This document shows positions 1 through 64,000 of a DNA stretch of 64,000 bases, one piece after another. Source of the stretch: Flavobacteriales bacterium (GTDB lineage Bacteria > Bacteroidota > Bacteroidia > Flavobacteriales_F > PHOS-HE28). Positions within the stretch are counted from its first letter, which is position 1. The number at the start of each line of letters is the position of its first letter. The notes beneath the pieces were generated by a model. The model had not been told where the DNA came from, searched no databases, and worked only from the letters and a program-made list of their open reading frames with translations. The stretch lies in assembly GCA_016788295.1 (NCBI GenBank), contig JAEUSY010000061.1, forward strand, positions 124,001-188,000, read 5' to 3'. The translations under genes and the position numbers were made by a program.

Positions 1-52
1 GTTCGGGCCGTTCCTCTCATCGAGTGGTCATTAATCACTGAACGTAGTTCAC

Positions 53-3000
53 ATGCATCTTTTTACACATGCCGCTCGTGCGGTTTCGCTTGCTTCGATC
101 TTCCTGTTCGCTGGTCAAGGTTTCACCCAAACCACTGGGCCATGGCGCTCGGCCGTTGAGGCAGAAGTGGCCGGCCGTGGCGTACGACGCATTTTTCCAT
201 CTCAATACAGAGTGCTCGAGGTGGATGTTCCCTCCCTCGGTGCACAGATGGATCAGGTTCGTGCCATTCAGGGTGCATCAGGGACAATGATGGTACCCAC
301 GCCCGAAGGAGGGCAGGAGCGCTTCCGCTACTGGGCGAACGAGGTGATGCATCCCGGGCTTGCGGAGCAGTTCCCGGAGATCCGCACCTTCAATGGTGAG
401 AGCATCGATCGTCCGGGTGTGTTGGCGAAGTTCGACCTTACTCCGCATGGGTTTCATGGCATGGTCATGGACCCCACGGACGGCTGGTGGTTCATCGACC
501 CATACTCCTTTGGTGATGCGTCGTCCTGTATCATTTACCGCAAGCAGCATTTCTCGAAGCAGCTACCAGAGGGGTTCAGCGCCTGTAGCTACGAGACCGT
601 GAATGATATTGAGGCCGCTGCTGAACAGACGCGCCAATGGATACAGGAAATGGGTGAGGAACGGGTTGGTGATTGCCAACGACGGACCTACCGTTTGGCC
701 TTGGCCTGCACAGGCGAATACGCCAACTTCCACGGCAGCAATACCACCAATAACAACAAGTCCTTTGCGCTCGCGGCAATGGTCACCACCATGAACCGCG
801 TGAACGCCCAGTTCGAACGGGATGCAACGCTTACCATGGTGCTTGTCCCGAACACCGATCTGCTGATCTACCTGAACGGGGCGACCGACCCGTACACCAA
901 CAACAATGGTGGCACCATGCTCGGTGAGAACCAGACCACGTGCAACAATGTGATCGGCTCCGCCAACTATGATATCGGTCACGTATTCAGCACAGGTGGT
1001 GGAGGCGTTGCTTATCTTAACAGCCCATGCAACAATAGCCTGAAGGCTGGTGGTGTAACGGGGTCCGGCGCACCTGTGGGCGACCCGTTCGATATTGACT
1101 ACGTGGCTCACGAGATGGGTCACCAGTACGGTGGCAACCATACCCAGAACAATAATTGCAACAGGGCAAGTGCCGCCGCATTCGAGCCCGGCAGCGCAAG
1201 TACCATCATGGGATATGCAGGTATTTGCTCTCCCAATGTGCAGAACAACTCCGACGCCTATTTCCATGGGTACAGTATGCAGGAGATGGCTGCGAACATC
1301 ACAACAGGCACCAGCAGTACCTGCCCCCAAGTGACTACATTGATCAATCAGGCACCCACTGCTAACGCTGGTGCCGACTATACTATTCCAAGGAGCACGC
1401 CATTCGTCCTCACCGCTGTTGGAAGCGACCCGAACAGTGGCAACGTGTTGACCTATTGCTGGGAGCAGATGAACAATCAGGTCTCTACCCAGCCCCCGGT
1501 AGCAACAGCCACCAGTGGTCCGAGCTTCCGGTCCTTCACTCCGTCCACGAGCCCGTTGCGTTATGTGCCGGCATTGAGCGCCGTCGTGGCTGGTACGACT
1601 CCGACCTGGGAAGTGCTCCCTAGTGTTGCTCGCACGTTGAACTTCCGGCTCACGGTTCGAGATAATGTGGCCGGTGGCGGTTGTAATGATCAGGACAATA
1701 TGGTTGTCACGGTCTCCGGAAGTGCAGGCCCCTTCCTGGTCACACAGCCCAATACGAACGTGTCCTGGCAAGGAACCTCTACGCAGACCATTACATGGGA
1801 CGTGGCCGCCACCAATGTTGCTCCGGTCAGCTGTGCGAATGTTGATATCCTGCTTTCCACGGATGGTGGGTTCACCTATCCTTTCACACTGATAACAGGC
1901 ACGCCCAACGATGGGACCCAGAACGTGGTGCTTCCTAACGTGGCCACCACCACTGCCCGCATCATGGTAAAGGCCAATGGCAATATTTTCTATGACATCT
2001 CCAACGTCAACTTCACGATAACTGTGCCTGTCACCCCGGACTATGGTGTGGTGGTACCCATAAGTTCAGTCAGTGCCTGTGCACCGAACAATGCGGTATT
2101 CGCCATACAGACCTCATCGGTAGCGGGTTACACGCAGCCCATTACCTTGGGCGTATCCGGTCTGCCATCAGGGTTTGTGGGTACGTTCAGTTCGAACCCG
2201 GTAACCCCGGGCGGTTCGTCGAACCTCACCATTTCCGGCACCCAGAACCAACTTCCGGGTTCTTACAACTTCAACCTCACAGCCACTTCCGCGAGTGGAA
2301 ATAGAACGGTCCCGCTCGCGCTGGTCATCGAATCGACACCGGGAAACGTGGTGCGCACGGCACCAGTGAACGGGGCCTCCAACGTATCCCCCGGCTCTGC
2401 ATTGACATGGAATGCCACGGCATCCGCCACTTCTTACGCATTGCAGATCGCAACGGATCCAGGTATGATCAATATTGTGGAGAGCGCCATGGGGATCACC
2501 GGGACATCCTACTCACCTGGCACGGCCAATACACCACAGACCACCTATTACTGGACCATTCAGGCTGTGAACAGCTGTGGGTTCGGGGTCTCCTCGTCAG
2601 CATGGTCGTTCACGACAGCGGCTTGTGTGCCGGTGCAGGTGCAGATAACGATCGATCAATATGGCAATGAGACCACCTGGCAAGTAGTGCAAGGTGCCAC
2701 AGTGGTGGCATCTGGAGGTCCATACGCTCAACTGCCGGCCAGCGGCACACAGGTTCAATCCCCTGTGGACCTATGTTTACCTGTGGGCTGCTACGAACTG
2801 AGGGTCTTCGACAGCTTTGGCGATGGCAACTGTTGCGCTTATGGCAATGGGTTCGTTCGTGTGGTGGATGGTATTGGGACCGTTCTTGCGAACGTGAGCC
2901 AGGATATCAACGTTGGTGCACCAGCAACGGTGCCCTTCTGTGTCGCAGCCGAGGTCAGGCTGAGTGCCAAGATGTTGTTGGAAGGTCCTTATGTTGCCGG

Positions 3001-3691
3001 ACAAGGTCTGATGCATGATTCTCTGCGGGTGCGTGGCCTACTGCCACTTACGGAGCCATATACCGCACTTGGGTTCGGTCAAATGGGCGGTGGAGGTGGA
3101 GAGGCAACTTCACCCTCAGTATTGTCTGTTGCCGGAAGCAACGCCATTGTGGATTGGGTGCGTGTGGAATTGCGTTCCGCTGGAAATAATGCTGTAGTCG
3201 TGGCCACGCGTCAAGCCTTGCTTCAACGGGATGGTGATGTGGTCGGTGTCGATGGCACTTCTCCGGTGGTCTTGAATGTTCCACCTGGCAATTATTACGT
3301 GGCAGTGCGCCACCGCAATCACCTGGGTTGCATGACCTTGCTCACGCGCACGTTGGGTACGGCCGCCACCTCTTTGGACCTTACCCTATCGGCTACAGCC
3401 ACCTTCGGTACAGAGGCACGCAAGGTATCAGGGGCGGTCATGGTCCTCTATGGTGGCAACGTCTTCCTGGACGAGAAGTTGGCATACACCAACCAGAACA
3501 ATGATCGTGACCCCATACTGTTAGCCATTGGAGGGGTGGTGCCAACGGCGACCATCGCGGGCTACAGGCAGGAGGACGTCAATATGGACGGTAACGTGAA
3601 GTACACAGGAGGTGGTAATGATCGCGACCCGATCTTGACGAACATTGGCGGCATTATTCCCACGAACGTTCGCTTGGAGCAGTTGCCATGA
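53..3691 (+). CDS. Secreted reprolysin-type zinc metalloprotease, multidomain
   Basis: A 1212-residue exported protease, probably cleaving extracellular protein. Residues 1-25 form a signal peptide ending near GQGFTQ. The catalytic zinc site is HEMGHQYGGNH at residues 353-363 (His353, Glu354, His357, His363), followed by a Met-turn-like TIMGYAG, as in reprolysin/M12B-type metzincins. A fibronectin type III-like module follows (about 766-855), then a Cys-containing module (about 860-960) that recurs in the 1634-residue protein at 7644. The C-terminal ~245 residues are a module shared with the lysyl oxidase-like protein at 5038, with two Asn/Asp-rich NNDRDPIL stretches. There is no canonical T9SS sorting domain. 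The stop overlaps the next start by four bases (ATGA), suggesting co-transcription. The protease call is firm; the substrate is unknown. Confidence 0.85.
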   Translation: MHLFTHAARAVSLASIFLFAGQGFTQTTGPWRSAVEAEVAGRGVRRIFPSQYRVLEVDVPSLGAQMDQVRAIQGASGTMMVPTPEGGQERFRYWANEVMHPGLAEQFPEIRTFNGESIDRPGVLAKFDLTPHGFHGMVMDPTDGWWFIDPYSFGDASSCIIYRKQHFSKQLPEGFSACSYETVNDIEAAAEQTRQWIQEMGEERVGDCQRRTYRLALACTGEYANFHGSNTTNNNKSFALAAMVTTMNRVNAQFERDATLTMVLVPNTDLLIYLNGATDPYTNNNGGTMLGENQTTCNNVIGSANYDIGHVFSTGGGGVAYLNSPCNNSLKAGGVTGSGAPVGDPFDIDYVAHEMGHQYGGNHTQNNNCNRASAAAFEPGSASTIMGYAGICSPNVQNNSDAYFHGYSMQEMAANITTGTSSTCPQVTTLINQAPTANAGADYTIPRSTPFVLTAVGSDPNSGNVLTYCWEQMNNQVSTQPPVATATSGPSFRSFTPSTSPLRYVPALSAVVAGTTPTWEVLPSVARTLNFRLTVRDNVAGGGCNDQDNMVVTVSGSAGPFLVTQPNTNVSWQGTSTQTITWDVAATNVAPVSCANVDILLSTDGGFTYPFTLITGTPNDGTQNVVLPNVATTTARIMVKANGNIFYDISNVNFTITVPVTPDYGVVVPISSVSACAPNNAVFAIQTSSVAGYTQPITLGVSGLPSGFVGTFSSNPVTPGGSSNLTISGTQNQLPGSYNFNLTATSASGNRTVPLALVIESTPGNVVRTAPVNGASNVSPGSALTWNATASATSYALQIATDPGMINIVESAMGITGTSYSPGTANTPQTTYYWTIQAVNSCGFGVSSSAWSFTTAACVPVQVQITIDQYGNETTWQVVQGATVVASGGPYAQLPASGTQVQSPVDLCLPVGCYELRVFDSFGDGNCCAYGNGFVRVVDGIGTVLANVSQDINVGAPATVPFCVAAEVRLSAKMLLEGPYVAGQGLMHDSLRVRGLLPLTEPYTALGFGQMGGGGGEATSPSVLSVAGSNAIVDWVRVELRSAGNNAVVVATRQALLQRDGDVVGVDGTSPVVLNVPPGNYYVAVRHRNHLGCMTLLTRTLGTAATSLDLTLSATATFGTEARKVSGAVMVLYGGNVFLDEKLAYTNQNNDRDPILLAIGGVVPTATIAGYRQEDVNMDGNVKYTGGGNDRDPILTNIGGIIPTNVRLEQLP

Positions 3692-4947
3692 TCGTGCGGT
3701 GGGGCATGCGATGTCTGATCGTCTTCCTGACAACAGTGGCCTGTGAGTTACACGCCCAGTTGTGGGAGATCTATGATATGAGCACGGCGGGTTTGCCAAG
3801 CAATACCATTAACGATATCGTTCAGGACCAGGATGGGGTCATCTGGGTCGGCACGGATTGGGGGCTTTGTAGGTACGCAGATGGTGCTTGGTCAGTTCAA
3901 CAGGCAGGCGCCAGTGGGCTCTCTGGTAACGAGGTGACCTGTTTGGCTGTTGATTCGGCGAACAGGCTTTGGGTCGGTACCAACGTGAACGGTATCTCTA
4001 TTATGGATGATGGGGATTGGACATACCTGAATAATGGCAATAGCCCGATCGCTACCGAAGGGGTTAAACACATCCATCATGATCATAGGGGGTGGGTGTG
4101 GGTGAGCACAGAACTTGGACTGTACTGCCTTACCGGTGAGGAATGGCGGCGCTATGACAATACGCCCGAGAGTTATGGGGGCTTCACGTTATTCGGGCCC
4201 AACGTGCGTGCAGTGGATGTGCGTGAGGATGGTCTCGTGGCAGTGGCCACCATGAACGCTGGTCTGACCTATATCACCGAAACGGAATTCATTTTCTACA
4301 CGGCTGCGAACAGTGGTTTTCCGGACAATTCCATGAACGATGTGGCAATTGATGCGAACGGTGATCGATGGTTGGCTTGCCCATCAGGTGGGTTGATCTG
4401 GCATGCGACCTCGTTCCTGGGTGGCCCGATCTTTCAATACAACACGCTTACCGCCGGCTTTCCGAACAATACCATGCTCTGCATTGATATAGACGATATG
4501 GGACGTAAGCTGCTCGGTTCTGAGAATTCCGGGATTATCATTTTTGAGGGTCTGGGTAGCTTTTCGGTCATGAACCAAGCGAACTCTGGCCTTCCTTCAG
4601 ATCAGGTCCGTTGCCTGATGGTCGATAGTGCTGGCGTGATCTGGGCAGGCACCAATGCTGGAGTGGCTCGGTTCGATCCGGGAACGGGTCTTATTGACCG
4701 TTCGATACTTAAGTGTGGCATAGCATACCCCAATCCAACCAGTGATGTGCTGCATGTGCAACCAGGTGTGGCAGAGAGCCTTGTCCAATGGCAATTGATC
4801 GATGATCTGGGGCGCGTTGTGCGGCATGGTATGGCCAGTGGTCATGCCACATTCTCGTTGGAGATGTACTCCTTGTCTTCGGGTCCCTACCTATTGCGCT
4901 TGCTGTCTACCGACCGGACCGAGACGCTCCGCGTCGTTAGGAACTGA
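3688..4947 (+). CDS. T9SS-exported beta-propeller protein (two-component-regulator propeller repeats)
   Basis: A 419-residue protein with a short signal peptide (ends near CELHAQ). It carries repeated blades of the form GLPSNTINDIVQDQDGVIWVGT and GLPSDQVRCLMVDSAGVIWAGT, typical of the ligand-binding propeller of hybrid sensor kinases, but no kinase or other cytoplasmic domain follows. Residues about 340-419 are a T9SS type A sorting domain beginning AYPNPTSDVL. It is therefore predicted to be a secreted or surface-attached propeller, not a signalling receptor. It overlaps the upstream protease stop by four bases. The ligand is unknown. Confidence 0.8.
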   Translation: MIVRWGMRCLIVFLTTVACELHAQLWEIYDMSTAGLPSNTINDIVQDQDGVIWVGTDWGLCRYADGAWSVQQAGASGLSGNEVTCLAVDSANRLWVGTNVNGISIMDDGDWTYLNNGNSPIATEGVKHIHHDHRGWVWVSTELGLYCLTGEEWRRYDNTPESYGGFTLFGPNVRAVDVREDGLVAVATMNAGLTYITETEFIFYTAANSGFPDNSMNDVAIDANGDRWLACPSGGLIWHATSFLGGPIFQYNTLTAGFPNNTMLCIDIDDMGRKLLGSENSGIIIFEGLGSFSVMNQANSGLPSDQVRCLMVDSAGVIWAGTNAGVARFDPGTGLIDRSILKCGIAYPNPTSDVLHVQPGVAESLVQWQLIDDLGRVVRHGMASGHATFSLEMYSLSSGPYLLRLLSTDRTETLRVVRN

Positions 4948-5037
4948 AGGGTTATCCATCTTTGGAAGTTGACGCCGGCTTGCGGACCCGGTATATTGCC
5001 GTGCAATTTGCTCAGGCACCAACCTTACTGATCGTTC

Positions 5038-7596
5038 ATGATGAAACGTTACCTTCTGGCATTTACGGCTCTTGTTCAGCTGCTTTCGAACGTGGCGCTC
5101 GGCCAATGCTCACTGACCAATGCGACCAGCTGTGTGTGCCGCACTTCAGGCCAGACCACATGCGACCTTAAGCCTGATATCACCATCTCTTGGGCCGCTT
5201 TACAGGGTTACCTCAGCGGTCCGAATGAGAACCCTCAGACCGGGACCCAGGCCGGTCGCCTAAAGATCTCCGGGTCTACACCGAACATCGGTTATGGCCC
5301 ATTGGAAGTGCGCACCGCGGATCAGGCAGGTCTGCGTCACTTCGTTTGTGGGACCGATACGTTCACCGTTGGTGGACAGACCGGATTCAGCTGCCCCAAT
5401 GGACAGAATCCCAAGCAGATCATTTTCCAGCAGGTATACCGTAAACAGGGGAATGCCATGGTGCGTAATGAGCGGATGGCTGGAAGTATGACCTACCATT
5501 CGGCCCATAGCCACTACCATGTGAACGATTGGACGACAATGGACCTGAAGCTCCAGGATCCCTCGGAGCCGGATCCCCGTAAGTGGCCCACAGTGGCCTC
5601 GGGTGCCAAGATCGGCTTCTGCCTGATGGATTATGGTGCATGTAGCACCTATCCCGGCCACTGCCGCACCTCGCAAGAATACAATGGCGGAACCGCACTG
5701 AACTCCAGTTCCAATTTCCCGAATTATGGCCTGTATGGCAACTATGGATGTGGGACCAATGTCCAAGGTATTTCGGTTGGTAGGACCGATATCTACAGCG
5801 AGAACCTAGACATGATGTGGATCAACGTAATGGACGGTTTGTGTAACGGGAATTATTGGATCGTTGCTGAAGCGGACCCAACGAACGTATTCGTTGAGGA
5901 GAACGATGATAACAACTACACGGCGATACCGTTCTCCATGACCATGCAGCGTCCTGCGGGCAGCGGAGGATCTGCGAGTATTCTTGCACCGAACGGTCTT
6001 CGTGCCATCACCGGGTCCTCAGTGCGGTTGACGGCAACGCCCGGATACAGTTATTTATGGAGCAACGGTGCGACCACGCGGTCAATTGACGTCACTCAAG
6101 CAGGAACCTACAGCGTGACCGTCACGGCTCCCTGTGGAAGTCTAACCTCTTCTGCTGTCAACGTCTCCTTCGAAGCTCCTTTGGCGCCACCTACCGGGAC
6201 TGGTGCCACGGTGGTCGGGCCGGCAAGCGCTTCACTTTCCGCAGTTGGGCAAGGCACTGAACTGCTATGGTACAATGCTCCTACCGGCGGTACAGTTGTT
6301 GGCACCGGATCACAGTTCCAAACCCCGGTCATATCCAGCACCACGGACTACTATGTGTCCACGCGATCGGTTTCGCCCGGGGTCAATACCTACGGTGCTA
6401 AAACCGACCGTACAGGAACCACGCAGTTGACCAATAGCGCGCGTCAATGGCTCATTTTCAATGCAACTGAGCCGTTTGAACTGGCTTCGGTGAAGGTCTA
6501 TGCAGCGAACAATGGGGACCGGCATTTCGTGCTGAAGGACAACGTGGGCAATGTGATCGAAGAGCGCTACGTCTACGTTCCGACCGGTACACAACGCGTG
6601 CAGTTGAACATGAAGGTACCTGCGGGTACAGGGCACATGATCACTGCCTATGATGACAATACGGAGATCGTCATCGACCTTCATCGCGACGATAGTGGTG
6701 TGAGCTATCCCTACCCGGTTGGTGGCGGACTAGGGAGCATCACGGGTAGCACTGGAGGTTCGTCGTTCTACTATTATCTCTACGATTGGGAGGTGAAGAC
6801 ACCGGACCTGGTGCGTGAAAGTCCCCGCAGTTTGGTCACTGCTTCTGTGACCGAGGGCGTGGTGCTTGATCTTGAGCTGATGCTCCAAGGGCCCTACGAT
6901 CTGGGCACTGGGCGCATGAACGACAACCTTCGCACATTGGGATTGATACCGTCCATTGAACCGTTCACTGCATTGGGTTTTGTGCACGCTGGTGGAGGAG
7001 GAGGGGAGACCCTTTCTCCAGGTCTGCTTGCTGTAACTGGTGATGAGGCCGTTGTGGATTGGGTTCTGGTCGAATTGCGGAACGCTAACCAACCATCGCA
7101 GGTGATGGCGACCAAAAGCTGTATTGTTACAAGGGCGGGTCAAGTGTATTCCACCACAGGTTCTTTGCCCCGGTTCTCAGTGTTGAACGGCAACTATTTT
7201 GTTTCCGTGCGTCATCGTAATCACTTGGGTTGCATGACCGCTACAGCGCTGCCTTTGACCGCCTTGCCAATGAACATAGACCTGAAGCAGCCTTCGACCG
7301 CAGTGCATGGTACGGAGGCACGCAGACTGGACTCGAATGGTGTGGCCATGCTCTGGGCCGGTAATACCAGGATGGACGACCGTTCGATGTACACCGGTCA
7401 GAATAACGACAGAGACCCGATTTTGGCCGCCGTAGGTGGTGTGGTGCCAACCAATACCGCCAGCGGATATCTTTCGGCGGATACGAACCTCGATGGTGTT
7501 GTCAAATACACCGGTGGTGGTAACGATCGAGACATCATCTTGAACAACATAGGAGGGGTCATCCCTACGAACATCCGCATAGAGCAGCTCCCCTAA
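5038..7596 (+). CDS. Secreted lysyl oxidase-like copper amine oxidase with Ig-like and shared C-terminal modules
   Basis: An 852-residue exported protein (signal peptide about 1-22). Residues about 80-310 match the lysyl oxidase catalytic domain. The copper-site cluster HSAHSHYH lies at 154-161. Lys191 in SGAKIGFCLMD and Tyr253 in GRTDIYSENLD align by eye with the lysine and tyrosine that form the LTQ cofactor in animal lysyl oxidases. The domain closes with an AEADPTNVFVEENDDNN stretch like the animal proteins. An Ig-like domain (about 320-380, SYLWSNGATT) and further beta modules follow. The last ~240 residues are the same module that ends the protease at 53. Expected activity is oxidative deamination of lysyl or other amines outside the cell. 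The start could be Met1 or Met2. Confidence 0.78.
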   Translation: MMKRYLLAFTALVQLLSNVALGQCSLTNATSCVCRTSGQTTCDLKPDITISWAALQGYLSGPNENPQTGTQAGRLKISGSTPNIGYGPLEVRTADQAGLRHFVCGTDTFTVGGQTGFSCPNGQNPKQIIFQQVYRKQGNAMVRNERMAGSMTYHSAHSHYHVNDWTTMDLKLQDPSEPDPRKWPTVASGAKIGFCLMDYGACSTYPGHCRTSQEYNGGTALNSSSNFPNYGLYGNYGCGTNVQGISVGRTDIYSENLDMMWINVMDGLCNGNYWIVAEADPTNVFVEENDDNNYTAIPFSMTMQRPAGSGGSASILAPNGLRAITGSSVRLTATPGYSYLWSNGATTRSIDVTQAGTYSVTVTAPCGSLTSSAVNVSFEAPLAPPTGTGATVVGPASASLSAVGQGTELLWYNAPTGGTVVGTGSQFQTPVISSTTDYYVSTRSVSPGVNTYGAKTDRTGTTQLTNSARQWLIFNATEPFELASVKVYAANNGDRHFVLKDNVGNVIEERYVYVPTGTQRVQLNMKVPAGTGHMITAYDDNTEIVIDLHRDDSGVSYPYPVGGGLGSITGSTGGSSFYYYLYDWEVKTPDLVRESPRSLVTASVTEGVVLDLELMLQGPYDLGTGRMNDNLRTLGLIPSIEPFTALGFVHAGGGGGETLSPGLLAVTGDEAVVDWVLVELRNANQPSQVMATKSCIVTRAGQVYSTTGSLPRFSVLNGNYFVSVRHRNHLGCMTATALPLTALPMNIDLKQPSTAVHGTEARRLDSNGVAMLWAGNTRMDDRSMYTGQNNDRDPILAAVGGVVPTNTASGYLSADTNLDGVVKYTGGGNDRDIILNNIGGVIPTNIRIEQLP

Positions 7597-7643
7597 CGAT
7601 CTTTCAGACCCAGACCCATTCACTACCTCTACCGACCAAGACC

Positions 7644-10600
7644 ATGTTCCGAAACCTCCGTAGTATGACCCTTGCAAGGGTCGCAGGCACGTTCCTGCTT
7701 GCCCTTGGGGCCACAAGCGCCTGGGCGCAACCTGGCGATGTCAATCGCATCGACATTCGATTGGTACAATCTGGTGCCAATCAGTTGGAGGTTCAGCTTC
7801 GTCCGAACAATCAATGGACAGAGACTGATGGGGTGGTGAACCTCACCTTTGCATTGCGGTGGCAGACTTCCACAGGTGCAACGATCAGTGGTCTGGCCAA
7901 TCTTTCGCAGTCCGACCCCTGTTTTCAAGCTGGTATACCACTTGCCTATAACCCAGGCATTGTCAACGTGGACGCTAACGGCTTCCGTTATCGTGGATTC
8001 AATGCCAATGGAGCCGGTTGGGACCCTGCTGATGGGTGCTCCTATGCGGCCAACACCTGGCATACCTACGCTCGCATGAACGTGTCCAACCTTACTGGGT
8101 GCGGGTTGTTCGAAGTAGTGGTGTCCGATGCCTTCACTGCAGCCAACAATACCAATTGGTTCATTAGCCTAGGTGGTACGAACGTCACGGCCAATTCCCA
8201 AGTGATCGGCCCAGGTGTTCAGTTGGGCGCCTGCAATGCCGATTGCCTGGGGGTGATCGGAGGTACAGCCCTGCCTGGTACGCCTTGCAACGACAATAAC
8301 CCTTGTACGATCAATGATGTGTACACCGGTACGGCCCCCAACTGCGGTTGCGCTGGTACTCCGGTGAGCGGTCCTTCGATCACCGCCGCAGGTAGCAATA
8401 GCCCTATCTGCGCCGGTTCCACACTGAACTTGAACGCTTCGGCCACCGGTTCCGGTACTATTACATACAGCTGGACCGGTCCGAACGGTTTTTCCGCCCC
8501 GAATACCCAGAATCCGTCCATTACGAACGCAACCACTGCAGCCACGGGTACTTACACGGTCACGGCCTCGAACGGTTGCGGTACCAATGCGACCCAGAAT
8601 GTCAGCGTGACCGTGACGGCCGCCCCGAGCGTCGGTACGCTCAGCGGCAACCAAGCGATCTGCGTAGGCGGTAGCACCACCTTCACCAGCACTGTGGGTG
8701 GCGGAACGTGGAGCAGCGGCAACACAGGTGTTGCCACGATCAACCCGACCACGGGTGCGATCAGCGGAGTATCTGCCGGTTCCACCACGATGACCTACAC
8801 GGTGGCTGGCACGGGCGGATGCTCTGATGCGACCGCCACGCGCACGGTGACGGTTACAGCCGCTCCGAGCGCTGGTACCCTCAGTGGTACGCAGGCGATC
8901 TGCGTAGGTGGCAGCACCACCTTCAGCAGCACGGTGACCGGCGGTACCTGGAGCAGCGGTAACACGGGTGTTGCCACGATCAACCCGACCACGGGTGCGA
9001 TCAGCGGAGTAACAGCAGGTTCCACGACCATGACCTATACAGTTGCCGGTACGGGCGGGTGCGCCAATGCGACCGCCACGCGCACGGTGACGGTTACGGC
9101 CGCTCCGAGCGCTGGTACCCTCAGTGGTACGCAGGCGATCTGCGTAGGTGGCAGCACGACCTTCAGCAGCACGGTGACCGGCGGTACTTGGAGCAGCGGT
9201 AACACGGGTGTTGCCACGATCAACCCGACCACAGGTGCGATCAGCGGAGTATCTGCTGGCTCCACCACGATGACCTACACGGTGGCTGGCACCGGCGGAT
9301 GCTCGGATGCGACCGCCACGCGCACGGTAACTGTAACGGCTACCACAAGCAACACCACCACGGAGAGCGCCTGTGACAGTTATACCTGGATCGAGAACGG
9401 GGTGACTTACTCGCAAAGTGGAACTTACACCGTGGTGAACGGTTGCAACACCGAGATCCTGGTGCTTACCATCACTCAGAGCACGAGCAATACCACTACG
9501 CTCACCCAGTGCGACAGCTACACATGGCCCGTGAATGGTCAGACCTACACACAAAGCGGCACTTATACCAGCGTGAATGGTTGTGCCACGGAAGTCCTGG
9601 TGCTGACGATCGTAACGAGCACAAACAACACCACCACCGTGACCGAGTGCGACAGCTATACGTGGAACGTGAACGGTGTTACCTACACCCAGAGCGGAAC
9701 ATACACCAGCGTGAGCGGCTGCGGCACCCAGACCCTGGTGCTGACGATCACCCCGAGCACGAACAACACCACCACGGTGAGCGAGTGCGACAGCTACACC
9801 TGGTCCGTGAACGGAACGACCTACACGCAGAGCGGTACCTACACCAGTGTAACGGGTTGCGCTACGGAGACCTTGGTGCTGACGATCACCCCGAGCACGA
9901 ACAACACCACGACGGTGAGCGAGTGCGACAGCTACACCTGGTCCGTGAACGGAACCACCTACACGCAGAGCGGTACCTACACGAGCGTGAACGGTTGCGC
10001 CACGGAGACCCTGGTGCTGACCATCCTCACCGGTGGTACCAACACCACCACGGAGAGCGCTTGCGACAGCTACACCTGGAGCGTGAACGGCACCACCTAC
10101 ACGCAGAGCGGCACCTATACCAGCGTAACGGGTTGCAGCACGGAGATCCTCGTTCTGACGATCATCCCGAGCACGAACAACACCATTACGGTGAGCGAGT
10201 GCGACAGCTACACTTGGGCCGTGAACGGCACCACCTACACGCAGAGCGGTACCTACACCAGCGTGAACGGTTGCGCCACGGAGACCCTGGTGCTGACGAT
10301 CACCCCGAGCACGAACAACACCACCACGGTGAGCGAGTGCAATAGCTACACCTGGGCCGTGAACGGAACGACCTATACCCAGAGCGGCACCTACACGAGC
10401 GTGAACGGTTGCGCCACGGAGACCCTGGTGCTGACCATCCTCACCGGTGGTACCAACACCACCACGGAGAGCGCTTGCGACAGCTACACCTGGAGCGTGA
10501 ACGGCACCACCTACACGCAGAGCGGTACCTATACCAGCGTAACGGGTTGCAGCACGGAGATCCTCGTTCTGACGATCATCCCGAGCACGAACAACACCAC

Positions 10601-12548
10601 TACGGTGAGCGAGTGCGACAGCTACACTTGGGCCGTGAACGGCACCACCTACACGCAGAGCGGTACCTACACCAGCGTGAACGGTTGCGCCACGGAGACC
10701 CTGGTGCTGACCATCCTCACCAGCGGAACCAACACCACCACGGAGAGCGCTTGCGATAGCTACACTTGGAGCGTGAACGGCACCACCTACACGCAGAGTG
10801 GTACCTACACGGGCGTAACGGGTTGCAGCACGGAGATCCTCGTTCTGACGATCGCCCCGAGCACGAACAACACCACCACGGAGAGCGCCTGCGGCAGCTA
10901 CACCTGGGCTGTTAACGGCACCACCTACACCCAGAGCGGTACCTACACGAGCGTGAATGGTTGCGCCACCGAGACCCTTGTGCTCACGGTGTCCATCCCC
11001 GGCACGGCCTGCAACGACAACAACCCGAACACGGGCAATGATCAACTGGATGCCAATTGCCAGTGCGTGGGTCAATTGATCGACTGCCTGGGAGTTGCCG
11101 GTGGTAGCGCCCTGCCCGGAACGCCCTGCAACGATGCCAACGCCGGTACGATCAACGATACCTGGAGCGCGAACTGCCAATGCGTTGGTGTGCCCACGGA
11201 TTGCACCGAGAACATCACCTTGAACATCACGCTCGATGCCTTCGGCAGCCAGAATACTTGGACGGTATTCATGCAAGGTTCCAACGATGTGGTTGCCGAA
11301 GGTGGTCCTTACATCAATGGCATTCCTGGTGCAGTGATCATTGAGGAGTTCTGTGTTCCTGTTGGTTGTTATCGCTTGGTCGTGAATGATGCTGCTGGTG
11401 ATGGCATAAATGGTGGCGGCTATGTGTTACGCACAAGCGGTCCCAACGGCCAACGCATTATTGACAACACCGGTAACTTCATTTCGGGAAGCACGAGTGC
11501 GATCATCGGTAATGGAGGATTCTGTCTCCCCATTGGCACCGACAAACCGATCTTCACCAGCTGCGATAAGCTGGATTGGGTCAGTGGTCAATTCTTCGTA
11601 GCGGCCCCGAATGATGCAGTGAGCGCCTTGTGGATCAACAACGCACCGAATAGTGCACAGAGCGCCAACACGGGTTATCAGTTCTGGTTCTTCGACCCGA
11701 ACGGTACATACGGCTACGCACGGTTCCGCAGCCATGCAACTTCTGATGGATTCCCAGCTGATGGGCCTACCCGTGCTTGCCACCTGCGCATCAATAACTG
11801 GAGTCCCGACCAGATCCCAACGGGCGTTCTGATGAACGTGCGCATTCGTAGCCGTGTGAACGGTGTGAACAGTGCTTGGGGGCCGACCTGCCGATTCAAA
11901 ATCGATCCGGTCCGTGCCGCCTGCCCATTGACCAAGCTGAACGATATCCCCGGCCAGATCACCTATAGCTGTGGTGTAACGCGCAGTTGGGGCGGCACCA
12001 ATCGTTTGTGGGCCCGTGCCGTGGATGGTGCCACCCAGTACCAGTTCCGCTTCACCAGCAGTGAATTGACCTCGCCTATAGTGCGTACTACGACCGGCCA
12101 GACATTGGAGCTTACTTGGACGCCCGCTCTGCCTAATGGTACCTACCAAGTTCAAGTACGTGCCTTCAAGAACGGCGAATGGTGTGTGACCAACCTGCCA
12201 TGGGGCGACGAATGCAACGTTACGATCACCGGCAGCTCAACCACTGGCGCTGGAATGACCCAGCAGAACGGAGGTGCTGCTCAGAGCGCCGAGCTCACCA
12301 TGTTCCCCAACCCCAACCGGGGCGATCTGCTTACGCTCAGCCTGAGTGCTGTTGAGCAGGGTGTGAACACCGTAAGCGTGGACATCTACGATCTGACCGG
12401 CGCTGTGGTGAGCAGCCGTACCGTCGCTGTGAACGATGGTATGGTGTACCAAGTACTTGAACTGAACGAGATGGCCAGCGGCCTCTACATGGTGAATATC
12501 ACCGCAGGCGGCCAGCGCTACACTGAGCGCCTTGTGGTCAGCAAGTGA
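7644..12548 (+). CDS. Giant repetitive T9SS-exported surface protein
   Basis: A 1634-residue secreted protein (signal peptide ends near TSAWAQ). In order: an N-terminal domain; a Cys-rich PGTPCNDNNPCT motif; an Ig-like segment; three tandem ~80-residue repeats of bacterial Ig-2 type (nt ~8615-9340, TWSSGNTGVATINPTTG); twelve ~46-residue repeats (nt ~9341-10990, ECDSYTW...TYTQSGTY...NGC); two more CNDNNP/CNDANA Cys motifs; the module shared with the protease at 53; and a fibronectin-like region. It ends in a T9SS sorting domain (MFPNPNRGD...GLYMVNIT). Each short repeat carries two cysteines at fixed spacing. The architecture suggests an adhesin or a structural surface filament; no catalytic motif was seen. 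A strong terminator follows. Confidence 0.82.
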   Translation: MFRNLRSMTLARVAGTFLLALGATSAWAQPGDVNRIDIRLVQSGANQLEVQLRPNNQWTETDGVVNLTFALRWQTSTGATISGLANLSQSDPCFQAGIPLAYNPGIVNVDANGFRYRGFNANGAGWDPADGCSYAANTWHTYARMNVSNLTGCGLFEVVVSDAFTAANNTNWFISLGGTNVTANSQVIGPGVQLGACNADCLGVIGGTALPGTPCNDNNPCTINDVYTGTAPNCGCAGTPVSGPSITAAGSNSPICAGSTLNLNASATGSGTITYSWTGPNGFSAPNTQNPSITNATTAATGTYTVTASNGCGTNATQNVSVTVTAAPSVGTLSGNQAICVGGSTTFTSTVGGGTWSSGNTGVATINPTTGAISGVSAGSTTMTYTVAGTGGCSDATATRTVTVTAAPSAGTLSGTQAICVGGSTTFSSTVTGGTWSSGNTGVATINPTTGAISGVTAGSTTMTYTVAGTGGCANATATRTVTVTAAPSAGTLSGTQAICVGGSTTFSSTVTGGTWSSGNTGVATINPTTGAISGVSAGSTTMTYTVAGTGGCSDATATRTVTVTATTSNTTTESACDSYTWIENGVTYSQSGTYTVVNGCNTEILVLTITQSTSNTTTLTQCDSYTWPVNGQTYTQSGTYTSVNGCATEVLVLTIVTSTNNTTTVTECDSYTWNVNGVTYTQSGTYTSVSGCGTQTLVLTITPSTNNTTTVSECDSYTWSVNGTTYTQSGTYTSVTGCATETLVLTITPSTNNTTTVSECDSYTWSVNGTTYTQSGTYTSVNGCATETLVLTILTGGTNTTTESACDSYTWSVNGTTYTQSGTYTSVTGCSTEILVLTIIPSTNNTITVSECDSYTWAVNGTTYTQSGTYTSVNGCATETLVLTITPSTNNTTTVSECNSYTWAVNGTTYTQSGTYTSVNGCATETLVLTILTGGTNTTTESACDSYTWSVNGTTYTQSGTYTSVTGCSTEILVLTIIPSTNNTTTVSECDSYTWAVNGTTYTQSGTYTSVNGCATETLVLTILTSGTNTTTESACDSYTWSVNGTTYTQSGTYTGVTGCSTEILVLTIAPSTNNTTTESACGSYTWAVNGTTYTQSGTYTSVNGCATETLVLTVSIPGTACNDNNPNTGNDQLDANCQCVGQLIDCLGVAGGSALPGTPCNDANAGTINDTWSANCQCVGVPTDCTENITLNITLDAFGSQNTWTVFMQGSNDVVAEGGPYINGIPGAVIIEEFCVPVGCYRLVVNDAAGDGINGGGYVLRTSGPNGQRIIDNTGNFISGSTSAIIGNGGFCLPIGTDKPIFTSCDKLDWVSGQFFVAAPNDAVSALWINNAPNSAQSANTGYQFWFFDPNGTYGYARFRSHATSDGFPADGPTRACHLRINNWSPDQIPTGVLMNVRIRSRVNGVNSAWGPTCRFKIDPVRAACPLTKLNDIPGQITYSCGVTRSWGGTNRLWARAVDGATQYQFRFTSSELTSPIVRTTTGQTLELTWTPALPNGTYQVQVRAFKNGEWCVTNLPWGDECNVTITGSSTTGAGMTQQNGGAAQSAELTMFPNPNRGDLLTLSLSAVEQGVNTVSVDIYDLTGAVVSSRTVAVNDGMVYQVLELNEMASGLYMVNITAGGQRYTERLVVSK
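8615..9340 (+). repeat. Three tandem 240-bp repeats (Ig-like)
   Basis: Three copies with a 240-bp period encode near-identical ~80-residue units, each starting near TLSG.QAICVGGSTTF and ending GGC..ATATRTVTVT. The nucleotide identity is high, suggesting recent duplication or gene conversion. Confidence 0.85.
9341..10990 (+). repeat. Twelve tandem ~138-bp repeats encoding Cys-paired units
   Basis: Counting SYTW motifs gives twelve units of about 46 codons. Two longer blocks starting at 10021 and 10435 are offset by 414 bp (three units) and are almost identical over about 270 nt, indicating a recent block duplication. The repeats are coding and contiguous, so this is not a CRISPR array. Confidence 0.88.
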
Positions 12549-12567
12549 TCCAGAACATCTGAAAGTG

Positions 12568-12596
12568 AGCGGGGCCGTCCATTGGACGGCCCCGCT
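12568..12596 (+). terminator. Intrinsic terminator after the giant repeat protein
   Basis: Perfect 13-bp stem (AGCGGGGCCGTCC and its complement) with a 3-nt loop, followed by TGCTTTT. It lies 20 nt after the stop codon. Confidence 0.85.
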
Positions 12597-12895
12597 TGCT
12601 TTTGGAATGTCTTACCACAGGGCAGTAGATCTAATTGGCCCGCAATTCAAAGTCTCTTTGTTCGAGGACCGCCTGCTTTGTTAGCAATGGGAACGACTCA
12701 TCACTGAACTCCTTGATCAGGAGCAATGTGCGATAGTTCGCTCTCAATCGGGGCATCTTGGTGATGCATGAACAGCGAGATTGCGATGGGTCGAATAGCT
12801 TTCATCCTTCTCTGGTAAACGCCATACGGGTCCCTTGGATCGGGCCAGCCCTCAGCGGTCGAGGTCGGTTACATGTGCTGATGTTCTGCACAACG
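12597..12895. other. Intergenic stretch with no recognised feature
   Basis: About 300 bases between two terminators of convergent transcripts. I see no convincing coding frame, RNA gene or repeat in it. Confidence 0.5.
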
Positions 12896-12900
12896 AAAAA

Positions 12901-12920
12901 GCCCCGCCGATAGGCGGGGC
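12901..12920 (-). terminator. Intrinsic terminator of the GAPDH gene
   Basis: Stem GCCCCGCC/GGCGGGGC with loop GATA. Read on the - strand it is followed by TTTTT (12900-12896). It lies 24 nt past the GAPDH stop. Confidence 0.85.
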
Positions 12921-12944
12921 TTTCCGTTACCGGATCGGTCGGTC

Positions 12945-14402
12945 TCAGTAGTAGATCAGGCGGCGAACCTTGGCAACATGCTTGGCAAGGCGGATCACCT
13001 GTTTAGTGTAACCGAACTCATTGTCATACCAGGTGTAAAGCACAACGCTCTTGCCATCGGGCGCTACGATCGTGGCGTTACTGTCGAACACGCTGCAGCA
13101 GGTGTCTCCGATGATGTCGCTGCTCACCAGTTCGGGGTCCACCTGATAATGGATCTGGTTCACCAGTTCACCGTTCAGCGCGGCCTTGCGGATCAGTGCG
13201 TTCATGGCGGCCAGGTCGGCGATGGGCTTCTTCAGCGTCAGGTTCATGATGGCCAGCGAACCGTTCGGCGTGGGCACGCGCACCGCGTTTGCCGTGAGCT
13301 TGTCCTTCAGACTGGGAATGGCCTTTGCCACGGCGGTTCCGGCACCGGTGCTGGTGATCACCATGTTGATGGCGGCACTGCGACCACGACGAGGGCCCTT
13401 GTGGTAGTTGTCCAGCAGGTTCTGGTCGTTGGTGTAGGCGTGCACGGTCTCGATATGACCTTTCTCGATGCCGAGCTCATCCTCCACCACTTTCAGGATG
13501 GGGCAGATCGCGTTGGTGGTGCAGCTTGCGGCGCTGAACACCTTTTCGTTCTCAATATCGAGATCCTTGTGGTTGATGCCGTATACCACGTTCGGGATCT
13601 CCTTGCCGGGGGCGGTGAGCAGCACTTTGGCCACACCCTTGGCCTTCAAGTGGCGCTCCAGGTCGGCACGCTTGGTAAAGGCACCGGTATTGTCGATCAC
13701 CAAGGCATTATTGATGCCGTAGGTGGTGTAGTCCACATCCTCGGGGTTGGCAGCAGCGATCAGCTGCACCAGCTGACCGTTGATCCAAATGGCTTTGTTG
13801 GGCACATCCTCGATCACGGTGCCTTTGAAGGTGCCGTGCACGCTATCGTTGCGCAGCAGGGCCGCGCGCTTCACGATCTCTGCATCCGTAAGGGTGCGGG
13901 TGACTATGGCGCGCAGGCGGAGCTGTTGACCTTTGCCTGCCTGCTTCACCAATTCGCGGGCGGCAATTCGTCCAATACGGCCAAAGCCATACAGCACCAC
14001 GTCCTGCGGAGCGATGTTCAATTTGTCCTGGCCAATGAAGCCGCTCAGGTGGTTGGTAAGGAAGGTCTTCAGATCGCCTTTTCCGCTCTGGGTGTATTCC
14101 CAGGTCAGCTTGCCAATGTCGATCTTGCTCGGTGCCAGATCCAGGTCCAACAGCGCACGGGCCACTTCAGCTGAAGTGAACACGTCGATGGGCTTCTCCA
14201 CGACGTTCTCCGCGTAATTGAAGAGCTTGATCACTTCAGAGATGCTGATGTCGAGCAGGTGGTTGCGGAACATCACGAGTTCCACGCCTTTCCCGTACAT
14301 GAGCTGGCCTACGGAATTGATCAGGTCCACAGCGGCACGTTCACGGGCCACATAATCCTTCAGTCCGGTCTCATAACCGGTCCGTGCTTCGATGGTCTGC
14401 AT
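12945..14402 (-). CDS. gap: Glyceraldehyde-3-phosphate dehydrogenase, long form
   Basis: Catalyses NAD(P)-dependent oxidation of glyceraldehyde-3-phosphate in glycolysis/gluconeogenesis. The Rossmann motif GFGRIGR is at about 139-145, the catalytic cysteine Cys294 in AASCTTNAICP, and the substrate-site sequences HAYTNDQNLLD and STGAGTAVAKA follow. At 485 residues it is about 150 longer than classical GapA because of an N-terminal extension (residues 1-130). Such long forms are common in Bacteroidota. The upstream neighbour on the same strand is rpoD. Whether NAD or NADP is used cannot be told from sequence. Confidence 0.92.
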   Translation of the reverse strand: MQTIEARTGYETGLKDYVARERAAVDLINSVGQLMYGKGVELVMFRNHLLDISISEVIKLFNYAENVVEKPIDVFTSAEVARALLDLDLAPSKIDIGKLTWEYTQSGKGDLKTFLTNHLSGFIGQDKLNIAPQDVVLYGFGRIGRIAARELVKQAGKGQQLRLRAIVTRTLTDAEIVKRAALLRNDSVHGTFKGTVIEDVPNKAIWINGQLVQLIAAANPEDVDYTTYGINNALVIDNTGAFTKRADLERHLKAKGVAKVLLTAPGKEIPNVVYGINHKDLDIENEKVFSAASCTTNAICPILKVVEDELGIEKGHIETVHAYTNDQNLLDNYHKGPRRGRSAAINMVITSTGAGTAVAKAIPSLKDKLTANAVRVPTPNGSLAIMNLTLKKPIADLAAMNALIRKAALNGELVNQIHYQVDPELVSSDIIGDTCCSVFDSNATIVAPDGKSVVLYTWYDNEFGYTKQVIRLAKHVAKVRRLIYY

Positions 14403-14448
14403 GTTGGGTCTTGAAATGGTGTTCAGTGTAGGTGTGTAAGAACAGCGC

Positions 14449-14468
14449 GCCCCGCGAAAAAGCGGGGC
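14449..14468 (-). terminator. Possible weak terminator between rpoD and gap
   Basis: Stem GCCCCGC/GCGGGGC with a 6-nt loop just past the rpoD stop. The T-run lies in the loop, not after the stem, so termination is uncertain and rpoD-gap read-through is possible. Confidence 0.4.
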
Positions 14469-14479
14469 ACGTGGTGTTG

Positions 14480-15343
14480 TTATCCGAGGTAGGCCTTCAG
14501 CAGCTTACTGCGGCTGGTATGTCGCAATCGGCGGATCGCTTTTTCCTTGATCTGTCGAACACGTTCACGGGTCAGGTCGAACTTGGCCCCTATCTCTTCG
14601 AGTGTGAGGCCGTGGTTGATGCCGATCCCGAAGAAGAGCTTCACCACATCGCGCTCGCGCTCGGTGAGGGTGCTCAGGGCACGCTCGATCTCCTTGGCCA
14701 GTGATTCATTCAGCAGCAGACGATCGGCAGGTGCACTGTCGTTGTTCGGCAGCACATCCAACAGGCTATTGCTCTCACCTTCCACGAAGGGGGCGTCCAT
14801 GCTGATGTGGCGACCGCTCACTTTCATGGTGTCCGCCACCTTTTCGGCGGGCAGGTCAAGCAAGGTGGCCAGTTCATCGGCACTGGGCGGGCGTTCGAAC
14901 TCCTGCTCCAGCTTGGCGAAGGCCTTGTTGATCTTGTTCAACGACCCCACCTGGTTCAAGGGCAGGCGCACAATGCGGCTTTGTTCGGCCAGTGCCTGCA
15001 GGATGCTCTGGCGGATCCACCAAACAGCGTAAGAGATGAACTTGAAACCACGCGTCTCATCGAAGCGCTGGGCAGCCTTGATCAGACCGAGGTTGCCCTC
15101 GTTGATCAGATCGGGCAGGCTCAGGCCTTGGTTCTGGTACTGCTTGGCAACGGAGACAACGAAGCGCAGGTTGGCTTTCACCAATTTCTCCAACGCCCGG
15201 CCATCTCCTTCCTTGATACGACGTGCAAGTTCCACTTCCTGGTCGGCGGTGATCAGACCTTCCTTGCCGATCTCTTGCAGGTATTTGTCCAGCGACTGGC
15301 TTTCCCTGTTGGTGATCGACTTGGTGATCTTAAGCTGACGCAT
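14480..15343 (-). CDS. rpoD: Primary RNA polymerase sigma factor (RpoD/SigA family)
   Basis: The housekeeping sigma factor. The start was chosen at [10 protein letters not shown], giving 287 residues, the length usual for Bacteroidota primary sigma factors, which lack region 1.1 and most of the non-conserved region. Visible parts are region 1.2 ([12 protein letters not shown]), region 2 ([19 protein letters not shown] and [10 protein letters not shown]), region 3, and the region 4 helix-turn-helix ([20 protein letters not shown]). A TACCTTTG -7 box with an upstream TTG sits about 90 nt before the start. In this phylum the protein recognises TTTG/TAnnTTTG promoters, matching boxes found across the window. 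Confidence 0.95.
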
Positions 15344-15429
15344 CCTTGAAGCCACGGTGGTAGGGTCTTAGTAGGTGATCGATAGAAGGCAATATCCACG
15401 GAATGCTCCGTTGGAACAGAACCGGCCTG

Positions 15430-15437
15430 CAAAGGTA
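15430..15437 (-). promoter_or_regulatory. Bacteroidota-type promoter of rpoD
   Basis: TACCTTTG on the - strand with a TTG (15459-15461) 21 nt upstream, fitting the -33 TTG / -7 TAnnTTTG pattern of this phylum. It implies a leader of about 80 nt. Confidence 0.65.
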
Positions 15438-15517
15438 CGACCCCATCGGGCTACCGGACAAGAGCAGTTGAGGGCCTCTTCATTGGTGTTTAGCGAATGC
15501 ATTGGCGGTCAACGGGT

Positions 15518-16984
15518 TCAGAGCCCAAGGCCATAATAGGCCCGCTGCCCATTGGGATAAACGCCCTCGACCAGGACACCCCCTCGTTTTGTGGTCAGTA
15601 AGCGCTCCAGATCGGCTGGTGTGCGCACCGGTTCCTGGTCTATCCGTGTAATAATGAACCCTTCCTTGATCCCCGTTGAGCGGAATTTGCCCCCATTCAC
15701 GGTGGTCACCTTCACGCCGTTCTCAAGCTTCAAAGCCTTCAGCTCTTCGGCGCTGGCACTGCGGAATTCGGCACCCAATGCGGCCATTCCCGTGGTCTTG
15801 GGCGCAGTATTGGCCACGGTGGTGCCTTCTCGTCCGCGAAGGGTCACGTCCAGCACGTTTTCACGGCCCTCGCGCAACACGGTCACGGGTACTTTATCCC
15901 CAGGCCTGAACTTGCCCACTTGTTCCTGCAATTGGGGCACATTGTTCACGTCGATGTTCCCCACTTTGATGATCACGTCGCCGTCCTTGATGCCGGCCTT
16001 TTGAGCGGCCCCACCGTCGGTCAGGCCATTCACATAAACACCACGCGGCCGCACCATGCGCAGTTCCTCGGCCAATTTGGTGTCCACGTCGCGGATGCTC
16101 ACGCCGATGTAGGCCCGTTGTACGCTGCCGAACTCCATCAGGTCGCTGGTGACCTTCCGGACGATGGTGGCCGGTATGGCGAAGCTGTAGCCGGCATATT
16201 GTCCGGTAGTGCTGGCAATGGCCGTGTTGATACCGATGAGCTCGCCTTTGGCGTTCACCAAAGCACCACCGCTGTTGCCTGGGTTCACTGCGGCATCGGT
16301 CTGAATGAAGGACTCGATCGGGAAGATGTCCCGTGCAGGGTCGTATTGGAGCAGGTTGATGTTGCGTCCCTTGGCACTTACGATACCTGCGGTGACCGTA
16401 CTGGTAAGGTTCATGGGATTGCCCACGGCCAGCACCCATTCGCCCACTTTCACATCGTCGGAATTCCCGAAGGTCAGTGTGGCCAGGTCGCTTCCGTCGA
16501 TCTTTAACAGGGCGAGGTCAGTGCTGGGGTCGCGACCGATCACTTTTCCCTCGAACACCCTGCGGTCGTTCAGGTGTACCTGGATCTTGTCGGCACCCTC
16601 AACCACGTGGTTATTGGTAACGATGTAACCGTCCTGGGCGATGATCACTCCGGAGCCCGCTCCTTGCCGCATTTGCTGGTTACCGGGCGCTCGGTATCCC
16701 CAGAAGAAATCCGCGAATGGATCGCGAACGGTTACGGTGGTCTCGGTGGTCACGTGAACAACGGCGTTCACTGAGGCTTCGGCCGGTTCAATGAAGTCCA
16801 CGGCCACAGTGGTGCCGCCTGATGGACCAGGCAGGCTCACATAACGCACCTGAGCAGAAGGGGCTTGGTCTTCGGGGAAGGCCACGTGTGCATCCCGTTC
16901 ACTCAAGAGATCATGCCCTGCCAAGGCGAGCAGCGCCCCGGCAAGGCCCATGGCGAAGTAGCCGAACGTACGTTGCATGTTCAT
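15518..16984 (-). CDS. degP: Periplasmic serine protease of the HtrA/DegP (Do) family
   Basis: A protein quality-control protease/chaperone of the cell envelope. An N-terminal hydrophobic segment (about 7-24) exports or anchors it. The catalytic triad is His126 (TNNHVV), Asp156 (STDLALLKI) and Ser238 (GNSGGAL). Two PDZ domains follow (about 285-375 and 400-488). Length 488, close to E. coli DegP. Divergent from dapF. Confidence 0.93.
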   Translation of the reverse strand: MNMQRTFGYFAMGLAGALLALAGHDLLSERDAHVAFPEDQAPSAQVRYVSLPGPSGGTTVAVDFIEPAEASVNAVVHVTTETTVTVRDPFADFFWGYRAPGNQQMRQGAGSGVIIAQDGYIVTNNHVVEGADKIQVHLNDRRVFEGKVIGRDPSTDLALLKIDGSDLATLTFGNSDDVKVGEWVLAVGNPMNLTSTVTAGIVSAKGRNINLLQYDPARDIFPIESFIQTDAAVNPGNSGGALVNAKGELIGINTAIASTTGQYAGYSFAIPATIVRKVTSDLMEFGSVQRAYIGVSIRDVDTKLAEELRMVRPRGVYVNGLTDGGAAQKAGIKDGDVIIKVGNIDVNNVPQLQEQVGKFRPGDKVPVTVLREGRENVLDVTLRGREGTTVANTAPKTTGMAALGAEFRSASAEELKALKLENGVKVTTVNGGKFRSTGIKEGFIITRIDQEPVRTPADLERLLTTKRGGVLVEGVYPNGQRAYYGLGL

Positions 16985-17128
16985 TGGATTTAAAGTCTTT
17001 CAGCGTTCAAAGTTCATGCCCTTTAACTCGTTCCTAACGTTCTGTCAGTCCATTGGTATTCCCATGTCGCGTTAAAATGTGTTGATCGCCCAAAGCCATC
17101 ATGGACCCCGATATTTGCCTCACTTCTC

Positions 17129-17917
17129 ATGGGATACTCCTTTTCCAAGTGGCACGGCACAGGCAACGACTTCATTCTGCTGGATGACCGTGAGCGGGTA
17201 TTCCCTGCCGGACAGGTTGAACTTGTCCGTCGATGGTGCGATCGTCACTTCGGTATCGGTTCTGACGGGCTGATCCTGGTGCAGCCACCGAGACTTGCGG
17301 GCACAGACTTTCACATGGAGTTCTTCAATCCGGATGGGAGCCGCAGTTTCTGTGGGAATGGCAGCCGGTGTGCGTTCGCGTTCTGGAGCCAGTTGAACGA
17401 AGGCGCGCAGAACGGGCGGTTCACGGCCATTGACGGCATACATGATGGCTATTGGGAACTCGGGGAGGTTGCTATCAGCTTGCCTCGCTTACCTGGTGTA
17501 ATAAGCTGTGTGGATGGTTCGGAGGTGGATACCGTACATACTGGTTCCCCGCATGAACTTGTTTGGGTTCCCGATGTGGATCTCGTGGACATTATGAGCG
17601 ATGGACCTGGTCGTCGGTATGCCAAGCGGCACGGGCCAGGGGGAAGCAATGTGAATTATGTGCAGCCGTGTGAGAATGGCATACGTATGCGTACCTATGA
17701 ACGAGGTGTGGAAGCAGAGACCCTGAGCTGCGGTAGTGGGGTGGTCGCTGCAGCCCTGAGCGCCATGGAGCGACGGATCGCTGGTTCACCGGTGTCGGTC
17801 GCCACAAGAGGAGGTAGGCTGACAGTGAGGGCTGTGCGCGGAGATGATGGAAGCTTCGAAGATGTGCGGCTTACAGGTCCGGTGAAGGAAGTGTTCAAAG
17901 GAATGATCACGGAGTGA
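17129..17917 (+). CDS. dapF: Diaminopimelate epimerase
   Basis: Interconverts LL- and meso-diaminopimelate for lysine and peptidoglycan synthesis. The cysteine pair of the two-base mechanism is present: Cys75 in SFCGNGSRC and Cys201 in LSCGSGVVAA. The N-terminus FSKWHGTGNDF is typical. 262 residues, normal length. A GATATTTG box at 17110-17117 is a weak promoter candidate. The stop overlaps the mltG start (GTGA), so the two cell-wall genes are probably translated together. Confidence 0.94.
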   Translation: MGYSFSKWHGTGNDFILLDDRERVFPAGQVELVRRWCDRHFGIGSDGLILVQPPRLAGTDFHMEFFNPDGSRSFCGNGSRCAFAFWSQLNEGAQNGRFTAIDGIHDGYWELGEVAISLPRLPGVISCVDGSEVDTVHTGSPHELVWVPDVDLVDIMSDGPGRRYAKRHGPGGSNVNYVQPCENGIRMRTYERGVEAETLSCGSGVVAAALSAMERRIAGSPVSVATRGGRLTVRAVRGDDGSFEDVRLTGPVKEVFKGMITE

Positions 17918-18957
17918 GCATGGCACAACGAAAGCGGACCTGGAGCGTGGCCACGGTGCTTGTACTGGCCTTGGTGGCCATGCTTGGTTGGTGGCTTTGG
18001 CGCTGGGTCTCCGGACCGGCAACCACCTTCAGCGAACCAAGCAAAGTACTCTACATCCGGACAGGTGCTGGTCTTGATGAAGTGATCGATAGCTTGGAGG
18101 CGATCGGGGCAATTGAACATGCTGCTGGTTTCCGGTGGTTGAGCGAGCGGAAGAACTACACCACTCGTGTGCGCCCAGGCCGCTATCGCATAGAGAAAGG
18201 GATGAGCCTTAACGCGTTGGTCAATAGGTTGCGGGCCGGAGAACAGGAGCCGGTCCGTGTCACCTTCGCGAACATCGCCTATGTTCACGAACTGGCAGGG
18301 AAACTGGGTCGAGTGCTCGAGCCCGATTCACTGGCTTTTCTACAGGCGTTCATGGACCCTGATCTTCAGCGTGAGGTGGGGCTTAACGAGGAGACCATCA
18401 TTTCGCTCTTCATACCCGATACGTACGAGTTCTGGTGGACCACGAAACCTGAGCAGTTCATTAAACGAATGAAGCGCGAGCGTGAAGCGTTCTGGGACCA
18501 GGAACGCGTTCAGAAAGCAAAGGAGCATGGGCTTTCACCTACCGAGGTGGCCACGCTCGCTTCCATTGTACAGTCCGAGACCGTGCAAATGGGTGATGCC
18601 CCCCGCATTGCCAGGGTTTACCTCAACCGGTTGCGGATAGGGATGCCACTGCAGGCCGACCCCACCTTGAAGTTCGCGCTTGGCTTAAGGGATATCCAGC
18701 GTGTGCTGAATGCGGACAAGGAGGTGGATTCGGACTACAATACATACAAGCACACGGGTCTTCCTCCGGGCCCCATCACCATGCCGGAGCCCCGGTTCAT
18801 CGATGCTGTACTGGATGCTCCAAGGCATGATTTCCTCTATTTCTGCGCCCGTGCCGACCTGAGCGGATTCTCGGATTTCTCGAAGACCTATGAGCAGCAT
18901 CTGGTATATGCCAAGCGTTACCAGAAGGCGCTGAATGAACGAGGGATCCGCCGTTAA
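17914..18957 (+). CDS. mltG: Endolytic murein transglycosylase MltG (YceG family)
   Basis: Membrane-anchored lytic transglycosylase that cleaves nascent glycan strands. One transmembrane helix (about 10-30, rich in V/L/W) is followed by a LysM-like region and the YceG domain with LASIVQSET, YLNRLRIGMPLQADPT and YNTYKHTGLPPGPI. The Glu of the SET triplet is the candidate catalytic acid. The start may be the GTG overlapping the dapF stop or the ATG six bases later. Confidence 0.92.
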   Translation: MSMAQRKRTWSVATVLVLALVAMLGWWLWRWVSGPATTFSEPSKVLYIRTGAGLDEVIDSLEAIGAIEHAAGFRWLSERKNYTTRVRPGRYRIEKGMSLNALVNRLRAGEQEPVRVTFANIAYVHELAGKLGRVLEPDSLAFLQAFMDPDLQREVGLNEETIISLFIPDTYEFWWTTKPEQFIKRMKREREAFWDQERVQKAKEHGLSPTEVATLASIVQSETVQMGDAPRIARVYLNRLRIGMPLQADPTLKFALGLRDIQRVLNADKEVDSDYNTYKHTGLPPGPITMPEPRFIDAVLDAPRHDFLYFCARADLSGFSDFSKTYEQHLVYAKRYQKALNERGIRR

Positions 18958-19033
18958 CTGCGGAACTCCTTCGGAACACCTACGTATAAGGCCACTATTT
19001 TCGCCGCCCGTTCAATTTCAACCACAGACCCCT

Positions 19034-20440
19034 ATGACGAAGATCAAGTTCGGAACCGATGGCTGGCGTGCCATCATCGCCCAGGAGTTCACCGTGGACA
19101 ACGTAGCCCGTGTGAGCGTTGCCGTTGCTGCCTGGGTGAAGCGCAATTTTCCGAACGACCCCTCCATCGTTCTCGGCCACGACTGCCGTTTTGCCGGAGA
19201 ACTGTTCGCAGAGACCGCTGCGAAAGTGTTCATTGGAGAAGGCATCCGGGTGCACATGGCCAAAGGTTTCGTGAGCACCCCCATGGTTTCTTTGGGGGCC
19301 AACAGGCTTCAGGCGGGTATGGGAGTGATACTGACCGCCAGTCACAACCCTCCGAGCTATAACGGGTATAAGCTGAAGGGTATTCATGGTGGGCCGTTGA
19401 TCCCGGAGCATGTACAGGAGGTGGAGGATATGATCCCAGACGTGCATGGGGTGGACCTGAGCGCCATCGACCTTGCCGCTGCCGAAGCGAACGGCATGCT
19501 TCGCTTCGTGGACCTGGAATCCATGTATGTGGAGCATGTGGAGAACAGCTTCGACATGAAGGCGATCCGCGAGTGCGGCATGCGCTGGGGGTACGATGCC
19601 ATGTATGGTGCCGGCCAGAACGTGGTGCGCCGCATCCTTCCCAGCGCAAGCATGTTGCATTGCGAATACAACCCTTCGTTCCTAGGACAGGCACCTGAGC
19701 CCATCCACAAGAACCTCTTGGAGTTCAGCGAACTGATCAAGAAGGGCGGCATTGATTGCGGTTTGGCCACGGATGGAGATGCCGATCGTATCGGCTTATA
19801 CAACGGCAAGGGCGAGTTCATTGACTCGCACCATATCATCCTGTTGCTTATCCACTACCTCGTGAAGTACAAGAAGTTCACGGGCAAAGTGGTCGTAGCG
19901 TTCAGCGCCACCCCGAAGGTGAAGAAGATGTGCGCGCATTATGGGCTCGACTACCAGGTTACCAAGATCGGCTTCAAGTGGATCTGCGGGATCATGATAA
20001 CCGAAGATGTACTGTTGGGTGGTGAAGAGAGCGGAGGCATTGCCATCAAGGGCCACATCCCAGAACGCGATGGCATTTGGATGGGCCTCACCATTTGGGA
20101 GTTCATGGCCAAGAGCGGAAAGACCTTGGACGAGCTGATCCAGGAGGTGTACGCTATTGTGGGTCCGTTCGCCTACGACCGCAACGATCTCCACATCAGT
20201 GAGACGCTGAAACAGGATGTGCTACGGAACTGCAATGAAGGTCGCTACACGGCTTTCGGGGATCTGACCGTGCGCAGGGTGGAGACCATTGATGGGTATA
20301 AATTCCACTTCGACAACGATCAGTGGCTGATGATCAGGGCCAGTGGCACCGAGCCGGTATTGCGTTGTTATGCGGAGTCGGACACGCTGGCGAACGCGAA
20401 GAGGATCCTGGAGGCCTGTCGCAAGCAGATCGGTGCCTGA
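19034..20440 (+). CDS. Phosphoglucomutase/phosphomannomutase family enzyme
   Basis: An alpha-D-phosphohexomutase interconverting hexose 1- and 6-phosphates. The start was chosen at MTKIKFGTDGWRA; the frame is open further upstream, but the family begins here. The four family signatures are present: phosphoserine loop TASHNPPSYNGYK, metal-binding DGDADRIG, sugar-binding GGEESGGI and phosphate-binding RASGTEPVLRCYAES. 468 residues. Substrate preference (glucose, mannose or glucosamine) cannot be decided from the motifs. Confidence 0.9.
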   Translation: MTKIKFGTDGWRAIIAQEFTVDNVARVSVAVAAWVKRNFPNDPSIVLGHDCRFAGELFAETAAKVFIGEGIRVHMAKGFVSTPMVSLGANRLQAGMGVILTASHNPPSYNGYKLKGIHGGPLIPEHVQEVEDMIPDVHGVDLSAIDLAAAEANGMLRFVDLESMYVEHVENSFDMKAIRECGMRWGYDAMYGAGQNVVRRILPSASMLHCEYNPSFLGQAPEPIHKNLLEFSELIKKGGIDCGLATDGDADRIGLYNGKGEFIDSHHIILLLIHYLVKYKKFTGKVVVAFSATPKVKKMCAHYGLDYQVTKIGFKWICGIMITEDVLLGGEESGGIAIKGHIPERDGIWMGLTIWEFMAKSGKTLDELIQEVYAIVGPFAYDRNDLHISETLKQDVLRNCNEGRYTAFGDLTVRRVETIDGYKFHFDNDQWLMIRASGTEPVLRCYAESDTLANAKRILEACRKQIGA

Positions 20441-20445
20441 GCGGG

Positions 20446-23400
20446 CTACTTGATGAACCGGGCAGAACCGAGTGGAAGGCCCTCAATGTCCAGGAGCATC
20501 AATGTGTAGGTGCCTGTGGATAGATTTTCGATCTGTCGACCGCTTAACCGGCCAATAGTGGCATTCGTCTCGATCACCGTACGGCCGTTCGAGTCGATGA
20601 TCCGTGCCAGTATGACGCCTTCGATATCGTTGGGCCATGAGATGGCGTCCACCACGGGATTGGGCCAGATCATGAGGCCCTTGGGACTCCGTTCGATAGC
20701 GATGGTGGGGGAGGTTCCCTGACCTCCATCCTGATCGATCATCCGAAGCCGGTAATAGATGGTCCCTGAGCGGGTAAGCGGGTCAAGGAAGTGGTATTCA
20801 ATGGGGACCAATGAATTGCCGCTGGCGGAAACGCGGCCGACCTCAACAAATCGTCCGTCCCCCATGTCGCGTTCCACGGCAAAGGCGGCCGCCCCGGACT
20901 CAGTAGCAGTGGTCCAATTGAGCATGTTCCCGCTCTCGATGGCGGTTCCATCAAAGGAGAGCAGCTCCACGGGAAGTATGCCTATGTCGCCGATGCCTGA
21001 AGCATAGCCATAGAACCATCTGCTGAAGCGTTGGCCGTCGATCAGTTTGTTCATCCGGTATTCCACCCGAACACGCCATTTGTAGCGCAGGAAACCGGGT
21101 GCCTTAAGGATCAATTGTTTGATCTCCGTGCCTGCAAGAGGCAACATGGTCCATGCGGCGCTGGAGCCTGTGGATGCCATGCTGTTGGTGATCGGGCTTC
21201 CGGAGTATGGCTGGCCTTCATGTACCACCTCCCAATGCAACTTGGCCATGGTGCGCTGGATCGGACTGCGAGCCCTGTGTCCTATGCCAAAGTGGTTATA
21301 GTCATCAAAGTCGACCGAGTTGGTCGATATGGGCAGGACCAGATCGGCTTGATATTGTCTGCTTAATCGGTCAAGGCCTCGGTCCAGATTGCCATGATGA
21401 CAGAAAACGGCCCCCTCATTGGCGAATGAGGGTGAAGCGCCAGGGGCACCAACGATAATGTCGGAATAGCCATCTCCGTCCACATCGCCCCCCCCGGCCA
21501 CACTGGTGCCGAATAGCATGCCAACAACGTTTGATTCAATGGCTTGATTCGCACCCACGAGCGTTGGTGAGCCCAAGTACATGAGCACCCGGCCCTCAAG
21601 TGATTGGCCATTCGTGGTCTCTGGCGCACCTATGAGCAAGTCGGCATAGCCATCTCCGTTGACGTCACCTGCCTCCGCGACAACGCGACCCATGCGAGCG
21701 CCGGCCAAGTTGTATTCAATTCCGGTAGGCGAAGCAGCTACAACCCCACCAGCGGATCCTCTGTAAATGAAGACAGCTCCTTCGCTGGCTTGCCCATTTG
21801 TCCAGTTGTCAATGCCGACGGCCACTTCGAAGAAACCGTCTCCGTTCATGTCGCCTGCTCCTGCAACACTGATACCCATACGCGCGTTGGCCTGATTGCG
21901 TTCAAGTTGCGCTTGGACAACGGGATTGAGTTGGCCGGGGGCACCATGATAGATGAATGCGGCACCTTCATTGGCTTGGCCGTTGGTGAACAATGGAGCA
22001 CCGATGACTATATCAGAACGTCCATCGCCATTGACGTCTCCGGCGGTGGCAACAGCTGCTCCGAACCTTGAACCTGCAGGTCCTGTAAGCGTTATTGTTA
22101 CAGTAAATGGAAGCGAATTGGGGTCCCCTTGATACACTTGGACCAGATTCGCCGAAGGCGCGCCCACAAGCACTTCAGAGAATCCGTCGCCGTTCGTATC
22201 GCCAGCAGTTGCCACGCTTGCACCGAACTCCGCCCCCGCTGTTCCGGTCCACGTCAATGCTGGTGTGGTGGAAAGCCCTGCAGCGGAGCCCAAGTAGACG
22301 TAGGCGGCACCTGTGCCTGCTGAAAGAGGAGCACCCACCACAAGATCGGCATATCCGTCGCCATTGATATCACCTGCGCTGGCCACTGATGCGCCGTATC
22401 GAGCGCCGGCCACATTGGCCTCCAAGGTCAATGATGGAGTGGCGGAAAGGCCATTGGTCCCGCCGTAATGCACATAAACGACCCCTTCACCAGCCTGCCC
22501 ATTGGATGCATCAGGTGCGCCTACTGCCATGTCCGAGTAGCCGTCACCATTCAGGTCGCCTGTGTTGGCCACAGAGGTGCCCGAACGAGCGCCTGATTGA
22601 CCACTGTAGCGCGTAAGTGTTGGGGTATTGGCAAGATTATAGGTTCCGCCATGGAAGCCCAAGGCAGCTCCAGCACCACCGAAAAGCCGCATGCCCACCA
22701 TGAAGTCACTGTATCCATCACCGTTCACATCCCCCATGGTCCGCACGCTTTCGCCCATGTTGGCGCCGGCCACATTGTATTCGTACAAAGCGAAAGCAGC
22801 GGTGGGTATACCTGCTGATGAGCCTAGAAATAAATAAGCCGCTCCCTCTTGCGTCTGACCGCTGGTGAATGTCACTGCGCCAACGATCAGGTCAGCATAC
22901 CCATCTCCGTTGACATCACCGGCGGTGGAAACACTGCGTCCGAACCACGCATTCACACTATTGCTCTGTAGTGTCGTGGCAGGTGTGGTATTCACGCCTG
23001 TGGCCGAGCCGTGGAAGACAAAAGCGGTGCCCTCCTGGGTCTGGCCTCCGATATTGTCTCTCCAATCCCCTACCACCACATCGCTAAACCCGTCGCCATT
23101 GACATCGCCCGCGTGGGATACCGCCCAACCAAAGAACGAACTGATCCCCAATGAACTGAGCGTGGTGCTTGGTGCCGGATTAAGCCCACCGCCAACAAGA
23201 CCGCCAGTGGAGCCGTGATAGATATACGCAACGCCATTATCCGTGCCGTTGGCAGTCAAGTAATCATATCTATATGCCCCAACAATGATATCGCTGAACC
23301 CATCCCCATTGACGTCTCCTGCGCCGCTCACGGACGAGCCGAACTGAGCAGCTCCTTGATCCCGTGAGAGCCTGTGGGTGGCAGTGGTATTCACACCGGT

Positions 23401-24624
23401 GGCGTTTCCCAAGAACACATAAGCAGCGCCAGCATTCGTGCTCGGGAAAGGTGCCAGCCAAGCGCCGCAGACAACGTCGCTGAATCCATCATTATTAATA
23501 TCTCCTGCGCAAGCCACACTGTAGCCCATGTAGTTATTCGCCGAGTTTGGCTGGAGTATGACATGTGGCGTGTTGGTGACACCGGTTGCTGAGCCTAGGT
23601 AGATGAATGCACCTCCTTCATTGGCTTGGCCATTGGAATAAGTGCTTGCTCCGATGATCAGATCGCCGTATCCATCACCGTTCAGGTCGCCAGCATTCGC
23701 CACGGAATAGCCGAATTGAATGCCGGCCAAATTGGGTTCCAGAATGACATTGGGTGTGGTGCCGATGCCCGTGGGACTTCCATAGTACACGTAACACAGC
23801 CCTTCATTGGTCTGGCCATTACTGGCTTGACTTGCTCCGACCACGACATCACTATAGCCATCACCGTTCAGGTCGCCGGCCGTACTGACAGAAGCTCCGA
23901 AACCACCACTTGTTATGGTTCCGGTAAGTAACACGGTCGGTGAACCAGCGATCGGGTCAATGGTTATCGGATAGGTCGCACTTTCATCATCCACATCAAT
24001 GCAGATGCCGTTCGGACTGTCTGAAGAAACGCGCATACACGCATCAAGCACCTCGCCGCAGGCATCCCATACCTTCAGTCCCTTATAATGCAGCGTAGTG
24101 CGTCCAAGGTGGTCGGTGAACTCTACGTCGCCTCCGGAATTGATCACTGGTTTAGCGCCTTTCGCGATATTCAAGGATACGGTCACTGGACCGTGACCCT
24201 CTAGCCGTTGGCGAATGATGAAGTTTTGCCGAAGGCCTTCCGGACCGTGCTCATATTGGATATCCCAGCCATTGCCAAGGTACCAGAGGTCATCGCTCTG
24301 AGCACAGACTTCGCCGCCTCTCCATGGCAGCATTGCCGCATTCGTTCTGGACAGGCTGCCCACGTCAAGGGTCAATGACCATGCGTGTTTAACGGAACCG
24401 CTTGATGAAATCGTGAAACCTCGCTGAGAAACGACCGCATCAAAACCATGCGCCTGGTTTACCACCAAATGTTCGTCCGCGTGTCCGGTGGGACCGAAGC
24501 GCCATTCTTGAGCAGCCAGATAGTCCATCGCTTCCTGCCCCAGACCAAGGTCCATTTGTTGTCCTAGGGAAGGGACAATGGATGCCATTCCCGCCAACAG
24601 GCAGAGAGCGAACTTGCGGAACAT
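20446..24624 (-). CDS. Giant FG-GAP (integrin alpha-like) T9SS-exported protein
   Basis: About 1392 residues from the chosen Met (MFRKFALCLL, signal peptide ending PSLGQQ); an upstream in-frame Met at 24678 adds 18 residues. Fourteen FG-GAP units are visible, each with a Ca-binding DxNGDG core such as GDLNGDGYSDVVVGA. Fourteen fits two seven-bladed propellers. The C-terminus is a T9SS sorting domain (IWPNPVVDAISW...GTYTLMLL). Probably a calcium-stabilised surface protein or adhesin; the ligand is unknown. Its tail faces the phosphohexomutase tail, six bases away. Confidence 0.85.
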   Translation of the reverse strand: MFRKFALCLLAGMASIVPSLGQQMDLGLGQEAMDYLAAQEWRFGPTGHADEHLVVNQAHGFDAVVSQRGFTISSSGSVKHAWSLTLDVGSLSRTNAAMLPWRGGEVCAQSDDLWYLGNGWDIQYEHGPEGLRQNFIIRQRLEGHGPVTVSLNIAKGAKPVINSGGDVEFTDHLGRTTLHYKGLKVWDACGEVLDACMRVSSDSPNGICIDVDDESATYPITIDPIAGSPTVLLTGTITSGGFGASVSTAGDLNGDGYSDVVVGASQASNGQTNEGLCYVYYGSPTGIGTTPNVILEPNLAGIQFGYSVANAGDLNGDGYGDLIIGASTYSNGQANEGGAFIYLGSATGVTNTPHVILQPNSANNYMGYSVACAGDINNDGFSDVVCGAWLAPFPSTNAGAAYVFLGNATGVNTTATHRLSRDQGAAQFGSSVSGAGDVNGDGFSDIIVGAYRYDYLTANGTDNGVAYIYHGSTGGLVGGGLNPAPSTTLSSLGISSFFGWAVSHAGDVNGDGFSDVVVGDWRDNIGGQTQEGTAFVFHGSATGVNTTPATTLQSNSVNAWFGRSVSTAGDVNGDGYADLIVGAVTFTSGQTQEGAAYLFLGSSAGIPTAAFALYEYNVAGANMGESVRTMGDVNGDGYSDFMVGMRLFGGAGAALGFHGGTYNLANTPTLTRYSGQSGARSGTSVANTGDLNGDGYSDMAVGAPDASNGQAGEGVVYVHYGGTNGLSATPSLTLEANVAGARYGASVASAGDINGDGYADLVVGAPLSAGTGAAYVYLGSAAGLSTTPALTWTGTAGAEFGASVATAGDTNGDGFSEVLVGAPSANLVQVYQGDPNSLPFTVTITLTGPAGSRFGAAVATAGDVNGDGRSDIVIGAPLFTNGQANEGAAFIYHGAPGQLNPVVQAQLERNQANARMGISVAGAGDMNGDGFFEVAVGIDNWTNGQASEGAVFIYRGSAGGVVAASPTGIEYNLAGARMGRVVAEAGDVNGDGYADLLIGAPETTNGQSLEGRVLMYLGSPTLVGANQAIESNVVGMLFGTSVAGGGDVDGDGYSDIIVGAPGASPSFANEGAVFCHHGNLDRGLDRLSRQYQADLVLPISTNSVDFDDYNHFGIGHRARSPIQRTMAKLHWEVVHEGQPYSGSPITNSMASTGSSAAWTMLPLAGTEIKQLILKAPGFLRYKWRVRVEYRMNKLIDGQRFSRWFYGYASGIGDIGILPVELLSFDGTAIESGNMLNWTTATESGAAAFAVERDMGDGRFVEVGRVSASGNSLVPIEYHFLDPLTRSGTIYYRLRMIDQDGGQGTSPTIAIERSPKGLMIWPNPVVDAISWPNDIEGVILARIIDSNGRTVIETNATIGRLSGRQIENLSTGTYTLMLLDIEGLPLGSARFIK

Positions 24625-24751
24625 ACCAGAGCGTATCGGTGATCTTATCGGGTACAAGTTACGAAATTGGCCCCACAAAAGCCAGCCTCATCTTGCATAT
24701 GGTGTTGGTCCACAGGTGCTTTACATGGGTATAAAGGGTGCGGTATTGCCA

Positions 24752-25669
24752 ATGGTTGCGGCCATCTTCGGTTCCCGATATGCATTCATGCTGTGCTCGG
24801 TGGGTGCTTTCCTTTCATGCATGGATGCCAGTGCGCAGGTATACGATGGGGATACCTTGACGTATCCACAGGAACCACGTTGCCTGCGTAATACGGGAAT
24901 TCTTGTTGGCGCATCCATGGTAGGTACTTTGATCATACTTGATCAGGCCTGGTATGCCGAATATGAGCGCAGCCCGATGCACTCCTTCGATGATAGTGGG
25001 GAATGGCTGCAGATGGATAAGGTCGGACACTTCTTCAGTGCCTACACCCTGGGCTCATGGGGGCATGCGCTCATGCAACGCTGCGGGGCTTCAACCGGCT
25101 CAGCACGCTGGGTGGGTGGGAGCCTCGGGTTCTTCTTCCTTACAGGCGTGGAATTGCTGGACGGCACTTCCGCGGGTTGGGGGTTCTCTTGGAGCGATAT
25201 GGCGGCCAATTCGATAGGGACCGGCCTCTTCATTGGACAGGATGCTCTTTGGGGCGAACAGCGCATCGTGGCCAAGTTCTCTGCACACCTGACACCCTAT
25301 GCGGAACAGTCGCCTGACCTCTTGGGAAGCAGCACCATGGAGCGCTTCCTGAAGGATTACAATGGCCAGACCATTTGGCTGAGCGCCAACCTCCACCGGT
25401 TCATGCCGCGAGCAGGGTTGCCCCAATGGTTAAGTGTTTCGGTAGGGTATGGTGCCGAAGGGATGGTGTCCGCATTTCCGCCCGAGGAAGGCGGTGATCC
25501 ATGGTACCGCCAAATTTATCTGGCACCGGATATCGACCTGGCACGCATCAAGGTCAGATCACGCGCATTGCGTACGGCGCTTTTTGTGCTGGGAAGTATA
25601 AAGTTTCCTTTGCCAGCCTTGGAATTCACAAGTAATGGGCAGGTGAACGCCCACTGGGTGGTTTTCTGA
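24752..25669 (+). CDS. DUF2279-type exported protein of unknown function (YfiM-like)
   Basis: About 305 residues from MVAAIFGSRYAF, whose hydrophobic start reads as a signal peptide ending near CMDASAQ; ATG 24725 is an alternative start. The central sequence QMDKVGHFFSAYTLGSWGHAL, together with a GWGFSWSDMAANSIG segment, matches the DUF2279 family of predicted envelope proteins. The function is not known. Divergent from the FG-GAP gene, and its stop abuts the NUDIX gene stop. Confidence 0.65.
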   Translation: MVAAIFGSRYAFMLCSVGAFLSCMDASAQVYDGDTLTYPQEPRCLRNTGILVGASMVGTLIILDQAWYAEYERSPMHSFDDSGEWLQMDKVGHFFSAYTLGSWGHALMQRCGASTGSARWVGGSLGFFFLTGVELLDGTSAGWGFSWSDMAANSIGTGLFIGQDALWGEQRIVAKFSAHLTPYAEQSPDLLGSSTMERFLKDYNGQTIWLSANLHRFMPRAGLPQWLSVSVGYGAEGMVSAFPPEEGGDPWYRQIYLAPDIDLARIKVRSRALRTALFVLGSIKFPLPALEFTSNGQVNAHWVVF

Positions 25670-26242
25670 TCAAAGCCGCAAAGCGCCTTCGTACAGAAGC
25701 AGCTTCACTTTAAGCACGGCCGCCACGGTCAGGCTGTCACGGACATCGCCACGCATCACCATCCCATACAGTTCATCGAAGGGCACCATCCGCAGTGCAA
25801 GGTCCTCATTGTGGTCCGGTTCGGGCTTGTGGAAGGTGAGTCCTTGCGCAACGAAGATCACCGCATGCTCATCGCTAGCACTATTGCTCAGGTCCATTTC
25901 CAGCAAAGGGGTCCATTGTTCGGCAACGATACCGGCCTCTTCACGTAGTTCCCGTTTTGCACTGTCCAATGGGGGGAGGTCCCGTCGGCCACCTCCTTCG
26001 GGGATCTCCCAGCTGTAGGCCTTGATGGGGTAGCGGTACTGTCCAATGATCCACGTGTTCCCATCAGCATCCAAGGGGACCACCCCCACAGCAATGTTCT
26101 TGAAGTGGATCACCCCGTAGATGCCGTCCTGGCCGCTCGGGTCGATCACTTCATGATGGCTCACGCTGATCCAAGGCGTGGCGTAACGTTCTTCAATGCT
26201 CCGGGTCTTCCACGGACCGCGTTCTTCCACAATGGCCTTCAT
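25670..26242 (-). CDS. NUDIX hydrolase (ADP-ribose pyrophosphatase-like)
   Basis: 190 residues with a Nudix signature ending KRELREEAGI. The glutamate expected seven positions before the RE pair is replaced (the stretch reads GGGRRDLPPLDSAK), while the core REL.EE metal ligands are intact. Surrounding sequences (WIIGQYRYPIKAYSWEIPEGG) resemble ADP-ribose or GDP-sugar pyrophosphatases. A TATCTTCG box ends only six bases before the ATG, implying a leaderless transcript. Confidence 0.82.
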   Translation of the reverse strand: MKAIVEERGPWKTRSIEERYATPWISVSHHEVIDPSGQDGIYGVIHFKNIAVGVVPLDADGNTWIIGQYRYPIKAYSWEIPEGGGRRDLPPLDSAKRELREEAGIVAEQWTPLLEMDLSNSASDEHAVIFVAQGLTFHKPEPDHNEDLALRMVPFDELYGMVMRGDVRDSLTVAAVLKVKLLLYEGALRL

Positions 26243-26248
26243 GGCGGC

Positions 26249-26256
26249 CGAAGATA
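26249..26256 (-). promoter_or_regulatory. Promoter -7 box of the NUDIX gene, leaderless arrangement
   Basis: TATCTTCG on the - strand, six bases before the start codon. Transcription starting a few bases downstream would begin at or beside the ATG. Confidence 0.5.
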
Positions 26257-26266
26257 GAGGCGGGGG

Positions 26267-27052
26267 TCAACGATTTTCCTTGGGCAGGTCGAACCGGATG
26301 CTCACCTGCAGGATGCTCCGCACCCGCTGGCCTGCCTTCTGTCCAGGCAACCATTGGATCTTGTGCACCAAGCGCATGGCCTCATCGGTGCAACCTCCGC
26401 CCACATCCTCGATGGCGTGCAGGTTGCTGAGCGTGCCCGAGGGCTCCACCACGAACTCCAAGCGTACCGTGCCATCCAGACTGTAGCGGAACGCCTCGGG
26501 CGGATACCGCATGTTCTGGGCGATGTATTTGGGCAGGCCCGCCATACCATTGGGGATGACAGGTGCCACGAACACCTCCAATTGCTTGGCCTGGTACACC
26601 TGTATCGATGTGTCGGCAGGAAGTTTGAAGACAGCGTCCGTGCGCTCATGGCGCCCCTTCAGCCAGCGCTTGTACTTCGCGGGGTCGAACGGTACGGCGA
26701 GGTAATGGTCCTTTGGGGAGCACAATTCCCCGCTCGTGGCCGGCTTCCATCGCACCATGCGCACCAGACGGAGCGCCTCGGCATCACATTCCGGGCTCAA
26801 GGTCCGGCCCACTGAAATGTCGCGCAAAGTGCCGTCGGGTTCCAGGTGCACAGTGATCACCACTTCGCCTTTGATACCGGCCTCCAATGCGGCCGCAGGG
26901 TAGTGCAGTTCCTGCTCGAAGAGCTTATCCAAGGCTGTGCGCCCCCCAATGGCTACACAGGTTCCATTGGTCTGTGACCTCAAGGGAGTAACACCGATGA
27001 GGAGCAGGATGGTCGGTATGAGCGAGCGGCGCAGGTGGGAATGGACGATCAT
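26267..27052 (-). CDS. Exported protein with two TonB C-terminal-like domains
   Basis: About 261 residues from MIVHSHLRRSL (signal peptide ending LRSQ). Two similar halves each carry a TonB_C-like pattern: PAAALEAGIKGEVVITVHLE and YPPEAFRYSLDGTVRLEFVV, each followed by PDGTL/PSGTL and a Cys near the end (PECDAEAL, GGCTDEAM). No transmembrane anchor or proline-rich linker was seen, so it is not a classical TonB. It is divergent from the Smr gene with only 19 bases between the two starts. Confidence 0.75.
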   Translation of the reverse strand: MIVHSHLRRSLIPTILLLIGVTPLRSQTNGTCVAIGGRTALDKLFEQELHYPAAALEAGIKGEVVITVHLEPDGTLRDISVGRTLSPECDAEALRLVRMVRWKPATSGELCSPKDHYLAVPFDPAKYKRWLKGRHERTDAVFKLPADTSIQVYQAKQLEVFVAPVIPNGMAGLPKYIAQNMRYPPEAFRYSLDGTVRLEFVVEPSGTLSNLHAIEDVGGGCTDEAMRLVHKIQWLPGQKAGQRVRSILQVSIRFDLPKENR

Positions 27053-27059
27053 GGTCCTG

Positions 27060-27067
27060 TAAATTTG
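27060..27067 (+). promoter_or_regulatory. Promoter -7 box of the Smr-domain gene, leaderless arrangement
   Basis: TAAATTTG ending four bases before the ATG at 27072. The promoter upstream half must lie inside the divergent TonB-domain gene. Confidence 0.55.
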
Positions 27068-27071
27068 CGGA

Positions 27072-27659
27072 ATGTCCTCGTCAAAGTTCATGCCTGGCGA
27101 CCGTATCACCTTCCTCGATGAGGTAGGGGGCGGGGTCGTGCTGCAGGTTCTTGGAGCGAATATCGTTCGGGTAAGGACCGACGAGGGCTTTGAACTGGAC
27201 CGTTCCATTAAAGGGCTGGTTCGTGCCGATCGTGATCGTGAACAGGCGCTGACGCGGCTGAGCGACCATCAGGCCAGCCTAATCGCAGCCGACGATGTGC
27301 TTGAGGAGAAGAGGCGCAGGAAGGGGCAGGCGGCACGACCCGGTAAAACGCCCAAGAAGCCCGATGACCAGGGAATTGCCGAGGTGGACCTTCACCTGCA
27401 CGAACTTGTGGAGGATGAGACCCGCCTGAGCGATGGGGAGAAGTTGGAGTTCCAATTGCGCTATTTCGAGCGTGCCTTGGAATCAGCTATACGCAACGGT
27501 AAGCGGAAATTGATCGTCATACACGGTGTGGGGGAAGGGGTGTTGCGGGAAGAGGTGCGGCGCATGCTTCAGTATTACGATGGTGTGCAGTTCCATGATG
27601 CGGACATGCGACGCTATGGGGTGGGCGCCACGGAAGTGGTGATCCTTCGCCATCGCTGA
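27072..27659 (+). CDS. Smr-domain protein (DUF2027-like)
   Basis: 195 residues. An N-terminal beta-rich segment (GDRITFLDEVGGGVVLQV) precedes a charged linker and a C-terminal Smr domain with DLHLHELVED and IHGVGEGVLREEVRRML, the motifs of the Smr nuclease/nucleic-acid-binding fold also found at the end of MutS2. It lacks the MutS ATPase. Stand-alone Smr proteins may act on nucleic acids, for example in ribosome or RNA quality control, but no specific role can be assigned. Confidence 0.82.
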   Translation: MSSSKFMPGDRITFLDEVGGGVVLQVLGANIVRVRTDEGFELDRSIKGLVRADRDREQALTRLSDHQASLIAADDVLEEKRRRKGQAARPGKTPKKPDDQGIAEVDLHLHELVEDETRLSDGEKLEFQLRYFERALESAIRNGKRKLIVIHGVGEGVLREEVRRMLQYYDGVQFHDADMRRYGVGATEVVILRHR

Positions 27660-27690
27660 TCGTATGGTCCTTCGAGACGTTCATTGACAT

Positions 27691-28128
27691 CCTGTGCATC
27701 GCTCCATCGTCCCAGGTCTATGGCCTGGGGAGGAAAGTCCGGGCAGCATAGGGCACCATGCTTCCTAACGGGAAGGAGCGCGTTCGGGAACGGACGTGCT
27801 ACGGAAAGTGCCACAGAAAGGGAGACCGCCACAGGACCGCAAGGTCCGAGGCCTGAACTTGGCAAGGCCCGCCTTCGCCAAGGCTTCGGCGTGGCAAGGA
27901 TGAAAAGGTGAGGTAAGAGCTCACCAGTGCCCCGTGTGAGCGGGGCAGCTTGGTAAACCCCACGGGCTGAAAGACCATGTATACCGGGGTTCCGTCGCAA
28001 GGCGGATAAGGACGGCCCGTCCGATCCCGGAGGGTAGGTCGATAGAGGCGGCGTGCGAGCGACGTCCCAGATAGATGATGGAGGTCCTTCGCAAGAGGGA
28101 CACAGGACCCGGCTTATAGATGCACAGG
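27691..28128 (+). ncRNA. rnpB: RNase P RNA (bacterial type A)
   Basis: Catalytic RNA of tRNA 5' processing. Terminal helix P1 pairs CCTGTGCAT (27691-27699) with ATGCACAGG (28120-28128). Conserved core segments are GAGGAAAGTCCGGGC (27730-27744), the GTGCCACAGAAAG...GACCGCC block (from about 27809), GGTAAACCCCACGGG (from 27952), and the 3' core AGATAGATGATGG with ACAGGACCCGGCTTATAG. The hairpin at 27870-27899 carries a repeat found in protein genes elsewhere in the window. About 438 nt, on the long side for the type. Confidence 0.95.
27870..27899 (+). repeat. CGCCTTCGCC/GGCTTCGGCG repeat inside rnpB
   Basis: About 30 nt, partly palindromic. Related copies are at 56064-56090, 59299-59328 and 59963-59993 (some on the other strand). 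It sits in a peripheral hairpin of the RNase P RNA, which tolerates length variation. Confidence 0.6.
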
Positions 28129-28135
28129 CTTTATT

Positions 28136-28166
28136 GAAGGGCTCTTCGCAATGCGGAGGGCCCTTC
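28136..28166 (+). terminator. Hairpin terminator after rnpB
   Basis: Stem GAAGGGC/GCCCTTC, extended inward by further pairs around an AT-containing loop, then TTC. It is 8 nt after the P1 helix. The T-run is short. Confidence 0.6.
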
Positions 28167-28214
28167 TTCGTTCATGCTTGACGTTGTGGAACAAATGTTG
28201 CCATGCGCCTTCGG

Positions 28215-28222
28215 TACCTTTG
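28215..28222 (+). promoter_or_regulatory. Promoter -7 box for the 28229 gene
   Basis: TACCTTTG, six bases before the GTG start, again consistent with a leaderless message. Confidence 0.5.
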
Positions 28223-28228
28223 CACGCT

Positions 28229-28942
28229 GTGAAACGTGTCCTGCTCTCCCTCCTCGTGCTGTCGGGCTTTTCCTGCTTCGCGCAGGAGCAGGTCGTTATA
28301 AATGGCCAAGTGGTATCGGCCACACAGGAGCGCACCTATTACGACCTGATGGTCGTGAACAAGCGTACACGGTCGGGCACGTTCGGCAATACGGACGGAT
28401 CATTCACGGTTACGGCTTTGCGCACCGATACCCTGCTTATCGGGTCGGTAGGGCATGTTACCCAGGCCATCACCATGCGCGATAGTGTGCCCAAAGCGAG
28501 CTATCGGGTGGTGGTCCGGCTCAGCCCTTTGCAGGTGCAATTGCGTGAGGTGGAGATCATCAGCCAGCGTACACTACAAGAGATCCAAAAGGATATTGAA
28601 AGGTTGGGATACAAAGAGAGTGACTACCGCATCAGCCAGGTGGATGCGCTCCAGAGCCCGATCACATTCCTGTACCAGGAGTTCAGTCGGCGTGAACGCA
28701 GCAAACGATTGGTGGCCCAATTGGAGAACGAGGACCGCAAGCGTGCATTGCTGAAGGAGCTTCTTCAGAAGTACGTGGAGTACGACATCATCAACCTAAG
28801 TGATGAGTCGTTCGACGATTTCATCGACTTCTGTGCGGTGCCCGATGCGGTGATCAAGGGCCTGACGCAATACGAGTTCCTGCTCTATGTCAAGAAGAAG
28901 TACGAACTGTACACCAGTCTCGGGCCGACACGCATGCACTGA
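28229..28942 (+). CDS. Exported carboxypeptidase-regulatory-like domain protein, unknown function
   Basis: 237 residues from a GTG start (then KRVLLSLLVLSGF), giving a clean signal peptide ending CFAQ; the frame is open upstream but would run through the rnpB terminator. Residues about 20-95 resemble a carboxypeptidase-D-regulatory-like beta domain (VVINGQVVS...FGNTDGSFTVTA). A charged helical region follows. The stop is one base before the next gene, so the two are probably co-translated. Not recognised beyond this. Confidence 0.65.
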   Translation: MKRVLLSLLVLSGFSCFAQEQVVINGQVVSATQERTYYDLMVVNKRTRSGTFGNTDGSFTVTALRTDTLLIGSVGHVTQAITMRDSVPKASYRVVVRLSPLQVQLREVEIISQRTLQEIQKDIERLGYKESDYRISQVDALQSPITFLYQEFSRRERSKRLVAQLENEDRKRALLKELLQKYVEYDIINLSDESFDDFIDFCAVPDAVIKGLTQYEFLLYVKKKYELYTSLGPTRMH

Positions 28943-28943
28943 G

Positions 28944-29912
28944 ATGCGTGCCATGATGCTGCTTCATCCGTTCTGGTCGTTGTTGTCGAAAGTGTTGCTG
29001 GTGGTCCTATTCGTGTTCGCATCCGTGCGGACCCTACAGGCACAACCCGACACCTTGTTGCGCCATATTCAATTGAGCGAAGTGGTGATCAGCGCCCGTG
29101 CCCAAGGCTTCGATGTGGATGCGTTCGTTCGCCAGGTGCGTGAGGATACCACCTTTCATAAGGCATTCCTGAACACCCGTTACTATCCGAACCAAGTGCG
29201 CAGTGCGTTGCGGGTACACAACAAGGGCGATAAGGAGACCGCCTCGTTGGTCCGCTTAGGTCGGTTGACGCGCGAGGGGAGGTTGGCGCAACTGGTCTTG
29301 GATAGTGTACAGGAGTCCGGAAAGCTGCGTGACCGCAAGGGTGCGTTCAGGTTCCTTACGGTGGAAATGTATGACGATGTGTTCTTTCCGAAAGGTCCCG
29401 TCGTAGCTGATAACACTGTTGCAACACGAAAGCTGGAGGTCGATAGGGGAAGCCGGTTCGATAAGTACAAAAGCGAACTGAAGAAGTTCATGTTCGACCC
29501 AGGGACCGAGATCGCCAGTGTGCCGTTCATCGGCGATAAGCTCGCCCTGTTCAGTCCAGAGATGGCACCGCTTTATGAGTTCCGGATCTGGAGCGATACC
29601 CGCGACGGCGTGGAGTGCTGGGTGTTCAGCGCCGAGGCCAGACCGGAGTTCCGCGATGGACGTACGGTGATCAAGACCATGGACACCTGGTTCGATCAGG
29701 CGAGCGGTGCTGTACTGGCCCGTAACTACCGTATCGCGAGCAGTTCGGTCTTTCTCGACTTCGACATCACCATCAAGGTGCGCAACACGCTACTGGGCGA
29801 TGTGCTCGTGCCTGTCCGCGTCGATTACGATGGCGACTGGGACATCCCCTTCAAGAGCCGCGAGATCGTGCGGTTCTGGTTGGAGTATGGCGATTGGCAG
29901 GTGGGGCCTTAG
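28944..29912 (+). CDS. Exported protein of unknown function, partner of the 28229 gene
   Basis: 322 residues beginning MRAMMLLHPFWS, with a signal peptide ending LQAQ. It starts one base after the previous stop. Motifs: an N-terminal LSEVVISARAQGFDVDAFV segment and a beta-rich C-terminal half (YEFRIWSDTRDGVECWVF, DGRTVIKTMDTWFDQ) reminiscent of lipoprotein-type barrels. No enzyme motif was seen. Its stop overlaps the trxB stop on the other strand by four bases. Confidence 0.6.
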   Translation: MRAMMLLHPFWSLLSKVLLVVLFVFASVRTLQAQPDTLLRHIQLSEVVISARAQGFDVDAFVRQVREDTTFHKAFLNTRYYPNQVRSALRVHNKGDKETASLVRLGRLTREGRLAQLVLDSVQESGKLRDRKGAFRFLTVEMYDDVFFPKGPVVADNTVATRKLEVDRGSRFDKYKSELKKFMFDPGTEIASVPFIGDKLALFSPEMAPLYEFRIWSDTRDGVECWVFSAEARPEFRDGRTVIKTMDTWFDQASGAVLARNYRIASSSVFLDFDITIKVRNTLLGDVLVPVRVDYDGDWDIPFKSREIVRFWLEYGDWQVGP

Positions 29913-30859
29913 TGCTTTCCCTGCCCGGCCAGCCAACGCTCGGCGTCCAACGCGGCCATGCAACCGCTGCCTGCGCTGGTCACGGCCTGGCGGTAGACCT
30001 TGTCGGCACAGTCACCGGCCACGAACACACCGGGCACCTTGGTGCTGGTGCGGTCGGCGTCGTGTTTCAGGTAGCCGGCCTCGTCCATGTCCAGCCAGTC
30101 TTTGAAGATGTCCGTGGCGGGTTTGTGACCGATGGCGACGAACAACCCGGTGACATCGAGCTTGCGCTCTTCTCCGGTGGCGTTGTTGATGGCAATGATG
30201 CCTTCCACGGCGTGCTCACCCAGCACGTCCTTCACTTCCGTGTTGAAGAGCACTTCGATGTTCGGGGTGTTCTGCACACGGTGCACCATGGCCTTGCTGG
30301 CGCGGAACTCATCCTTCCGCACGAGCATGTACACCTTGGGGCAGAGCTTGGCAAGGTATGTGGCCTCTTCGCAGGCCGTATCGCCGGCACCCACCAAGGC
30401 CACGGTCTGGCCGCGGTAAAAGAAACCATCGCAAACGGCGCAGGCGGTAACCCCGCCGCCGATGTCGCGAAGACGTATCTCGTTGGGAAGTCCCAGCCAT
30501 TTGGCGCTGGCCCCGGTGCTGATGATCACAGTGTCCGCGTGGATCTCGCTCTTTTCGTCCACCCAAACCTTGTGCACAGGTCCGGAGAAATCCACTTTGG
30601 TCACCCAACCATTACGGATCACGGTCTCGAAGCGAAGGGCCTGCTGCTTGAGGTCCTCCATCATGTCCGGACCGGTGCGGCCTTTGGGATAACCAGGGTA
30701 GTTATCCACTTCAGTGGTCTGCGTGAGCTGGCCTCCGGGAAGGGGGCCTTCGATCATCAGTGGCTTCAGGTCGGCGCGTGCGGCGTAGATGGCAGCGGAA
30801 TACCCAGCGGGGCCCGATCCGATGATCAGGCATTTGACGTGTTCGGGGGAGTTGCTCAT
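29909..30859 (-). CDS. trxB: Thioredoxin reductase
   Basis: Flavoprotein passing electrons from NADPH to thioredoxin. FAD-binding GSGPAGYSAAIYAARA near the N-terminus, redox disulfide Cys140-Cys143 (ACAVCDGFF), NADPH-binding GAGDTACEEA, and the C-terminal FAD motif GVFVAGDCAD. 316 residues, as expected. A TAACTTCG box lies 16 bases upstream of the start. Confidence 0.95.
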   Translation of the reverse strand: MSNSPEHVKCLIIGSGPAGYSAAIYAARADLKPLMIEGPLPGGQLTQTTEVDNYPGYPKGRTGPDMMEDLKQQALRFETVIRNGWVTKVDFSGPVHKVWVDEKSEIHADTVIISTGASAKWLGLPNEIRLRDIGGGVTACAVCDGFFYRGQTVALVGAGDTACEEATYLAKLCPKVYMLVRKDEFRASKAMVHRVQNTPNIEVLFNTEVKDVLGEHAVEGIIAINNATGEERKLDVTGLFVAIGHKPATDIFKDWLDMDEAGYLKHDADRTSTKVPGVFVAGDCADKVYRQAVTSAGSGCMAALDAERWLAGQGKH

Positions 30860-30874
30860 GGCGATAATGGGGCG

Positions 30875-30882
30875 CGAAGTTA
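30875..30882 (-). promoter_or_regulatory. Promoter -7 box of trxB
   Basis: TAACTTCG on the - strand, a TAnnTTCG variant of the phylum -7 element, 16 bases before the ATG. Confidence 0.45.
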
Positions 30883-30967
30883 GCCGCGACGGAGGTGCGC
30901 GCCGGTGATCGGTGTTACCGAAGCTGGGACGGCAAAGCGCCGCGTGAGGGAGAAGCAGGACCGATGC

Positions 30968-31948
30968 TCAGGGTTGGCAGATCACCGTATCAAGTACCGG
31001 GTTCACGCCCCAGCCGCTCCACAGTCCCAAGCCACCCTGGATATTGCTCACCACGTTGGCCGGGTTGCTGAACACATCACCCTGCGAGGCCACGTTGTTC
31101 TGGAAGGAATTATAGAAACGGTAGGACGCAAGGTCGAGGCTCACCAGCTTTACCACCACAGTGTCGCCGCGTTTGAAATAGCCGCTTTCCTCGTTGTTGT
31201 CATCGTCCGCTTCACTATAGGGCGTGGAGCCCCTGTTGAAGTTGAAGTCGAATGTGAGCCCGTTCACGAAACGGTCCTCGAACACGGAGAAGAAGGGGGC
31301 AACGAAGCTGTCATCCTTGGGGCTGCCGTCAGGACCGGCGTTGATGCGCTTGGCCAGCCAGCGGTAACCATTGCCGATAGTGTCGGGATCAGAGAGCCTC
31401 GCCCAAATGAAACCGAGCGAGTCGTCGTTGGGCTGTTGCAAGGCGAGCTTGAACCAGAGGGAATCCAGCTGAACGGGATGGGGAATGGTGGTGGAGGCGG
31501 ACAGGCTTTTCCCTTCGGTCTGGATGTTCAGTTGATAGGATGTGCCGGGAATACCTAATAAGGTGAGCTTGGTCCACGCACAGATATTGGCGTTGGTGAG
31601 CAGGGCCACATCGAGGCCGGTGAGGGATGAGATCAGTTCGATCTGCTCCTCGGTCAGCTCGCCGCTGCAAATGCGGTCCAGGGTATGCGTTGTCACACCA
31701 TCGTTCACGGTCACCGTTGCATCGGTCACAAAGCTGGCCGCAATGCTGTTGAGGTCCGTTGGGGCGAAATAGCTCTGCGTGCGGGTGAGGATCACGATCG
31801 GGGGCATGCCTGCCTCGATGGTCCCCTCAACCACAATGCGCGGTTCGGTCTCGGGTAGGTCCACGGTGATCTCTTTTTCACAGGACAGCAGCAAGGTGGC
31901 GGTGGCCAGTAGGCTTATGCCCTTGAGTATGGTGCGTTGTGCGGTCAT
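30968..31948 (-). CDS. DUF4249-family outer-membrane-associated lipoprotein
   Basis: 326 residues from MTAQRTILKG. A lipobox LLLSC at about residue 22 marks it as a lipoprotein. The following CEKEITVDLPETEPRIVVEG is typical of DUF4249 proteins. It follows the TonB-dependent receptor after five bases; this receptor/DUF4249 pairing is recurrent in Bacteroidota and suggests a joint role at the outer membrane. The substrate is unknown. Confidence 0.85.
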   Translation of the reverse strand: MTAQRTILKGISLLATATLLLSCEKEITVDLPETEPRIVVEGTIEAGMPPIVILTRTQSYFAPTDLNSIAASFVTDATVTVNDGVTTHTLDRICSGELTEEQIELISSLTGLDVALLTNANICAWTKLTLLGIPGTSYQLNIQTEGKSLSASTTIPHPVQLDSLWFKLALQQPNDDSLGFIWARLSDPDTIGNGYRWLAKRINAGPDGSPKDDSFVAPFFSVFEDRFVNGLTFDFNFNRGSTPYSEADDDNNEESGYFKRGDTVVVKLVSLDLASYRFYNSFQNNVASQGDVFSNPANVVSNIQGGLGLWSGWGVNPVLDTVICQP

Positions 31949-31953
31949 GTGGG

Positions 31954-34353
31954 TCAGAATTGGAAGTTCCAGGTCACTGATGGCAGGATGGCGAAAAGTG
32001 AGACCTGTTTCGCGACCACTTGGAACGTATTGTTCGCCGGGTTGCCGGAAGCGTCGAAGTAGATGAAGTAGGGATTGGCCCTGTTGTAGGCGTTGTACAC
32101 GGAGAAGGTCCAGCTGCTCTTCCAGCGACGCGCCACTTCCGATGTTTCGTTGGTCACGGGGTCGGTGACCACGCGTGTTGTCTTGTTGTGCAAGGTGGCT
32201 GCGAGGTCCAAGCGGTGATAGGGCACCATGCGGTAACCGTTCCGTTCGGTGTACTCGCTCACAACTCGCCCTTCGTAGAAATAACGGTTCAAAGGCAGGG
32301 TTACCGCCTGACCGGTGGAGTAGATGAACGTGGCTCCGAAGCTCCAACGCTTGTTCGGCTCATAGGCCACCACCACGCTCAGGTCGTTGCGGCGGTCCCA
32401 GCGGCTGGGGAATTCACGACCTTGGTTGATGTCGGGGAACTGGCGCATGGTGCGGCTCCAGGTATAGCCCACCCATCCGTTGACCTTGCCGAGGCGCTTC
32501 TTCACGAACAGCTCGGCACCATAGCTGTATCCATCGCCGAACACCAGTTGGGCGTCGTAGTTGGTGTTGCCATTGTTGGCAGGTTCGGCACCTTCTGCGT
32601 ACTCGATCAGGTTGTCGAAATCCTTGTAATAGACCTCCACGCTCGTCTCGAACAGGCCGTCCATCAGGTCGCGGAAATAGCCGGCAGCGTATTGGGTGCC
32701 GATCTGTGGCCGCACATTGGTGCTACTGGGTATCCATACGTCCGTGGGCAATGGCGTGCTGCCAAAGCTGGCCAAGTGCACGTATTGCTGACCGCGGTTG
32801 AAGGAGGCTTTCACACTTCCCTTGCGCAGTCGGTAACGCAGCGAAAGACGGGGTTCCAGTGCTGCGTAGGACGCAATGGGTTTGCCGCTGGAATAATCCA
32901 CCGTGCCGGTTGATCGTCCGTTCTCATCCAGTTCGTAGAGCTTGAACGGGCCCACATGCGCGAAGGTGGTCAGGCGCACACCGGCGTTGATGCGAAGCTC
33001 ATCCGTGATGTCGAAGTCGTCCATCACATAGAGCGCGGTCTCGTGGGCGTGCAGTTTGGGTGGGGTATCAATGTTGAAGTCCGTGTCGCCGCTGCTCACG
33101 TTCACCGTGCTGGTAGTGTAGATATGGTAGATGTACTGGCCCCCGTATTTCAGGCGGTGCCTGGCATTGGGGTAGTGGGAGAGGTCCACCTTGAGGCCAT
33201 AGTCCTTGATACCACTGAACAGCTCGAAGGCGAACTGGTCCTGGTCGGCCTGGAATGCGAAGGAGTAATCACTGTATGTGGCCGTAGTGTTCATGAAGAG
33301 CTTGGGGCCGAACACATGGTTCCAGCGGGCCGAAAGCGTGGCGTTGCCCCATGGGATACGGAACTTGGGGTCGCCCTCGTTCGATCCCGAGAAGTCGAAT
33401 ACGTCCCTGCCGAAGTACCCGCTCACGAAGAGCCTGTCCTTGTCGGTGAACCGGTAGTTGGCCTTGGCGTTCAGGTCATAGAAATAGTAGCCACTGCCCG
33501 AAAACGCGCTTTCGGGATTGATAAAGGGCTTGGTGACCACATCGATGTAGGTACGTCGCCCGCTGACGATGAACGAGCTGCGGTCCTTGACTATGGGCCC
33601 TTCCAGCGTTAGGCGCGAAGAGATGAGGCCAATGCCGCCTTGCCCGTGGAAGCCCTTGTTATTGCCGTCCTTCATGCTGATGTCGAGCACCGAGGAGATG
33701 CGGCCGCCGTAATTGGCAGGCATTCCACCCTTTATCAGTTCGATGTTCTTTACGGCGTCGGCATTGAACACACTGAAGAACCCGAAGAGGTGGCTGGCAT
33801 TGTACACGGTGGCTTCATCGAGCAGGATTAGGTTCTGGTCCGGACCGCCGCCACGCACGTAGAAACCGCTGTTCCCTTCGCCATTACTGGCCACGCCTGG
33901 TAGGAACTGGATCGTCTTCAGGATGTCCACTTCGCCGAGCAGTGCGGGCAGTGTGTTCAGTTTCTGAACGTCCAGTTCCACCGTGCCCATCTGGGTTCCT
34001 TCGGTGTTGTCCTTGGTGCGTTCGCCCACCACCTCGAACTCCTTCGCGAGGATGGCCTTCGGCACTGCATCAATGTTGATCTTCTGGTCCGCGCTCACCT
34101 CTATGGTGAGGGTCCAATCCTCGTAACCTATATAGCTCATGGCCAGGGTATAGGTGCCCGGCTCCAAGTTCAGAACGTAGTACCCGTATACGTTGGTGGC
34201 CGTGCCACGCATGGTCTCCTTCACGAACACATTGGCACCGATAAGGGCCTCGCCACTGGCAGCATCCTTCACGAAACCACTAACGGTGAATGACCGCTGG
34301 GCCGTGGACCCGAGGCATAACAGGACGGTGAACAAGCTGAGGATGAAACGCAT
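31954..34353 (-). CDS. TonB-dependent outer-membrane receptor with N-terminal carboxypeptidase-regulatory-like domain
   Basis: 799 residues from MRFILSLFTVLL (signal peptide ending STAQ). Residues about 22-100 are a carboxypeptidase-D-regulatory-like domain (VSGFVKDAASGEALIGANVF). The plug domain shows GFYVRGGGPDQNLILLDEATVYNASH, and the barrel runs to a C-terminal ...VTWNFQF ending in Phe as in outer-membrane barrels. Not of the SusC length class (about 1000). A TAGCTTTG box lies 26 bases upstream. It is the first gene of the operon with the DUF4249 lipoprotein. The imported ligand cannot be predicted. Confidence 0.9.
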   Translation of the reverse strand: MRFILSLFTVLLCLGSTAQRSFTVSGFVKDAASGEALIGANVFVKETMRGTATNVYGYYVLNLEPGTYTLAMSYIGYEDWTLTIEVSADQKINIDAVPKAILAKEFEVVGERTKDNTEGTQMGTVELDVQKLNTLPALLGEVDILKTIQFLPGVASNGEGNSGFYVRGGGPDQNLILLDEATVYNASHLFGFFSVFNADAVKNIELIKGGMPANYGGRISSVLDISMKDGNNKGFHGQGGIGLISSRLTLEGPIVKDRSSFIVSGRRTYIDVVTKPFINPESAFSGSGYYFYDLNAKANYRFTDKDRLFVSGYFGRDVFDFSGSNEGDPKFRIPWGNATLSARWNHVFGPKLFMNTTATYSDYSFAFQADQDQFAFELFSGIKDYGLKVDLSHYPNARHRLKYGGQYIYHIYTTSTVNVSSGDTDFNIDTPPKLHAHETALYVMDDFDITDELRINAGVRLTTFAHVGPFKLYELDENGRSTGTVDYSSGKPIASYAALEPRLSLRYRLRKGSVKASFNRGQQYVHLASFGSTPLPTDVWIPSSTNVRPQIGTQYAAGYFRDLMDGLFETSVEVYYKDFDNLIEYAEGAEPANNGNTNYDAQLVFGDGYSYGAELFVKKRLGKVNGWVGYTWSRTMRQFPDINQGREFPSRWDRRNDLSVVVAYEPNKRWSFGATFIYSTGQAVTLPLNRYFYEGRVVSEYTERNGYRMVPYHRLDLAATLHNKTTRVVTDPVTNETSEVARRWKSSWTFSVYNAYNRANPYFIYFDASGNPANNTFQVVAKQVSLFAILPSVTWNFQF

Positions 34354-34379
34354 GGAGATCTGCAGGTGCAATGGGGCGG

Positions 34380-34387
34380 CAAAGCTA
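34380..34387 (-). promoter_or_regulatory. Promoter -7 box of the TonB receptor operon
   Basis: TAGCTTTG on the - strand, 26 bases before the start codon. Confidence 0.5.
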
Positions 34388-34439
34388 TTGCCGAGTACCG
34401 CCGGGGTTGGACCGTTCGTCAAACAGATGAACCGTTCGC

Positions 34440-34462
34440 CCTGTTCATGCGAGATGAACAGG
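34440..34462. other. Hairpin in the receptor upstream region
   Basis: CCTGTTCAT and ATGAACAGG form a 9-bp stem around GCGAG, about 50-75 bases upstream of the receptor -7 box. It could be an operator or the end of an RNA; only the inverted repeat itself is seen. Confidence 0.35.
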
Positions 34463-34557
34463 CGAGTTGTTGAAAACAGGGCATGCGATAGCATTGCGTT
34501 AATACTGAAGGCGCCAACTGGATCGGATCTTTGCAGCATATCAATAACACTGGTCAC

Positions 34558-34660
34558 CATGCAAGCCATCATGCGCAAGTTCAGCCCTGGTCTCATGACC
34601 CTCATGGTCTATGCGGCCCTCATTGCTTTCGCTTTGCTCTGCAATTGGGACGTGCTTTAG
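34558..34660 (+). CDS. Possible 33-residue membrane peptide
   Basis: MQAIMRKFSPGLMTLM followed by a hydrophobic helix (VYAALIAFALLCNW) and a short tail. It lies in a gap between the receptor operon and tRNA-Pro, with a GATCTTTG element 25 bases upstream that is one mismatch from the -7 consensus. It may be a small membrane protein or a chance frame. Confidence 0.35.
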
Positions 34661-34701
34661 GACGTGCGATCATTCGCTGGGTCAAGTTCCAAGGACTTTT
34701 T

Positions 34702-34709
34702 TACATTTG
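34702..34709 (+). promoter_or_regulatory. Promoter -7 box of tRNA-Pro
   Basis: TACATTTG, ending eight bases before the mature tRNA 5' end. Confidence 0.65.
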
Positions 34710-34717
34710 CGGCCCCT

Positions 34718-34791
34718 CGGGGTGTAGCGCAGCCCGGTAGCGCACTTGCATGGGGTGCAAGTGGTCGCTGGTTCGAATCCAGTCACCCCGA
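34718..34791 (+). tRNA. tRNA-Pro (anticodon GGG)
   Basis: Acceptor stem CGGGGTG/CACCCCG, anticodon stem CTTGC/GCAAG with loop ATGGGGT giving anticodon GGG, and T-loop GGTTCGAATCC. The discriminator is A, and CCA is not encoded. Confidence 0.93.
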
Positions 34792-34800
34792 CAGGATAAT

Positions 34801-34828
34801 GGAATGCCGCCTGAACAGGCGGCATTCC
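34801..34828 (+). terminator. Terminator of tRNA-Pro
   Basis: Perfect 12-bp stem GGAATGCCGCCT/AGGCGGCATTCC with loop GAAC, then TTGTTCT, nine bases past the tRNA. Confidence 0.85.
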
Positions 34829-35138
34829 TTGTTCTCGGCCCAGGTTTCTTAAAGGTGTGTACTGGTCAGCTCTTTGCACGTGTTCGGCCTTGTTGTCCAG
34901 CCAAGGCCATTTGGCTTGGTCGGTAATGGCATGCGTGTGTAAGGCCTCGGACCTTGTCCCTTGATATACCGAGGGAATGGTCGCTGGCTCGTGCAGCGGT
35001 TTTACCATCAGGGACCTTGAAAGTTTCGGACGATCGACCGCACGTTGAGGGCCGAACGTCGTTGGCCTGCTGGGCGATCTCAAAGAGGATCGAACCTAAT
35101 GTGACATGTCGTTCAACTTCCGCAGTTGGCCGTGCGGC
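34829..35138. other. Intergenic stretch with no recognised feature
   Basis: About 310 bases before the M1 peptidase promoter. Open frames extend across it but start inside unrelated sequence and lack support; no repeat or RNA was recognised. Confidence 0.45.
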
Positions 35139-35146
35139 TACATTTG
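35139..35146 (+). promoter_or_regulatory. Promoter -7 box of the M1 peptidase
   Basis: TACATTTG, 17 bases before the chosen ATG. It supports starting at 35164 and not at the upstream in-frame codon at 34954, which lies before the promoter. Confidence 0.6.
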
Positions 35147-35163
35147 CGAACCGCATTTCCCAC

Positions 35164-37056
35164 ATGACACGATCGACTTTTACCTGGGCGGCCCTGCTTG
35201 CTGTCCTGTTCACTTCTTGTTCAGGAGAAGGGACCCCCAAAGGCTCTGACCTGAAAGCCGAGGAAATTGAAGCCATGGATACCCACACGCACGCCAGCGC
35301 CAGTGCAGCCCGCATCACGCATCTTGATCTGGATGTACAAGTGGCTATGGATACCCGCACCATTTCGGGCACCGCCGGATATGCCATTAGACCCAACGGA
35401 AGCGATACGATATTCTTGGATACGGACGGATTGAACGTGGCTGCCGTGCGGGTGGATGGCCAGCCTGTGGAGTTCCAGCTTGGCGACAGCACCCTTTTAG
35501 GCCGGGCATTGGGCATTCCCATCAAGCGTAATAGCAAGCAGATCGCGGTGGATTACAAGACCACCAGCGATGCCAAGGCCCTGCAATGGTTGTCCCCGCA
35601 ACAGACCGCTGACCGTAAGCATCCGTTCCTGTTCACGCAAGGGCAGGCCATTCTTACGCGTACATGGATACCTGTGCAGGATAGTCCCGGCATTCGCTTC
35701 ACTTACAACGCACGTGTGAAGGTGCCTGCGGAGCTTATGGCCGTAATGAGTGCCGCCAACCCCCAGCAACGCAGCGCGGAAGGGGTGTACACCTTCAGCA
35801 TGGAACAAGCGATCCCGGCCTACTTGATCGCGCTGGCCGTCGGCGACCTCGATTTCAGGCCCTTGGGCGAACGCACGGGTGTTTATGCCGAACGCAGTAT
35901 GGTAGAGAAAGCGGCTTGGGAATTCGCCGATACCGAACGTATGCTTGAAGCAGCCGAAGCCCTCTATGGCCCCTATCGCTGGGGGCGTTACGATGTGATC
36001 GTGCTACCGCCCAGCTTCCCGTTCGGTGGCATGGAGAACCCCCGTTTGACCTTCGCCACGCCCACCATTATTGCCGGCGACCGTTCCTTGACGGCATTGA
36101 TCGCACATGAACTGGCCCATAGCTGGAGCGGCAATCTCGTTACGAACGCCACATGGAACGACTTCTGGCTGAACGAAGGCTTCACCGTCTATTTCGAGAA
36201 CCGCATCAGCGAGGCGCTCTATGGCGAAAGCCATGCGGGCATGCTCCAGATCCTTGGTCGCCAGGACCTGCAGGGAACACTGGCACGGTTGGAAACGGAA
36301 GGGCATGGGGCCGACACGCATCTGCGCTTGCATCTGGAAGGACGCGATCCGGATGATGGGATGACCGATATCGCCTATGAGAAGGGGTTCGCTTTCCTAA
36401 AACTATTGGAAGCGAAAGTGGGGCGCGAGAAGTTCGATGCGTTCCTGCGTGGCTACTTTGACACGTTCGCATTCCAAAGCATGACCACCGATCGCTTCCT
36501 GACCTACTTGGATGAGCAGTTGCTGGCCCCGAACAACGTTCAGTTGGATATCACCGCCTGGGTGGATGGCCCCGGCCTGCCTGCGGATGCTCCCACCCCG
36601 GTATCGGACAAGTTCACCAAGGTTGATGCTGAAGTCGTCCGCTGGCAGCAGGGTACGGCCGCTGCTTCATTGAATACCAAGGAATGGAGCACCTTTGAGT
36701 GGATGCACTTCCTGCGGCACTTACCCAAGGACCTGACGGATGCGCAGTTGAACGACCTCGACAATGCATTCGGGCTTACCAAGAGCGGCAATGCAGAAGT
36801 GCTTGCCGCCTGGTTGGAGCAATGCATACGGAATGATCATGATGTTGCTTATCCCACGCTGGACCGGTTCCTGAACACAGTTGGGAGGCGCAAGTTCCTG
36901 GTGCCATTGTACACAGAGTTGATCGCCACTGAGAAGGGTCGTCTAATGGCCCAGGATATCTACCGCAGTTCACGGCAGAACTACCACGCTGTAGCGGTGC
37001 GGACCTTGGACGAGTTGCTGGCATGGTCCGCCAATAAGCCGCCGGCCACGTTCTAA
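35164..37056 (+). CDS. M1-family zinc aminopeptidase, lipoprotein (leukotriene A4 hydrolase-like)
   Basis: 630 residues. The N-terminal hydrophobic stretch ends in a lipobox (LFTSC), so it is predicted to be lipid-anchored in the envelope. Catalytic features: exopeptidase motif FGGMENP, zinc site HELAHSW, and the third ligand Glu in WLNEGFTVYFE. The C-terminal part is helical, as in the leukotriene A4 hydrolase/aminopeptidase B branch of M1. It probably trims peptides in the periplasm or at the surface. Its stop overlaps the convergent hydrolase stop by four bases. Confidence 0.92.
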   Translation: MTRSTFTWAALLAVLFTSCSGEGTPKGSDLKAEEIEAMDTHTHASASAARITHLDLDVQVAMDTRTISGTAGYAIRPNGSDTIFLDTDGLNVAAVRVDGQPVEFQLGDSTLLGRALGIPIKRNSKQIAVDYKTTSDAKALQWLSPQQTADRKHPFLFTQGQAILTRTWIPVQDSPGIRFTYNARVKVPAELMAVMSAANPQQRSAEGVYTFSMEQAIPAYLIALAVGDLDFRPLGERTGVYAERSMVEKAAWEFADTERMLEAAEALYGPYRWGRYDVIVLPPSFPFGGMENPRLTFATPTIIAGDRSLTALIAHELAHSWSGNLVTNATWNDFWLNEGFTVYFENRISEALYGESHAGMLQILGRQDLQGTLARLETEGHGADTHLRLHLEGRDPDDGMTDIAYEKGFAFLKLLEAKVGREKFDAFLRGYFDTFAFQSMTTDRFLTYLDEQLLAPNNVQLDITAWVDGPGLPADAPTPVSDKFTKVDAEVVRWQQGTAAASLNTKEWSTFEWMHFLRHLPKDLTDAQLNDLDNAFGLTKSGNAEVLAAWLEQCIRNDHDVAYPTLDRFLNTVGRRKFLVPLYTELIATEKGRLMAQDIYRSSRQNYHAVAVRTLDELLAWSANKPPATF

Positions 37057-37676
37057 CCGCTTGGAATGATGCGCTGCAATGTCAGTGCATCAAGCTGGTG
37101 CCCGCCCTGGAACATGTGCGTACGATACGGCACGCCTGCGCTCCGCATGCGTTGGGCGATCGCTTCCAAGGTCTCCTTGTTCGCATATTGGTCCTGATCA
37201 CCAAGGACCATGTCCACTCGCATGTGCTGCCAAGTGCGCAAGATGTCAAGGCCCAGTTCAGGTGGCAGTGATCCCGCCCAAAGCACGAGCCTCTTGATTG
37301 GTGTGGTGCCTTGGGTGGCCCAGCGGCTCACAGTGGCAACACCCTGCGAAAAGCCCAGTACATTGATGGGAGCGCCTGGCGCGCTCTTATAGGCCAGTTC
37401 TTTGGCCAGCTGGTCCAAATAGGCAATGTGGTCCTCGATCTCGTGCAGTCGGTCCTCGCGGGTCATCCATGTGGCACCTACGCGGCTGTGCGCGGGATCC
37501 AGGTAGAATCTGCTGAGGCCTTCCGGGGCCACAATGCAACGATCCTTGGCGAAGGCTGCAAAGTGGTTCAGGAAATAGCGCGCCAGTTGGCCATAACCAT
37601 GCACTACCACCCATATCTCGCGAGCGTTCTCCGGCTGCCCCACCACGTGGTACCGGGCGGTGCGCTCCACCTTCAT
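37053..37676 (-). CDS. Alpha/beta serine hydrolase (carboxylesterase/phospholipase-like)
   Basis: 207 residues from MKVERTARYH; an upstream Met at 37691 adds five. Hydrolase features: VVVHGYGQLARYF oxyanion region, nucleophile elbow GFSQG, acid in GDQDQY, and histidine in GGHQLD. It resembles small carboxylesterase/acyl-protein thioesterase-type enzymes. The substrate is unknown. It lies just downstream of the E1 dehydrogenase gene on the same strand (about 40 bases), so it may be read with it. Confidence 0.82.
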   Translation of the reverse strand: MKVERTARYHVVGQPENAREIWVVVHGYGQLARYFLNHFAAFAKDRCIVAPEGLSRFYLDPAHSRVGATWMTREDRLHEIEDHIAYLDQLAKELAYKSAPGAPINVLGFSQGVATVSRWATQGTTPIKRLVLWAGSLPPELGLDILRTWQHMRVDMVLGDQDQYANKETLEAIAQRMRSAGVPYRTHMFQGGHQLDALTLQRIIPSG

Positions 37677-37717
37677 GAAGTGCTCCTGCATGGCTGTGGT
37701 GTCCTGTGGAGGTTGGT

Positions 37718-39826
37718 TCAGTAATCGAGCAGGGCGCCCAATGCTTTGGCCACTTTCTCAGCGCTGGGGATCATGGTAGCCTCCAGTGTACTGTTCAGCG
37801 GAATGGCCGGCATGTCCACGGATCCGAGCGTGCGCACTGGAGCGTCCAACTGTTCAAAACACTGATCGCCGATACGCGATGCCAGCGCCTGGGCGAACGA
37901 GTTCGTCAACTGCTCTTCGGTGACGACCAGGCAACGGCCATGTGTACGCACAGCGGTCATCACCGTCTCTTCGTCCAACGGGGCCAGTGTGCGCAGGTCG
38001 ATGATGGTGGCACGGCCGGGGAATTGCTTTGCAGCGGCTTTGGACCAATAGACGCCCATGCCATACGTAACGATCACGGCCGCCCGGCCTTTGTCCACAG
38101 CGTTTGCATCGGCCTCGATCACCATGCGCGCCTTTCCAAAGGGAATGATGTAATCGGCGCTCGGCTCCACGGTCTTTGCGTCCTCGGTGCCTTTGATCTT
38201 GCTCCAGTAAAGCCCCTTGTGCTCCAGCATCACCACGGGGTTCGGGTCGTGATAGGCGGCCTTCATCAACCCTTTCAGGTCGGCGCCGGTGCTGGGGTAC
38301 GCGATCTTGATCCCTTTGATGTTGCACAGCACGCTTTCCACGCTGCTGCTGTGGTAGGGACCTCCGCTACCGTACGCGCCGATGGGTACGCGCAGGATGC
38401 AGCTCACAGGCCATTTGCCAACGGTGAGGTAGCACGAGCGTGCCACCTCCGTGAAGAGCTGGTTCAGTCCCGGCCAGATGTAATCGGCGAACTGCACCTC
38501 CACGATCGGCTTGAGCCCGGCGGCGCTCATGCCCACGGTGCTGCCAATGATGAAGGCCTCCTGGATGGGTGTGTTGAACACGCGGTGACCACCGAAATCG
38601 CGAGCCAGTGTGGCGGCCTCGCGGAACACGCCGCCAAGTCGTGCGCCGACATCCTGACCATAAAGCAGGCATCGCGGGTCGTCCTGCATCAGTTCGCGAA
38701 TGGCGAAGAGCGCACTGTCCACCATCACGGTCGGCTCCCGGTCGGCCGGTGCGCGTTCACCCTTTTCCTCGGTTACCGGGGTGGGTGCGAACATGTGGGT
38801 GGTGAGGTCCGATGGGGTCGGATCTTCGGCAATGCGTGCACGTTCAAAGTCGGCCTTCACGCGGGCGATCGCTTTCTGTTCGACCTGCTTCAGCCCATCG
38901 AGCTGAATGCGGTCATCGAGGCATTGTTGCAGGAAACGCGGGAAGGGATCGCGCATGCGGTGCTCCGCCAGGTTCTCCTCGCTGCGGTAGAACTCCATGC
39001 GCACGCCGCTGGTGTGGTGGTTGAGCAGCGGCACTTTCGCATGGACCAGGAAAGGGCGGCGTTCCTTGCGCACAAGCCCGATCACCTCGTTCAACGTGCT
39101 ATAGCTCTCCTTGAAGTCGGCGCCATCCACCTTGCGTACCTCAAGGCCCGGAAAACCCTTGGCGTATTCGCTCGCATCGGCCACCCGTATTTCGTCAGCA
39201 CTGGCGCTGATGTCCCACTCGTTGTCCTGCACCAGGTAGATGATGGGCAACTTCTTCAATACGGCCATCTGGAGCGCTTCGGCCACTTCACCTTCGGTCA
39301 CGGAAGCATCACCCAACGAGCACACCACGATGGGGGCTTCATCATCCTTCGAACCGTTGAGGTCGTGCGCCAAGCCCGCCTGCTCTTTGTACCAGAGGCC
39401 CATGGCGATCCCTGTTGTCGGAATAGCCTGCATGCCGGTGGCACTGCTCTGGTGCGGAATGCGTGGCATGCCTTCGCGACGCAAGCTGGGGTGGCCATAG
39501 TACGTGCGCCCACCGCTGAAGGGGTCGTCGCGTTTGGCCATGAGCTGTAGCATCAGTTCGTAGGGCTCCATGCCGATGCCAAGCAGGATACTGTCGTCGC
39601 GGTAATAGGGGGCTACGAAGTCCTGGGGCTTCAGCTGCATGCCAAGTGCCAGTTGAATGGCCTCATGCCCGCGGCTGGTGGCATGTACATACTTGCTGGT
39701 CAGCTTGAAGTGCTCCTCGTAGGTCTCGGTCATGGCCTTGGCCGTGCACATCAGTTCCCAGGCACGCAGCATGATCTGGGTGTCCAAGGTCTTTGAAGCG
39801 GCCGGGCTGGTTCTAAGGGTCGGCAT
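37718..39826 (-). CDS. 2-oxoacid dehydrogenase E1, alpha and beta subunits fused
   Basis: About 702 residues from MPTLRTSPAAS. The N-terminal half is the alpha subunit, with the thiamine diphosphate motif GDASVTEGEVAEALQMAV...QDN. The C-terminal half is the beta subunit (LLYGQDVGARLGGVF, TPIQEAFIIGSTVGMSAAG, VEVQFADYIWPGLNQL). The substrate is probably branched-chain or a related 2-oxoacid, judging by similarity to branched-chain E1. The E2/E3 partners are not in the window. A -7-like CGTAATTTGG lies between the two candidate starts (39883 and 39826) and favours the downstream one. Confidence 0.9.
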   Translation of the reverse strand: MPTLRTSPAASKTLDTQIMLRAWELMCTAKAMTETYEEHFKLTSKYVHATSRGHEAIQLALGMQLKPQDFVAPYYRDDSILLGIGMEPYELMLQLMAKRDDPFSGGRTYYGHPSLRREGMPRIPHQSSATGMQAIPTTGIAMGLWYKEQAGLAHDLNGSKDDEAPIVVCSLGDASVTEGEVAEALQMAVLKKLPIIYLVQDNEWDISASADEIRVADASEYAKGFPGLEVRKVDGADFKESYSTLNEVIGLVRKERRPFLVHAKVPLLNHHTSGVRMEFYRSEENLAEHRMRDPFPRFLQQCLDDRIQLDGLKQVEQKAIARVKADFERARIAEDPTPSDLTTHMFAPTPVTEEKGERAPADREPTVMVDSALFAIRELMQDDPRCLLYGQDVGARLGGVFREAATLARDFGGHRVFNTPIQEAFIIGSTVGMSAAGLKPIVEVQFADYIWPGLNQLFTEVARSCYLTVGKWPVSCILRVPIGAYGSGGPYHSSSVESVLCNIKGIKIAYPSTGADLKGLMKAAYHDPNPVVMLEHKGLYWSKIKGTEDAKTVEPSADYIIPFGKARMVIEADANAVDKGRAAVIVTYGMGVYWSKAAAKQFPGRATIIDLRTLAPLDEETVMTAVRTHGRCLVVTEEQLTNSFAQALASRIGDQCFEQLDAPVRTLGSVDMPAIPLNSTLEATMIPSAEKVAKALGALLDY

Positions 39827-39903
39827 CAATGGCGGGTTGGCGGGGTCTACAGGAGCGGCCAAATTACGCCTTGGGCGGCGCATGGCAGGCCTTCGGCGAT
39901 GGA

Positions 39904-39911
39904 TAGCTTTG
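39904..39911 (+). promoter_or_regulatory. Promoter -7 box of the AIM24-like gene
   Basis: TAGCTTTG, 27 bases before the ATG at 39939, within the divergent gap shared with the E1 gene. Confidence 0.5.
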
Positions 39912-39938
39912 CCTCATTCAAATTGAACCTGTAGCGCC

Positions 39939-40739
39939 ATGAGCCGCCAAGCACACGAACTGGATCACCGCATTGTGGGTGATGACATGCAATGCGTGGA
40001 GATCACGCTGGACCCGATGGAGACCGTTGTCGCCGAAGCGGGTACGCTGATGATGATGGATGAAGGCATCCAAATGGAGACCATCTTCGGCGATGGCCGA
40101 GGGCAGAGCCAGAGTTTCCTGGACAAGATGTTCAGTGCCGGCAAGCGCGTGCTGACCGGCGAAAGCCTGTTCATGACCACCTATACCAATATCAGCCAGG
40201 TGCGCCGTACGGTCTGGTTCGCGGCGGCCTACCCCGGCAAGATCATGGCCTTGGACCTGCGCGACTATCAAGGGAAACTGGTGTGCCAGAAGGACAGCTT
40301 CCTGGCTGCAGCAAAGGGGGTGAACATCGGCATTGAGTTCCAGAAGCGCCTGGGGGCCGGACTCTTTGGTGGCGAAGGCTTCATCATGCAGAAGCTGGAG
40401 GGCGATGGGCAGGTATACATCCATGCGGGTGGTACCACCGTCCAACGCGACCTGCGGCCTGGTGAGACCCTGCGCGTGGATACCGGTTGCCTGGTGGCCA
40501 TGACCCAGGATGTGGATTACGATATCCAGTTCGTTGGTGGGATCAAGAACACCTTGTTCGGCGGTGAGGGGTTGTTCTTTGCCACGCTTCGAGGCCCCGG
40601 GCATGTATGGATCCAATCGCTTCCGTTCAGCCGTCTGGCGGACAACATCATAGCCGCTGCGCCGCGTGCTGGCGGACGAGGCAAGGAAGAAGGGAGCATC
40701 CTTGGTGGCCTTGGCCGTCTGCTGGATGGCGATAACTAG
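39939..40739 (+). CDS. AIM24/TIGR00266-family protein
   Basis: 266 residues with the family pattern: [22 protein letters not shown] near the start and repeated Gly-rich beta turns ([45 protein letters not shown], here interrupted for brevity). The fold is a double-stranded beta-helix trimer in related structures. The biological role in bacteria is unknown. A strong bidirectional terminator follows. Confidence 0.85.
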
Positions 40740-40760
40740 GCAGAAATACGGAACCAGTGG

Positions 40761-40787
40761 AAAGGCCGGGCATGTTGCCCGGCCTTT
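40761..40787. terminator. Bidirectional terminator
   Basis: Stem AAAGGCCGGGC/GCCCGGCCTTT with loop ATGTT and T/A runs on both sides. It separates the convergent AIM24-like and holin-like genes. Confidence 0.85.
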
Positions 40788-40792
40788 TCAGT

Positions 40793-41152
40793 TCACATGG
40801 GTTGCTCGCCGTTCTTCGGTCGGTCCAACCCCTGAAGGAAACCCTGCACAATGCTGAGCACGATGCTGAAGCCCAGGGCCCACCAGAAGCTCTCCACAAC
40901 GAACCCTGGGACGATGCGTGCGGCGAGCATCACCATACCCGCGTTGATGACGAGCAGGAACAGGCCCATGGTGATCAGCGTTACCGGTAGGGTGAACAGG
41001 ATCAGCAACGGTTTCAAGAAGGTGTTCAGAAGGCCGAGCACGACAGCTACCAGCAGGCCGGTCACGAAATCCTCCGCATGCACGCCGCGCAGTAGCAGGT
41101 CGGTTACAAGCACAGCGATGGTGGAAATGATGAGGCGGATGAGCAATTGCAT
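40793..41152 (-). CDS. Small membrane protein of the phage holin 4 family
   Basis: 119 residues with four hydrophobic helices (LIISTIAVLVTDLLL, GLLVAVVLGLLNTFL, LPVTLITMGLFLLVI, WALGFSIVLSIVQGF). The pattern LLNTFLKPLLILFTLPVTLITMG (given here as landmark segments) is typical of the widespread chromosomal holin-like family; there are no phage neighbours, so lysis is unlikely. Function unknown. Confidence 0.8.
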   Translation of the reverse strand: MQLLIRLIISTIAVLVTDLLLRGVHAEDFVTGLLVAVVLGLLNTFLKPLLILFTLPVTLITMGLFLLVINAGMVMLAARIVPGFVVESFWWALGFSIVLSIVQGFLQGLDRPKNGEQPM

Positions 41153-41200
41153 GGTGAAATGTACGGATGCTTGAAGTTGTGGTCGGCGTAATGTCCGTTG

Positions 41201-41566
41201 TCACTCGCCGGTGAAGCGGTCCATGTCGCGGCGGTCGCGTTTTGTGGGCCTTCCTTCGCCGGGGGGGCGTTGTTGCTGTTTCACCAGTCGGGCCAGCTCG
41301 CGTTTTTCGAGGTCCTCGAACGAGGTTCGTTCGGTGATCAGTCCGGACACGAGTTTGGCACCCACCCTTGAGGATGGCAGCGCAACGATCTCCCAGCTAC
41401 GCCAGACAGGTGGTTCACGCAGCGCGAACGTATCGCCAACTTTCACTTCTGCAGAAGGTTTTACGGTCCTGCCGTTCAATTGCACCTGCTCCCTGCGCAT
41501 GGCATCCGTGGCCAGGCTGCGGGTCTTGAAGAGGCGCACGCACCAGAGGAATTTGTCGAGCCGCAT
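41201..41566 (-). CDS. S4-domain RNA-binding protein (Hsp15-like)
   Basis: 121 residues from MRLDKFLWCVRLFKTRSLA. The S4 fold includes VQLNGRTVKPSAEVKVGD. The C-terminal tail is basic, as in Hsp15 (HslR), which rescues stalled 50S subunits. Function by homology only. It lies just downstream of tRNA-Arg. Confidence 0.85.
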   Translation of the reverse strand: MRLDKFLWCVRLFKTRSLATDAMRREQVQLNGRTVKPSAEVKVGDTFALREPPVWRSWEIVALPSSRVGAKLVSGLITERTSFEDLEKRELARLVKQQQRPPGEGRPTKRDRRDMDRFTGE

Positions 41567-41575
41567 GGAAAGCAA

Positions 41576-41602
41576 GAACGGCCCGCCTTTCAGCGAGCCG
41601 TT
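41576..41602 (-). terminator. Possible terminator of tRNA-Arg
   Basis: Stem AACGGC/GCCGTT with additional imperfect pairs, read on the - strand between tRNA-Arg and the S4 gene, followed by CTTGCTTT. Read-through into the S4 gene is possible. Confidence 0.45.
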
Positions 41603-41609
41603 TTGTCAG

Positions 41610-41683
41610 TGACCCCGGCAGGATTCGAACCTGCAACCAACAGAACCGGAATCTGTCATTCTATCCAATTGAACTACGGGGCC
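41610..41683 (-). tRNA. tRNA-Arg (anticodon CCG)
   Basis: Acceptor GGCCCCG/CGGGGTC with one G-T pair, anticodon stem ACAGA/TCTGT with loop TTCCGGT giving anticodon CCG, T-arm GGTTCGAATCC, discriminator A. CCA is not encoded. Confidence 0.93.
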
Positions 41684-41713
41684 TGTAGTGCCATGCATCG
41701 CTGCAAGGGACGG

Positions 41714-41721
41714 CAAAGATA
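41714..41721 (-). promoter_or_regulatory. Promoter -7 box of tRNA-Arg
   Basis: TATCTTTG on the - strand, 30 bases before the mature tRNA. Confidence 0.55.
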
Positions 41722-41748
41722 GGCGAATGGTCGAAGGCAGGTTCCGAC

Positions 41749-42339
41749 TCAACGGCGTGTCATGCGCAGCACCTTCCCGTACAATGTGCTATCCTCAAGC
41801 ACAACGGCATCGGGGTGTACGATCCGAAGTATGTACTTGCGCTCTTGTCCACGCAAAACGATCTCATCCTTTTCGCGGAGCCAATCACCGGTATCGTCCT
41901 TTCGCGTGCCATCGCCAGGAGCTACCGCCAAGCTGAACCGGCCAGAGACATCCAGGTTGATCTTGGCCGCCATCTGCCCGTCCTGGAGGGGTTCCATGGC
42001 ATAGGTGCCTGGTAGCTCCATCAAGCAGGGAGCAGATTTCAGCACATTAACGATGGACCCTGCCGAAAGAGTTGAATCGGTCGCATGCACGGTCAGCCAA
42101 AGGTGTGTGCTAACAGAGAGCGCAGCCGCTCCGCTGAAGCGGGCCATGACTGAGTCACGCAAGGCGCCTGAGATGGCATGGGAGGCAAGGTCGCAATCGA
42201 CCAAAGCGACATTGCCCGAGCTGATGGTCAGTTCACCGGTGACCACCACTGGGGCACCATTCGGGGCCGGGTCGCTGCAGGATGTGAATGTCAGAGTGAG
42301 AACGGACAGGGCCGGAAGGAGTACGGTGAAGGGACGCAT
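41749..42339 (-). CDS. Putative lipoprotein, unknown function
   Basis: 196 residues from MRPFTVLLPALSV. A lipobox (FTSCSDP) lies near residue 20. The remainder is beta-rich (ELTISSGNVALVDCDL, VSTHLWLTVHATD) and ends with DEIVLRGQERKYILRIVHP. The shape is that of a small periplasmic beta-barrel lipoprotein (NlpE/META-like), but no family is recognised. Divergent from typA. Confidence 0.65.
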   Translation of the reverse strand: MRPFTVLLPALSVLTLTFTSCSDPAPNGAPVVVTGELTISSGNVALVDCDLASHAISGALRDSVMARFSGAAALSVSTHLWLTVHATDSTLSAGSIVNVLKSAPCLMELPGTYAMEPLQDGQMAAKINLDVSGRFSLAVAPGDGTRKDDTGDWLREKDEIVLRGQERKYILRIVHPDAVVLEDSTLYGKVLRMTRR

Positions 42340-42397
42340 GTTCCTAGGAATGAGGCGCGAATATCCGTTATCCGGGCCGATTCCCGGAAAGGAGCCG

Positions 42398-42405
42398 TAC
42401 CTTCG
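42398..42405 (+). promoter_or_regulatory. Promoter -7 box candidate of typA
   Basis: TACCTTCG, 53 bases before the typA start, a TAnnTTCG variant. Confidence 0.4.
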
Positions 42406-42458
42406 CGGGCCTTTTTGAGAAAATACCTCCAATACCCGCCGGTCCCCGCGCTCAAGTC

Positions 42459-44276
42459 ATGACCTCACTTCGCAACATCGCCATCATCGCCCACGTGGAC
42501 CATGGCAAGACCACCCTGGTGGACAAGATCCTCCACCAATGCCAGCTTTTCCGTGTGAACGAGGAGGTGAAGGACCTGCTGTTGGACAACAACGATCTGG
42601 AGCGCGAACGCGGCATCACGATCCTGAGCAAGAACGTGAGCGTGCGTTACAAGGGCACCAAGATCAATATCATCGATACCCCGGGCCACAGCGACTTCGG
42701 TGGTGAGGTGGAGCGCGTGCTGAACATGGCCGATGGCGTGATCCTACTGGTCGACGCTTTCGAAGGGCCCATGCCACAAACGCGTTTCGTGCTTGGTAAG
42801 GCCATCGAACTGGGGCTGAAGCCCGTGGTGGTGATCAACAAGGTGGACAAGCCCAACTGCACGCCCGAGGAGGTGCACGAGGCCGTGTTCGACCTGATGT
42901 TCGCGTTGGATGCCACCGAGGAGCAGCTTGATTTCCCCACCGTTTACGGAAGCAGCAAGAACGGTTGGATGGGCCCCGATTGGAAGACACCCACCGAGGA
43001 TGTGAGCCACCTATTGGATGTGATCTTGGAACACATCCCTTCTCCGCGCCAGTTGGAAGGCAGCCTGCAAATGCGCATCACCAGCTTGGATTACAGCAGC
43101 TTCCAAGGTCGGATCGCAGTGGGGCGTATCACGCGCGGAAGCATCAAGCCCGGTCAGCAGGTCACGCTCGTGAAGAACGATGGCACACTGCAGAAGGGCC
43201 AAGTAAAGGAACTGATGGTGTTCGAGGGCCTGGGCAAGGAGAAGATCAAGCACGAAGTGGGCTGCGGCGAGATCGTGGCCCTGATGGGTCTGGAGAATTT
43301 CGATATCGGCGATACGGTGGCCGATGCCGAGAATCCCGAAGGCCTGCCCAAGTTCAAGGTGGATGAACCCACCATGAGCATGCTCTTCACCATCAACAAT
43401 TCACCCTTCTTCGGTAAGGAAGGTCAGTTCGTGACCAGCCGCCACGTGCGCGACCGGCTCTTCAAGGAGATCGAGAAGAATCTCGCCATGCGTATCAAGG
43501 AGACCGAGAGCCCTGACCGGTTGCTCGTCTTCGGTCGCGGTATCCTGCACCTGAGCATCCTGGTAGAGACCATGCGTCGCGAGGGCTACGAGTTCCAGCT
43601 TGGTCAGCCTCAAGTGCTCTATAAGGAGGTGGACGGTCAGCGCCATGAGCCTATCGAGCACCTTACGGTTCAGGTTCCTGAGCAGTTCAGCAGCCGTGTG
43701 ATCGACCACGTTACGCGTCGCAAGGGCGAGATCCTCAACATCGAGCAGAAGAGCGACCGCACGGTGCTGGAGTTCAGCATCCCCGCGCGTGGCATCATCG
43801 GCCTGCGCAACACGCTGCTTACGGCCACAGAGGGCGAGGCCATTGTGGCGCACCGCTTCAAGGGCTATGAGCCGTTCAAGGGTCAGATCCAGGCGCCGCG
43901 CCCGGGTTGCATTGTCAGTGGCGAACTGGGTGCCGTGGTGCCCTACGCCATCGATAAGCTTCAGGACCGGGGCAAGTTCTTCGTGGATCCCGGAGAGGAT
44001 ATCTACGTGGGCCAGGTGATCGGCGAAAGTCCCAAGCCCGGCGAAGAACTGGTGGTGAACGTGGTGCGCACCAAGAAGCTCACCAACATGCGCGCCAGCG
44101 GTACGGACGAGAAGCTGAACATCGCGCCTGCCGTGAAGTTCAGCCTGGAGGAGTGCATGGAGTACATCGCCGAGGACGAGTACCTCGAGGTGACACCCAA
44201 GAGCCTTCGCATCCGCAAGATCCTGCTCGACGAGAACGAGCGGAAGCGCGCGGCGAAGAAGCTGCAGGAAGCGTAG
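42459..44276 (+). CDS. typA: Ribosome-associated GTPase TypA/BipA
   Basis: Translational GTPase binding the 70S ribosome, involved in 50S assembly and stress adaptation. G1 [10 protein letters not shown], the RGITILSKN switch region, G3 [12 protein letters not shown], and G4 NKVDKPN are present. Domain II and the BipA-specific C-terminal domain follow ([28 protein letters not shown]). 605 residues, normal. Confidence 0.96.
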
Positions 44277-44292
44277 GGCGAGTGCCAAGGAG

Positions 44293-44318
44293 TGCACGTG
44301 AGCATGTGCTCATGCACC
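44293..44318. terminator. Possible hairpin between convergent typA and ThuA genes
   Basis: Imperfect inverted repeat GTGCA..TGAGCA / TGCTCATGCAC with a two-base bulge, 17 bases past the typA stop. There is no T-run, so termination is only suggested by position. Confidence 0.35.
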
Positions 44319-44343
44319 CAACACATGATGCTCCTGCCGTCGG

Positions 44344-45366
44344 TCAGCGGATGATCTGCACCAGTAGTACGAAGTCCTTCGTGCGCAGCATGTAGGTCCC
44401 GTGTGCGAGGCCGTTGAGTGGTACGGTGGTCCTTTGTCCGCTGATCGTTGCTTGCAGTACCGTGCGGCCAGTGGCATCCATAAGATGTACGGATGAGCCG
44501 GTCCACGTGTCATCAGTGTCGATGATGAGCATATCCGTTGCCGGATTGGGGAACACGTGGATCTCTGGCTTAGTGGAAGGTATAAGCAAGTTGGTGCTCC
44601 CGTCCAGCAGCCACGCCAAGGCATCCCTTATGTGCGTGCGGTACAACACATCGCTGGTGTAATTGCTCTGGTCGTGGCCTAGCGCGGTATAGAATACGCG
44701 TGAACCGTTAGGCTCGATCCGGTACCAGCTCATGGGACGTGGTGCATCGTAGCTGTTCATCTGTCCGTTCGGCCCAACGGTGCCTTCCACGCGCAGCACC
44801 TCCACGTTGTTGGGGCCGTAGTATCCACCTTCCCAGTAGTAGTATTCCTCGTTCTTCACCCACGGATCTGGTAGGTTGGCGGTGCTGGCATGCGTAACCA
44901 TGTGCTGCATGCTGTACTGAGGCGTGCCGCTCACATGGTTCGGGTTTTCCTGCACGCTGGCTCCGATCAGTTCAGCGTAGAAGTCCCAAGCACCTGTGTT
45001 GCCACCGTTGGCCGTGCTATGGCGGTAGGTGTCGCTGGCTGCATGGATGCCCATGACCCGGCCGCCGTTGGCCACCCACGCCTCGAAATTTGCCTGTTGC
45101 TGAGCGTTGAGGATGGCGTTGCCGCTGGTGTTGCTGAACACGATCACGCTGTACTGCGCCAGTGTGCTGCTGTCGCTGAACGGAGCACTGGTCGCATCAT
45201 CGTCCACGAGCAGGCCCAGTTCACTGGCTATGGATTGGAACATGGCTAAGGAAACCCCACGGGTCTGGTGATCGAAGCCGGAGGTGCGGGTGAAATGCAG
45301 GATGCGTGGTTGGGCCCCAACGATCAGCGTGATGATCGAAGCGAGCAGGGTTGATGAATAGCGCAT
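44344..45366 (-). CDS. ThuA-domain protein with T9SS sorting domain
   Basis: 340 residues, signal peptide ending VGAQ. Residues about 20-245 are a ThuA-like (class I glutamine amidotransferase-fold) domain: ILHFTRTSGFDHQTR, GRVMGIHAASDTYR, FYAELIGA, FYTALGHD. ThuA proteins occur in sugar-catabolic loci, but the reaction is not defined. Residues about 265-340 are a T9SS sorting domain (HVFPNPATDML...GTYMLRT). A TACCTTCG box ends three bases before the ATG. Confidence 0.86.
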   Translation of the reverse strand: MRYSSTLLASIITLIVGAQPRILHFTRTSGFDHQTRGVSLAMFQSIASELGLLVDDDATSAPFSDSSTLAQYSVIVFSNTSGNAILNAQQQANFEAWVANGGRVMGIHAASDTYRHSTANGGNTGAWDFYAELIGASVQENPNHVSGTPQYSMQHMVTHASTANLPDPWVKNEEYYYWEGGYYGPNNVEVLRVEGTVGPNGQMNSYDAPRPMSWYRIEPNGSRVFYTALGHDQSNYTSDVLYRTHIRDALAWLLDGSTNLLIPSTKPEIHVFPNPATDMLIIDTDDTWTGSSVHLMDATGRTVLQATISGQRTTVPLNGLAHGTYMLRTKDFVLLVQIIR

Positions 45367-45369
45367 GCC

Positions 45370-45377
45370 CGAAGGTA
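45370..45377 (-). promoter_or_regulatory. Promoter -7 box of the ThuA gene, leaderless arrangement
   Basis: TACCTTCG on the - strand, three bases before the start codon. Confidence 0.5.
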
Positions 45378-45467
45378 TATCCAGTGCGATCGAACCATGT
45401 CGGCGGACACGTGTACGGCAGCTTCGAACAGGTCATCCGCAACATGGTTGGCCACAACACGAACCTC

Positions 45468-46817
45468 ATGCGTACCCGGTCCTTCATTCTGCTCGCGGCA
45501 CTTTCCGCATTCGGCATTCTCGTGATCTTCGCGTCTTTCCGTGGTCCTTCGCCCCGGGCCATGATGCCAGCGGAGCATTGTCCAGTTCCACCACCGGTCT
45601 CTGAAGCCCCGCCCAAATGCGTGTTCATGACCGTTTACGAAGGCGTTGGGTTGGACAGCAGCTTCGTGCTGCGAACACCCGAGAAAGTGTTGTTGGCCGA
45701 ACAACGCGGGCTACAGTGGTTGGTGAAGGCACAGGCCCAGGATGGCGGCTATGGTGCGGGAAGCCATTCCCGGCAGGACATCATGGACCCGCATGCCGTG
45801 AGCACCGACCCCGCCACCACGGCCATGGTGGCCATGGCCCTGATGCGAATGGGGAACGGCCTTGACCAAGGCACTTACAGCGCGCAGCTCAAGAAGGCGG
45901 TGGAATACCTGTTGAAGCAAGTGGAGGCAGCGCCGAAGAACGCCGTGAACGTCACGGCCCTGCAGGGCACACAGATCCAGTCCAAGCTGGGACAGAACAT
46001 CGATGTGGCGCTGACGGCGCAGTGTTTGAGCAACCTGAGCGCCAAGCTGGGCGAGGAACACCCGATCAGGCTAAGGGTGATGCGCGCGCTGAACACCTGC
46101 GTGGGCATGATCCAACGTTCGCAGAACAGCGACGGCAGTGTACAGGGCGATGGCTGGGCCGGTGTGCTTCAAAGCTCCTTCGCGGCCAGCGCGCTCGAAT
46201 CGGCCAAGGCACAGGGCGCTGAAGTGGATGCAGAGGCATTGGACCTGGCCCGCAATTACCAGAAGGCCAATTTTGATGTGAATACCGGCAGTGTGGCCAC
46301 GGAGAGGGCCGCGGGCATCACGCTCTACGCGGTAAGCGGTAGTACGCGTAACAGTGCGGCGGAGGCGCGTGAGGTGAATGAGCGCATCGCCCAGGCCAAG
46401 AAGGAAGGCAAGCTGGCAGAGAACGCACCGGTCTCCGTGGACGCGCTCGAAGAGACCGGCATGTCGCGCACCGAGGCCGAGAAGTACAACACCGCCTACC
46501 AGGTGTTCAACGCCAGCAAGCAGCAGGCCCAGGACGAACGGGTGATCAGCGGCTTCGGGAACAACGGCGGCGAGGAGTTCCTCAGTTTCCTTCAGACCGG
46601 CGAATCGCTGGTGATCGGCAAGGACCAGGGCTGGAAGAACTGGTACCAGCAGACCACGGGCCGTTTGGTGAGCATCCAGAACAACGATGGTAGCTGGAAC
46701 GGCCACCACTGCATCACCAGTCCGGTGTTCTGTACGGCTACCTCATTGCTGATCCTCAGTATCAACAACGACATTCAACACCTGCTTGCCCAAGGCGCGG
46801 TGAAATACCGCAACTGA
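45468..46817 (+). CDS. Membrane-anchored alpha/alpha-toroid protein (terpene cyclase/prenyltransferase fold)
   Basis: 449 residues from MRTRSFILLAALSAFG; the single N-terminal hydrophobic helix is a signal anchor or signal peptide. The rest is helical with prenyltransferase/squalene-cyclase-type repeats: LQWLVKAQAQDGGYG, QRSQNSDGSVQGDGW, LVSIQNNDGSWNGHHC. No DxDD cyclase motif was seen. It could be a polysaccharide- or lipid-binding toroid or a divergent enzyme. The stretch at about 330-390 is unusually charged. A terminator follows. Confidence 0.7.
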   Translation: MRTRSFILLAALSAFGILVIFASFRGPSPRAMMPAEHCPVPPPVSEAPPKCVFMTVYEGVGLDSSFVLRTPEKVLLAEQRGLQWLVKAQAQDGGYGAGSHSRQDIMDPHAVSTDPATTAMVAMALMRMGNGLDQGTYSAQLKKAVEYLLKQVEAAPKNAVNVTALQGTQIQSKLGQNIDVALTAQCLSNLSAKLGEEHPIRLRVMRALNTCVGMIQRSQNSDGSVQGDGWAGVLQSSFAASALESAKAQGAEVDAEALDLARNYQKANFDVNTGSVATERAAGITLYAVSGSTRNSAAEAREVNERIAQAKKEGKLAENAPVSVDALEETGMSRTEAEKYNTAYQVFNASKQQAQDERVISGFGNNGGEEFLSFLQTGESLVIGKDQGWKNWYQQTTGRLVSIQNNDGSWNGHHCITSPVFCTATSLLILSINNDIQHLLAQGAVKYRN

Positions 46818-46841
46818 TCCACGAGCGGTATGCCGATCAAT

Positions 46842-46874
46842 GGAAAGGTCCGGACCTTTATGCCGGACCTTTCC
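46842..46874 (+). terminator. Terminator of the toroid gene
   Basis: 12-bp stem GGAAAGGTCCGG/CCGGACCTTTCC with a 9-nt loop, followed by TTTTT. Confidence 0.9.
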
Positions 46875-46899
46875 TTTTTGACAATTGAGACCGCTACGA

Positions 46900-48006
46900 A
46901 TGACACTTTGGATACTGTTGGGCCTTCTGATCACGATGGGCGCTGCGCTGTTGTTGTACTTCCAGTTCGCGCCGCGCATCGGTAGCGATCCCGCCGGTGA
47001 ACGGCTCGCGCGTATACAGGCCTCGCCCAACTATCGTGATGGCAAGTTCCAGAACATGGTGGAGACCAACATGGACATGCCTATCGGTACCCTGCTGGGT
47101 GTGATGTGGGAGTTCATCAAGGGCGGTGATGGTCGTGAGCCGAAGGACACCATTCCCGTAGTTGACTTCGATGCCGCCGCTTGGGCCGCCGTACCCGATA
47201 CCGCGATCGCGGTGTGCTGGTTCGGCCACTCGTCGTTACTGATCAAGGTCGATGGCACCACCTTCCTTACGGATCCAGTGTTCGGCGAGCGCGCCAGTAC
47301 CTTCAGCTTCGCTGGCCCCAAGCGGTTCAACTACACCCAGCATATGCGTGTTGATCTGCTGCCACAGGTCGATGTCGTACTCCTTTCGCATGACCACTAC
47401 GATCATCTCGATCACGAGACCGTTCTTCAACTGAAGGACAAACGCTTCATTGCACCGCTGGGAGTGGGTGCGCATCTGGAGCACTGGGGCATACCTGCGG
47501 AGGCCATCACCGAGAATGACCTTTGGGAGAGCGCCGAGGTAGGGTCCGTGAAGCTTACTCTCGCGCCCTCTCGCCATTTCAGTGGACGTGGAATGACCAA
47601 CCGGTTCAGCACGCTTTGGGGTTCGTGGGTGCTCGAAGGCCGCACGAAGAAGGTGTACTTCGGCGCCGACTCCGGCTATTCGCCATCCTTCAAGGATGTG
47701 GGCGAGCGTTTCGGGCCCTTCGATCTGGCGTTGTTGGAATGCGGTGCCTACAACGAGCATTGGTCCAATATCCACATGATGCCAGAAGAGACGGCACAAG
47801 CCGCTGCCGACGTGAAGGCGAAGGTGCTTATGCCCATCCATTGGGGCAAGTTCAGCCTGGCCTTGCACCCTTGGAAGGAGCCTGTTGAGCGCGTGACCTT
47901 GGCCGCAAAGGAACTGGGCATCCCATTGCTAACACCACGCATCGGCCGCATTGTGAACGGGCCGAACATGACACTGAGCGAGCGCTGGTGGGATGCCCTT
48001 CAATGA
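46900..48006 (+). CDS. Metallo-beta-lactamase-fold hydrolase, NAPE-PLD/UlaG-like
   Basis: 368 residues from MTLWILLGLL. An N-terminal transmembrane helix anchors the protein. The metal-binding motif LSHDHYDHLD, the early CWFGHSSLLIK, the LAPSRHFSGRG and the late MPIHWGKFSLALHPW place it with N-acyl-phosphatidylethanolamine phospholipase D-like enzymes. A membrane lipid substrate is plausible but unproven. The terminator just upstream makes it an independent unit. Confidence 0.85.
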   Translation: MTLWILLGLLITMGAALLLYFQFAPRIGSDPAGERLARIQASPNYRDGKFQNMVETNMDMPIGTLLGVMWEFIKGGDGREPKDTIPVVDFDAAAWAAVPDTAIAVCWFGHSSLLIKVDGTTFLTDPVFGERASTFSFAGPKRFNYTQHMRVDLLPQVDVVLLSHDHYDHLDHETVLQLKDKRFIAPLGVGAHLEHWGIPAEAITENDLWESAEVGSVKLTLAPSRHFSGRGMTNRFSTLWGSWVLEGRTKKVYFGADSGYSPSFKDVGERFGPFDLALLECGAYNEHWSNIHMMPEETAQAAADVKAKVLMPIHWGKFSLALHPWKEPVERVTLAAKELGIPLLTPRIGRIVNGPNMTLSERWWDALQ

Positions 48007-48010
48007 ACGC

Positions 48011-48040
48011 AAGAACGCCGCTCCGAGGAGCGGCGTTCTT
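48011..48040. terminator. Bidirectional terminator
   Basis: 13-bp perfect stem AAGAACGCCGCTC/GAGCGGCGTTCTT with a 4-nt loop between convergent genes. Confidence 0.8.
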
Positions 48041-48057
48041 GACGAAGAATGTTCGGT

Positions 48058-48645
48058 TCAGCGAACGATGGACAGGCGCTCGCGTCCGCGAATGATGCCA
48101 GTGGCGTCCATCAGGAGGGCGGTGTAGTTGCCCGTGCGGAGGTGCGACACGCTGATGCGGTCATTGCCGCTCAGTGCTTGACGGAGCGCTTCGCGTCCTT
48201 GGGCATCGATCAATACGATCGACATTTCCGATGCTGCTGCGGTGGTGATCACCAACTCGCTGCTGGTCGGGTTGGGGTAGAGCGCGAATGTCGGCGTGGG
48301 AATGGCCTGTGCGACCCCCGTGTTGGATTCCACAACGATGCGTCCCTTCATACCTGCGCTGGCGTGTGGTACGCACACATAGTAGTACGTGCCAGGTAGG
48401 TCGAGCGTGAGCGTGTGGGTGCCACCATCGAAGTTGAAACCTCCGTTCCAAGTGTTCCCGTTGGCATTCCATGTGGCCTCGGTCACCTCGGTCATGGTGT
48501 GCGCCCCGCCAATGTTCAGAGTGATCGCGGTACCTGCGGTCACAGTGAGCACACTGGGGTTGAATGTGAATCCTTGTGTGCCGATGGATTGGGCATTGAC
48601 GGCGAAGGGAAGTGAAAGGAGCAAGGCAGCGTAGTATCGGGTCAT
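48058..48645 (-). CDS. T9SS-exported cupredoxin (plastocyanin/azurin-like)
   Basis: 195 residues from MTRYYAALLLSL, signal peptide ending VNAQ. The blue-copper ligands are visible: His in GGAHTMTEV, then the YYYVCVPHASAGMKG block with Cys, His and Met. The second half is a T9SS sorting domain (ALYPNPTSSEL...GNYTALLM). It is predicted to be a surface or extracellular electron carrier. Confidence 0.87.
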   Translation of the reverse strand: MTRYYAALLLSLPFAVNAQSIGTQGFTFNPSVLTVTAGTAITLNIGGAHTMTEVTEATWNANGNTWNGGFNFDGGTHTLTLDLPGTYYYVCVPHASAGMKGRIVVESNTGVAQAIPTPTFALYPNPTSSELVITTAAASEMSIVLIDAQGREALRQALSGNDRISVSHLRTGNYTALLMDATGIIRGRERLSIVR

Positions 48646-48723
48646 GGTCAGGTTGATGTTATATGCACAAGACACGAGTTCCGTTGGATCCGTTGCCTGT
48701 GTATCGGTGAACTTGCGGTGGTA

Positions 48724-51700
48724 TCATTTCGTGCCGTAGCGCGGATCTTGCTTCCACGGTAGCTTCTCCACGTGCTCAACGCTCAAGGAGCAGTGTCCGA
48801 ACTCCTCTTCCACCCTGCCCGTCAGCCGGTACACACCACGCCCCCGGAACGGATACTTCGCTTCCACACTGGGGAACTGTGTGCTATCCCAGAAATCACC
48901 GTTCCGATCGATGAAGCTGCCGAAGCTCATGCGTTCACCGGTGCCGGTCCTGGTGGGCTTCACGTGTACCACGTAGCCAAGCATGGAGACGCGCCGGCCG
49001 ATGTGCGTGGGCATGTCGCGGGCAAGGATATGTGGCAAGGCGTTGCCTGTTGTTGTAGTGCGTGTTACGGGTTCTGTCTCCACATCAGCCTTTCCTGCAT
49101 GCTCATTTGCTGATCGTCCGATCATCTGATCCTCTGATCGGCACGCTGCGAGCAGGAATGGATCACATAATGGGAAGCCCAGCAACTCCAATTCATCGTA
49201 GGCATCGCTCAGGTCGAAGTGTTCCAGCGTGGGTAGCTTGGTGGGCGGGGGCTTGGTGACGAAGAGGTCGGGCACGGGGTCGTGCTTGGCGCCGGGGTGC
49301 AGCAGGGTGAGGTCCCACAGCAATTGCGGCTTGGTGCGGCCGGTGAAGCGGAGCGCTCCCACACGGATGAGGATGCGCGCCTGTTCGGGCGACAGGGGCA
49401 CACGCTTCAGCAGGTCGGGCAGGTCGACGAAAGGGCCGTTGCGTTGGCGATCGGTGAGTACAAGTTCCGCGGTGGTGGCTTCGAGCGACTTGATGTTACG
49501 GAGACCGAGGAAGATGCGGGCACCTTGTCGTTGGCTACCGGCTGCTGGCTCGCTCTGCGGGTCAGCAGCCGGTAGCCAGGGGCCAGCAGCATACAACGCA
49601 CACAACTCTTCGCTCCGGTTCACGCACGGCGCTTCCACCACCGCCCCGGCGCGTTTCGCTTCGTGCAGGTAGAATTCGGTGTGGTAGAAGCCGCCGAAGT
49701 TGTTCGCCACGGCCACCATGAACTCCAAGGGGTGATAGGCCTTCAGGTAGAGGCTTTGGTAGCTCTCCACCGCATAACTCGCGCTGTGACCTTTCGCGAA
49801 GCTGTACCCGGCAAAGCTTTCGATCTGCCGCCAGATCTCACTGCTCTCGTGTTCGGGATAACCCTTCGTCTTGCAGTTGCTGAAGAAGCGCTCCTGCACG
49901 CGTTCGAACTCCTTTCGACTGCGGTACTTGCCGCTCATGCCGCGCCGCAGGATGTCGGCCTCGGCCAGCGTGAGCCCCGCATACAGGTGCGCCACCTTGA
50001 TCACGTCCTCCTGGTACACCATCACGCCGTAGGTGTCGGGCATGATCTTCAGCATTGCGGGATGCGCCTGTTTACGCCGTTCGGGATCACGGTGCCGCAG
50101 GATGTATTCCCGCATCATGCCGCTCTGCGATACGCCCGGACGGATGATGCTGCTGGCCGCCACCAGCGTCGGATAGTCCTGCACACCCAGCTTCTTCAGC
50201 AGCATGCGCATGGCCGGGCTCTCCACATAGAAGCAGCCGATGGTATCGCCGGTGCGCAGCAGTTCGTTGATCTTCGGATCGTGCTTGAAGCGTTCGATGG
50301 CGTGGATGTCGATCGCTTCGCGGAATGGAGAATGTGAAGTGGCTGCCTCAGAAGTTCCATTCGAGGTCGCTCTGCATTCTACATTCTTCATTTTACATTT
50401 TTCATTCACGAGCTCCACCGCATCCCGGATATGCCCCAGTCCCCGCTGGCTGAGGATATCGAACTTGTACAGCCCCAGGTCCTCGGCCTCCAGCATGCTG
50501 AACTGCGTGGTGGCGAAGCCCTTCGGCGGCAGGTGCAGCGCGGTGTAGTGGGTGAGGGGCTTCTCGCTGATCAACACGCCGCCCACGTGGATGCTAAGGT
50601 GGTGCGGGTGCTCGTGGAAGTGCCCGGCGTAGCGCAGGATGGTGCGGGCGATGCGGTCGTTGTCGATCACCGCTGTGCCACTGTTCACCGCCCTGGCGTT
50701 CTCGCTGCGGCCGATCCAGCGCGAGCGCGTGGTGTCGCCCTCGGCCAGCGCATCGATCTCGTGCGGCGGCAGCCCGAACACCTTGCCCAGTTCGCGGATC
50801 ACCGCGCGATGCTGGTAGGTGCTGTAGGTCGCCAGCAGCGCAACCCTTCGGTGCGCTCCATACGTGTCGAAGAGGTAGCGCGTCACGTGGTCGCGGTCCT
50901 TCCAACTGAAGTCGAGGTCGAAGTCAGGCGGGCTGCTGCGGCTGGGATTGATGAAGCGCTCGAAGTAGAGATCCAGCTCGATGGGGTCCACATCGGTGAT
51001 GCCGAGGCAGTAGGCCACCAGGCTGTTGGCACCGCTGCCGCGCCCCACATGGAAGAAGCCCTTGTGCTTGGCGAAGCGTACCAGGTCCCAGTTGATGAGG
51101 AAGTAGCTGACGAAATCCTTCTGCGCGATCACGGTGAGTTCGCGCTCCACGCGGTCCACTACCCGTTGCGATGGTGAAGAGAACCGCCGTAACAGCCCGG
51201 CGTGTGTTTCGCGGCGCAGCAGCTCCAGATCGGCGGCTGCGCTTGCACCGGCCCCCGAACCGGTGTCGTTGCTCCAAGTGCGGCGGTTCTTGCTCTTTCC
51301 ATGGGCGAAGTGTACCTCGCACTGCTCCATCAGCCGCCGCGTGTTCCACACCAGTTCGGGCACGTCCGCAAAGACGGTGCACAGCTGTTCCTCGCTCAGG
51401 AAGCGTTGCTCAGGCACTGCGACATGCGATGGCGGAGTGGTGCTCAGCAGCGTATTGGTGTCCACCGCACGCTTCAGGCGGTGCACGTTGAAGTCGCGCT
51501 TGGTGAGTGTGGGATCGCTGCGGAAGGTGGCGGGCGCGAGGGCTACCAAGCGTTCCTTCTGCTTGATCCAGGGGGAGAAGCGCAGGCGGTTCACGTCGCC
51601 GGGCCGGATGCCGATGAACTCGTTGGGACGCAACTGCGCGGGTAGAGGTGATGTGCCGAAGGGATGGATGATGAAGGCCTCGTCCAGTTCGGGTGCGCGC

Positions 51701-52002
51701 TCCGGCAGCTCCACGCCGTCCAGCAGGTGGTCCGTCAGCAGCGAGGCCAGTTGGTGCACCCCGGTGTTGTTCCGCGCGATGCCGATGTACAGCGTGCGCG
51801 GCCCGGCCTTGAACTCGATCCCTGCGAGCGGCCGCACCTTGTACTTCGCCGCCAGCCGGAAGAAGTCGCTCCACCCCGCCGTGCAGTTGATGTCGGTGAG
51901 CGCCACCTGCTGCAGCCCCAGCGCATGCGCCTCCTGCAACACCTGCTCGGGCGAGAGCACGCCGTGGTTGAGGCTGAACCAGCTGTGGGTGTTGATCAAC
52001 AT
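48724..52002 (-). CDS. DNA polymerase III alpha subunit, short DnaE2/ImuC-like form
   Basis: 1092 residues. N-terminal PHP domain (THSWFSLNHGVLSPEQ, ALTDINCTAG). The polymerase core has HVGRGSGANSLVAYCLG and the catalytic aspartates in PPDFDLDFSW. A C-terminal OB-like domain (SMLGYVVHVKPTRTG) ends ...PWKQDPRYG. The size fits the second, mutagenesis-associated DnaE of Bacteroidota better than the replicative one. Three stretches do not fit the family and look like in-frame repeat insertions: residues about 533-561, 803-824 and 952-981. Their neutral placement suggests the enzyme may still work. The usual partners (DinB, LexA-like regulator) are 6-9 kb away. Confidence 0.9.
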   Translation of the reverse strand: MLINTHSWFSLNHGVLSPEQVLQEAHALGLQQVALTDINCTAGWSDFFRLAAKYKVRPLAGIEFKAGPRTLYIGIARNNTGVHQLASLLTDHLLDGVELPERAPELDEAFIIHPFGTSPLPAQLRPNEFIGIRPGDVNRLRFSPWIKQKERLVALAPATFRSDPTLTKRDFNVHRLKRAVDTNTLLSTTPPSHVAVPEQRFLSEEQLCTVFADVPELVWNTRRLMEQCEVHFAHGKSKNRRTWSNDTGSGAGASAAADLELLRRETHAGLLRRFSSPSQRVVDRVERELTVIAQKDFVSYFLINWDLVRFAKHKGFFHVGRGSGANSLVAYCLGITDVDPIELDLYFERFINPSRSSPPDFDLDFSWKDRDHVTRYLFDTYGAHRRVALLATYSTYQHRAVIRELGKVFGLPPHEIDALAEGDTTRSRWIGRSENARAVNSGTAVIDNDRIARTILRYAGHFHEHPHHLSIHVGGVLISEKPLTHYTALHLPPKGFATTQFSMLEAEDLGLYKFDILSQRGLGHIRDAVELVNEKCKMKNVECRATSNGTSEAATSHSPFREAIDIHAIERFKHDPKINELLRTGDTIGCFYVESPAMRMLLKKLGVQDYPTLVAASSIIRPGVSQSGMMREYILRHRDPERRKQAHPAMLKIMPDTYGVMVYQEDVIKVAHLYAGLTLAEADILRRGMSGKYRSRKEFERVQERFFSNCKTKGYPEHESSEIWRQIESFAGYSFAKGHSASYAVESYQSLYLKAYHPLEFMVAVANNFGGFYHTEFYLHEAKRAGAVVEAPCVNRSEELCALYAAGPWLPAADPQSEPAAGSQRQGARIFLGLRNIKSLEATTAELVLTDRQRNGPFVDLPDLLKRVPLSPEQARILIRVGALRFTGRTKPQLLWDLTLLHPGAKHDPVPDLFVTKPPPTKLPTLEHFDLSDAYDELELLGFPLCDPFLLAACRSEDQMIGRSANEHAGKADVETEPVTRTTTTGNALPHILARDMPTHIGRRVSMLGYVVHVKPTRTGTGERMSFGSFIDRNGDFWDSTQFPSVEAKYPFRGRGVYRLTGRVEEEFGHCSLSVEHVEKLPWKQDPRYGTK
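49109..49142. repeat. GATCAG-type low-complexity repeat inside dnaE
   Basis: A degenerate tandem of GATC/TGATC units encodes the SEDQMIGRSANE stretch, which is absent from the expected domain boundary. Confidence 0.55.
49533..49577. repeat. 15-bp inverted repeat inside dnaE
   Basis: Arms GGCTACCGGCTGCTG and CAGCAGCCGGTAGCC are perfect complements around a 15-nt spacer. They encode the odd PWLPAADPQSEPAAGS stretch. Confidence 0.75.
50372..50409. repeat. CATTCTACATTTTTCATTC-type repeat inside dnaE
   Basis: AT-rich array of CATT(C/T) units encoding the NEKCKMKNVECR stretch. A sister copy is at the 5' end of dinB (58841-58876). Confidence 0.75.
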
Positions 52003-52083
52003 CCGTCCGGCCAGATCGACGAAATAAACGGCGATCGGCGGACAGTAATGTAGTCGATCCGGAGGCCCTCGTGAGGGGGGGCG

Positions 52084-52212
52084 CAGCGGCAGCCGACCGT
52101 ATGCGAAGTGTTGGTGCTGCCCGAGCGAGGAGGCCCCGAGGAACTCGGGGACCCCGGAGCCGGTGCAGCACCCACTGAGCCAAGGGCGCTACAGCCCCGG
52201 CTCAAGGCCGGG
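52084..52212 (+). ncRNA. Candidate structured RNA or hairpin repeat, copy A
   Basis: About 129 nt in the gap between dnaE and the next gene. Order: AGCGGCAGCC block; stem GGTGCTGC/GCAGCACC (52113-52120 with 52165-52172); internal-loop blocks AGCGAGGAGG and ACCCCGGAGCC; inner hairpin CCCCGAG/CTCGGGG; then GAGCC, CTACAGC and a final hairpin CCCGGC/GCCGGG. A second copy with different but pairing stems is at 59013-59154. The family is not recognised. The rest of the gap, 52003-52319, holds no gene. Confidence 0.6.
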
Positions 52213-52319
52213 ATGAACTCCGCACCCTACCCCGTGCGTTGGGCCCGTGTGCCGGAAAGGAGACACGCCCTGAACCCCACCACTATACGCATGTACCGCC
52301 CCGCACCGACCTTTACACC

Positions 52320-54347
52320 ATGCGTATCCTCCTCGCCCTTCTTCTGTCGTCCCCTTTCATACTACACGCTCAGCAATGGAACTGGGCCGTCAGTGCCGGT
52401 GACGGCAGCAACGTCGATCAGTGTTATGGCATCGCGACCGATAGCCAGGGCAATGTGTATTGGGCGGGCAGTGTGCGGGGAACATCCCAATTCGGGTGCG
52501 GCACCATCACCACGGGCAGCAACACGGCCGGCGTATTGGCGAAGTACGATGCCGCCGGCAATTGCTTATGGGTACGCAGCGTGCTGGTCACCTTCGACGA
52601 TGCCTTGGCCTACGACATCGCGATCGATGCGGAGGATCGGATCTACATCACCGGCAGCTACAATGGAACGGCTGTTTTCAGTGACAGCATCTCCCTGGCG
52701 TCCTATGTCGGCGATGACATCTTCGTTGCGCGCTACGATGTGGATGGCACCTGCCTTTGGGCGCGCCGTGCGGGCAGCAACTCCAACGATGAAGCACGAG
52801 GCATCGCTGTTTCCTCGGAAGGGGATGTGTTCATCACGGGGTTCGTCGGGGGCTTCACGGTGCGTTTCGATCCGCTCCAGCTCACCAACAACGGCCAGCG
52901 TCAGGTCTTCGTAGCGAGCTACGACAGCACCGGCACGTTGAATTGGGCCAAGCTCAGCACGGGCATCGGGCAAACAAAGTCGAGCCGAGGCATCTCGGTG
53001 GCCGGTGATCGTTTGTTCATCACCGGGCAGTTCAGCTTCGCCATCGGTGAATTCGACGGCCTGCCGATCTCGACTACATCGAACACCGGCAAGGCCTATG
53101 TGCTGGCCTGCGACCTTGATGGCAATGCCCTTTGGGCGAACAGCTATGCCTCCGGTGACCACGAGGGCATGGGCATCACGGCAGACACTTTGGGCAACGT
53201 GTTCATGGTCGGCAGGTTGTGGGGCAGCATGTTCTTGCCCGATGACACCCTCATCTCTGCGAGCAGCAACGATGATCTTATGATCCTGAAGTTCGATGCG
53301 GATGGCAATTACCAATGGGGCAAGAGCACCGGTGCCGCACAACGCGACCTGAGCTGGCGGGCTGCTGCGGATGGATCGGGTAACGTGTACGTGGCCATTC
53401 AGTTCTCGAACACGGTGGACTTCTTCGGTACTTCGCTATCAAGCATCGGCGGCGAGGACATCGCGATCATGAAGATGGATGGCGAAGGCGATGTGGTCTG
53501 GGTTCAAAGGGCAGGAGGCTTTCAGCGCGATGTGCCGCTCTGCATCCATCGGCAAGCCGCTCCACCGCACCAATTGTACTTCGGCGGATATTACTGGGGC
53601 CTGGTCACCTACGGCAGCACCACCATCGACGATGTGTCGAACGGAGATGCGATGATGGTCTCCGCAACGGACACCACCTTCGATGTGAGCACCCATGCAG
53701 CGACCATCTGTCCGGGTGCATGCGATGGTTTGGCACAGGTCTTCACCAACGGCGATGGCCCGTTCAGTTATCTGTGGAGCAACGGCGCCACCACTGCGCA
53801 AGTGAACGGGCTGTGTGCCGGGGAGTATGCCGTGGAGGTGATCGACGCCAACGGGCAGGTCCGATCCAGCATGGTATCGGTTACCGAGCGTTCCGATCCC
53901 GGGTTCACGGTGCAGGTGCAGAACGATTCCCTCTGGGTGCAAGGAGGGGCCTCGTGGCAGTGGTATTTCAATGAGCAGGTGATCGGTGGATCGGACAGTG
54001 CATCCGTAATTGCGGCCTTCACAGGCAATTACTACGCGCAGGTGATCGATGCGGAAGGTTGTGCATGGAGTTCGGACACTGTGCTGGTGGTGCTGAACGT
54101 GGGCATGCCTGAAGAGCAGCACGATCAGGTCCGTATTTACCCCGTGCCGGCGGATGATGAGGTGCAGATACTTGTTGCAGGTCCATTGGAGAGTGTGCAG
54201 GCTGTGGATGCTATGGGGCGTATTGTTCCGCTGGAGCAGATCGCACAAGGGCGTTACAGCGTGGGCGGACTGTCGACCGGAGCCTACGTGTTGCGTCTTT
54301 TCCACGCGGATGGAGGTCTGTCGATCGCGCGTTTGGTGAAGCACTGA
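52320..54347 (+). CDS. T9SS-exported SBBP-type beta-propeller protein with Ig-like domain
   Basis: 675 residues from MRILLALLLSSPF, signal peptide ending LHAQ. Repeated blades of the SBBP type (IATDSQGNVYWAGSV, IAIDAEDRIYITGSY, IAVSSEGDVFITGF, ITADTLGNVFMVGRL) cover about 30-450. A PKD/SprB-like segment (SYLWSNGATTAQVNGLCAG) follows, then a T9SS sorting domain (RIYPVPADDEV...TGAYVLRLF). Probably a surface-exposed binding protein. It is likely transcribed with the related gene at 54424. Confidence 0.83.
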   Translation: MRILLALLLSSPFILHAQQWNWAVSAGDGSNVDQCYGIATDSQGNVYWAGSVRGTSQFGCGTITTGSNTAGVLAKYDAAGNCLWVRSVLVTFDDALAYDIAIDAEDRIYITGSYNGTAVFSDSISLASYVGDDIFVARYDVDGTCLWARRAGSNSNDEARGIAVSSEGDVFITGFVGGFTVRFDPLQLTNNGQRQVFVASYDSTGTLNWAKLSTGIGQTKSSRGISVAGDRLFITGQFSFAIGEFDGLPISTTSNTGKAYVLACDLDGNALWANSYASGDHEGMGITADTLGNVFMVGRLWGSMFLPDDTLISASSNDDLMILKFDADGNYQWGKSTGAAQRDLSWRAAADGSGNVYVAIQFSNTVDFFGTSLSSIGGEDIAIMKMDGEGDVVWVQRAGGFQRDVPLCIHRQAAPPHQLYFGGYYWGLVTYGSTTIDDVSNGDAMMVSATDTTFDVSTHAATICPGACDGLAQVFTNGDGPFSYLWSNGATTAQVNGLCAGEYAVEVIDANGQVRSSMVSVTERSDPGFTVQVQNDSLWVQGGASWQWYFNEQVIGGSDSASVIAAFTGNYYAQVIDAEGCAWSSDTVLVVLNVGMPEEQHDQVRIYPVPADDEVQILVAGPLESVQAVDAMGRIVPLEQIAQGRYSVGGLSTGAYVLRLFHADGGLSIARLVKH

Positions 54348-54423
54348 GGTCTTGGGACCGTCCGTTGAGCCTGGCGAGCAGCGTTGCGGTCATGGGCCGT
54401 GTCATGAGGTAAGAACCACCTCC

Positions 54424-56025
54424 ATGCGCTCCATCATCACGCTGTTCATAGCATTTGCTCCCGCTTTCCTTTTTGCCCAAGAGGTCTCTTGGCTCACCGC
54501 TTCGCCGGTGGAGTATTCCATGAACCCCGGCATGCCTCGGCACACTGTTGCTTCTGCGCCCGGGCATTTGGTGGCCGCGCGCATGGTGGATGTACACTTC
54601 ATCTATGGCCTCACGCCCTACGGCGCTGTGGCCCTCGATGCGCTGGATCCCGCCACCGGTGGCAGCCTGCTCTCGTGCCTGCTGCTCGATTCGGTCTTTG
54701 TCAGTGCGGCCGTGGTGGATCCCGCAGGCATTGCCTATTTCGCCGGTCGCTTCATGGGCGATGTGCTTGAGGTATGTGATGGCTCACAGTTGGCCGGCAT
54801 CGACGGTGGTCTCTTCACACAGAACCAGTTCCTGCTCGCTTGGGATCTGGCGAACGGTTCAGCCTTGTGGATGCGCAACCTCTCTGCCAGCTATCCGCAA
54901 GGCGACGATGTGCCTTCCATCGCCATCGACCCCGAAGGGCATCCATGGTACATCATGCAGGATTTTCTTGATGGCCGTGTGGTGCGCGTGGATGACGCTG
55001 GCAATGACGTGGAGGTTCGCGGGATCAGCGGCATTCGCCGTTTCGGTACCATCAGCTTCGATGCATGGGGCGGGCTTTACGTGAGCGGGTCCTGTGAGAA
55101 CGGCATGCTCTCCTTTGGCGGACAAGGGTTCCCCGTGAGCAGCACCGAGGGCTACAACATGTTCGTGTTGCGTTACAGGCCCGGTGGTTCGGCCGGTTTC
55201 GTGCAGTTCGGGAATGACGTCACCTTCACCAACCCCGCCGTGGTGGCCACCAGCGATGGGCATGCCTACTTGTCCGGGGCCCTGCACCTGGACGGGGAGG
55301 TATGGCCGGGCCTGCAGTTCGATGGCACCAATTGGGGCGCTGACATCTTCGTTGTGAAGCTCGATAGTACGGGTCAGTTCCTGTGGGGGCGCGAGGGCCA
55401 TCCCGCCGATGTCGGCATCACGGGCGATATCATGCAGGCCAGTGGTCCGGGGATCGCTGTGGATGCTGCGGACAACGTATACCTCACGGGCGCCAATCGC
55501 GGTGTGGTGGATTGGGGTAATGGCGTGCAGTGCACGGGCGTGATCCCCGGACGAAGCCTGTCCGTGGTGGCTTTTGCTCCGGATGGAACACCGCAATGGG
55601 CGTTGAGCAGCGCGCCTTCCTCTTGGCACGTGGAGGCACAGGCCATTGCCACCACAGCGGAACCGGGTGTGGTACACTTCATCGCTCACGTGGCCGATCC
55701 CTTCACCATGGGTCCCTACACCGTAGGTGCAGAGGGTCAGCAATCGGTTGTGGTGGGCCGGATCACCGAGGTGACCACCGGGCTGGAGGTCGTGATGGGT
55801 TCATCGGGGCTGCAGAGTTGGCCGAACCCGGCAACGGACGTGCTGTTCGTGGAATGGCCCGGCAGTGCCGTGGTGAGCGGAGGTCTGTTGAACGCCGCAG
55901 GTCAGCAGGTGAAGCACCTCACCTTGGTGCCCGGTCGGAACGTGCTGGAACTGGGAGGACTGACCGCCGGACTGTACCTGTTGCGCCTGGCGGACGGAAG
56001 CACGGTGCGCGTTGTGGTGGAGTAG
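54424..56025 (+). CDS. T9SS-exported SBBP-like beta-propeller protein
   Basis: 533 residues from MRSIITLFIAFAP, signal peptide ending LFAQ. Blade-like repeats (IAIDPEGHPWYI, ISFDAWGGLYVSG, VVATSDGHAYLSGAL, IAVDAADNVYLTGAN) are weaker than in the preceding gene. It ends in a T9SS sorting domain (SWPNPATDVLFVEW...GLYLLRLADG). Same strand and 76 bases after the previous gene; the two are probably related by duplication and divergence. Confidence 0.8.
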   Translation: MRSIITLFIAFAPAFLFAQEVSWLTASPVEYSMNPGMPRHTVASAPGHLVAARMVDVHFIYGLTPYGAVALDALDPATGGSLLSCLLLDSVFVSAAVVDPAGIAYFAGRFMGDVLEVCDGSQLAGIDGGLFTQNQFLLAWDLANGSALWMRNLSASYPQGDDVPSIAIDPEGHPWYIMQDFLDGRVVRVDDAGNDVEVRGISGIRRFGTISFDAWGGLYVSGSCENGMLSFGGQGFPVSSTEGYNMFVLRYRPGGSAGFVQFGNDVTFTNPAVVATSDGHAYLSGALHLDGEVWPGLQFDGTNWGADIFVVKLDSTGQFLWGREGHPADVGITGDIMQASGPGIAVDAADNVYLTGANRGVVDWGNGVQCTGVIPGRSLSVVAFAPDGTPQWALSSAPSSWHVEAQAIATTAEPGVVHFIAHVADPFTMGPYTVGAEGQQSVVVGRITEVTTGLEVVMGSSGLQSWPNPATDVLFVEWPGSAVVSGGLLNAAGQQVKHLTLVPGRNVLELGGLTAGLYLLRLADGSTVRVVVE

Positions 56026-56063
56026 GGGGCGAGCCATTATTCTTCCCCGAAGAAGTCGCTCGG

Positions 56064-56090
56064 CGCTCGCCGAAGCTTCGGCGAAGGCGA
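56064..56090. repeat. CGCCGAAGCTTCGGCG palindrome, rnpB-type repeat family
   Basis: Perfect 16-nt palindrome at 56068-56083, extended by GAAGGCGAG. It lies between two convergent genes and belongs with the copies at 27870, 59299 and 59963. Confidence 0.6.
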
Positions 56091-56115
56091 GGTCGATCGG
56101 TTTACCCGAGATCGC

Positions 56116-56886
56116 TCAATACACAAGCTTGAAGTTCAGGTGTTCCTTATGCCGCTCATAGGTGTCTATGAGCACCTGTCGCAATTCCGGCAATTCAGCA
56201 ATGCGCTTATACACTTCCTGTTCGATCTCCGCTAATCTCGAATTGCTGACGCCGGCTTTCACCTCCTCGGCGAAGGTCCCTCGCACTAGCGTGTAAGGCG
56301 CACTGGGATCCTTCATCATCCGAATTGCCATATAGCAGAACGCCGCATGATAAGGGTGGGCTAACGCTGAGCTTAGGTCCTTAACCTTGTTGATGCCGAT
56401 GCAGATATGCACTGTTGGCCGGCCATCCATCATATGCACATAGTAGAAGTGCGCTGCGATCCGCAATGCTGAATCGATAGGCAGCGGTGCGACCATCTCG
56501 CGGTTCACGGCGCGCAGGTAGAGCCGCTGGAAGGCGGTGTCCTCGGCCATGCGCTCCGCGAACTGCTGGCGCATGGCCTTTTTGTCTTTGCGCAGGGCGA
56601 GGATCTCTTTCTGGTGCTTGTAGAGTTTTGAGTAATTATTGTAGAGGTAGTCATACGCGTAGTAGAGCGCTTCGCAGCGTTCCCGCAAGACAGGGTCAGC
56701 CTGCATGCTGTCCGGCTCTACGGTGAGGTACGAGGCCTTGCCTTTGCCTTGCACTTTGTATCGGAAAAGCTCATGGAATCTGCTGGTGGCGTTCCATGTG
56801 CCTTGTGCGCTGGACATGATGCACAGCATAAGCGTTGCCAGCAAGGTCACGGCGCGTTGGTTTCTTCTGCTTCGCATTTTATTCAT
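56116..56886 (-). CDS. Exported protein of unknown function
   Basis: 256 residues with a signal peptide (MNKMRSRRNQ, hydrophobic core, SSAQ). The mature part is helical and rich in basic and aromatic residues (YYAYDYLYNNYSKLYKHQKE, then HFYYVHMMDGRPTVHICIG). No family recognised. It starts six bases after the four-helix-bundle gene ends, so the pair is probably one transcript. Confidence 0.6.
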   Translation of the reverse strand: MNKMRSRRNQRAVTLLATLMLCIMSSAQGTWNATSRFHELFRYKVQGKGKASYLTVEPDSMQADPVLRERCEALYYAYDYLYNNYSKLYKHQKEILALRKDKKAMRQQFAERMAEDTAFQRLYLRAVNREMVAPLPIDSALRIAAHFYYVHMMDGRPTVHICIGINKVKDLSSALAHPYHAAFCYMAIRMMKDPSAPYTLVRGTFAEEVKAGVSNSRLAEIEQEVYKRIAELPELRQVLIDTYERHKEHLNFKLVY

Positions 56887-56892
56887 GACCGC

Positions 56893-57549
56893 TCAACTGC
56901 ATAGTCCATCCTTCAGTGTTGCCTTCCTCATCTTGTACAACCGCTCGCTGAAACCACCTTCCTTCTCAAAGGCCCTGGCCTGGCTGTCCACCTGCTTGTC
57001 CAAGAGGTGGAGCACGATATTGCACAGCGTCTGGCCCACGTTGGCGCTGATCTCCGCATAGGTACGGTCCTTTACGGTGCGTGGTGTGTGTGCGGTGCGT
57101 GGCCCTTCAACGGCTTGCAAACGCTGTTCCTGCTCTCGCCCCCACAGGGCTTTGATCCAAAGTGCCACTTCGTCGGGGTCTTTGCAGCGCGCGTTGCTCA
57201 GTTCCTTGCGGCGCGGGTCCATGGGCGCCCACACCGGCAGCTTGCGCTGCTCCAGGAACGATTCATAATCCTTTCGCAGTTCATCGATGCTGGCCCGCGC
57301 CACGCTCGTGAGGTTCATCTCCAGTTTCTTGGTGGTGGCGCTGATCTTACTGCCTTCGGCAATGTTCCGCACACCGCTGCGTGCGGCCTGCTCCATTTGA
57401 TCGGCCGTGCGGCTGCCCGCCGGGATGTAGCGGTCCACAAAACGCACGGTCACATCGTAGAGCAGCTTGGCCACCTGGTAGCTCACCAGTTTCTCGTACC
57501 CGCCGCTGGGCTGAAGGATGCTTGGGCGTTCTGGAGTAGGCTTTTCCAT
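56893..57549 (-). CDS. Four-helix-bundle protein (S23/IVP-like) with suffix domain
   Basis: 218 residues. The central part (QMEQAARSGVRNIAEGSK followed by KLEMNLTSVARASIDEL) is the four-helix-bundle family first seen as intervening-sequence proteins of 23S rRNA. The C-terminal extension (YAEISANVGQTLCNIVLHLLDKQ) fits the family variant with an added suffix domain. Related proteins form pentameric barrels that bind nucleic acid; the cellular role is unknown. It lies downstream of dinB on the same strand. Confidence 0.75.
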   Translation of the reverse strand: MEKPTPERPSILQPSGGYEKLVSYQVAKLLYDVTVRFVDRYIPAGSRTADQMEQAARSGVRNIAEGSKISATTKKLEMNLTSVARASIDELRKDYESFLEQRKLPVWAPMDPRRKELSNARCKDPDEVALWIKALWGREQEQRLQAVEGPRTAHTPRTVKDRTYAEISANVGQTLCNIVLHLLDKQVDSQARAFEKEGGFSERLYKMRKATLKDGLCS

Positions 57550-57617
57550 GGTTCTAAAAGTAGTTGCGGTTGTTCAAAATGGACTCCATTGGAGTCCATT
57601 GCATTTGTGCCTTGCTC

Positions 57618-58865
57618 TTAGGTCCGCCTGTTCGCCAACAACACCGGCGCCTGCCCATCAAAGGGGTTGTCCATCCGCCCGATGCTCTTCGCGCCCATGC
57701 CGCTGGCGCGCATCACGGTGCGGTCGCCGAAGCGCTTGCGGATCCTGTCCATGGCCTGGTAGAGCTTCATCGCTTCCTCGGTGTCGGTGAAGGCATCGAT
57801 CTGGTGCCCACCGCCCACCAGGTGACTGAAGCGCACGCCGATGAGCCGGATGCGCTGGCGGCGGTCGTAGAGCGCGCGGAACAGCTCGTGCACCGTGGGC
57901 AGGATCAGGTGGTCGCAGGCGGTGTAGGGAATGCGCTGCTGCCGCGTGTGCGTGTTGAAATCGGCGTAGCGGATCTTCACGGCGATGCAGCTGGTGAGCT
58001 TCTCACCCTTGCGCAGTTGGAAGGCGAGGCTTTCGGCCATGGCGGTGAGCAGGCCGTGCAGTTTGGCCACGTCGATGGTGTCGCGCTCGAAGGTGCGCTC
58101 GGTGCTGATGCTCTTGCGTTCGTGCCAGGCGATCACGGGGCTGTCGTCGATGCCATTGGCCTTGCGCCACAGCACGGGGCCGTGTTCGCCCAGCAGGCGT
58201 TGCATCAGGTCCATCGGCACCTCCTGTAGCGTGTGGATCTTCGCCACACCCATGCTGCGCAGCAGGTGCGCGGTCTTCTCACCCACGCCGGGGATGCGCT
58301 CAATGGGCATCGGCGCCAGAAAGGGCTTTTCCGTGCCGCGCTCCACATACCATTCGCCCGGGCCCTGCTTGGCCTCGCCGGTGGCCACCTTGCTCACCGT
58401 CTTGTTGATGCTCATGCCGAAGCTGTTGGGCAATCCGCTTTCCTTGATGATGCGTTGCCGCAGCTCCCGCGCCAGCTTGCGACTGCCATGGAAGCGGTCA
58501 GTGCCGCTGAGGTCCACGTAGAACTCGTCCACGCTGCTTTTCTCGAACAGCGGCACACTGGCGCGGATGATCTCGGTCACCTCGTCGCTTTTCTTCAGGT
58601 AGGCCCCGCTGTCGCCGCGCAGGATGATCGCCTCCGGGCACAGCTGCTTGGCCATCTTCATGGGCATGGCACTGCGCACACCGTAAGCGCGTGCCTCGTA
58701 GCTGCAGCTCGCCACCACGCCGCGGTCGCTGTCGCTGCCGATCAGCACGGGCCTGCCGTTCAGCTTCGGCTCGCGCAGGCGTTCCACGCTCACGAAGAAG
58801 GTGTTGAGGTCCAGGTGTAGGATGGTGCGCTGCCCGTTTTCCATTTTCCATTCTACATTTTTCAT
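57618..58865 (-). CDS. dinB: Y-family DNA polymerase IV
   Basis: Translesion polymerase, 408-415 residues. Catalytic acidic motifs: HLDLNTFFVSVE near the N-terminus and SVDEFYVDL; the YEARAYGVRSAMPM fingers segment and HhH region RIPGVGEKTAHLLRSMG follow. The start is uncertain: codons 1-12 (MKNVEWKMENGQR) are encoded by an AT-rich repeat also present in dnaE. The internal Met at 58844 is an alternative. Together with the short DnaE and the S24 regulator it makes the usual Bacteroidota damage-tolerance set. Confidence 0.93.
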   Translation of the reverse strand: MKNVEWKMENGQRTILHLDLNTFFVSVERLREPKLNGRPVLIGSDSDRGVVASCSYEARAYGVRSAMPMKMAKQLCPEAIILRGDSGAYLKKSDEVTEIIRASVPLFEKSSVDEFYVDLSGTDRFHGSRKLARELRQRIIKESGLPNSFGMSINKTVSKVATGEAKQGPGEWYVERGTEKPFLAPMPIERIPGVGEKTAHLLRSMGVAKIHTLQEVPMDLMQRLLGEHGPVLWRKANGIDDSPVIAWHERKSISTERTFERDTIDVAKLHGLLTAMAESLAFQLRKGEKLTSCIAVKIRYADFNTHTRQQRIPYTACDHLILPTVHELFRALYDRRQRIRLIGVRFSHLVGGGHQIDAFTDTEEAMKLYQAMDRIRKRFGDRTVMRASGMGAKSIGRMDNPFDGQAPVLLANRRT

Positions 58866-58876
58866 TCTTCATTCCC
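58841..58876. repeat. CATTTTCCATTCTACATTT-type repeat at the dinB start
   Basis: AT-rich array of CATT units matching the one at 50372-50409 inside dnaE. It overlaps the proposed start codon. Confidence 0.7.
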
Positions 58877-58965
58877 TTCGCCGCCATTACCAATGCTGGT
58901 ATGTCGACCCAGAGGGCTCGAGGCCTCGGGCGACGCTACAGGTGCTTCGATCAACGCTGGCATTC

Positions 58966-59000
58966 CCCCTCTCCTTGGGAGAGGGACTGGGGTGAGGGGT
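58966..59000. repeat. CCCTCTCC/GGAGAGGG intergenic hairpin
   Basis: CCCTCTCC TTGG GAGAGGG followed by ACTGGGGTGAGGGG. Sequences of this form are frequent intergenic hairpin repeats in many bacteria. It lies in the 406-base gap upstream of dinB. Confidence 0.55.
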
Positions 59001-59012
59001 ATTTGGCCGCCT

Positions 59013-59154
59013 CCCGCCCAAAAGCGGCGGGAACGGGCTGTCCGCTGTAGCCGGCTCGCCGGGTCCTGCGGGCGCGGGGCTCCGGGGTTCCGCCTTAGGG
59101 CGGACCTCCTCGCTCCACGCGCCCACAAGTCCCCGCCTTCGCCGGGCTGCCGCT
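59013..59154 (-). ncRNA. Candidate structured RNA or hairpin repeat, copy B
   Basis: About 142 nt on the dinB strand, upstream of dinB. It shares with copy A the blocks AGCGGCAGCC, AGCGAGGAGG, ACCCCGGAGCC, GAGCC and CTACAGC. Its outer stem is GGGCGCG/CGCGCCC and its inner hairpin TCCGCC/GGCGGA, both different from copy A yet fully paired. It ends with a CCCGCC/GGCGGG hairpin. The remaining bases of the 58866-59271 gap show no gene. Confidence 0.6.
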
Positions 59155-59298
59155 CCCATCCCTGGCGGAAGATCCCGGCCCATCCACAATTCCGTATTGA
59201 CAAAATACCTGTCATGTTGCGTCCGATAAATTAGTCATTATGTTTGTGCTGTCGAATAACTGATCACTGGAATGATGGGAACCCTGGCAATGCATCAG

Positions 59299-59328
59299 CG
59301 CCTTCGCAAGGCTTCCGGTGGGGCAAGG
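59299..59328 (+). repeat. CGCCTTCGCAAGGCTTC repeat near the ORF6N start
   Basis: Copy of the family found inside rnpB (27870); both end in GGCAAGG. Confidence 0.55.
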
Positions 59329-59496
59329 CCCGGCCATAGGTCTCCCCACACGCATCTGCTGCCTTTGGAGCACATCGTTGTGGCCGAGCCGCTCAGCGAA
59401 TACGCTGCTTCACCTCGCTCCACTTCCGTGGCCCCGCCCGATGCCGCCATCACCGGCCGCATACACCTTATCCGTGGTCAGAAGGTGATGCTCGAC

Positions 59497-59517
59497 CCTG
59501 CCTACCGGACAGGCAGG
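59497..59517. repeat. 21-nt CCTGCCT...AGGCAGG palindrome, in frame
   Basis: CCTGCCT ACCGGAC AGGCAGG, a near-palindrome. Its removal joins CTCGAC to CGCGACCTC, giving the family consensus LDRDL. Confidence 0.8.
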
Positions 59518-59787
59518 CGCGACCTCTCCGAACTCTACGGCGTAGAGACCAAGCAACTCAAGCGCCAAGTGCGCAGGAACCTTGGGCGCTTCCCCGAGGA
59601 CTTCATGTTCGAGCTCACGAAAGGGGAGGCCGAAAATTCAAGGAGCCAATTTGGCACCTTGAAACAAGGCGAGAATATCAAGTACCTCCCCATGGCCTTC
59701 ACCGAGCAAGGCGTCGCCATGCTCTCCAGCGTCCTCAACAGCGAGCAGGCCATTTTGGTCAACATTCACATCATCCGTGTATTCAGT

Positions 59788-59815
59788 CGCACCTGCCTGC
59801 CGGCAGGCAGGTGCG
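59788..59815. repeat. 28-nt perfect palindrome breaking the ORF6N frame
   Basis: Each half reads CGCACCTGCCTGCC or its complement. The inserted core is 20 nt (59792-59811), not a multiple of three. Confidence 0.85.
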
Positions 59816-59962
59816 CGAGGTGCTCCTTTCGCACCGCGAGATCCTCCAGAAGCTGGAGCAGCTGGAGGACCGCCTCTCCGGACACGATGAGGAGATCCAG
59901 GCCATCTTCGATCACCTCACCGAACTGGTCTCACCCGCACCCGACCAGCAGCGCAAACCGAC

Positions 59963-59993
59963 CTCGCTTCGCCGAAGGCTTCGCGAAGGCGCA
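59963..59993. repeat. GCTTCGCCGAAGGCTTCGCG repeat in the ORF6N 3' end
   Basis: Partly palindromic; on the - strand it matches the rnpB-type family (GCCTTCGC...CCTTCGGCG). It adds eleven codons without changing frame. Confidence 0.65.
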
Positions 59994-60074
59994 GTCGGCT
60001 TCAAACCCGGCGAAGCATGAACACTGCGCACCTGCATAGGACAGCACATCAACCGTTATAAGCACCATTCAACC

Positions 60075-60902
60075 ATGGCAAGCCTCGTCTTCGGATCCAA
60101 CCTCAAGCTCCTGCGCCAGCGCCGCGGCCGCTCCCAGGAGGAAACCGCCATTGCGCTCGATGTGAAGCGCTCCAGCTACAGCGGCTACGAGAACGGCACC
60201 GCCGAACCCTCGTTCGAACTGCTGGTGCGCATGAGCGAGTACTTCAAGGTGAGCATCGACAAGCTGCTCAAGGACGACCTTACCGCACTTAGCGAAAGCC
60301 AGCTCGGTATCCTGGAGCGCGGGGGAGACCTTGACCTCAGTGGCCGCCGATTGCGTGTACTGGCTACCACGGTCGATAAGGACGATCGCGAGAACGTGGA
60401 ACTGGTGCCCGAGAAGGCGAAGGCCGGCTATGCGCTGGGCTACGCCGATCCGGAGTACATCAGCATCCTGCCCACCTTCCAGATGCCCTTTCTGGCGCGT
60501 GATCGCAAGTACCGCACCTTCCAGATCAGTGGCGATAGCATGCCGCCCGTGGCCGATGGGTCATGGGTGACCGGTGAGTATGTGCAGAACTGGCAGACCA
60601 TTCGCGATGGCCAGCCCTATATCGTTGTCACCAAGGATGATGGCATCGTGTTCAAGGTGGCCTACAACCAACTGAAGGATAAAGGCACGCTGCTCCTCTG
60701 TAGTACCAACCCGCTCTATTCCCCTTACGAGGTGCCTGTGACCAACGTGCTGGAGGTCTGGAAATTCGTGCACTTCATCAGTGCCGAGCTGCCCGAGCCC
60801 AATATGAGCCGCGATGATCTGGCCCGCAGCGTGGTGGAGCTCCGCAAGGAGGTGGGGCAACTGCGGCTGGCCATGGAGCAGCAGGGCAGGCTTTCCTTCT
60901 GA
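60075..60902 (+). CDS. LexA-like XRE/S24 transcriptional regulator
   Basis: 275 residues. Residues 1-70 are an XRE-type helix-turn-helix (QEETAIALDVKRSSYSGYEN). The C-terminal half is an S24 self-cleaving domain with Ser155 (SGDSMPP) and Lys194 (GIVFKVA) as the likely catalytic dyad, and Ala117-Gly118 (KAKAGYA) as the likely cleavage site. This is the Bacteroidota damage-response regulator layout, usually beside dinB and dnaE; here both are 1.2-12 kb away. A charged coiled-coil-like tail (about 245-270) follows. Confidence 0.87.
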   Translation: MASLVFGSNLKLLRQRRGRSQEETAIALDVKRSSYSGYENGTAEPSFELLVRMSEYFKVSIDKLLKDDLTALSESQLGILERGGDLDLSGRRLRVLATTVDKDDRENVELVPEKAKAGYALGYADPEYISILPTFQMPFLARDRKYRTFQISGDSMPPVADGSWVTGEYVQNWQTIRDGQPYIVVTKDDGIVFKVAYNQLKDKGTLLLCSTNPLYSPYEVPVTNVLEVWKFVHFISAELPEPNMSRDDLARSVVELRKEVGQLRLAMEQQGRLSF

Positions 60903-61002
60903 GCAGGTGCTTGGAAGTGGCGTCCGTGGAATTGATGCCATCAACAGCCGCCGGTGCATGGATCAATGTTAGATCCATGTTAACTCCGAGTGAACATTGT
61001 GA

Positions 61003-61010
61003 TACCTTTG
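61003..61010 (+). promoter_or_regulatory. Promoter -7 box of the MORN-repeat gene
   Basis: TACCTTTG, 27 bases before the ATG at 61038. Confidence 0.55.
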
Positions 61011-61037
61011 GGCGTATCAGTACCCAAAGCGATCCCC

Positions 61038-61433
61038 ATGCGCCTCCTGTTCATCTCCTTCATCCTGCTCCTGGTCCAGGCTGCTCACGGACAGGAGATC
61101 ATTGCTCAGGAACGTTGGCCCGATGGCACACTGAAGGCCACGCGCTACAGCGAAGGTGCCCGCGAGCACTTCATTACCTATCACGAGAACGGCCGTGTAA
61201 AGGAGATGGGTTGCTTTCTCAACGGCAAGCGCGATGGCGTATGGCGGCAGTATACCGATACGGGTGTGCTGCTGACACAGGCCAGCTTCAGCCAGGGCCA
61301 GCGGCAGGGCGTGTGGGTGTTCCGTAACCACGCCAACATGGTGGTGGGCAAGCTTAGCTACAGCAACGGCCTTATCCAGCGCGGTGAGTCGTTCGATGAG
61401 CAGGGCGAATTGGTGGCCATGCGCACCTATTGA
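61038..61433 (+). CDS. Exported MORN-repeat protein
   Basis: 131 residues from MRLLFISFILLLVQ, signal peptide ending AHGQ. Successive MORN-2-type motifs are visible (WPDGTLKATRYSEG, YHENGRVKEMGCFLNGKRDG, YTDTGVLLTQASFSQGQRQG). Such repeats form beta hairpins and serve binding roles; the partner is unknown. After it, 61434-61705 holds nothing I can recognise. Confidence 0.78.
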   Translation: MRLLFISFILLLVQAAHGQEIIAQERWPDGTLKATRYSEGAREHFITYHENGRVKEMGCFLNGKRDGVWRQYTDTGVLLTQASFSQGQRQGVWVFRNHANMVVGKLSYSNGLIQRGESFDEQGELVAMRTY

Positions 61434-61705
61434 ACCTGCCAGCTTTTGGTTCTTCGCTCGTTGCTGGGACCAATGCAGTATCCGTAAGTACCTCAGCCAC
61501 GGGTCATATTTCCGGTCGGCTTATGCTATGATTTCAGCAGCACTGCTGCGCTGCCTGCAGGCTTGGGTCCTTTCATCTGTTCCGAAAAGCAACGAACGGC
61601 GAGGTTGATGGCCGCTACAAGTACGACCAGGGATTTTGACGCAGGCGTATTCCTGGTGTACCGATGACCTGCGCAGCGTGCAGGGATCGGGGTTCGCTTA
61701 AAAGG

Positions 61706-61921
61706 TCAACTGGTCAAGAATGCTCTGAAAGGTCCATGGTCGAAGACTTTCTTGGCCAATACACATAGCAACAAGGCCCGTGCACTCGTGAAAAAGATCG
61801 CAGTTGGAGCTTGCGGTGGTAGGAAGGGCAGGTGAAATGCGTATCCGAGCAATATGATCAGCGGGATCCCTATGGAAATGACAGTCCATGCGAGCAGAGC
61901 GTTCCTGGCTTTCATGATCAT
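61706..61921 (-). CDS. Small membrane protein, third gene of the VOC operon
   Basis: 71 residues with two hydrophobic helices (LLAWTVISIGIPLIILLGYAF and FFTSARALLLCVLA, the first slightly trimmed by its boundary). Its ATG overlaps the stop of the preceding gene by four bases, which supports it as real despite its size. Unknown function. Confidence 0.65.
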   Translation of the reverse strand: MIMKARNALLAWTVISIGIPLIILLGYAFHLPFLPPQAPTAIFFTSARALLLCVLAKKVFDHGPFRAFLTS

Positions 61922-62115
61922 TGCTCAAGAAAGGTGCGGGCACCAGGGTATCGAAGGAACTTGGCTGCCGTGATCACCATACCAAGTGCTTCCAGCCCGA
62001 TCCCAGTAAACCGAGTGGCGCTGACGAGGGGAAGATGCCAATGCGCCAAAAGCGTTGATAGCGCAAGTAGAAGCGACCCGGTCAGCCAGATAAGAATGGA
62101 TGTGCGTGCCGTCAT
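61918..62115 (-). CDS. Small membrane protein, second gene of the VOC operon
   Basis: 65 residues with two hydrophobic helices (ILIWLTGSLLLALSTLLA and FTGIGLEALGMVITA) and the tail KFLRYPGARTFLEQ. It overlaps the VOC gene stop and the next start by four bases each. The arrangement resembles short GldL-like membrane proteins, but no family is claimed. Confidence 0.65.
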   Translation of the reverse strand: MTARTSILIWLTGSLLLALSTLLAHWHLPLVSATRFTGIGLEALGMVITAAKFLRYPGARTFLEQ

Positions 62116-62528
62116 CCCTTCCTGAACACGTTCTCCGGATCGGGGAAGGCCTTGAACTCGATGGCGTGTCCATCGGGGTCTTCAATGAATAGGCTCATCT
62201 GTTCGCCCACCTCGCCTTTCATTACGGTGCGAGGTTCGATGAAGAACGGGTGCCCCACTTTCTTCAGCTTGTCGCGGAGCTTTTTCCAGTCGGCCATGCT
62301 CAGCACAATTCCCCAGTGATCGCTGGGAATGTTGCTTTTCGGGTTGTAGATGCGGGCGGTCTTGATCAGCTTGGGTACTTCCTGGATGGTGAGCTGGTGC
62401 CCGAAGAAGTCGTAGTCCACCCAAGTGTCGGCGCTGCGGCCCTCCTTGCAACCGAGGAACTTGCCGTAGAAGGCCTTGATGCGTTTGAGGTCGGTGGTGG
62501 CGAAGGCCAGGTGGAAGGTGCCGTTCAT
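62112..62528 (-). CDS. VOC-superfamily protein (glyoxalase/bleomycin-resistance fold)
   Basis: 138 residues from MNGTFHLAFATTDL. The betaalphabetabetabeta pattern is visible: FHLAFATTDLKRIKAFYGKFLG at the start, a central HWGIVLSM with a metal-type His, and the end IEDPDGHAIEFKAF with the second His and Glu. The substrate is unknown. First gene of a three-gene operon with 4-base overlaps. Confidence 0.83.
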   Translation of the reverse strand: MNGTFHLAFATTDLKRIKAFYGKFLGCKEGRSADTWVDYDFFGHQLTIQEVPKLIKTARIYNPKSNIPSDHWGIVLSMADWKKLRDKLKKVGHPFFIEPRTVMKGEVGEQMSLFIEDPDGHAIEFKAFPDPENVFRKG

Positions 62529-62559
62529 GGTCAGGGTGGTTCTGGTCGAGTCCAAATTA

Positions 62560-62593
62560 GAACGGCCTGCCTCGGGATGGAGGCAGGCCGTTC
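62560..62593 (-). terminator. Terminator of the acidic-protein/DHS-like operon
   Basis: 14-bp stem GAACGGCCTGCCTC/GAGGCAGGCCGTTC with a 6-nt loop, read on the - strand. The T-run after it is short (TAATTTGG). Confidence 0.7.
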
Positions 62594-62625
62594 ATGCGTT
62601 ATCAGCAGGTGCTGGTTAGTGTCCG

Positions 62626-63015
62626 TCAGTCATCGTCCTCGTCACCGGCATCTCCCTCGTCGCCGGCATCCTCGTCGTCTCCATCATCATCACCGGCATC
62701 GTCGTCGCTGGTCTCTTCCTCTTCGCCGCCGTCGTCGCCGGTCTCCAGTTCGCCGCTGTCCAGGTCCTCACCCTCGCCCACGGCACCACCTTCCTCTTGG
62801 TCAAGGAATTCCTCGATCTCTGCCCGGCTCTCGGGGTTGATCTTGATCAGGTAGAGCGCATCGGGTGTGCGCAGTTCGATCACTCGAAGGATATCCCCTT
62901 TAGCCGTGGGGATGGTCTTGATGTGGGTGCTGTCGATGCCATCGGGGTATTGCTCCTGCAAGGTCTCCTTGAGGGCATCGGTCAGCGTGTTGAAGGAACG
63001 GATCAGGCGCTGCAT
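62626..63015 (-). CDS. Small protein with long Asp/Glu tail, unknown function
   Basis: 129 residues. The first ~70 form a compact domain (LIRSFNTLTDALKETLQEQYPDG, boundaries trimmed; KGDILRVIELRTPDALYLIKI). From about residue 72 the sequence is almost only Asp, Glu, Gly and Ala. The domain part looks conserved and the tail low-complexity. It starts four bases after the DHS-like gene ends, so the two are probably translated from one message. Confidence 0.7.
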   Translation of the reverse strand: MQRLIRSFNTLTDALKETLQEQYPDGIDSTHIKTIPTAKGDILRVIELRTPDALYLIKINPESRAEIEEFLDQEEGGAVGEGEDLDSGELETGDDGGEEEETSDDDAGDDDGDDEDAGDEGDAGDEDDD

Positions 63016-63019
63016 GGGT

Positions 63020-63997
63020 TCACATATCGAGGACGTAGGCGAAGATCAAAGGTGCCACAATAGTAGCATCACTTTCGATGATGTACTTCGGGGTGTCGAT
63101 GTCCAGTTTTCCCCAAGTGATCTTTTCATTCGGTACGGCACCACTATAGCTGCCATAGCTGGTGGTGCTGTCGCTGATCTGGCAGAAGTAGCTCCAGAAG
63201 GGGATGTTGTCGCGCTGCAGGTCCTGATGCAGCATGGGCACCACGCAAATGGGGAAATCGCCCGCGATGCCACCACCGATCTGGAAGAAACCGATACCGT
63301 CAGTACCACAGTTGTTGGTGTACCACTCGGCCAGGAACATCATGTACTCGATGCCGCTCTTCATCATGCCGGGCTTGCAATCGCCGCTGATGCAGTGGCC
63401 GGCGAAGATGTTGCCCAATGTGCTGTCCTCCCATCCGGGGCAGATGATGGGCAGGTTGCGCTCGGCAGCGGCCACCATCCAGCTGTCCTTCGGATCGATC
63501 TGGTAGTACTGTTGGAGCACCCCGCTACGGATCATTTCATAGAAATACTCATGCGGGAAGCGACGGTTTCCGCTTTTGTTATCGGCGGTCCAGAGGTCCA
63601 CCACGTGCTTTTCCAAGCGACGGAAAGCCTCGTGCTCGGGAATGCAGGTGTCGGTCACCCGGTTCATGCCGCGGTCCAGTAGGTCGCGCTCCTGTTGCGG
63701 TGTAAGGTCGCGGTAGTGGGGAACGCGCTCGTAGTGGTCATGCGCCACTAAGTTCATCACATCCTCTTCCAGGTTGGCACCGGTGCAGCTAATGATATCC
63801 ACCTTGCCTTGGCGGATCATCTCAGCGAGGATCTTGCCTAGTTCGGCGGTGCTCATGGCACCGGCCAGGGTGACCATCATTTTCCGGCCTTGGGCCAGGT
63901 GGGCCTTGTAGCCTTTGGCGGCATCCACGAGCGCTGCTGCATTGAAGTGCAGGTAGTGCTTTTCCATGAATGCCGAGAGGGGACGTGCGTTGCTCAT
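63020..63997 (-). CDS. Deoxyhypusine synthase-like enzyme
   Basis: 325 residues. Family segments: MVTLAGAMSTAELG, DIISCTGANLEEDV, the CPGWEDSTLG segment, and VPNEKITWGKLD, where the Lys of WGK aligns with the catalytic lysine of eukaryotic deoxyhypusine synthase. Bacteria lack eIF5A, so the bacterial members probably act on polyamines (homospermidine-type chemistry) or on another protein. The start codon at 63995-63997 is near the window edge; the gene appears complete. Confidence 0.87.
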   Translation of the reverse strand: MSNARPLSAFMEKHYLHFNAAALVDAAKGYKAHLAQGRKMMVTLAGAMSTAELGKILAEMIRQGKVDIISCTGANLEEDVMNLVAHDHYERVPHYRDLTPQQERDLLDRGMNRVTDTCIPEHEAFRRLEKHVVDLWTADNKSGNRRFPHEYFYEMIRSGVLQQYYQIDPKDSWMVAAAERNLPIICPGWEDSTLGNIFAGHCISGDCKPGMMKSGIEYMMFLAEWYTNNCGTDGIGFFQIGGGIAGDFPICVVPMLHQDLQRDNIPFWSYFCQISDSTTSYGSYSGAVPNEKITWGKLDIDTPKYIIESDATIVAPLIFAYVLDM

Positions 63998-64000
63998 CTC

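Follow-up and report, generated by a model that had tools for sequence, protein, structure and literature searches.

The DNA analysed here (the window) is a 64,000-nucleotide stretch from an uncultured Flavobacteriales bacterium, and it carries two copies, A and B, of a folded element that we consider, with somewhat better than even confidence, to be a DNA repeat dispersed between genes, an elongated form of Flavo-1 comparable in behaviour to a very large REP element. The analysis yields a defined element, its ends and a candidate enzyme, which are open to direct testing.

Copies A and B in the window

Copy A belongs to the class denoted T-type and lies on the forward strand at 52070–52270, between a dnaE2-like gene on the reverse strand and a gene on the forward strand. 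Its ends, 5' CGTGAG (52070–52075) and 3' CACGCCC (52264–52270), were placed by comparison with other T-type copies. The covariance model matches it over positions 52072–52212 (G000:C5:176072-176212) with 98.5 bits. Copy B, a B-type element, lies on the reverse strand at 59007–59168, upstream of dinB and in the same orientation as that gene. Comparison of B-type copies gave its outer stem, formed by CCGCC (59164–59168) and GGCGG (59007–59011), and its model match covers 59027–59167 (G000:C5:183027-183167; 100.7 bits). The preliminary description of this DNA had recognized both copies, which are real, but had cut them short.

Direct reading of copy A along the forward strand gives AGCGGCAGCC (52085–52094), GGTGCTGC (52113–52120), AGCGAGGAGG (52124–52133), the hairpin arms CCCCGAG/CTCGGGG (52134–52140/52144–52150), ACCCCGGAGCC (52151–52161), GCAGCACC (52165–52172), GAGCC (52177–52181) and CTACAGC (52189–52195), and copy B repeats this series of blocks in the same order on the reverse strand. 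All of the blocks previously named as shared are present in both copies, and the observation that the stems differ between A and B yet still pair was borne out. One of these stems had been called the outer stem; it does pair, but it is in fact a middle stem, because AGCGGCAGCC and CTACAGC form the arms of a longer outer structure. The inner conserved module consists of AGCGAGGAGG, a hairpin and ACCCCGGAGCC, and occupies 52124–52161 on the forward strand in copy A (hairpin CCCCGAG-GAA-CTCGGGG) and 59078–59114 on the reverse strand in copy B (hairpin TCCGCC-CTAA-GGCGGA). Within the window, exact matches to AGCGAGGAGG and ACCCCGGAGCC occur in copies A and B only, and a search of the 3.78 Mb genome for the spaced core pattern gave exactly two hits (reversed control, 0). 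When folding was compared with dinucleotide shuffles, the two copies gave z = −3.9 and −3.6.

The 3' arm of copy A contains a GC palindrome, CCCCGGCTCAAGGCCGGG (52195–52213, forward strand), recognized by eye; a similar palindrome is found inside the copy at another locus (L165). In copy B, the palindrome CCCGCCGCTTTTGGGCGGG (59013–59031, reverse strand) lies between the rod and the outer stem, and is missing in most other B-type copies. The proposal that these terminal hairpins could end a transcript did not hold up, since both lack a following U-run and the scan found no terminator-like site at either. Judged by eye, they look like extra palindromes set into the region of the 3' arm.

Architecture of T-type and B-type copies

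The element is a rod of short stems interrupted by conserved small internal loops. Proceeding inward, the closing stem is followed by the rod, GGG-(A.G)-UG-3x3 loop-GC-3x3 loop-AGCC, then by a variable stem and finally by the inner module, GG-A-GC-GA-GGAGG-hairpin-CCCC-GGA-GC-CC. T-type copies, such as A, have the ends 5' GCGTGAG and 3' CACGCCC, and GCGTG pairs with CACGC to close a three-way junction from which the rod and a second hairpin, e.g., CCGGCTGCATTTGAGCCGG, extend. In B-type copies, such as B, these ends are replaced by an outer stem, either CCGCC/GGCGG or GCGCC/GGCGC. Further outer architectures surround the AGCGAGGAGG/ACCCCGGAGCC inner module in other Bacteroidia MAGs (L010, L014, L018, L020, L030, L039 and their relatives).

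Family size and covariation

A covariance model (R1), built from 15 members, had 14 matches in the genome from which the window is taken (10 of them strong, the last two weak) and found copies in 42 of the 45 genomes of the genus, at 1–16 per genome; well-assembled genomes contain the element about 5–18 times each. The proposed search of the genome and its relatives thus revealed many more copies than the original two, and these also pair. The exact pattern matched in 7 of 58 related genomes and 40 times in the GTDB set, where Bacteroidota contigs were among the matches. Those in Actinobacteria, Proteobacteria and other groups were judged by eye to be due to chance, as the flanking stems were missing. 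The same pattern was not found in viral contigs, and a phylum-wide search of 296 genomes with the model under strict filters gave only three weak, short matches beyond the genus.

In the first alignment, two-sided changes were present in 29 of the 46 pairs, with a covariation score of 0.361, compared to 0.140 for shuffled and at most 0.080 for slid controls. A MAFFT alignment of 35 T-type copies, made from sequence only, had two-sided changes in 35 of 57 pairs and a score of 0.299 (shuffled, 0.106; slid, at most 0.088).

Wobble pairs in the stems

Covariation usually counts as proof of a functional RNA. An RNA helix tolerates G.U pairs but not A.C, and G.U would then be expected far above A.C, so a comparison of the two on one strand distinguishes covariation of the RNA type from that of the DNA type. 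The stems of the element, sampled from the top model hits (which may favour perfect pairs, an effect that alone cannot bring G.U down to the rarity of A.C), contained 30 G.U and 27 A.C, or 19 and 22 among the variable pairs, whereas RNase P from the same genus, treated by the same procedure, gave 240 G.U and 14 A.C, or 130 and 2 among the variable pairs. At three covarying pairs that were positioned by the conserved blocks in 83 long copies, the combinations GC/TA/CG, CG/GC/AT and AT/GC were found in large numbers and G.U not at all; the 1x1 mismatch beside these pairs swaps between G.A (40) and A.G (38). B-type copies considered alone showed no excess of wobble pairs, and 39 copies of true Flavo-1 contained 154 Watson–Crick pairs, no G.T and one A.C.

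The stems of a small regulatory RNA would be expected to evolve through G.U intermediates on one strand, and no such trace was found. Since G.U is as rare as A.C, unlike in the RNase P of the genus, the RNA reading is weakened, and the data favour a structure with a role at the DNA level, or on both strands; use of both strands could be another cause of the wobble shortage. From the covariation, the preliminary description had deduced selection on the structure. A folded element with covarying stems is indeed present, but the lack of a wobble excess does not bear out selection on an RNA. The same test suggests that for Flavo-1, which Rfam lists among small RNAs, a folded DNA repeat is the better reading.

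Relation to Flavo-1

Flavo-1 RNA corresponds to Rfam family RF01705 (Weinberg 2010, PMC2864571), which has a curated gathering score of 42 bits. A comparison of the window copies with Rfam gave nothing relevant; RF01705 did not match them at E values up to 10. L016, a copy from Sphingobacteriaceae that shares the inner module, scored 26.5 bits (251 bases searched, E = 0.0009), with both arms covered and 99 nt between them, and short copies from the genome of the window scored 36.6, 34.2 and 23.4 bits. All of these are below the gathering score. The order of helices and loops nevertheless follows the Rfam consensus: the arms of L016, L050 and L051 match in the RF01705 alignment, and the arm pairs of the consensus covary both in the long copies and in true Flavo-1. 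The ends, GCGTGA...CACGCCC, and the second hairpin are common to long and short copies, and true Flavo-1 copies carry the same GATGG-N-AGCGGC ... TACAGCGGACAGC arms.

Short Flavo-1-like copies from the genomes that also carry the long form have matching outer arms and ends. The window element is therefore treated here as a lengthened form of Flavo-1 and not as a formal member of RF01705. The kinship to Flavo-1 that had been suggested is upheld in this sense. The two share the outer arms, with an AGCGGA/C-type 5' arm and a ACAGCGGACAGC-type 3' arm, the order of helices, the GC/GC pairs between 3x3 loops, the covariation without wobble and the dispersed, multi-copy occurrence in Bacteroidota. 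They differ in size, Flavo-1 being ≈76 nt and the window copies ≈140–200 nt, and in the second conserved inner module of the latter.

A candidate transposase

In the genome of the window, a gene resembling a REP-associated tyrosine transposase (NF047646, 45.8 bits, below the cut-off) ends 11 bp before one of the copies (L106). Copies of at least 24.9 bits were present at 7 of 30 loci of relatives of this transposase, some of which are orthologous and hence not independent, compared to none at 30 RNase P loci, which add up to a similar length (best score, 14 bits). At two loci (L294 and L317), no more than ≈15 bp separate the start of the element from the end of the match to the transposase, and seven further copies, some at orthologous places, lie near other Y1 transposase genes. 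Several genomes of the genus with 6–11 copies had no Y1 match above threshold, and presence of the gene does not always track copy number. No Flavo-1 copy was found within ≈1.5 kb of the REP-associated transposase genes at 30 loci in 10 Flavo-1-bearing Flavobacterium-type and related genomes, using a regular expression that recovers 35 of 40 known copies. Y1 transposase genes of the genus (L163–L187) were also seen amid dense short palindromes, e.g., GACCCCGAAGGGGTCGCAG, which often directly precede a Flavo-1-like element.

Like REP elements, REPINs and the REPtrons that contain TnpA(REP) (RAYT), the element is intergenic, palindromic, multi-copy and clustered, and some copies lie directly beside TnpA(REP)-like genes. 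REP elements, however, are 20–65 nt long, while this element is 140–200 nt with the shape of a three-way junction, and the transposase association was not seen in the Flavobacterium-type genomes examined. Due to its length and its conserved ends, GCGTGA and CACGCCC, and with no GTAG foot identified, it does not correspond to the short REP hairpin with a GTAG/GTGG foot. Another possible parallel is the "atypical secondary structures" that, in the account given of TnpA-Y1 subclass 2.6 in PMC6006769, flank these genes in Bacteroidetes; going by that description, they resemble our element in occurring in Bacteroidota, beside TnpA-Y1 genes and with copies elsewhere in the genome.

Our hypothesis is that the element was spread by a REP-associated tyrosine transposase. 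The relevant form would be a DNA hairpin or cruciform, either extruded or formed by single-stranded DNA of the lagging strand, whose conserved loops are probably read by a recognizing protein. Copying or moving was probably once carried out by an enzyme of the Y1/HUH kind, and B-type copies, including copy B, would lie in the 5' leaders of genes like dinB and dnaE2 and may secondarily affect expression there. A bolder generalization, to which we give distinctly less than even credence, is that Flavo-1 and its long relatives make up a single superfamily of mobile repeats in Bacteroidota, large and folded as DNA, that spread through a single-strand transposase of the TnpA(REP) type, with arms kept complementary by a DNA-level process, e.g., hairpin-templated correction.

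Genomic setting and alternative explanations

Not one of the 78 copies falls within a called gene. The first gene downstream of copy B is dinB, encoding DNA polymerase IV (57618–58865, reverse strand), and the gene beside copy A (48724–52002, reverse strand) encodes a DnaE-type, error-prone-like polymerase, assigned as dnaE2 from family resemblance and genomic partners. Upstream of copy B, the reverse strand carries an operator- or promoter-like block (59198–59238) with the palindrome TGACAGGTATTTTGTCA; in other species, this putative control block is conserved in the stretch that separates the element from the divergent genes for ORF6N and a repressor. TGACA-N7-TGTCA occurs in this block, with the dinB-side element on one side and, on the other, a divergent ORF6N gene plus an XRE-type repressor-like gene, and the palindrome looks like the operator of a damage-response circuit.

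The first reading put forward, in the preliminary description as in the Rfam entry for Flavo-1, was that of a structured RNA, either a trans-acting sRNA or a cis leader, with its fold under selection. Strong covariation and identical loop blocks agree with it, and the conserved unpaired blocks together with the orientation bias of the B-type copies would also fit an RNA role: after two T-like copies (L099 and L103) had been reassigned by eye, 17 of 18 B-type copies preceded a gene that shares their orientation (Fisher p = 0.0014, or 0.067 with orthologous loci collapsed). In Flavobacterium psychrophilum, some of the Flavo-1 hits map to 5' transcribed regions, but hits are sense or antisense indistinctly and many are outside transcribed regions (PMC9723704). 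T-type copies, moreover, are randomly oriented (−+ 14, ++ 11, −− 11, +− 11), and the scan, which does not cover Bacteroidota promoters, found no terminator- or sigma-70-like site. Together with the wobble counts in T-type, B-type and true Flavo-1 copies, this makes the structured RNA an unlikely explanation. A co-opted DNA repeat is doubtful too, though less so: B-type copies would be cis regulators of stress-type DNA polymerases, acting as a rod between promoter and start codon, and T-type copies plain repeats. This would account for the B-type copy kept between the conserved operator-like block and dinB in seven species, and for the element that stops ≈20–30 nt upstream of the dnaE2 start at two loci (L144 and L004). 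The genes downstream of B-type copies are diverse, however, and include, besides dinB (in several species) and dnaE2, genes for an icmF-like mutase, ClpB, TetR, HxlR and a dehydrogenase; the bias loses strength when orthologous loci are collapsed, and B-type stems have no wobble signature. Co-option and a mobile folded DNA repeat can hold together.

The copies are also clustered, with 21 pairs within 10 kb (expected, at most 2.6), and in eight species with full context, dinB is bracketed by an inward-facing pair with variable neighbours. Such an arrangement, along with toxin-antitoxin-like small genes near copies, could suggest a folded recombination or insertion site, akin to the attC of integrons, that brackets movable cassettes such as dinB and its neighbours. 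Orientations of close pairs elsewhere are mixed (overall 9 +−, 5 ++, 5 −+ and 2 −−), no integrase was found in a non-systematic look, and the attC core motif is absent by eye, so we regard this as the most improbable of the alternatives. The dispersed folded DNA repeat remains our preferred explanation.

Copies in the genome of the window are mostly within 2 kb of a contig end (G000 contigs C10, C15, C17, C32, C36, C42, C45, C49 and C54). An origin of this pattern in IS-like repeats beside the elements was considered and is unsupported, as the contigs mostly end in ordinary genes, such as those for acetyl-CoA synthetase (acs) and methylmalonyl-CoA mutase. Next to dinB, positions 56893–57549 on the reverse strand encode a four-helix-bundle protein with a suffix domain (TIGR04258), and this gene recurs beside dinB and the element in several species.
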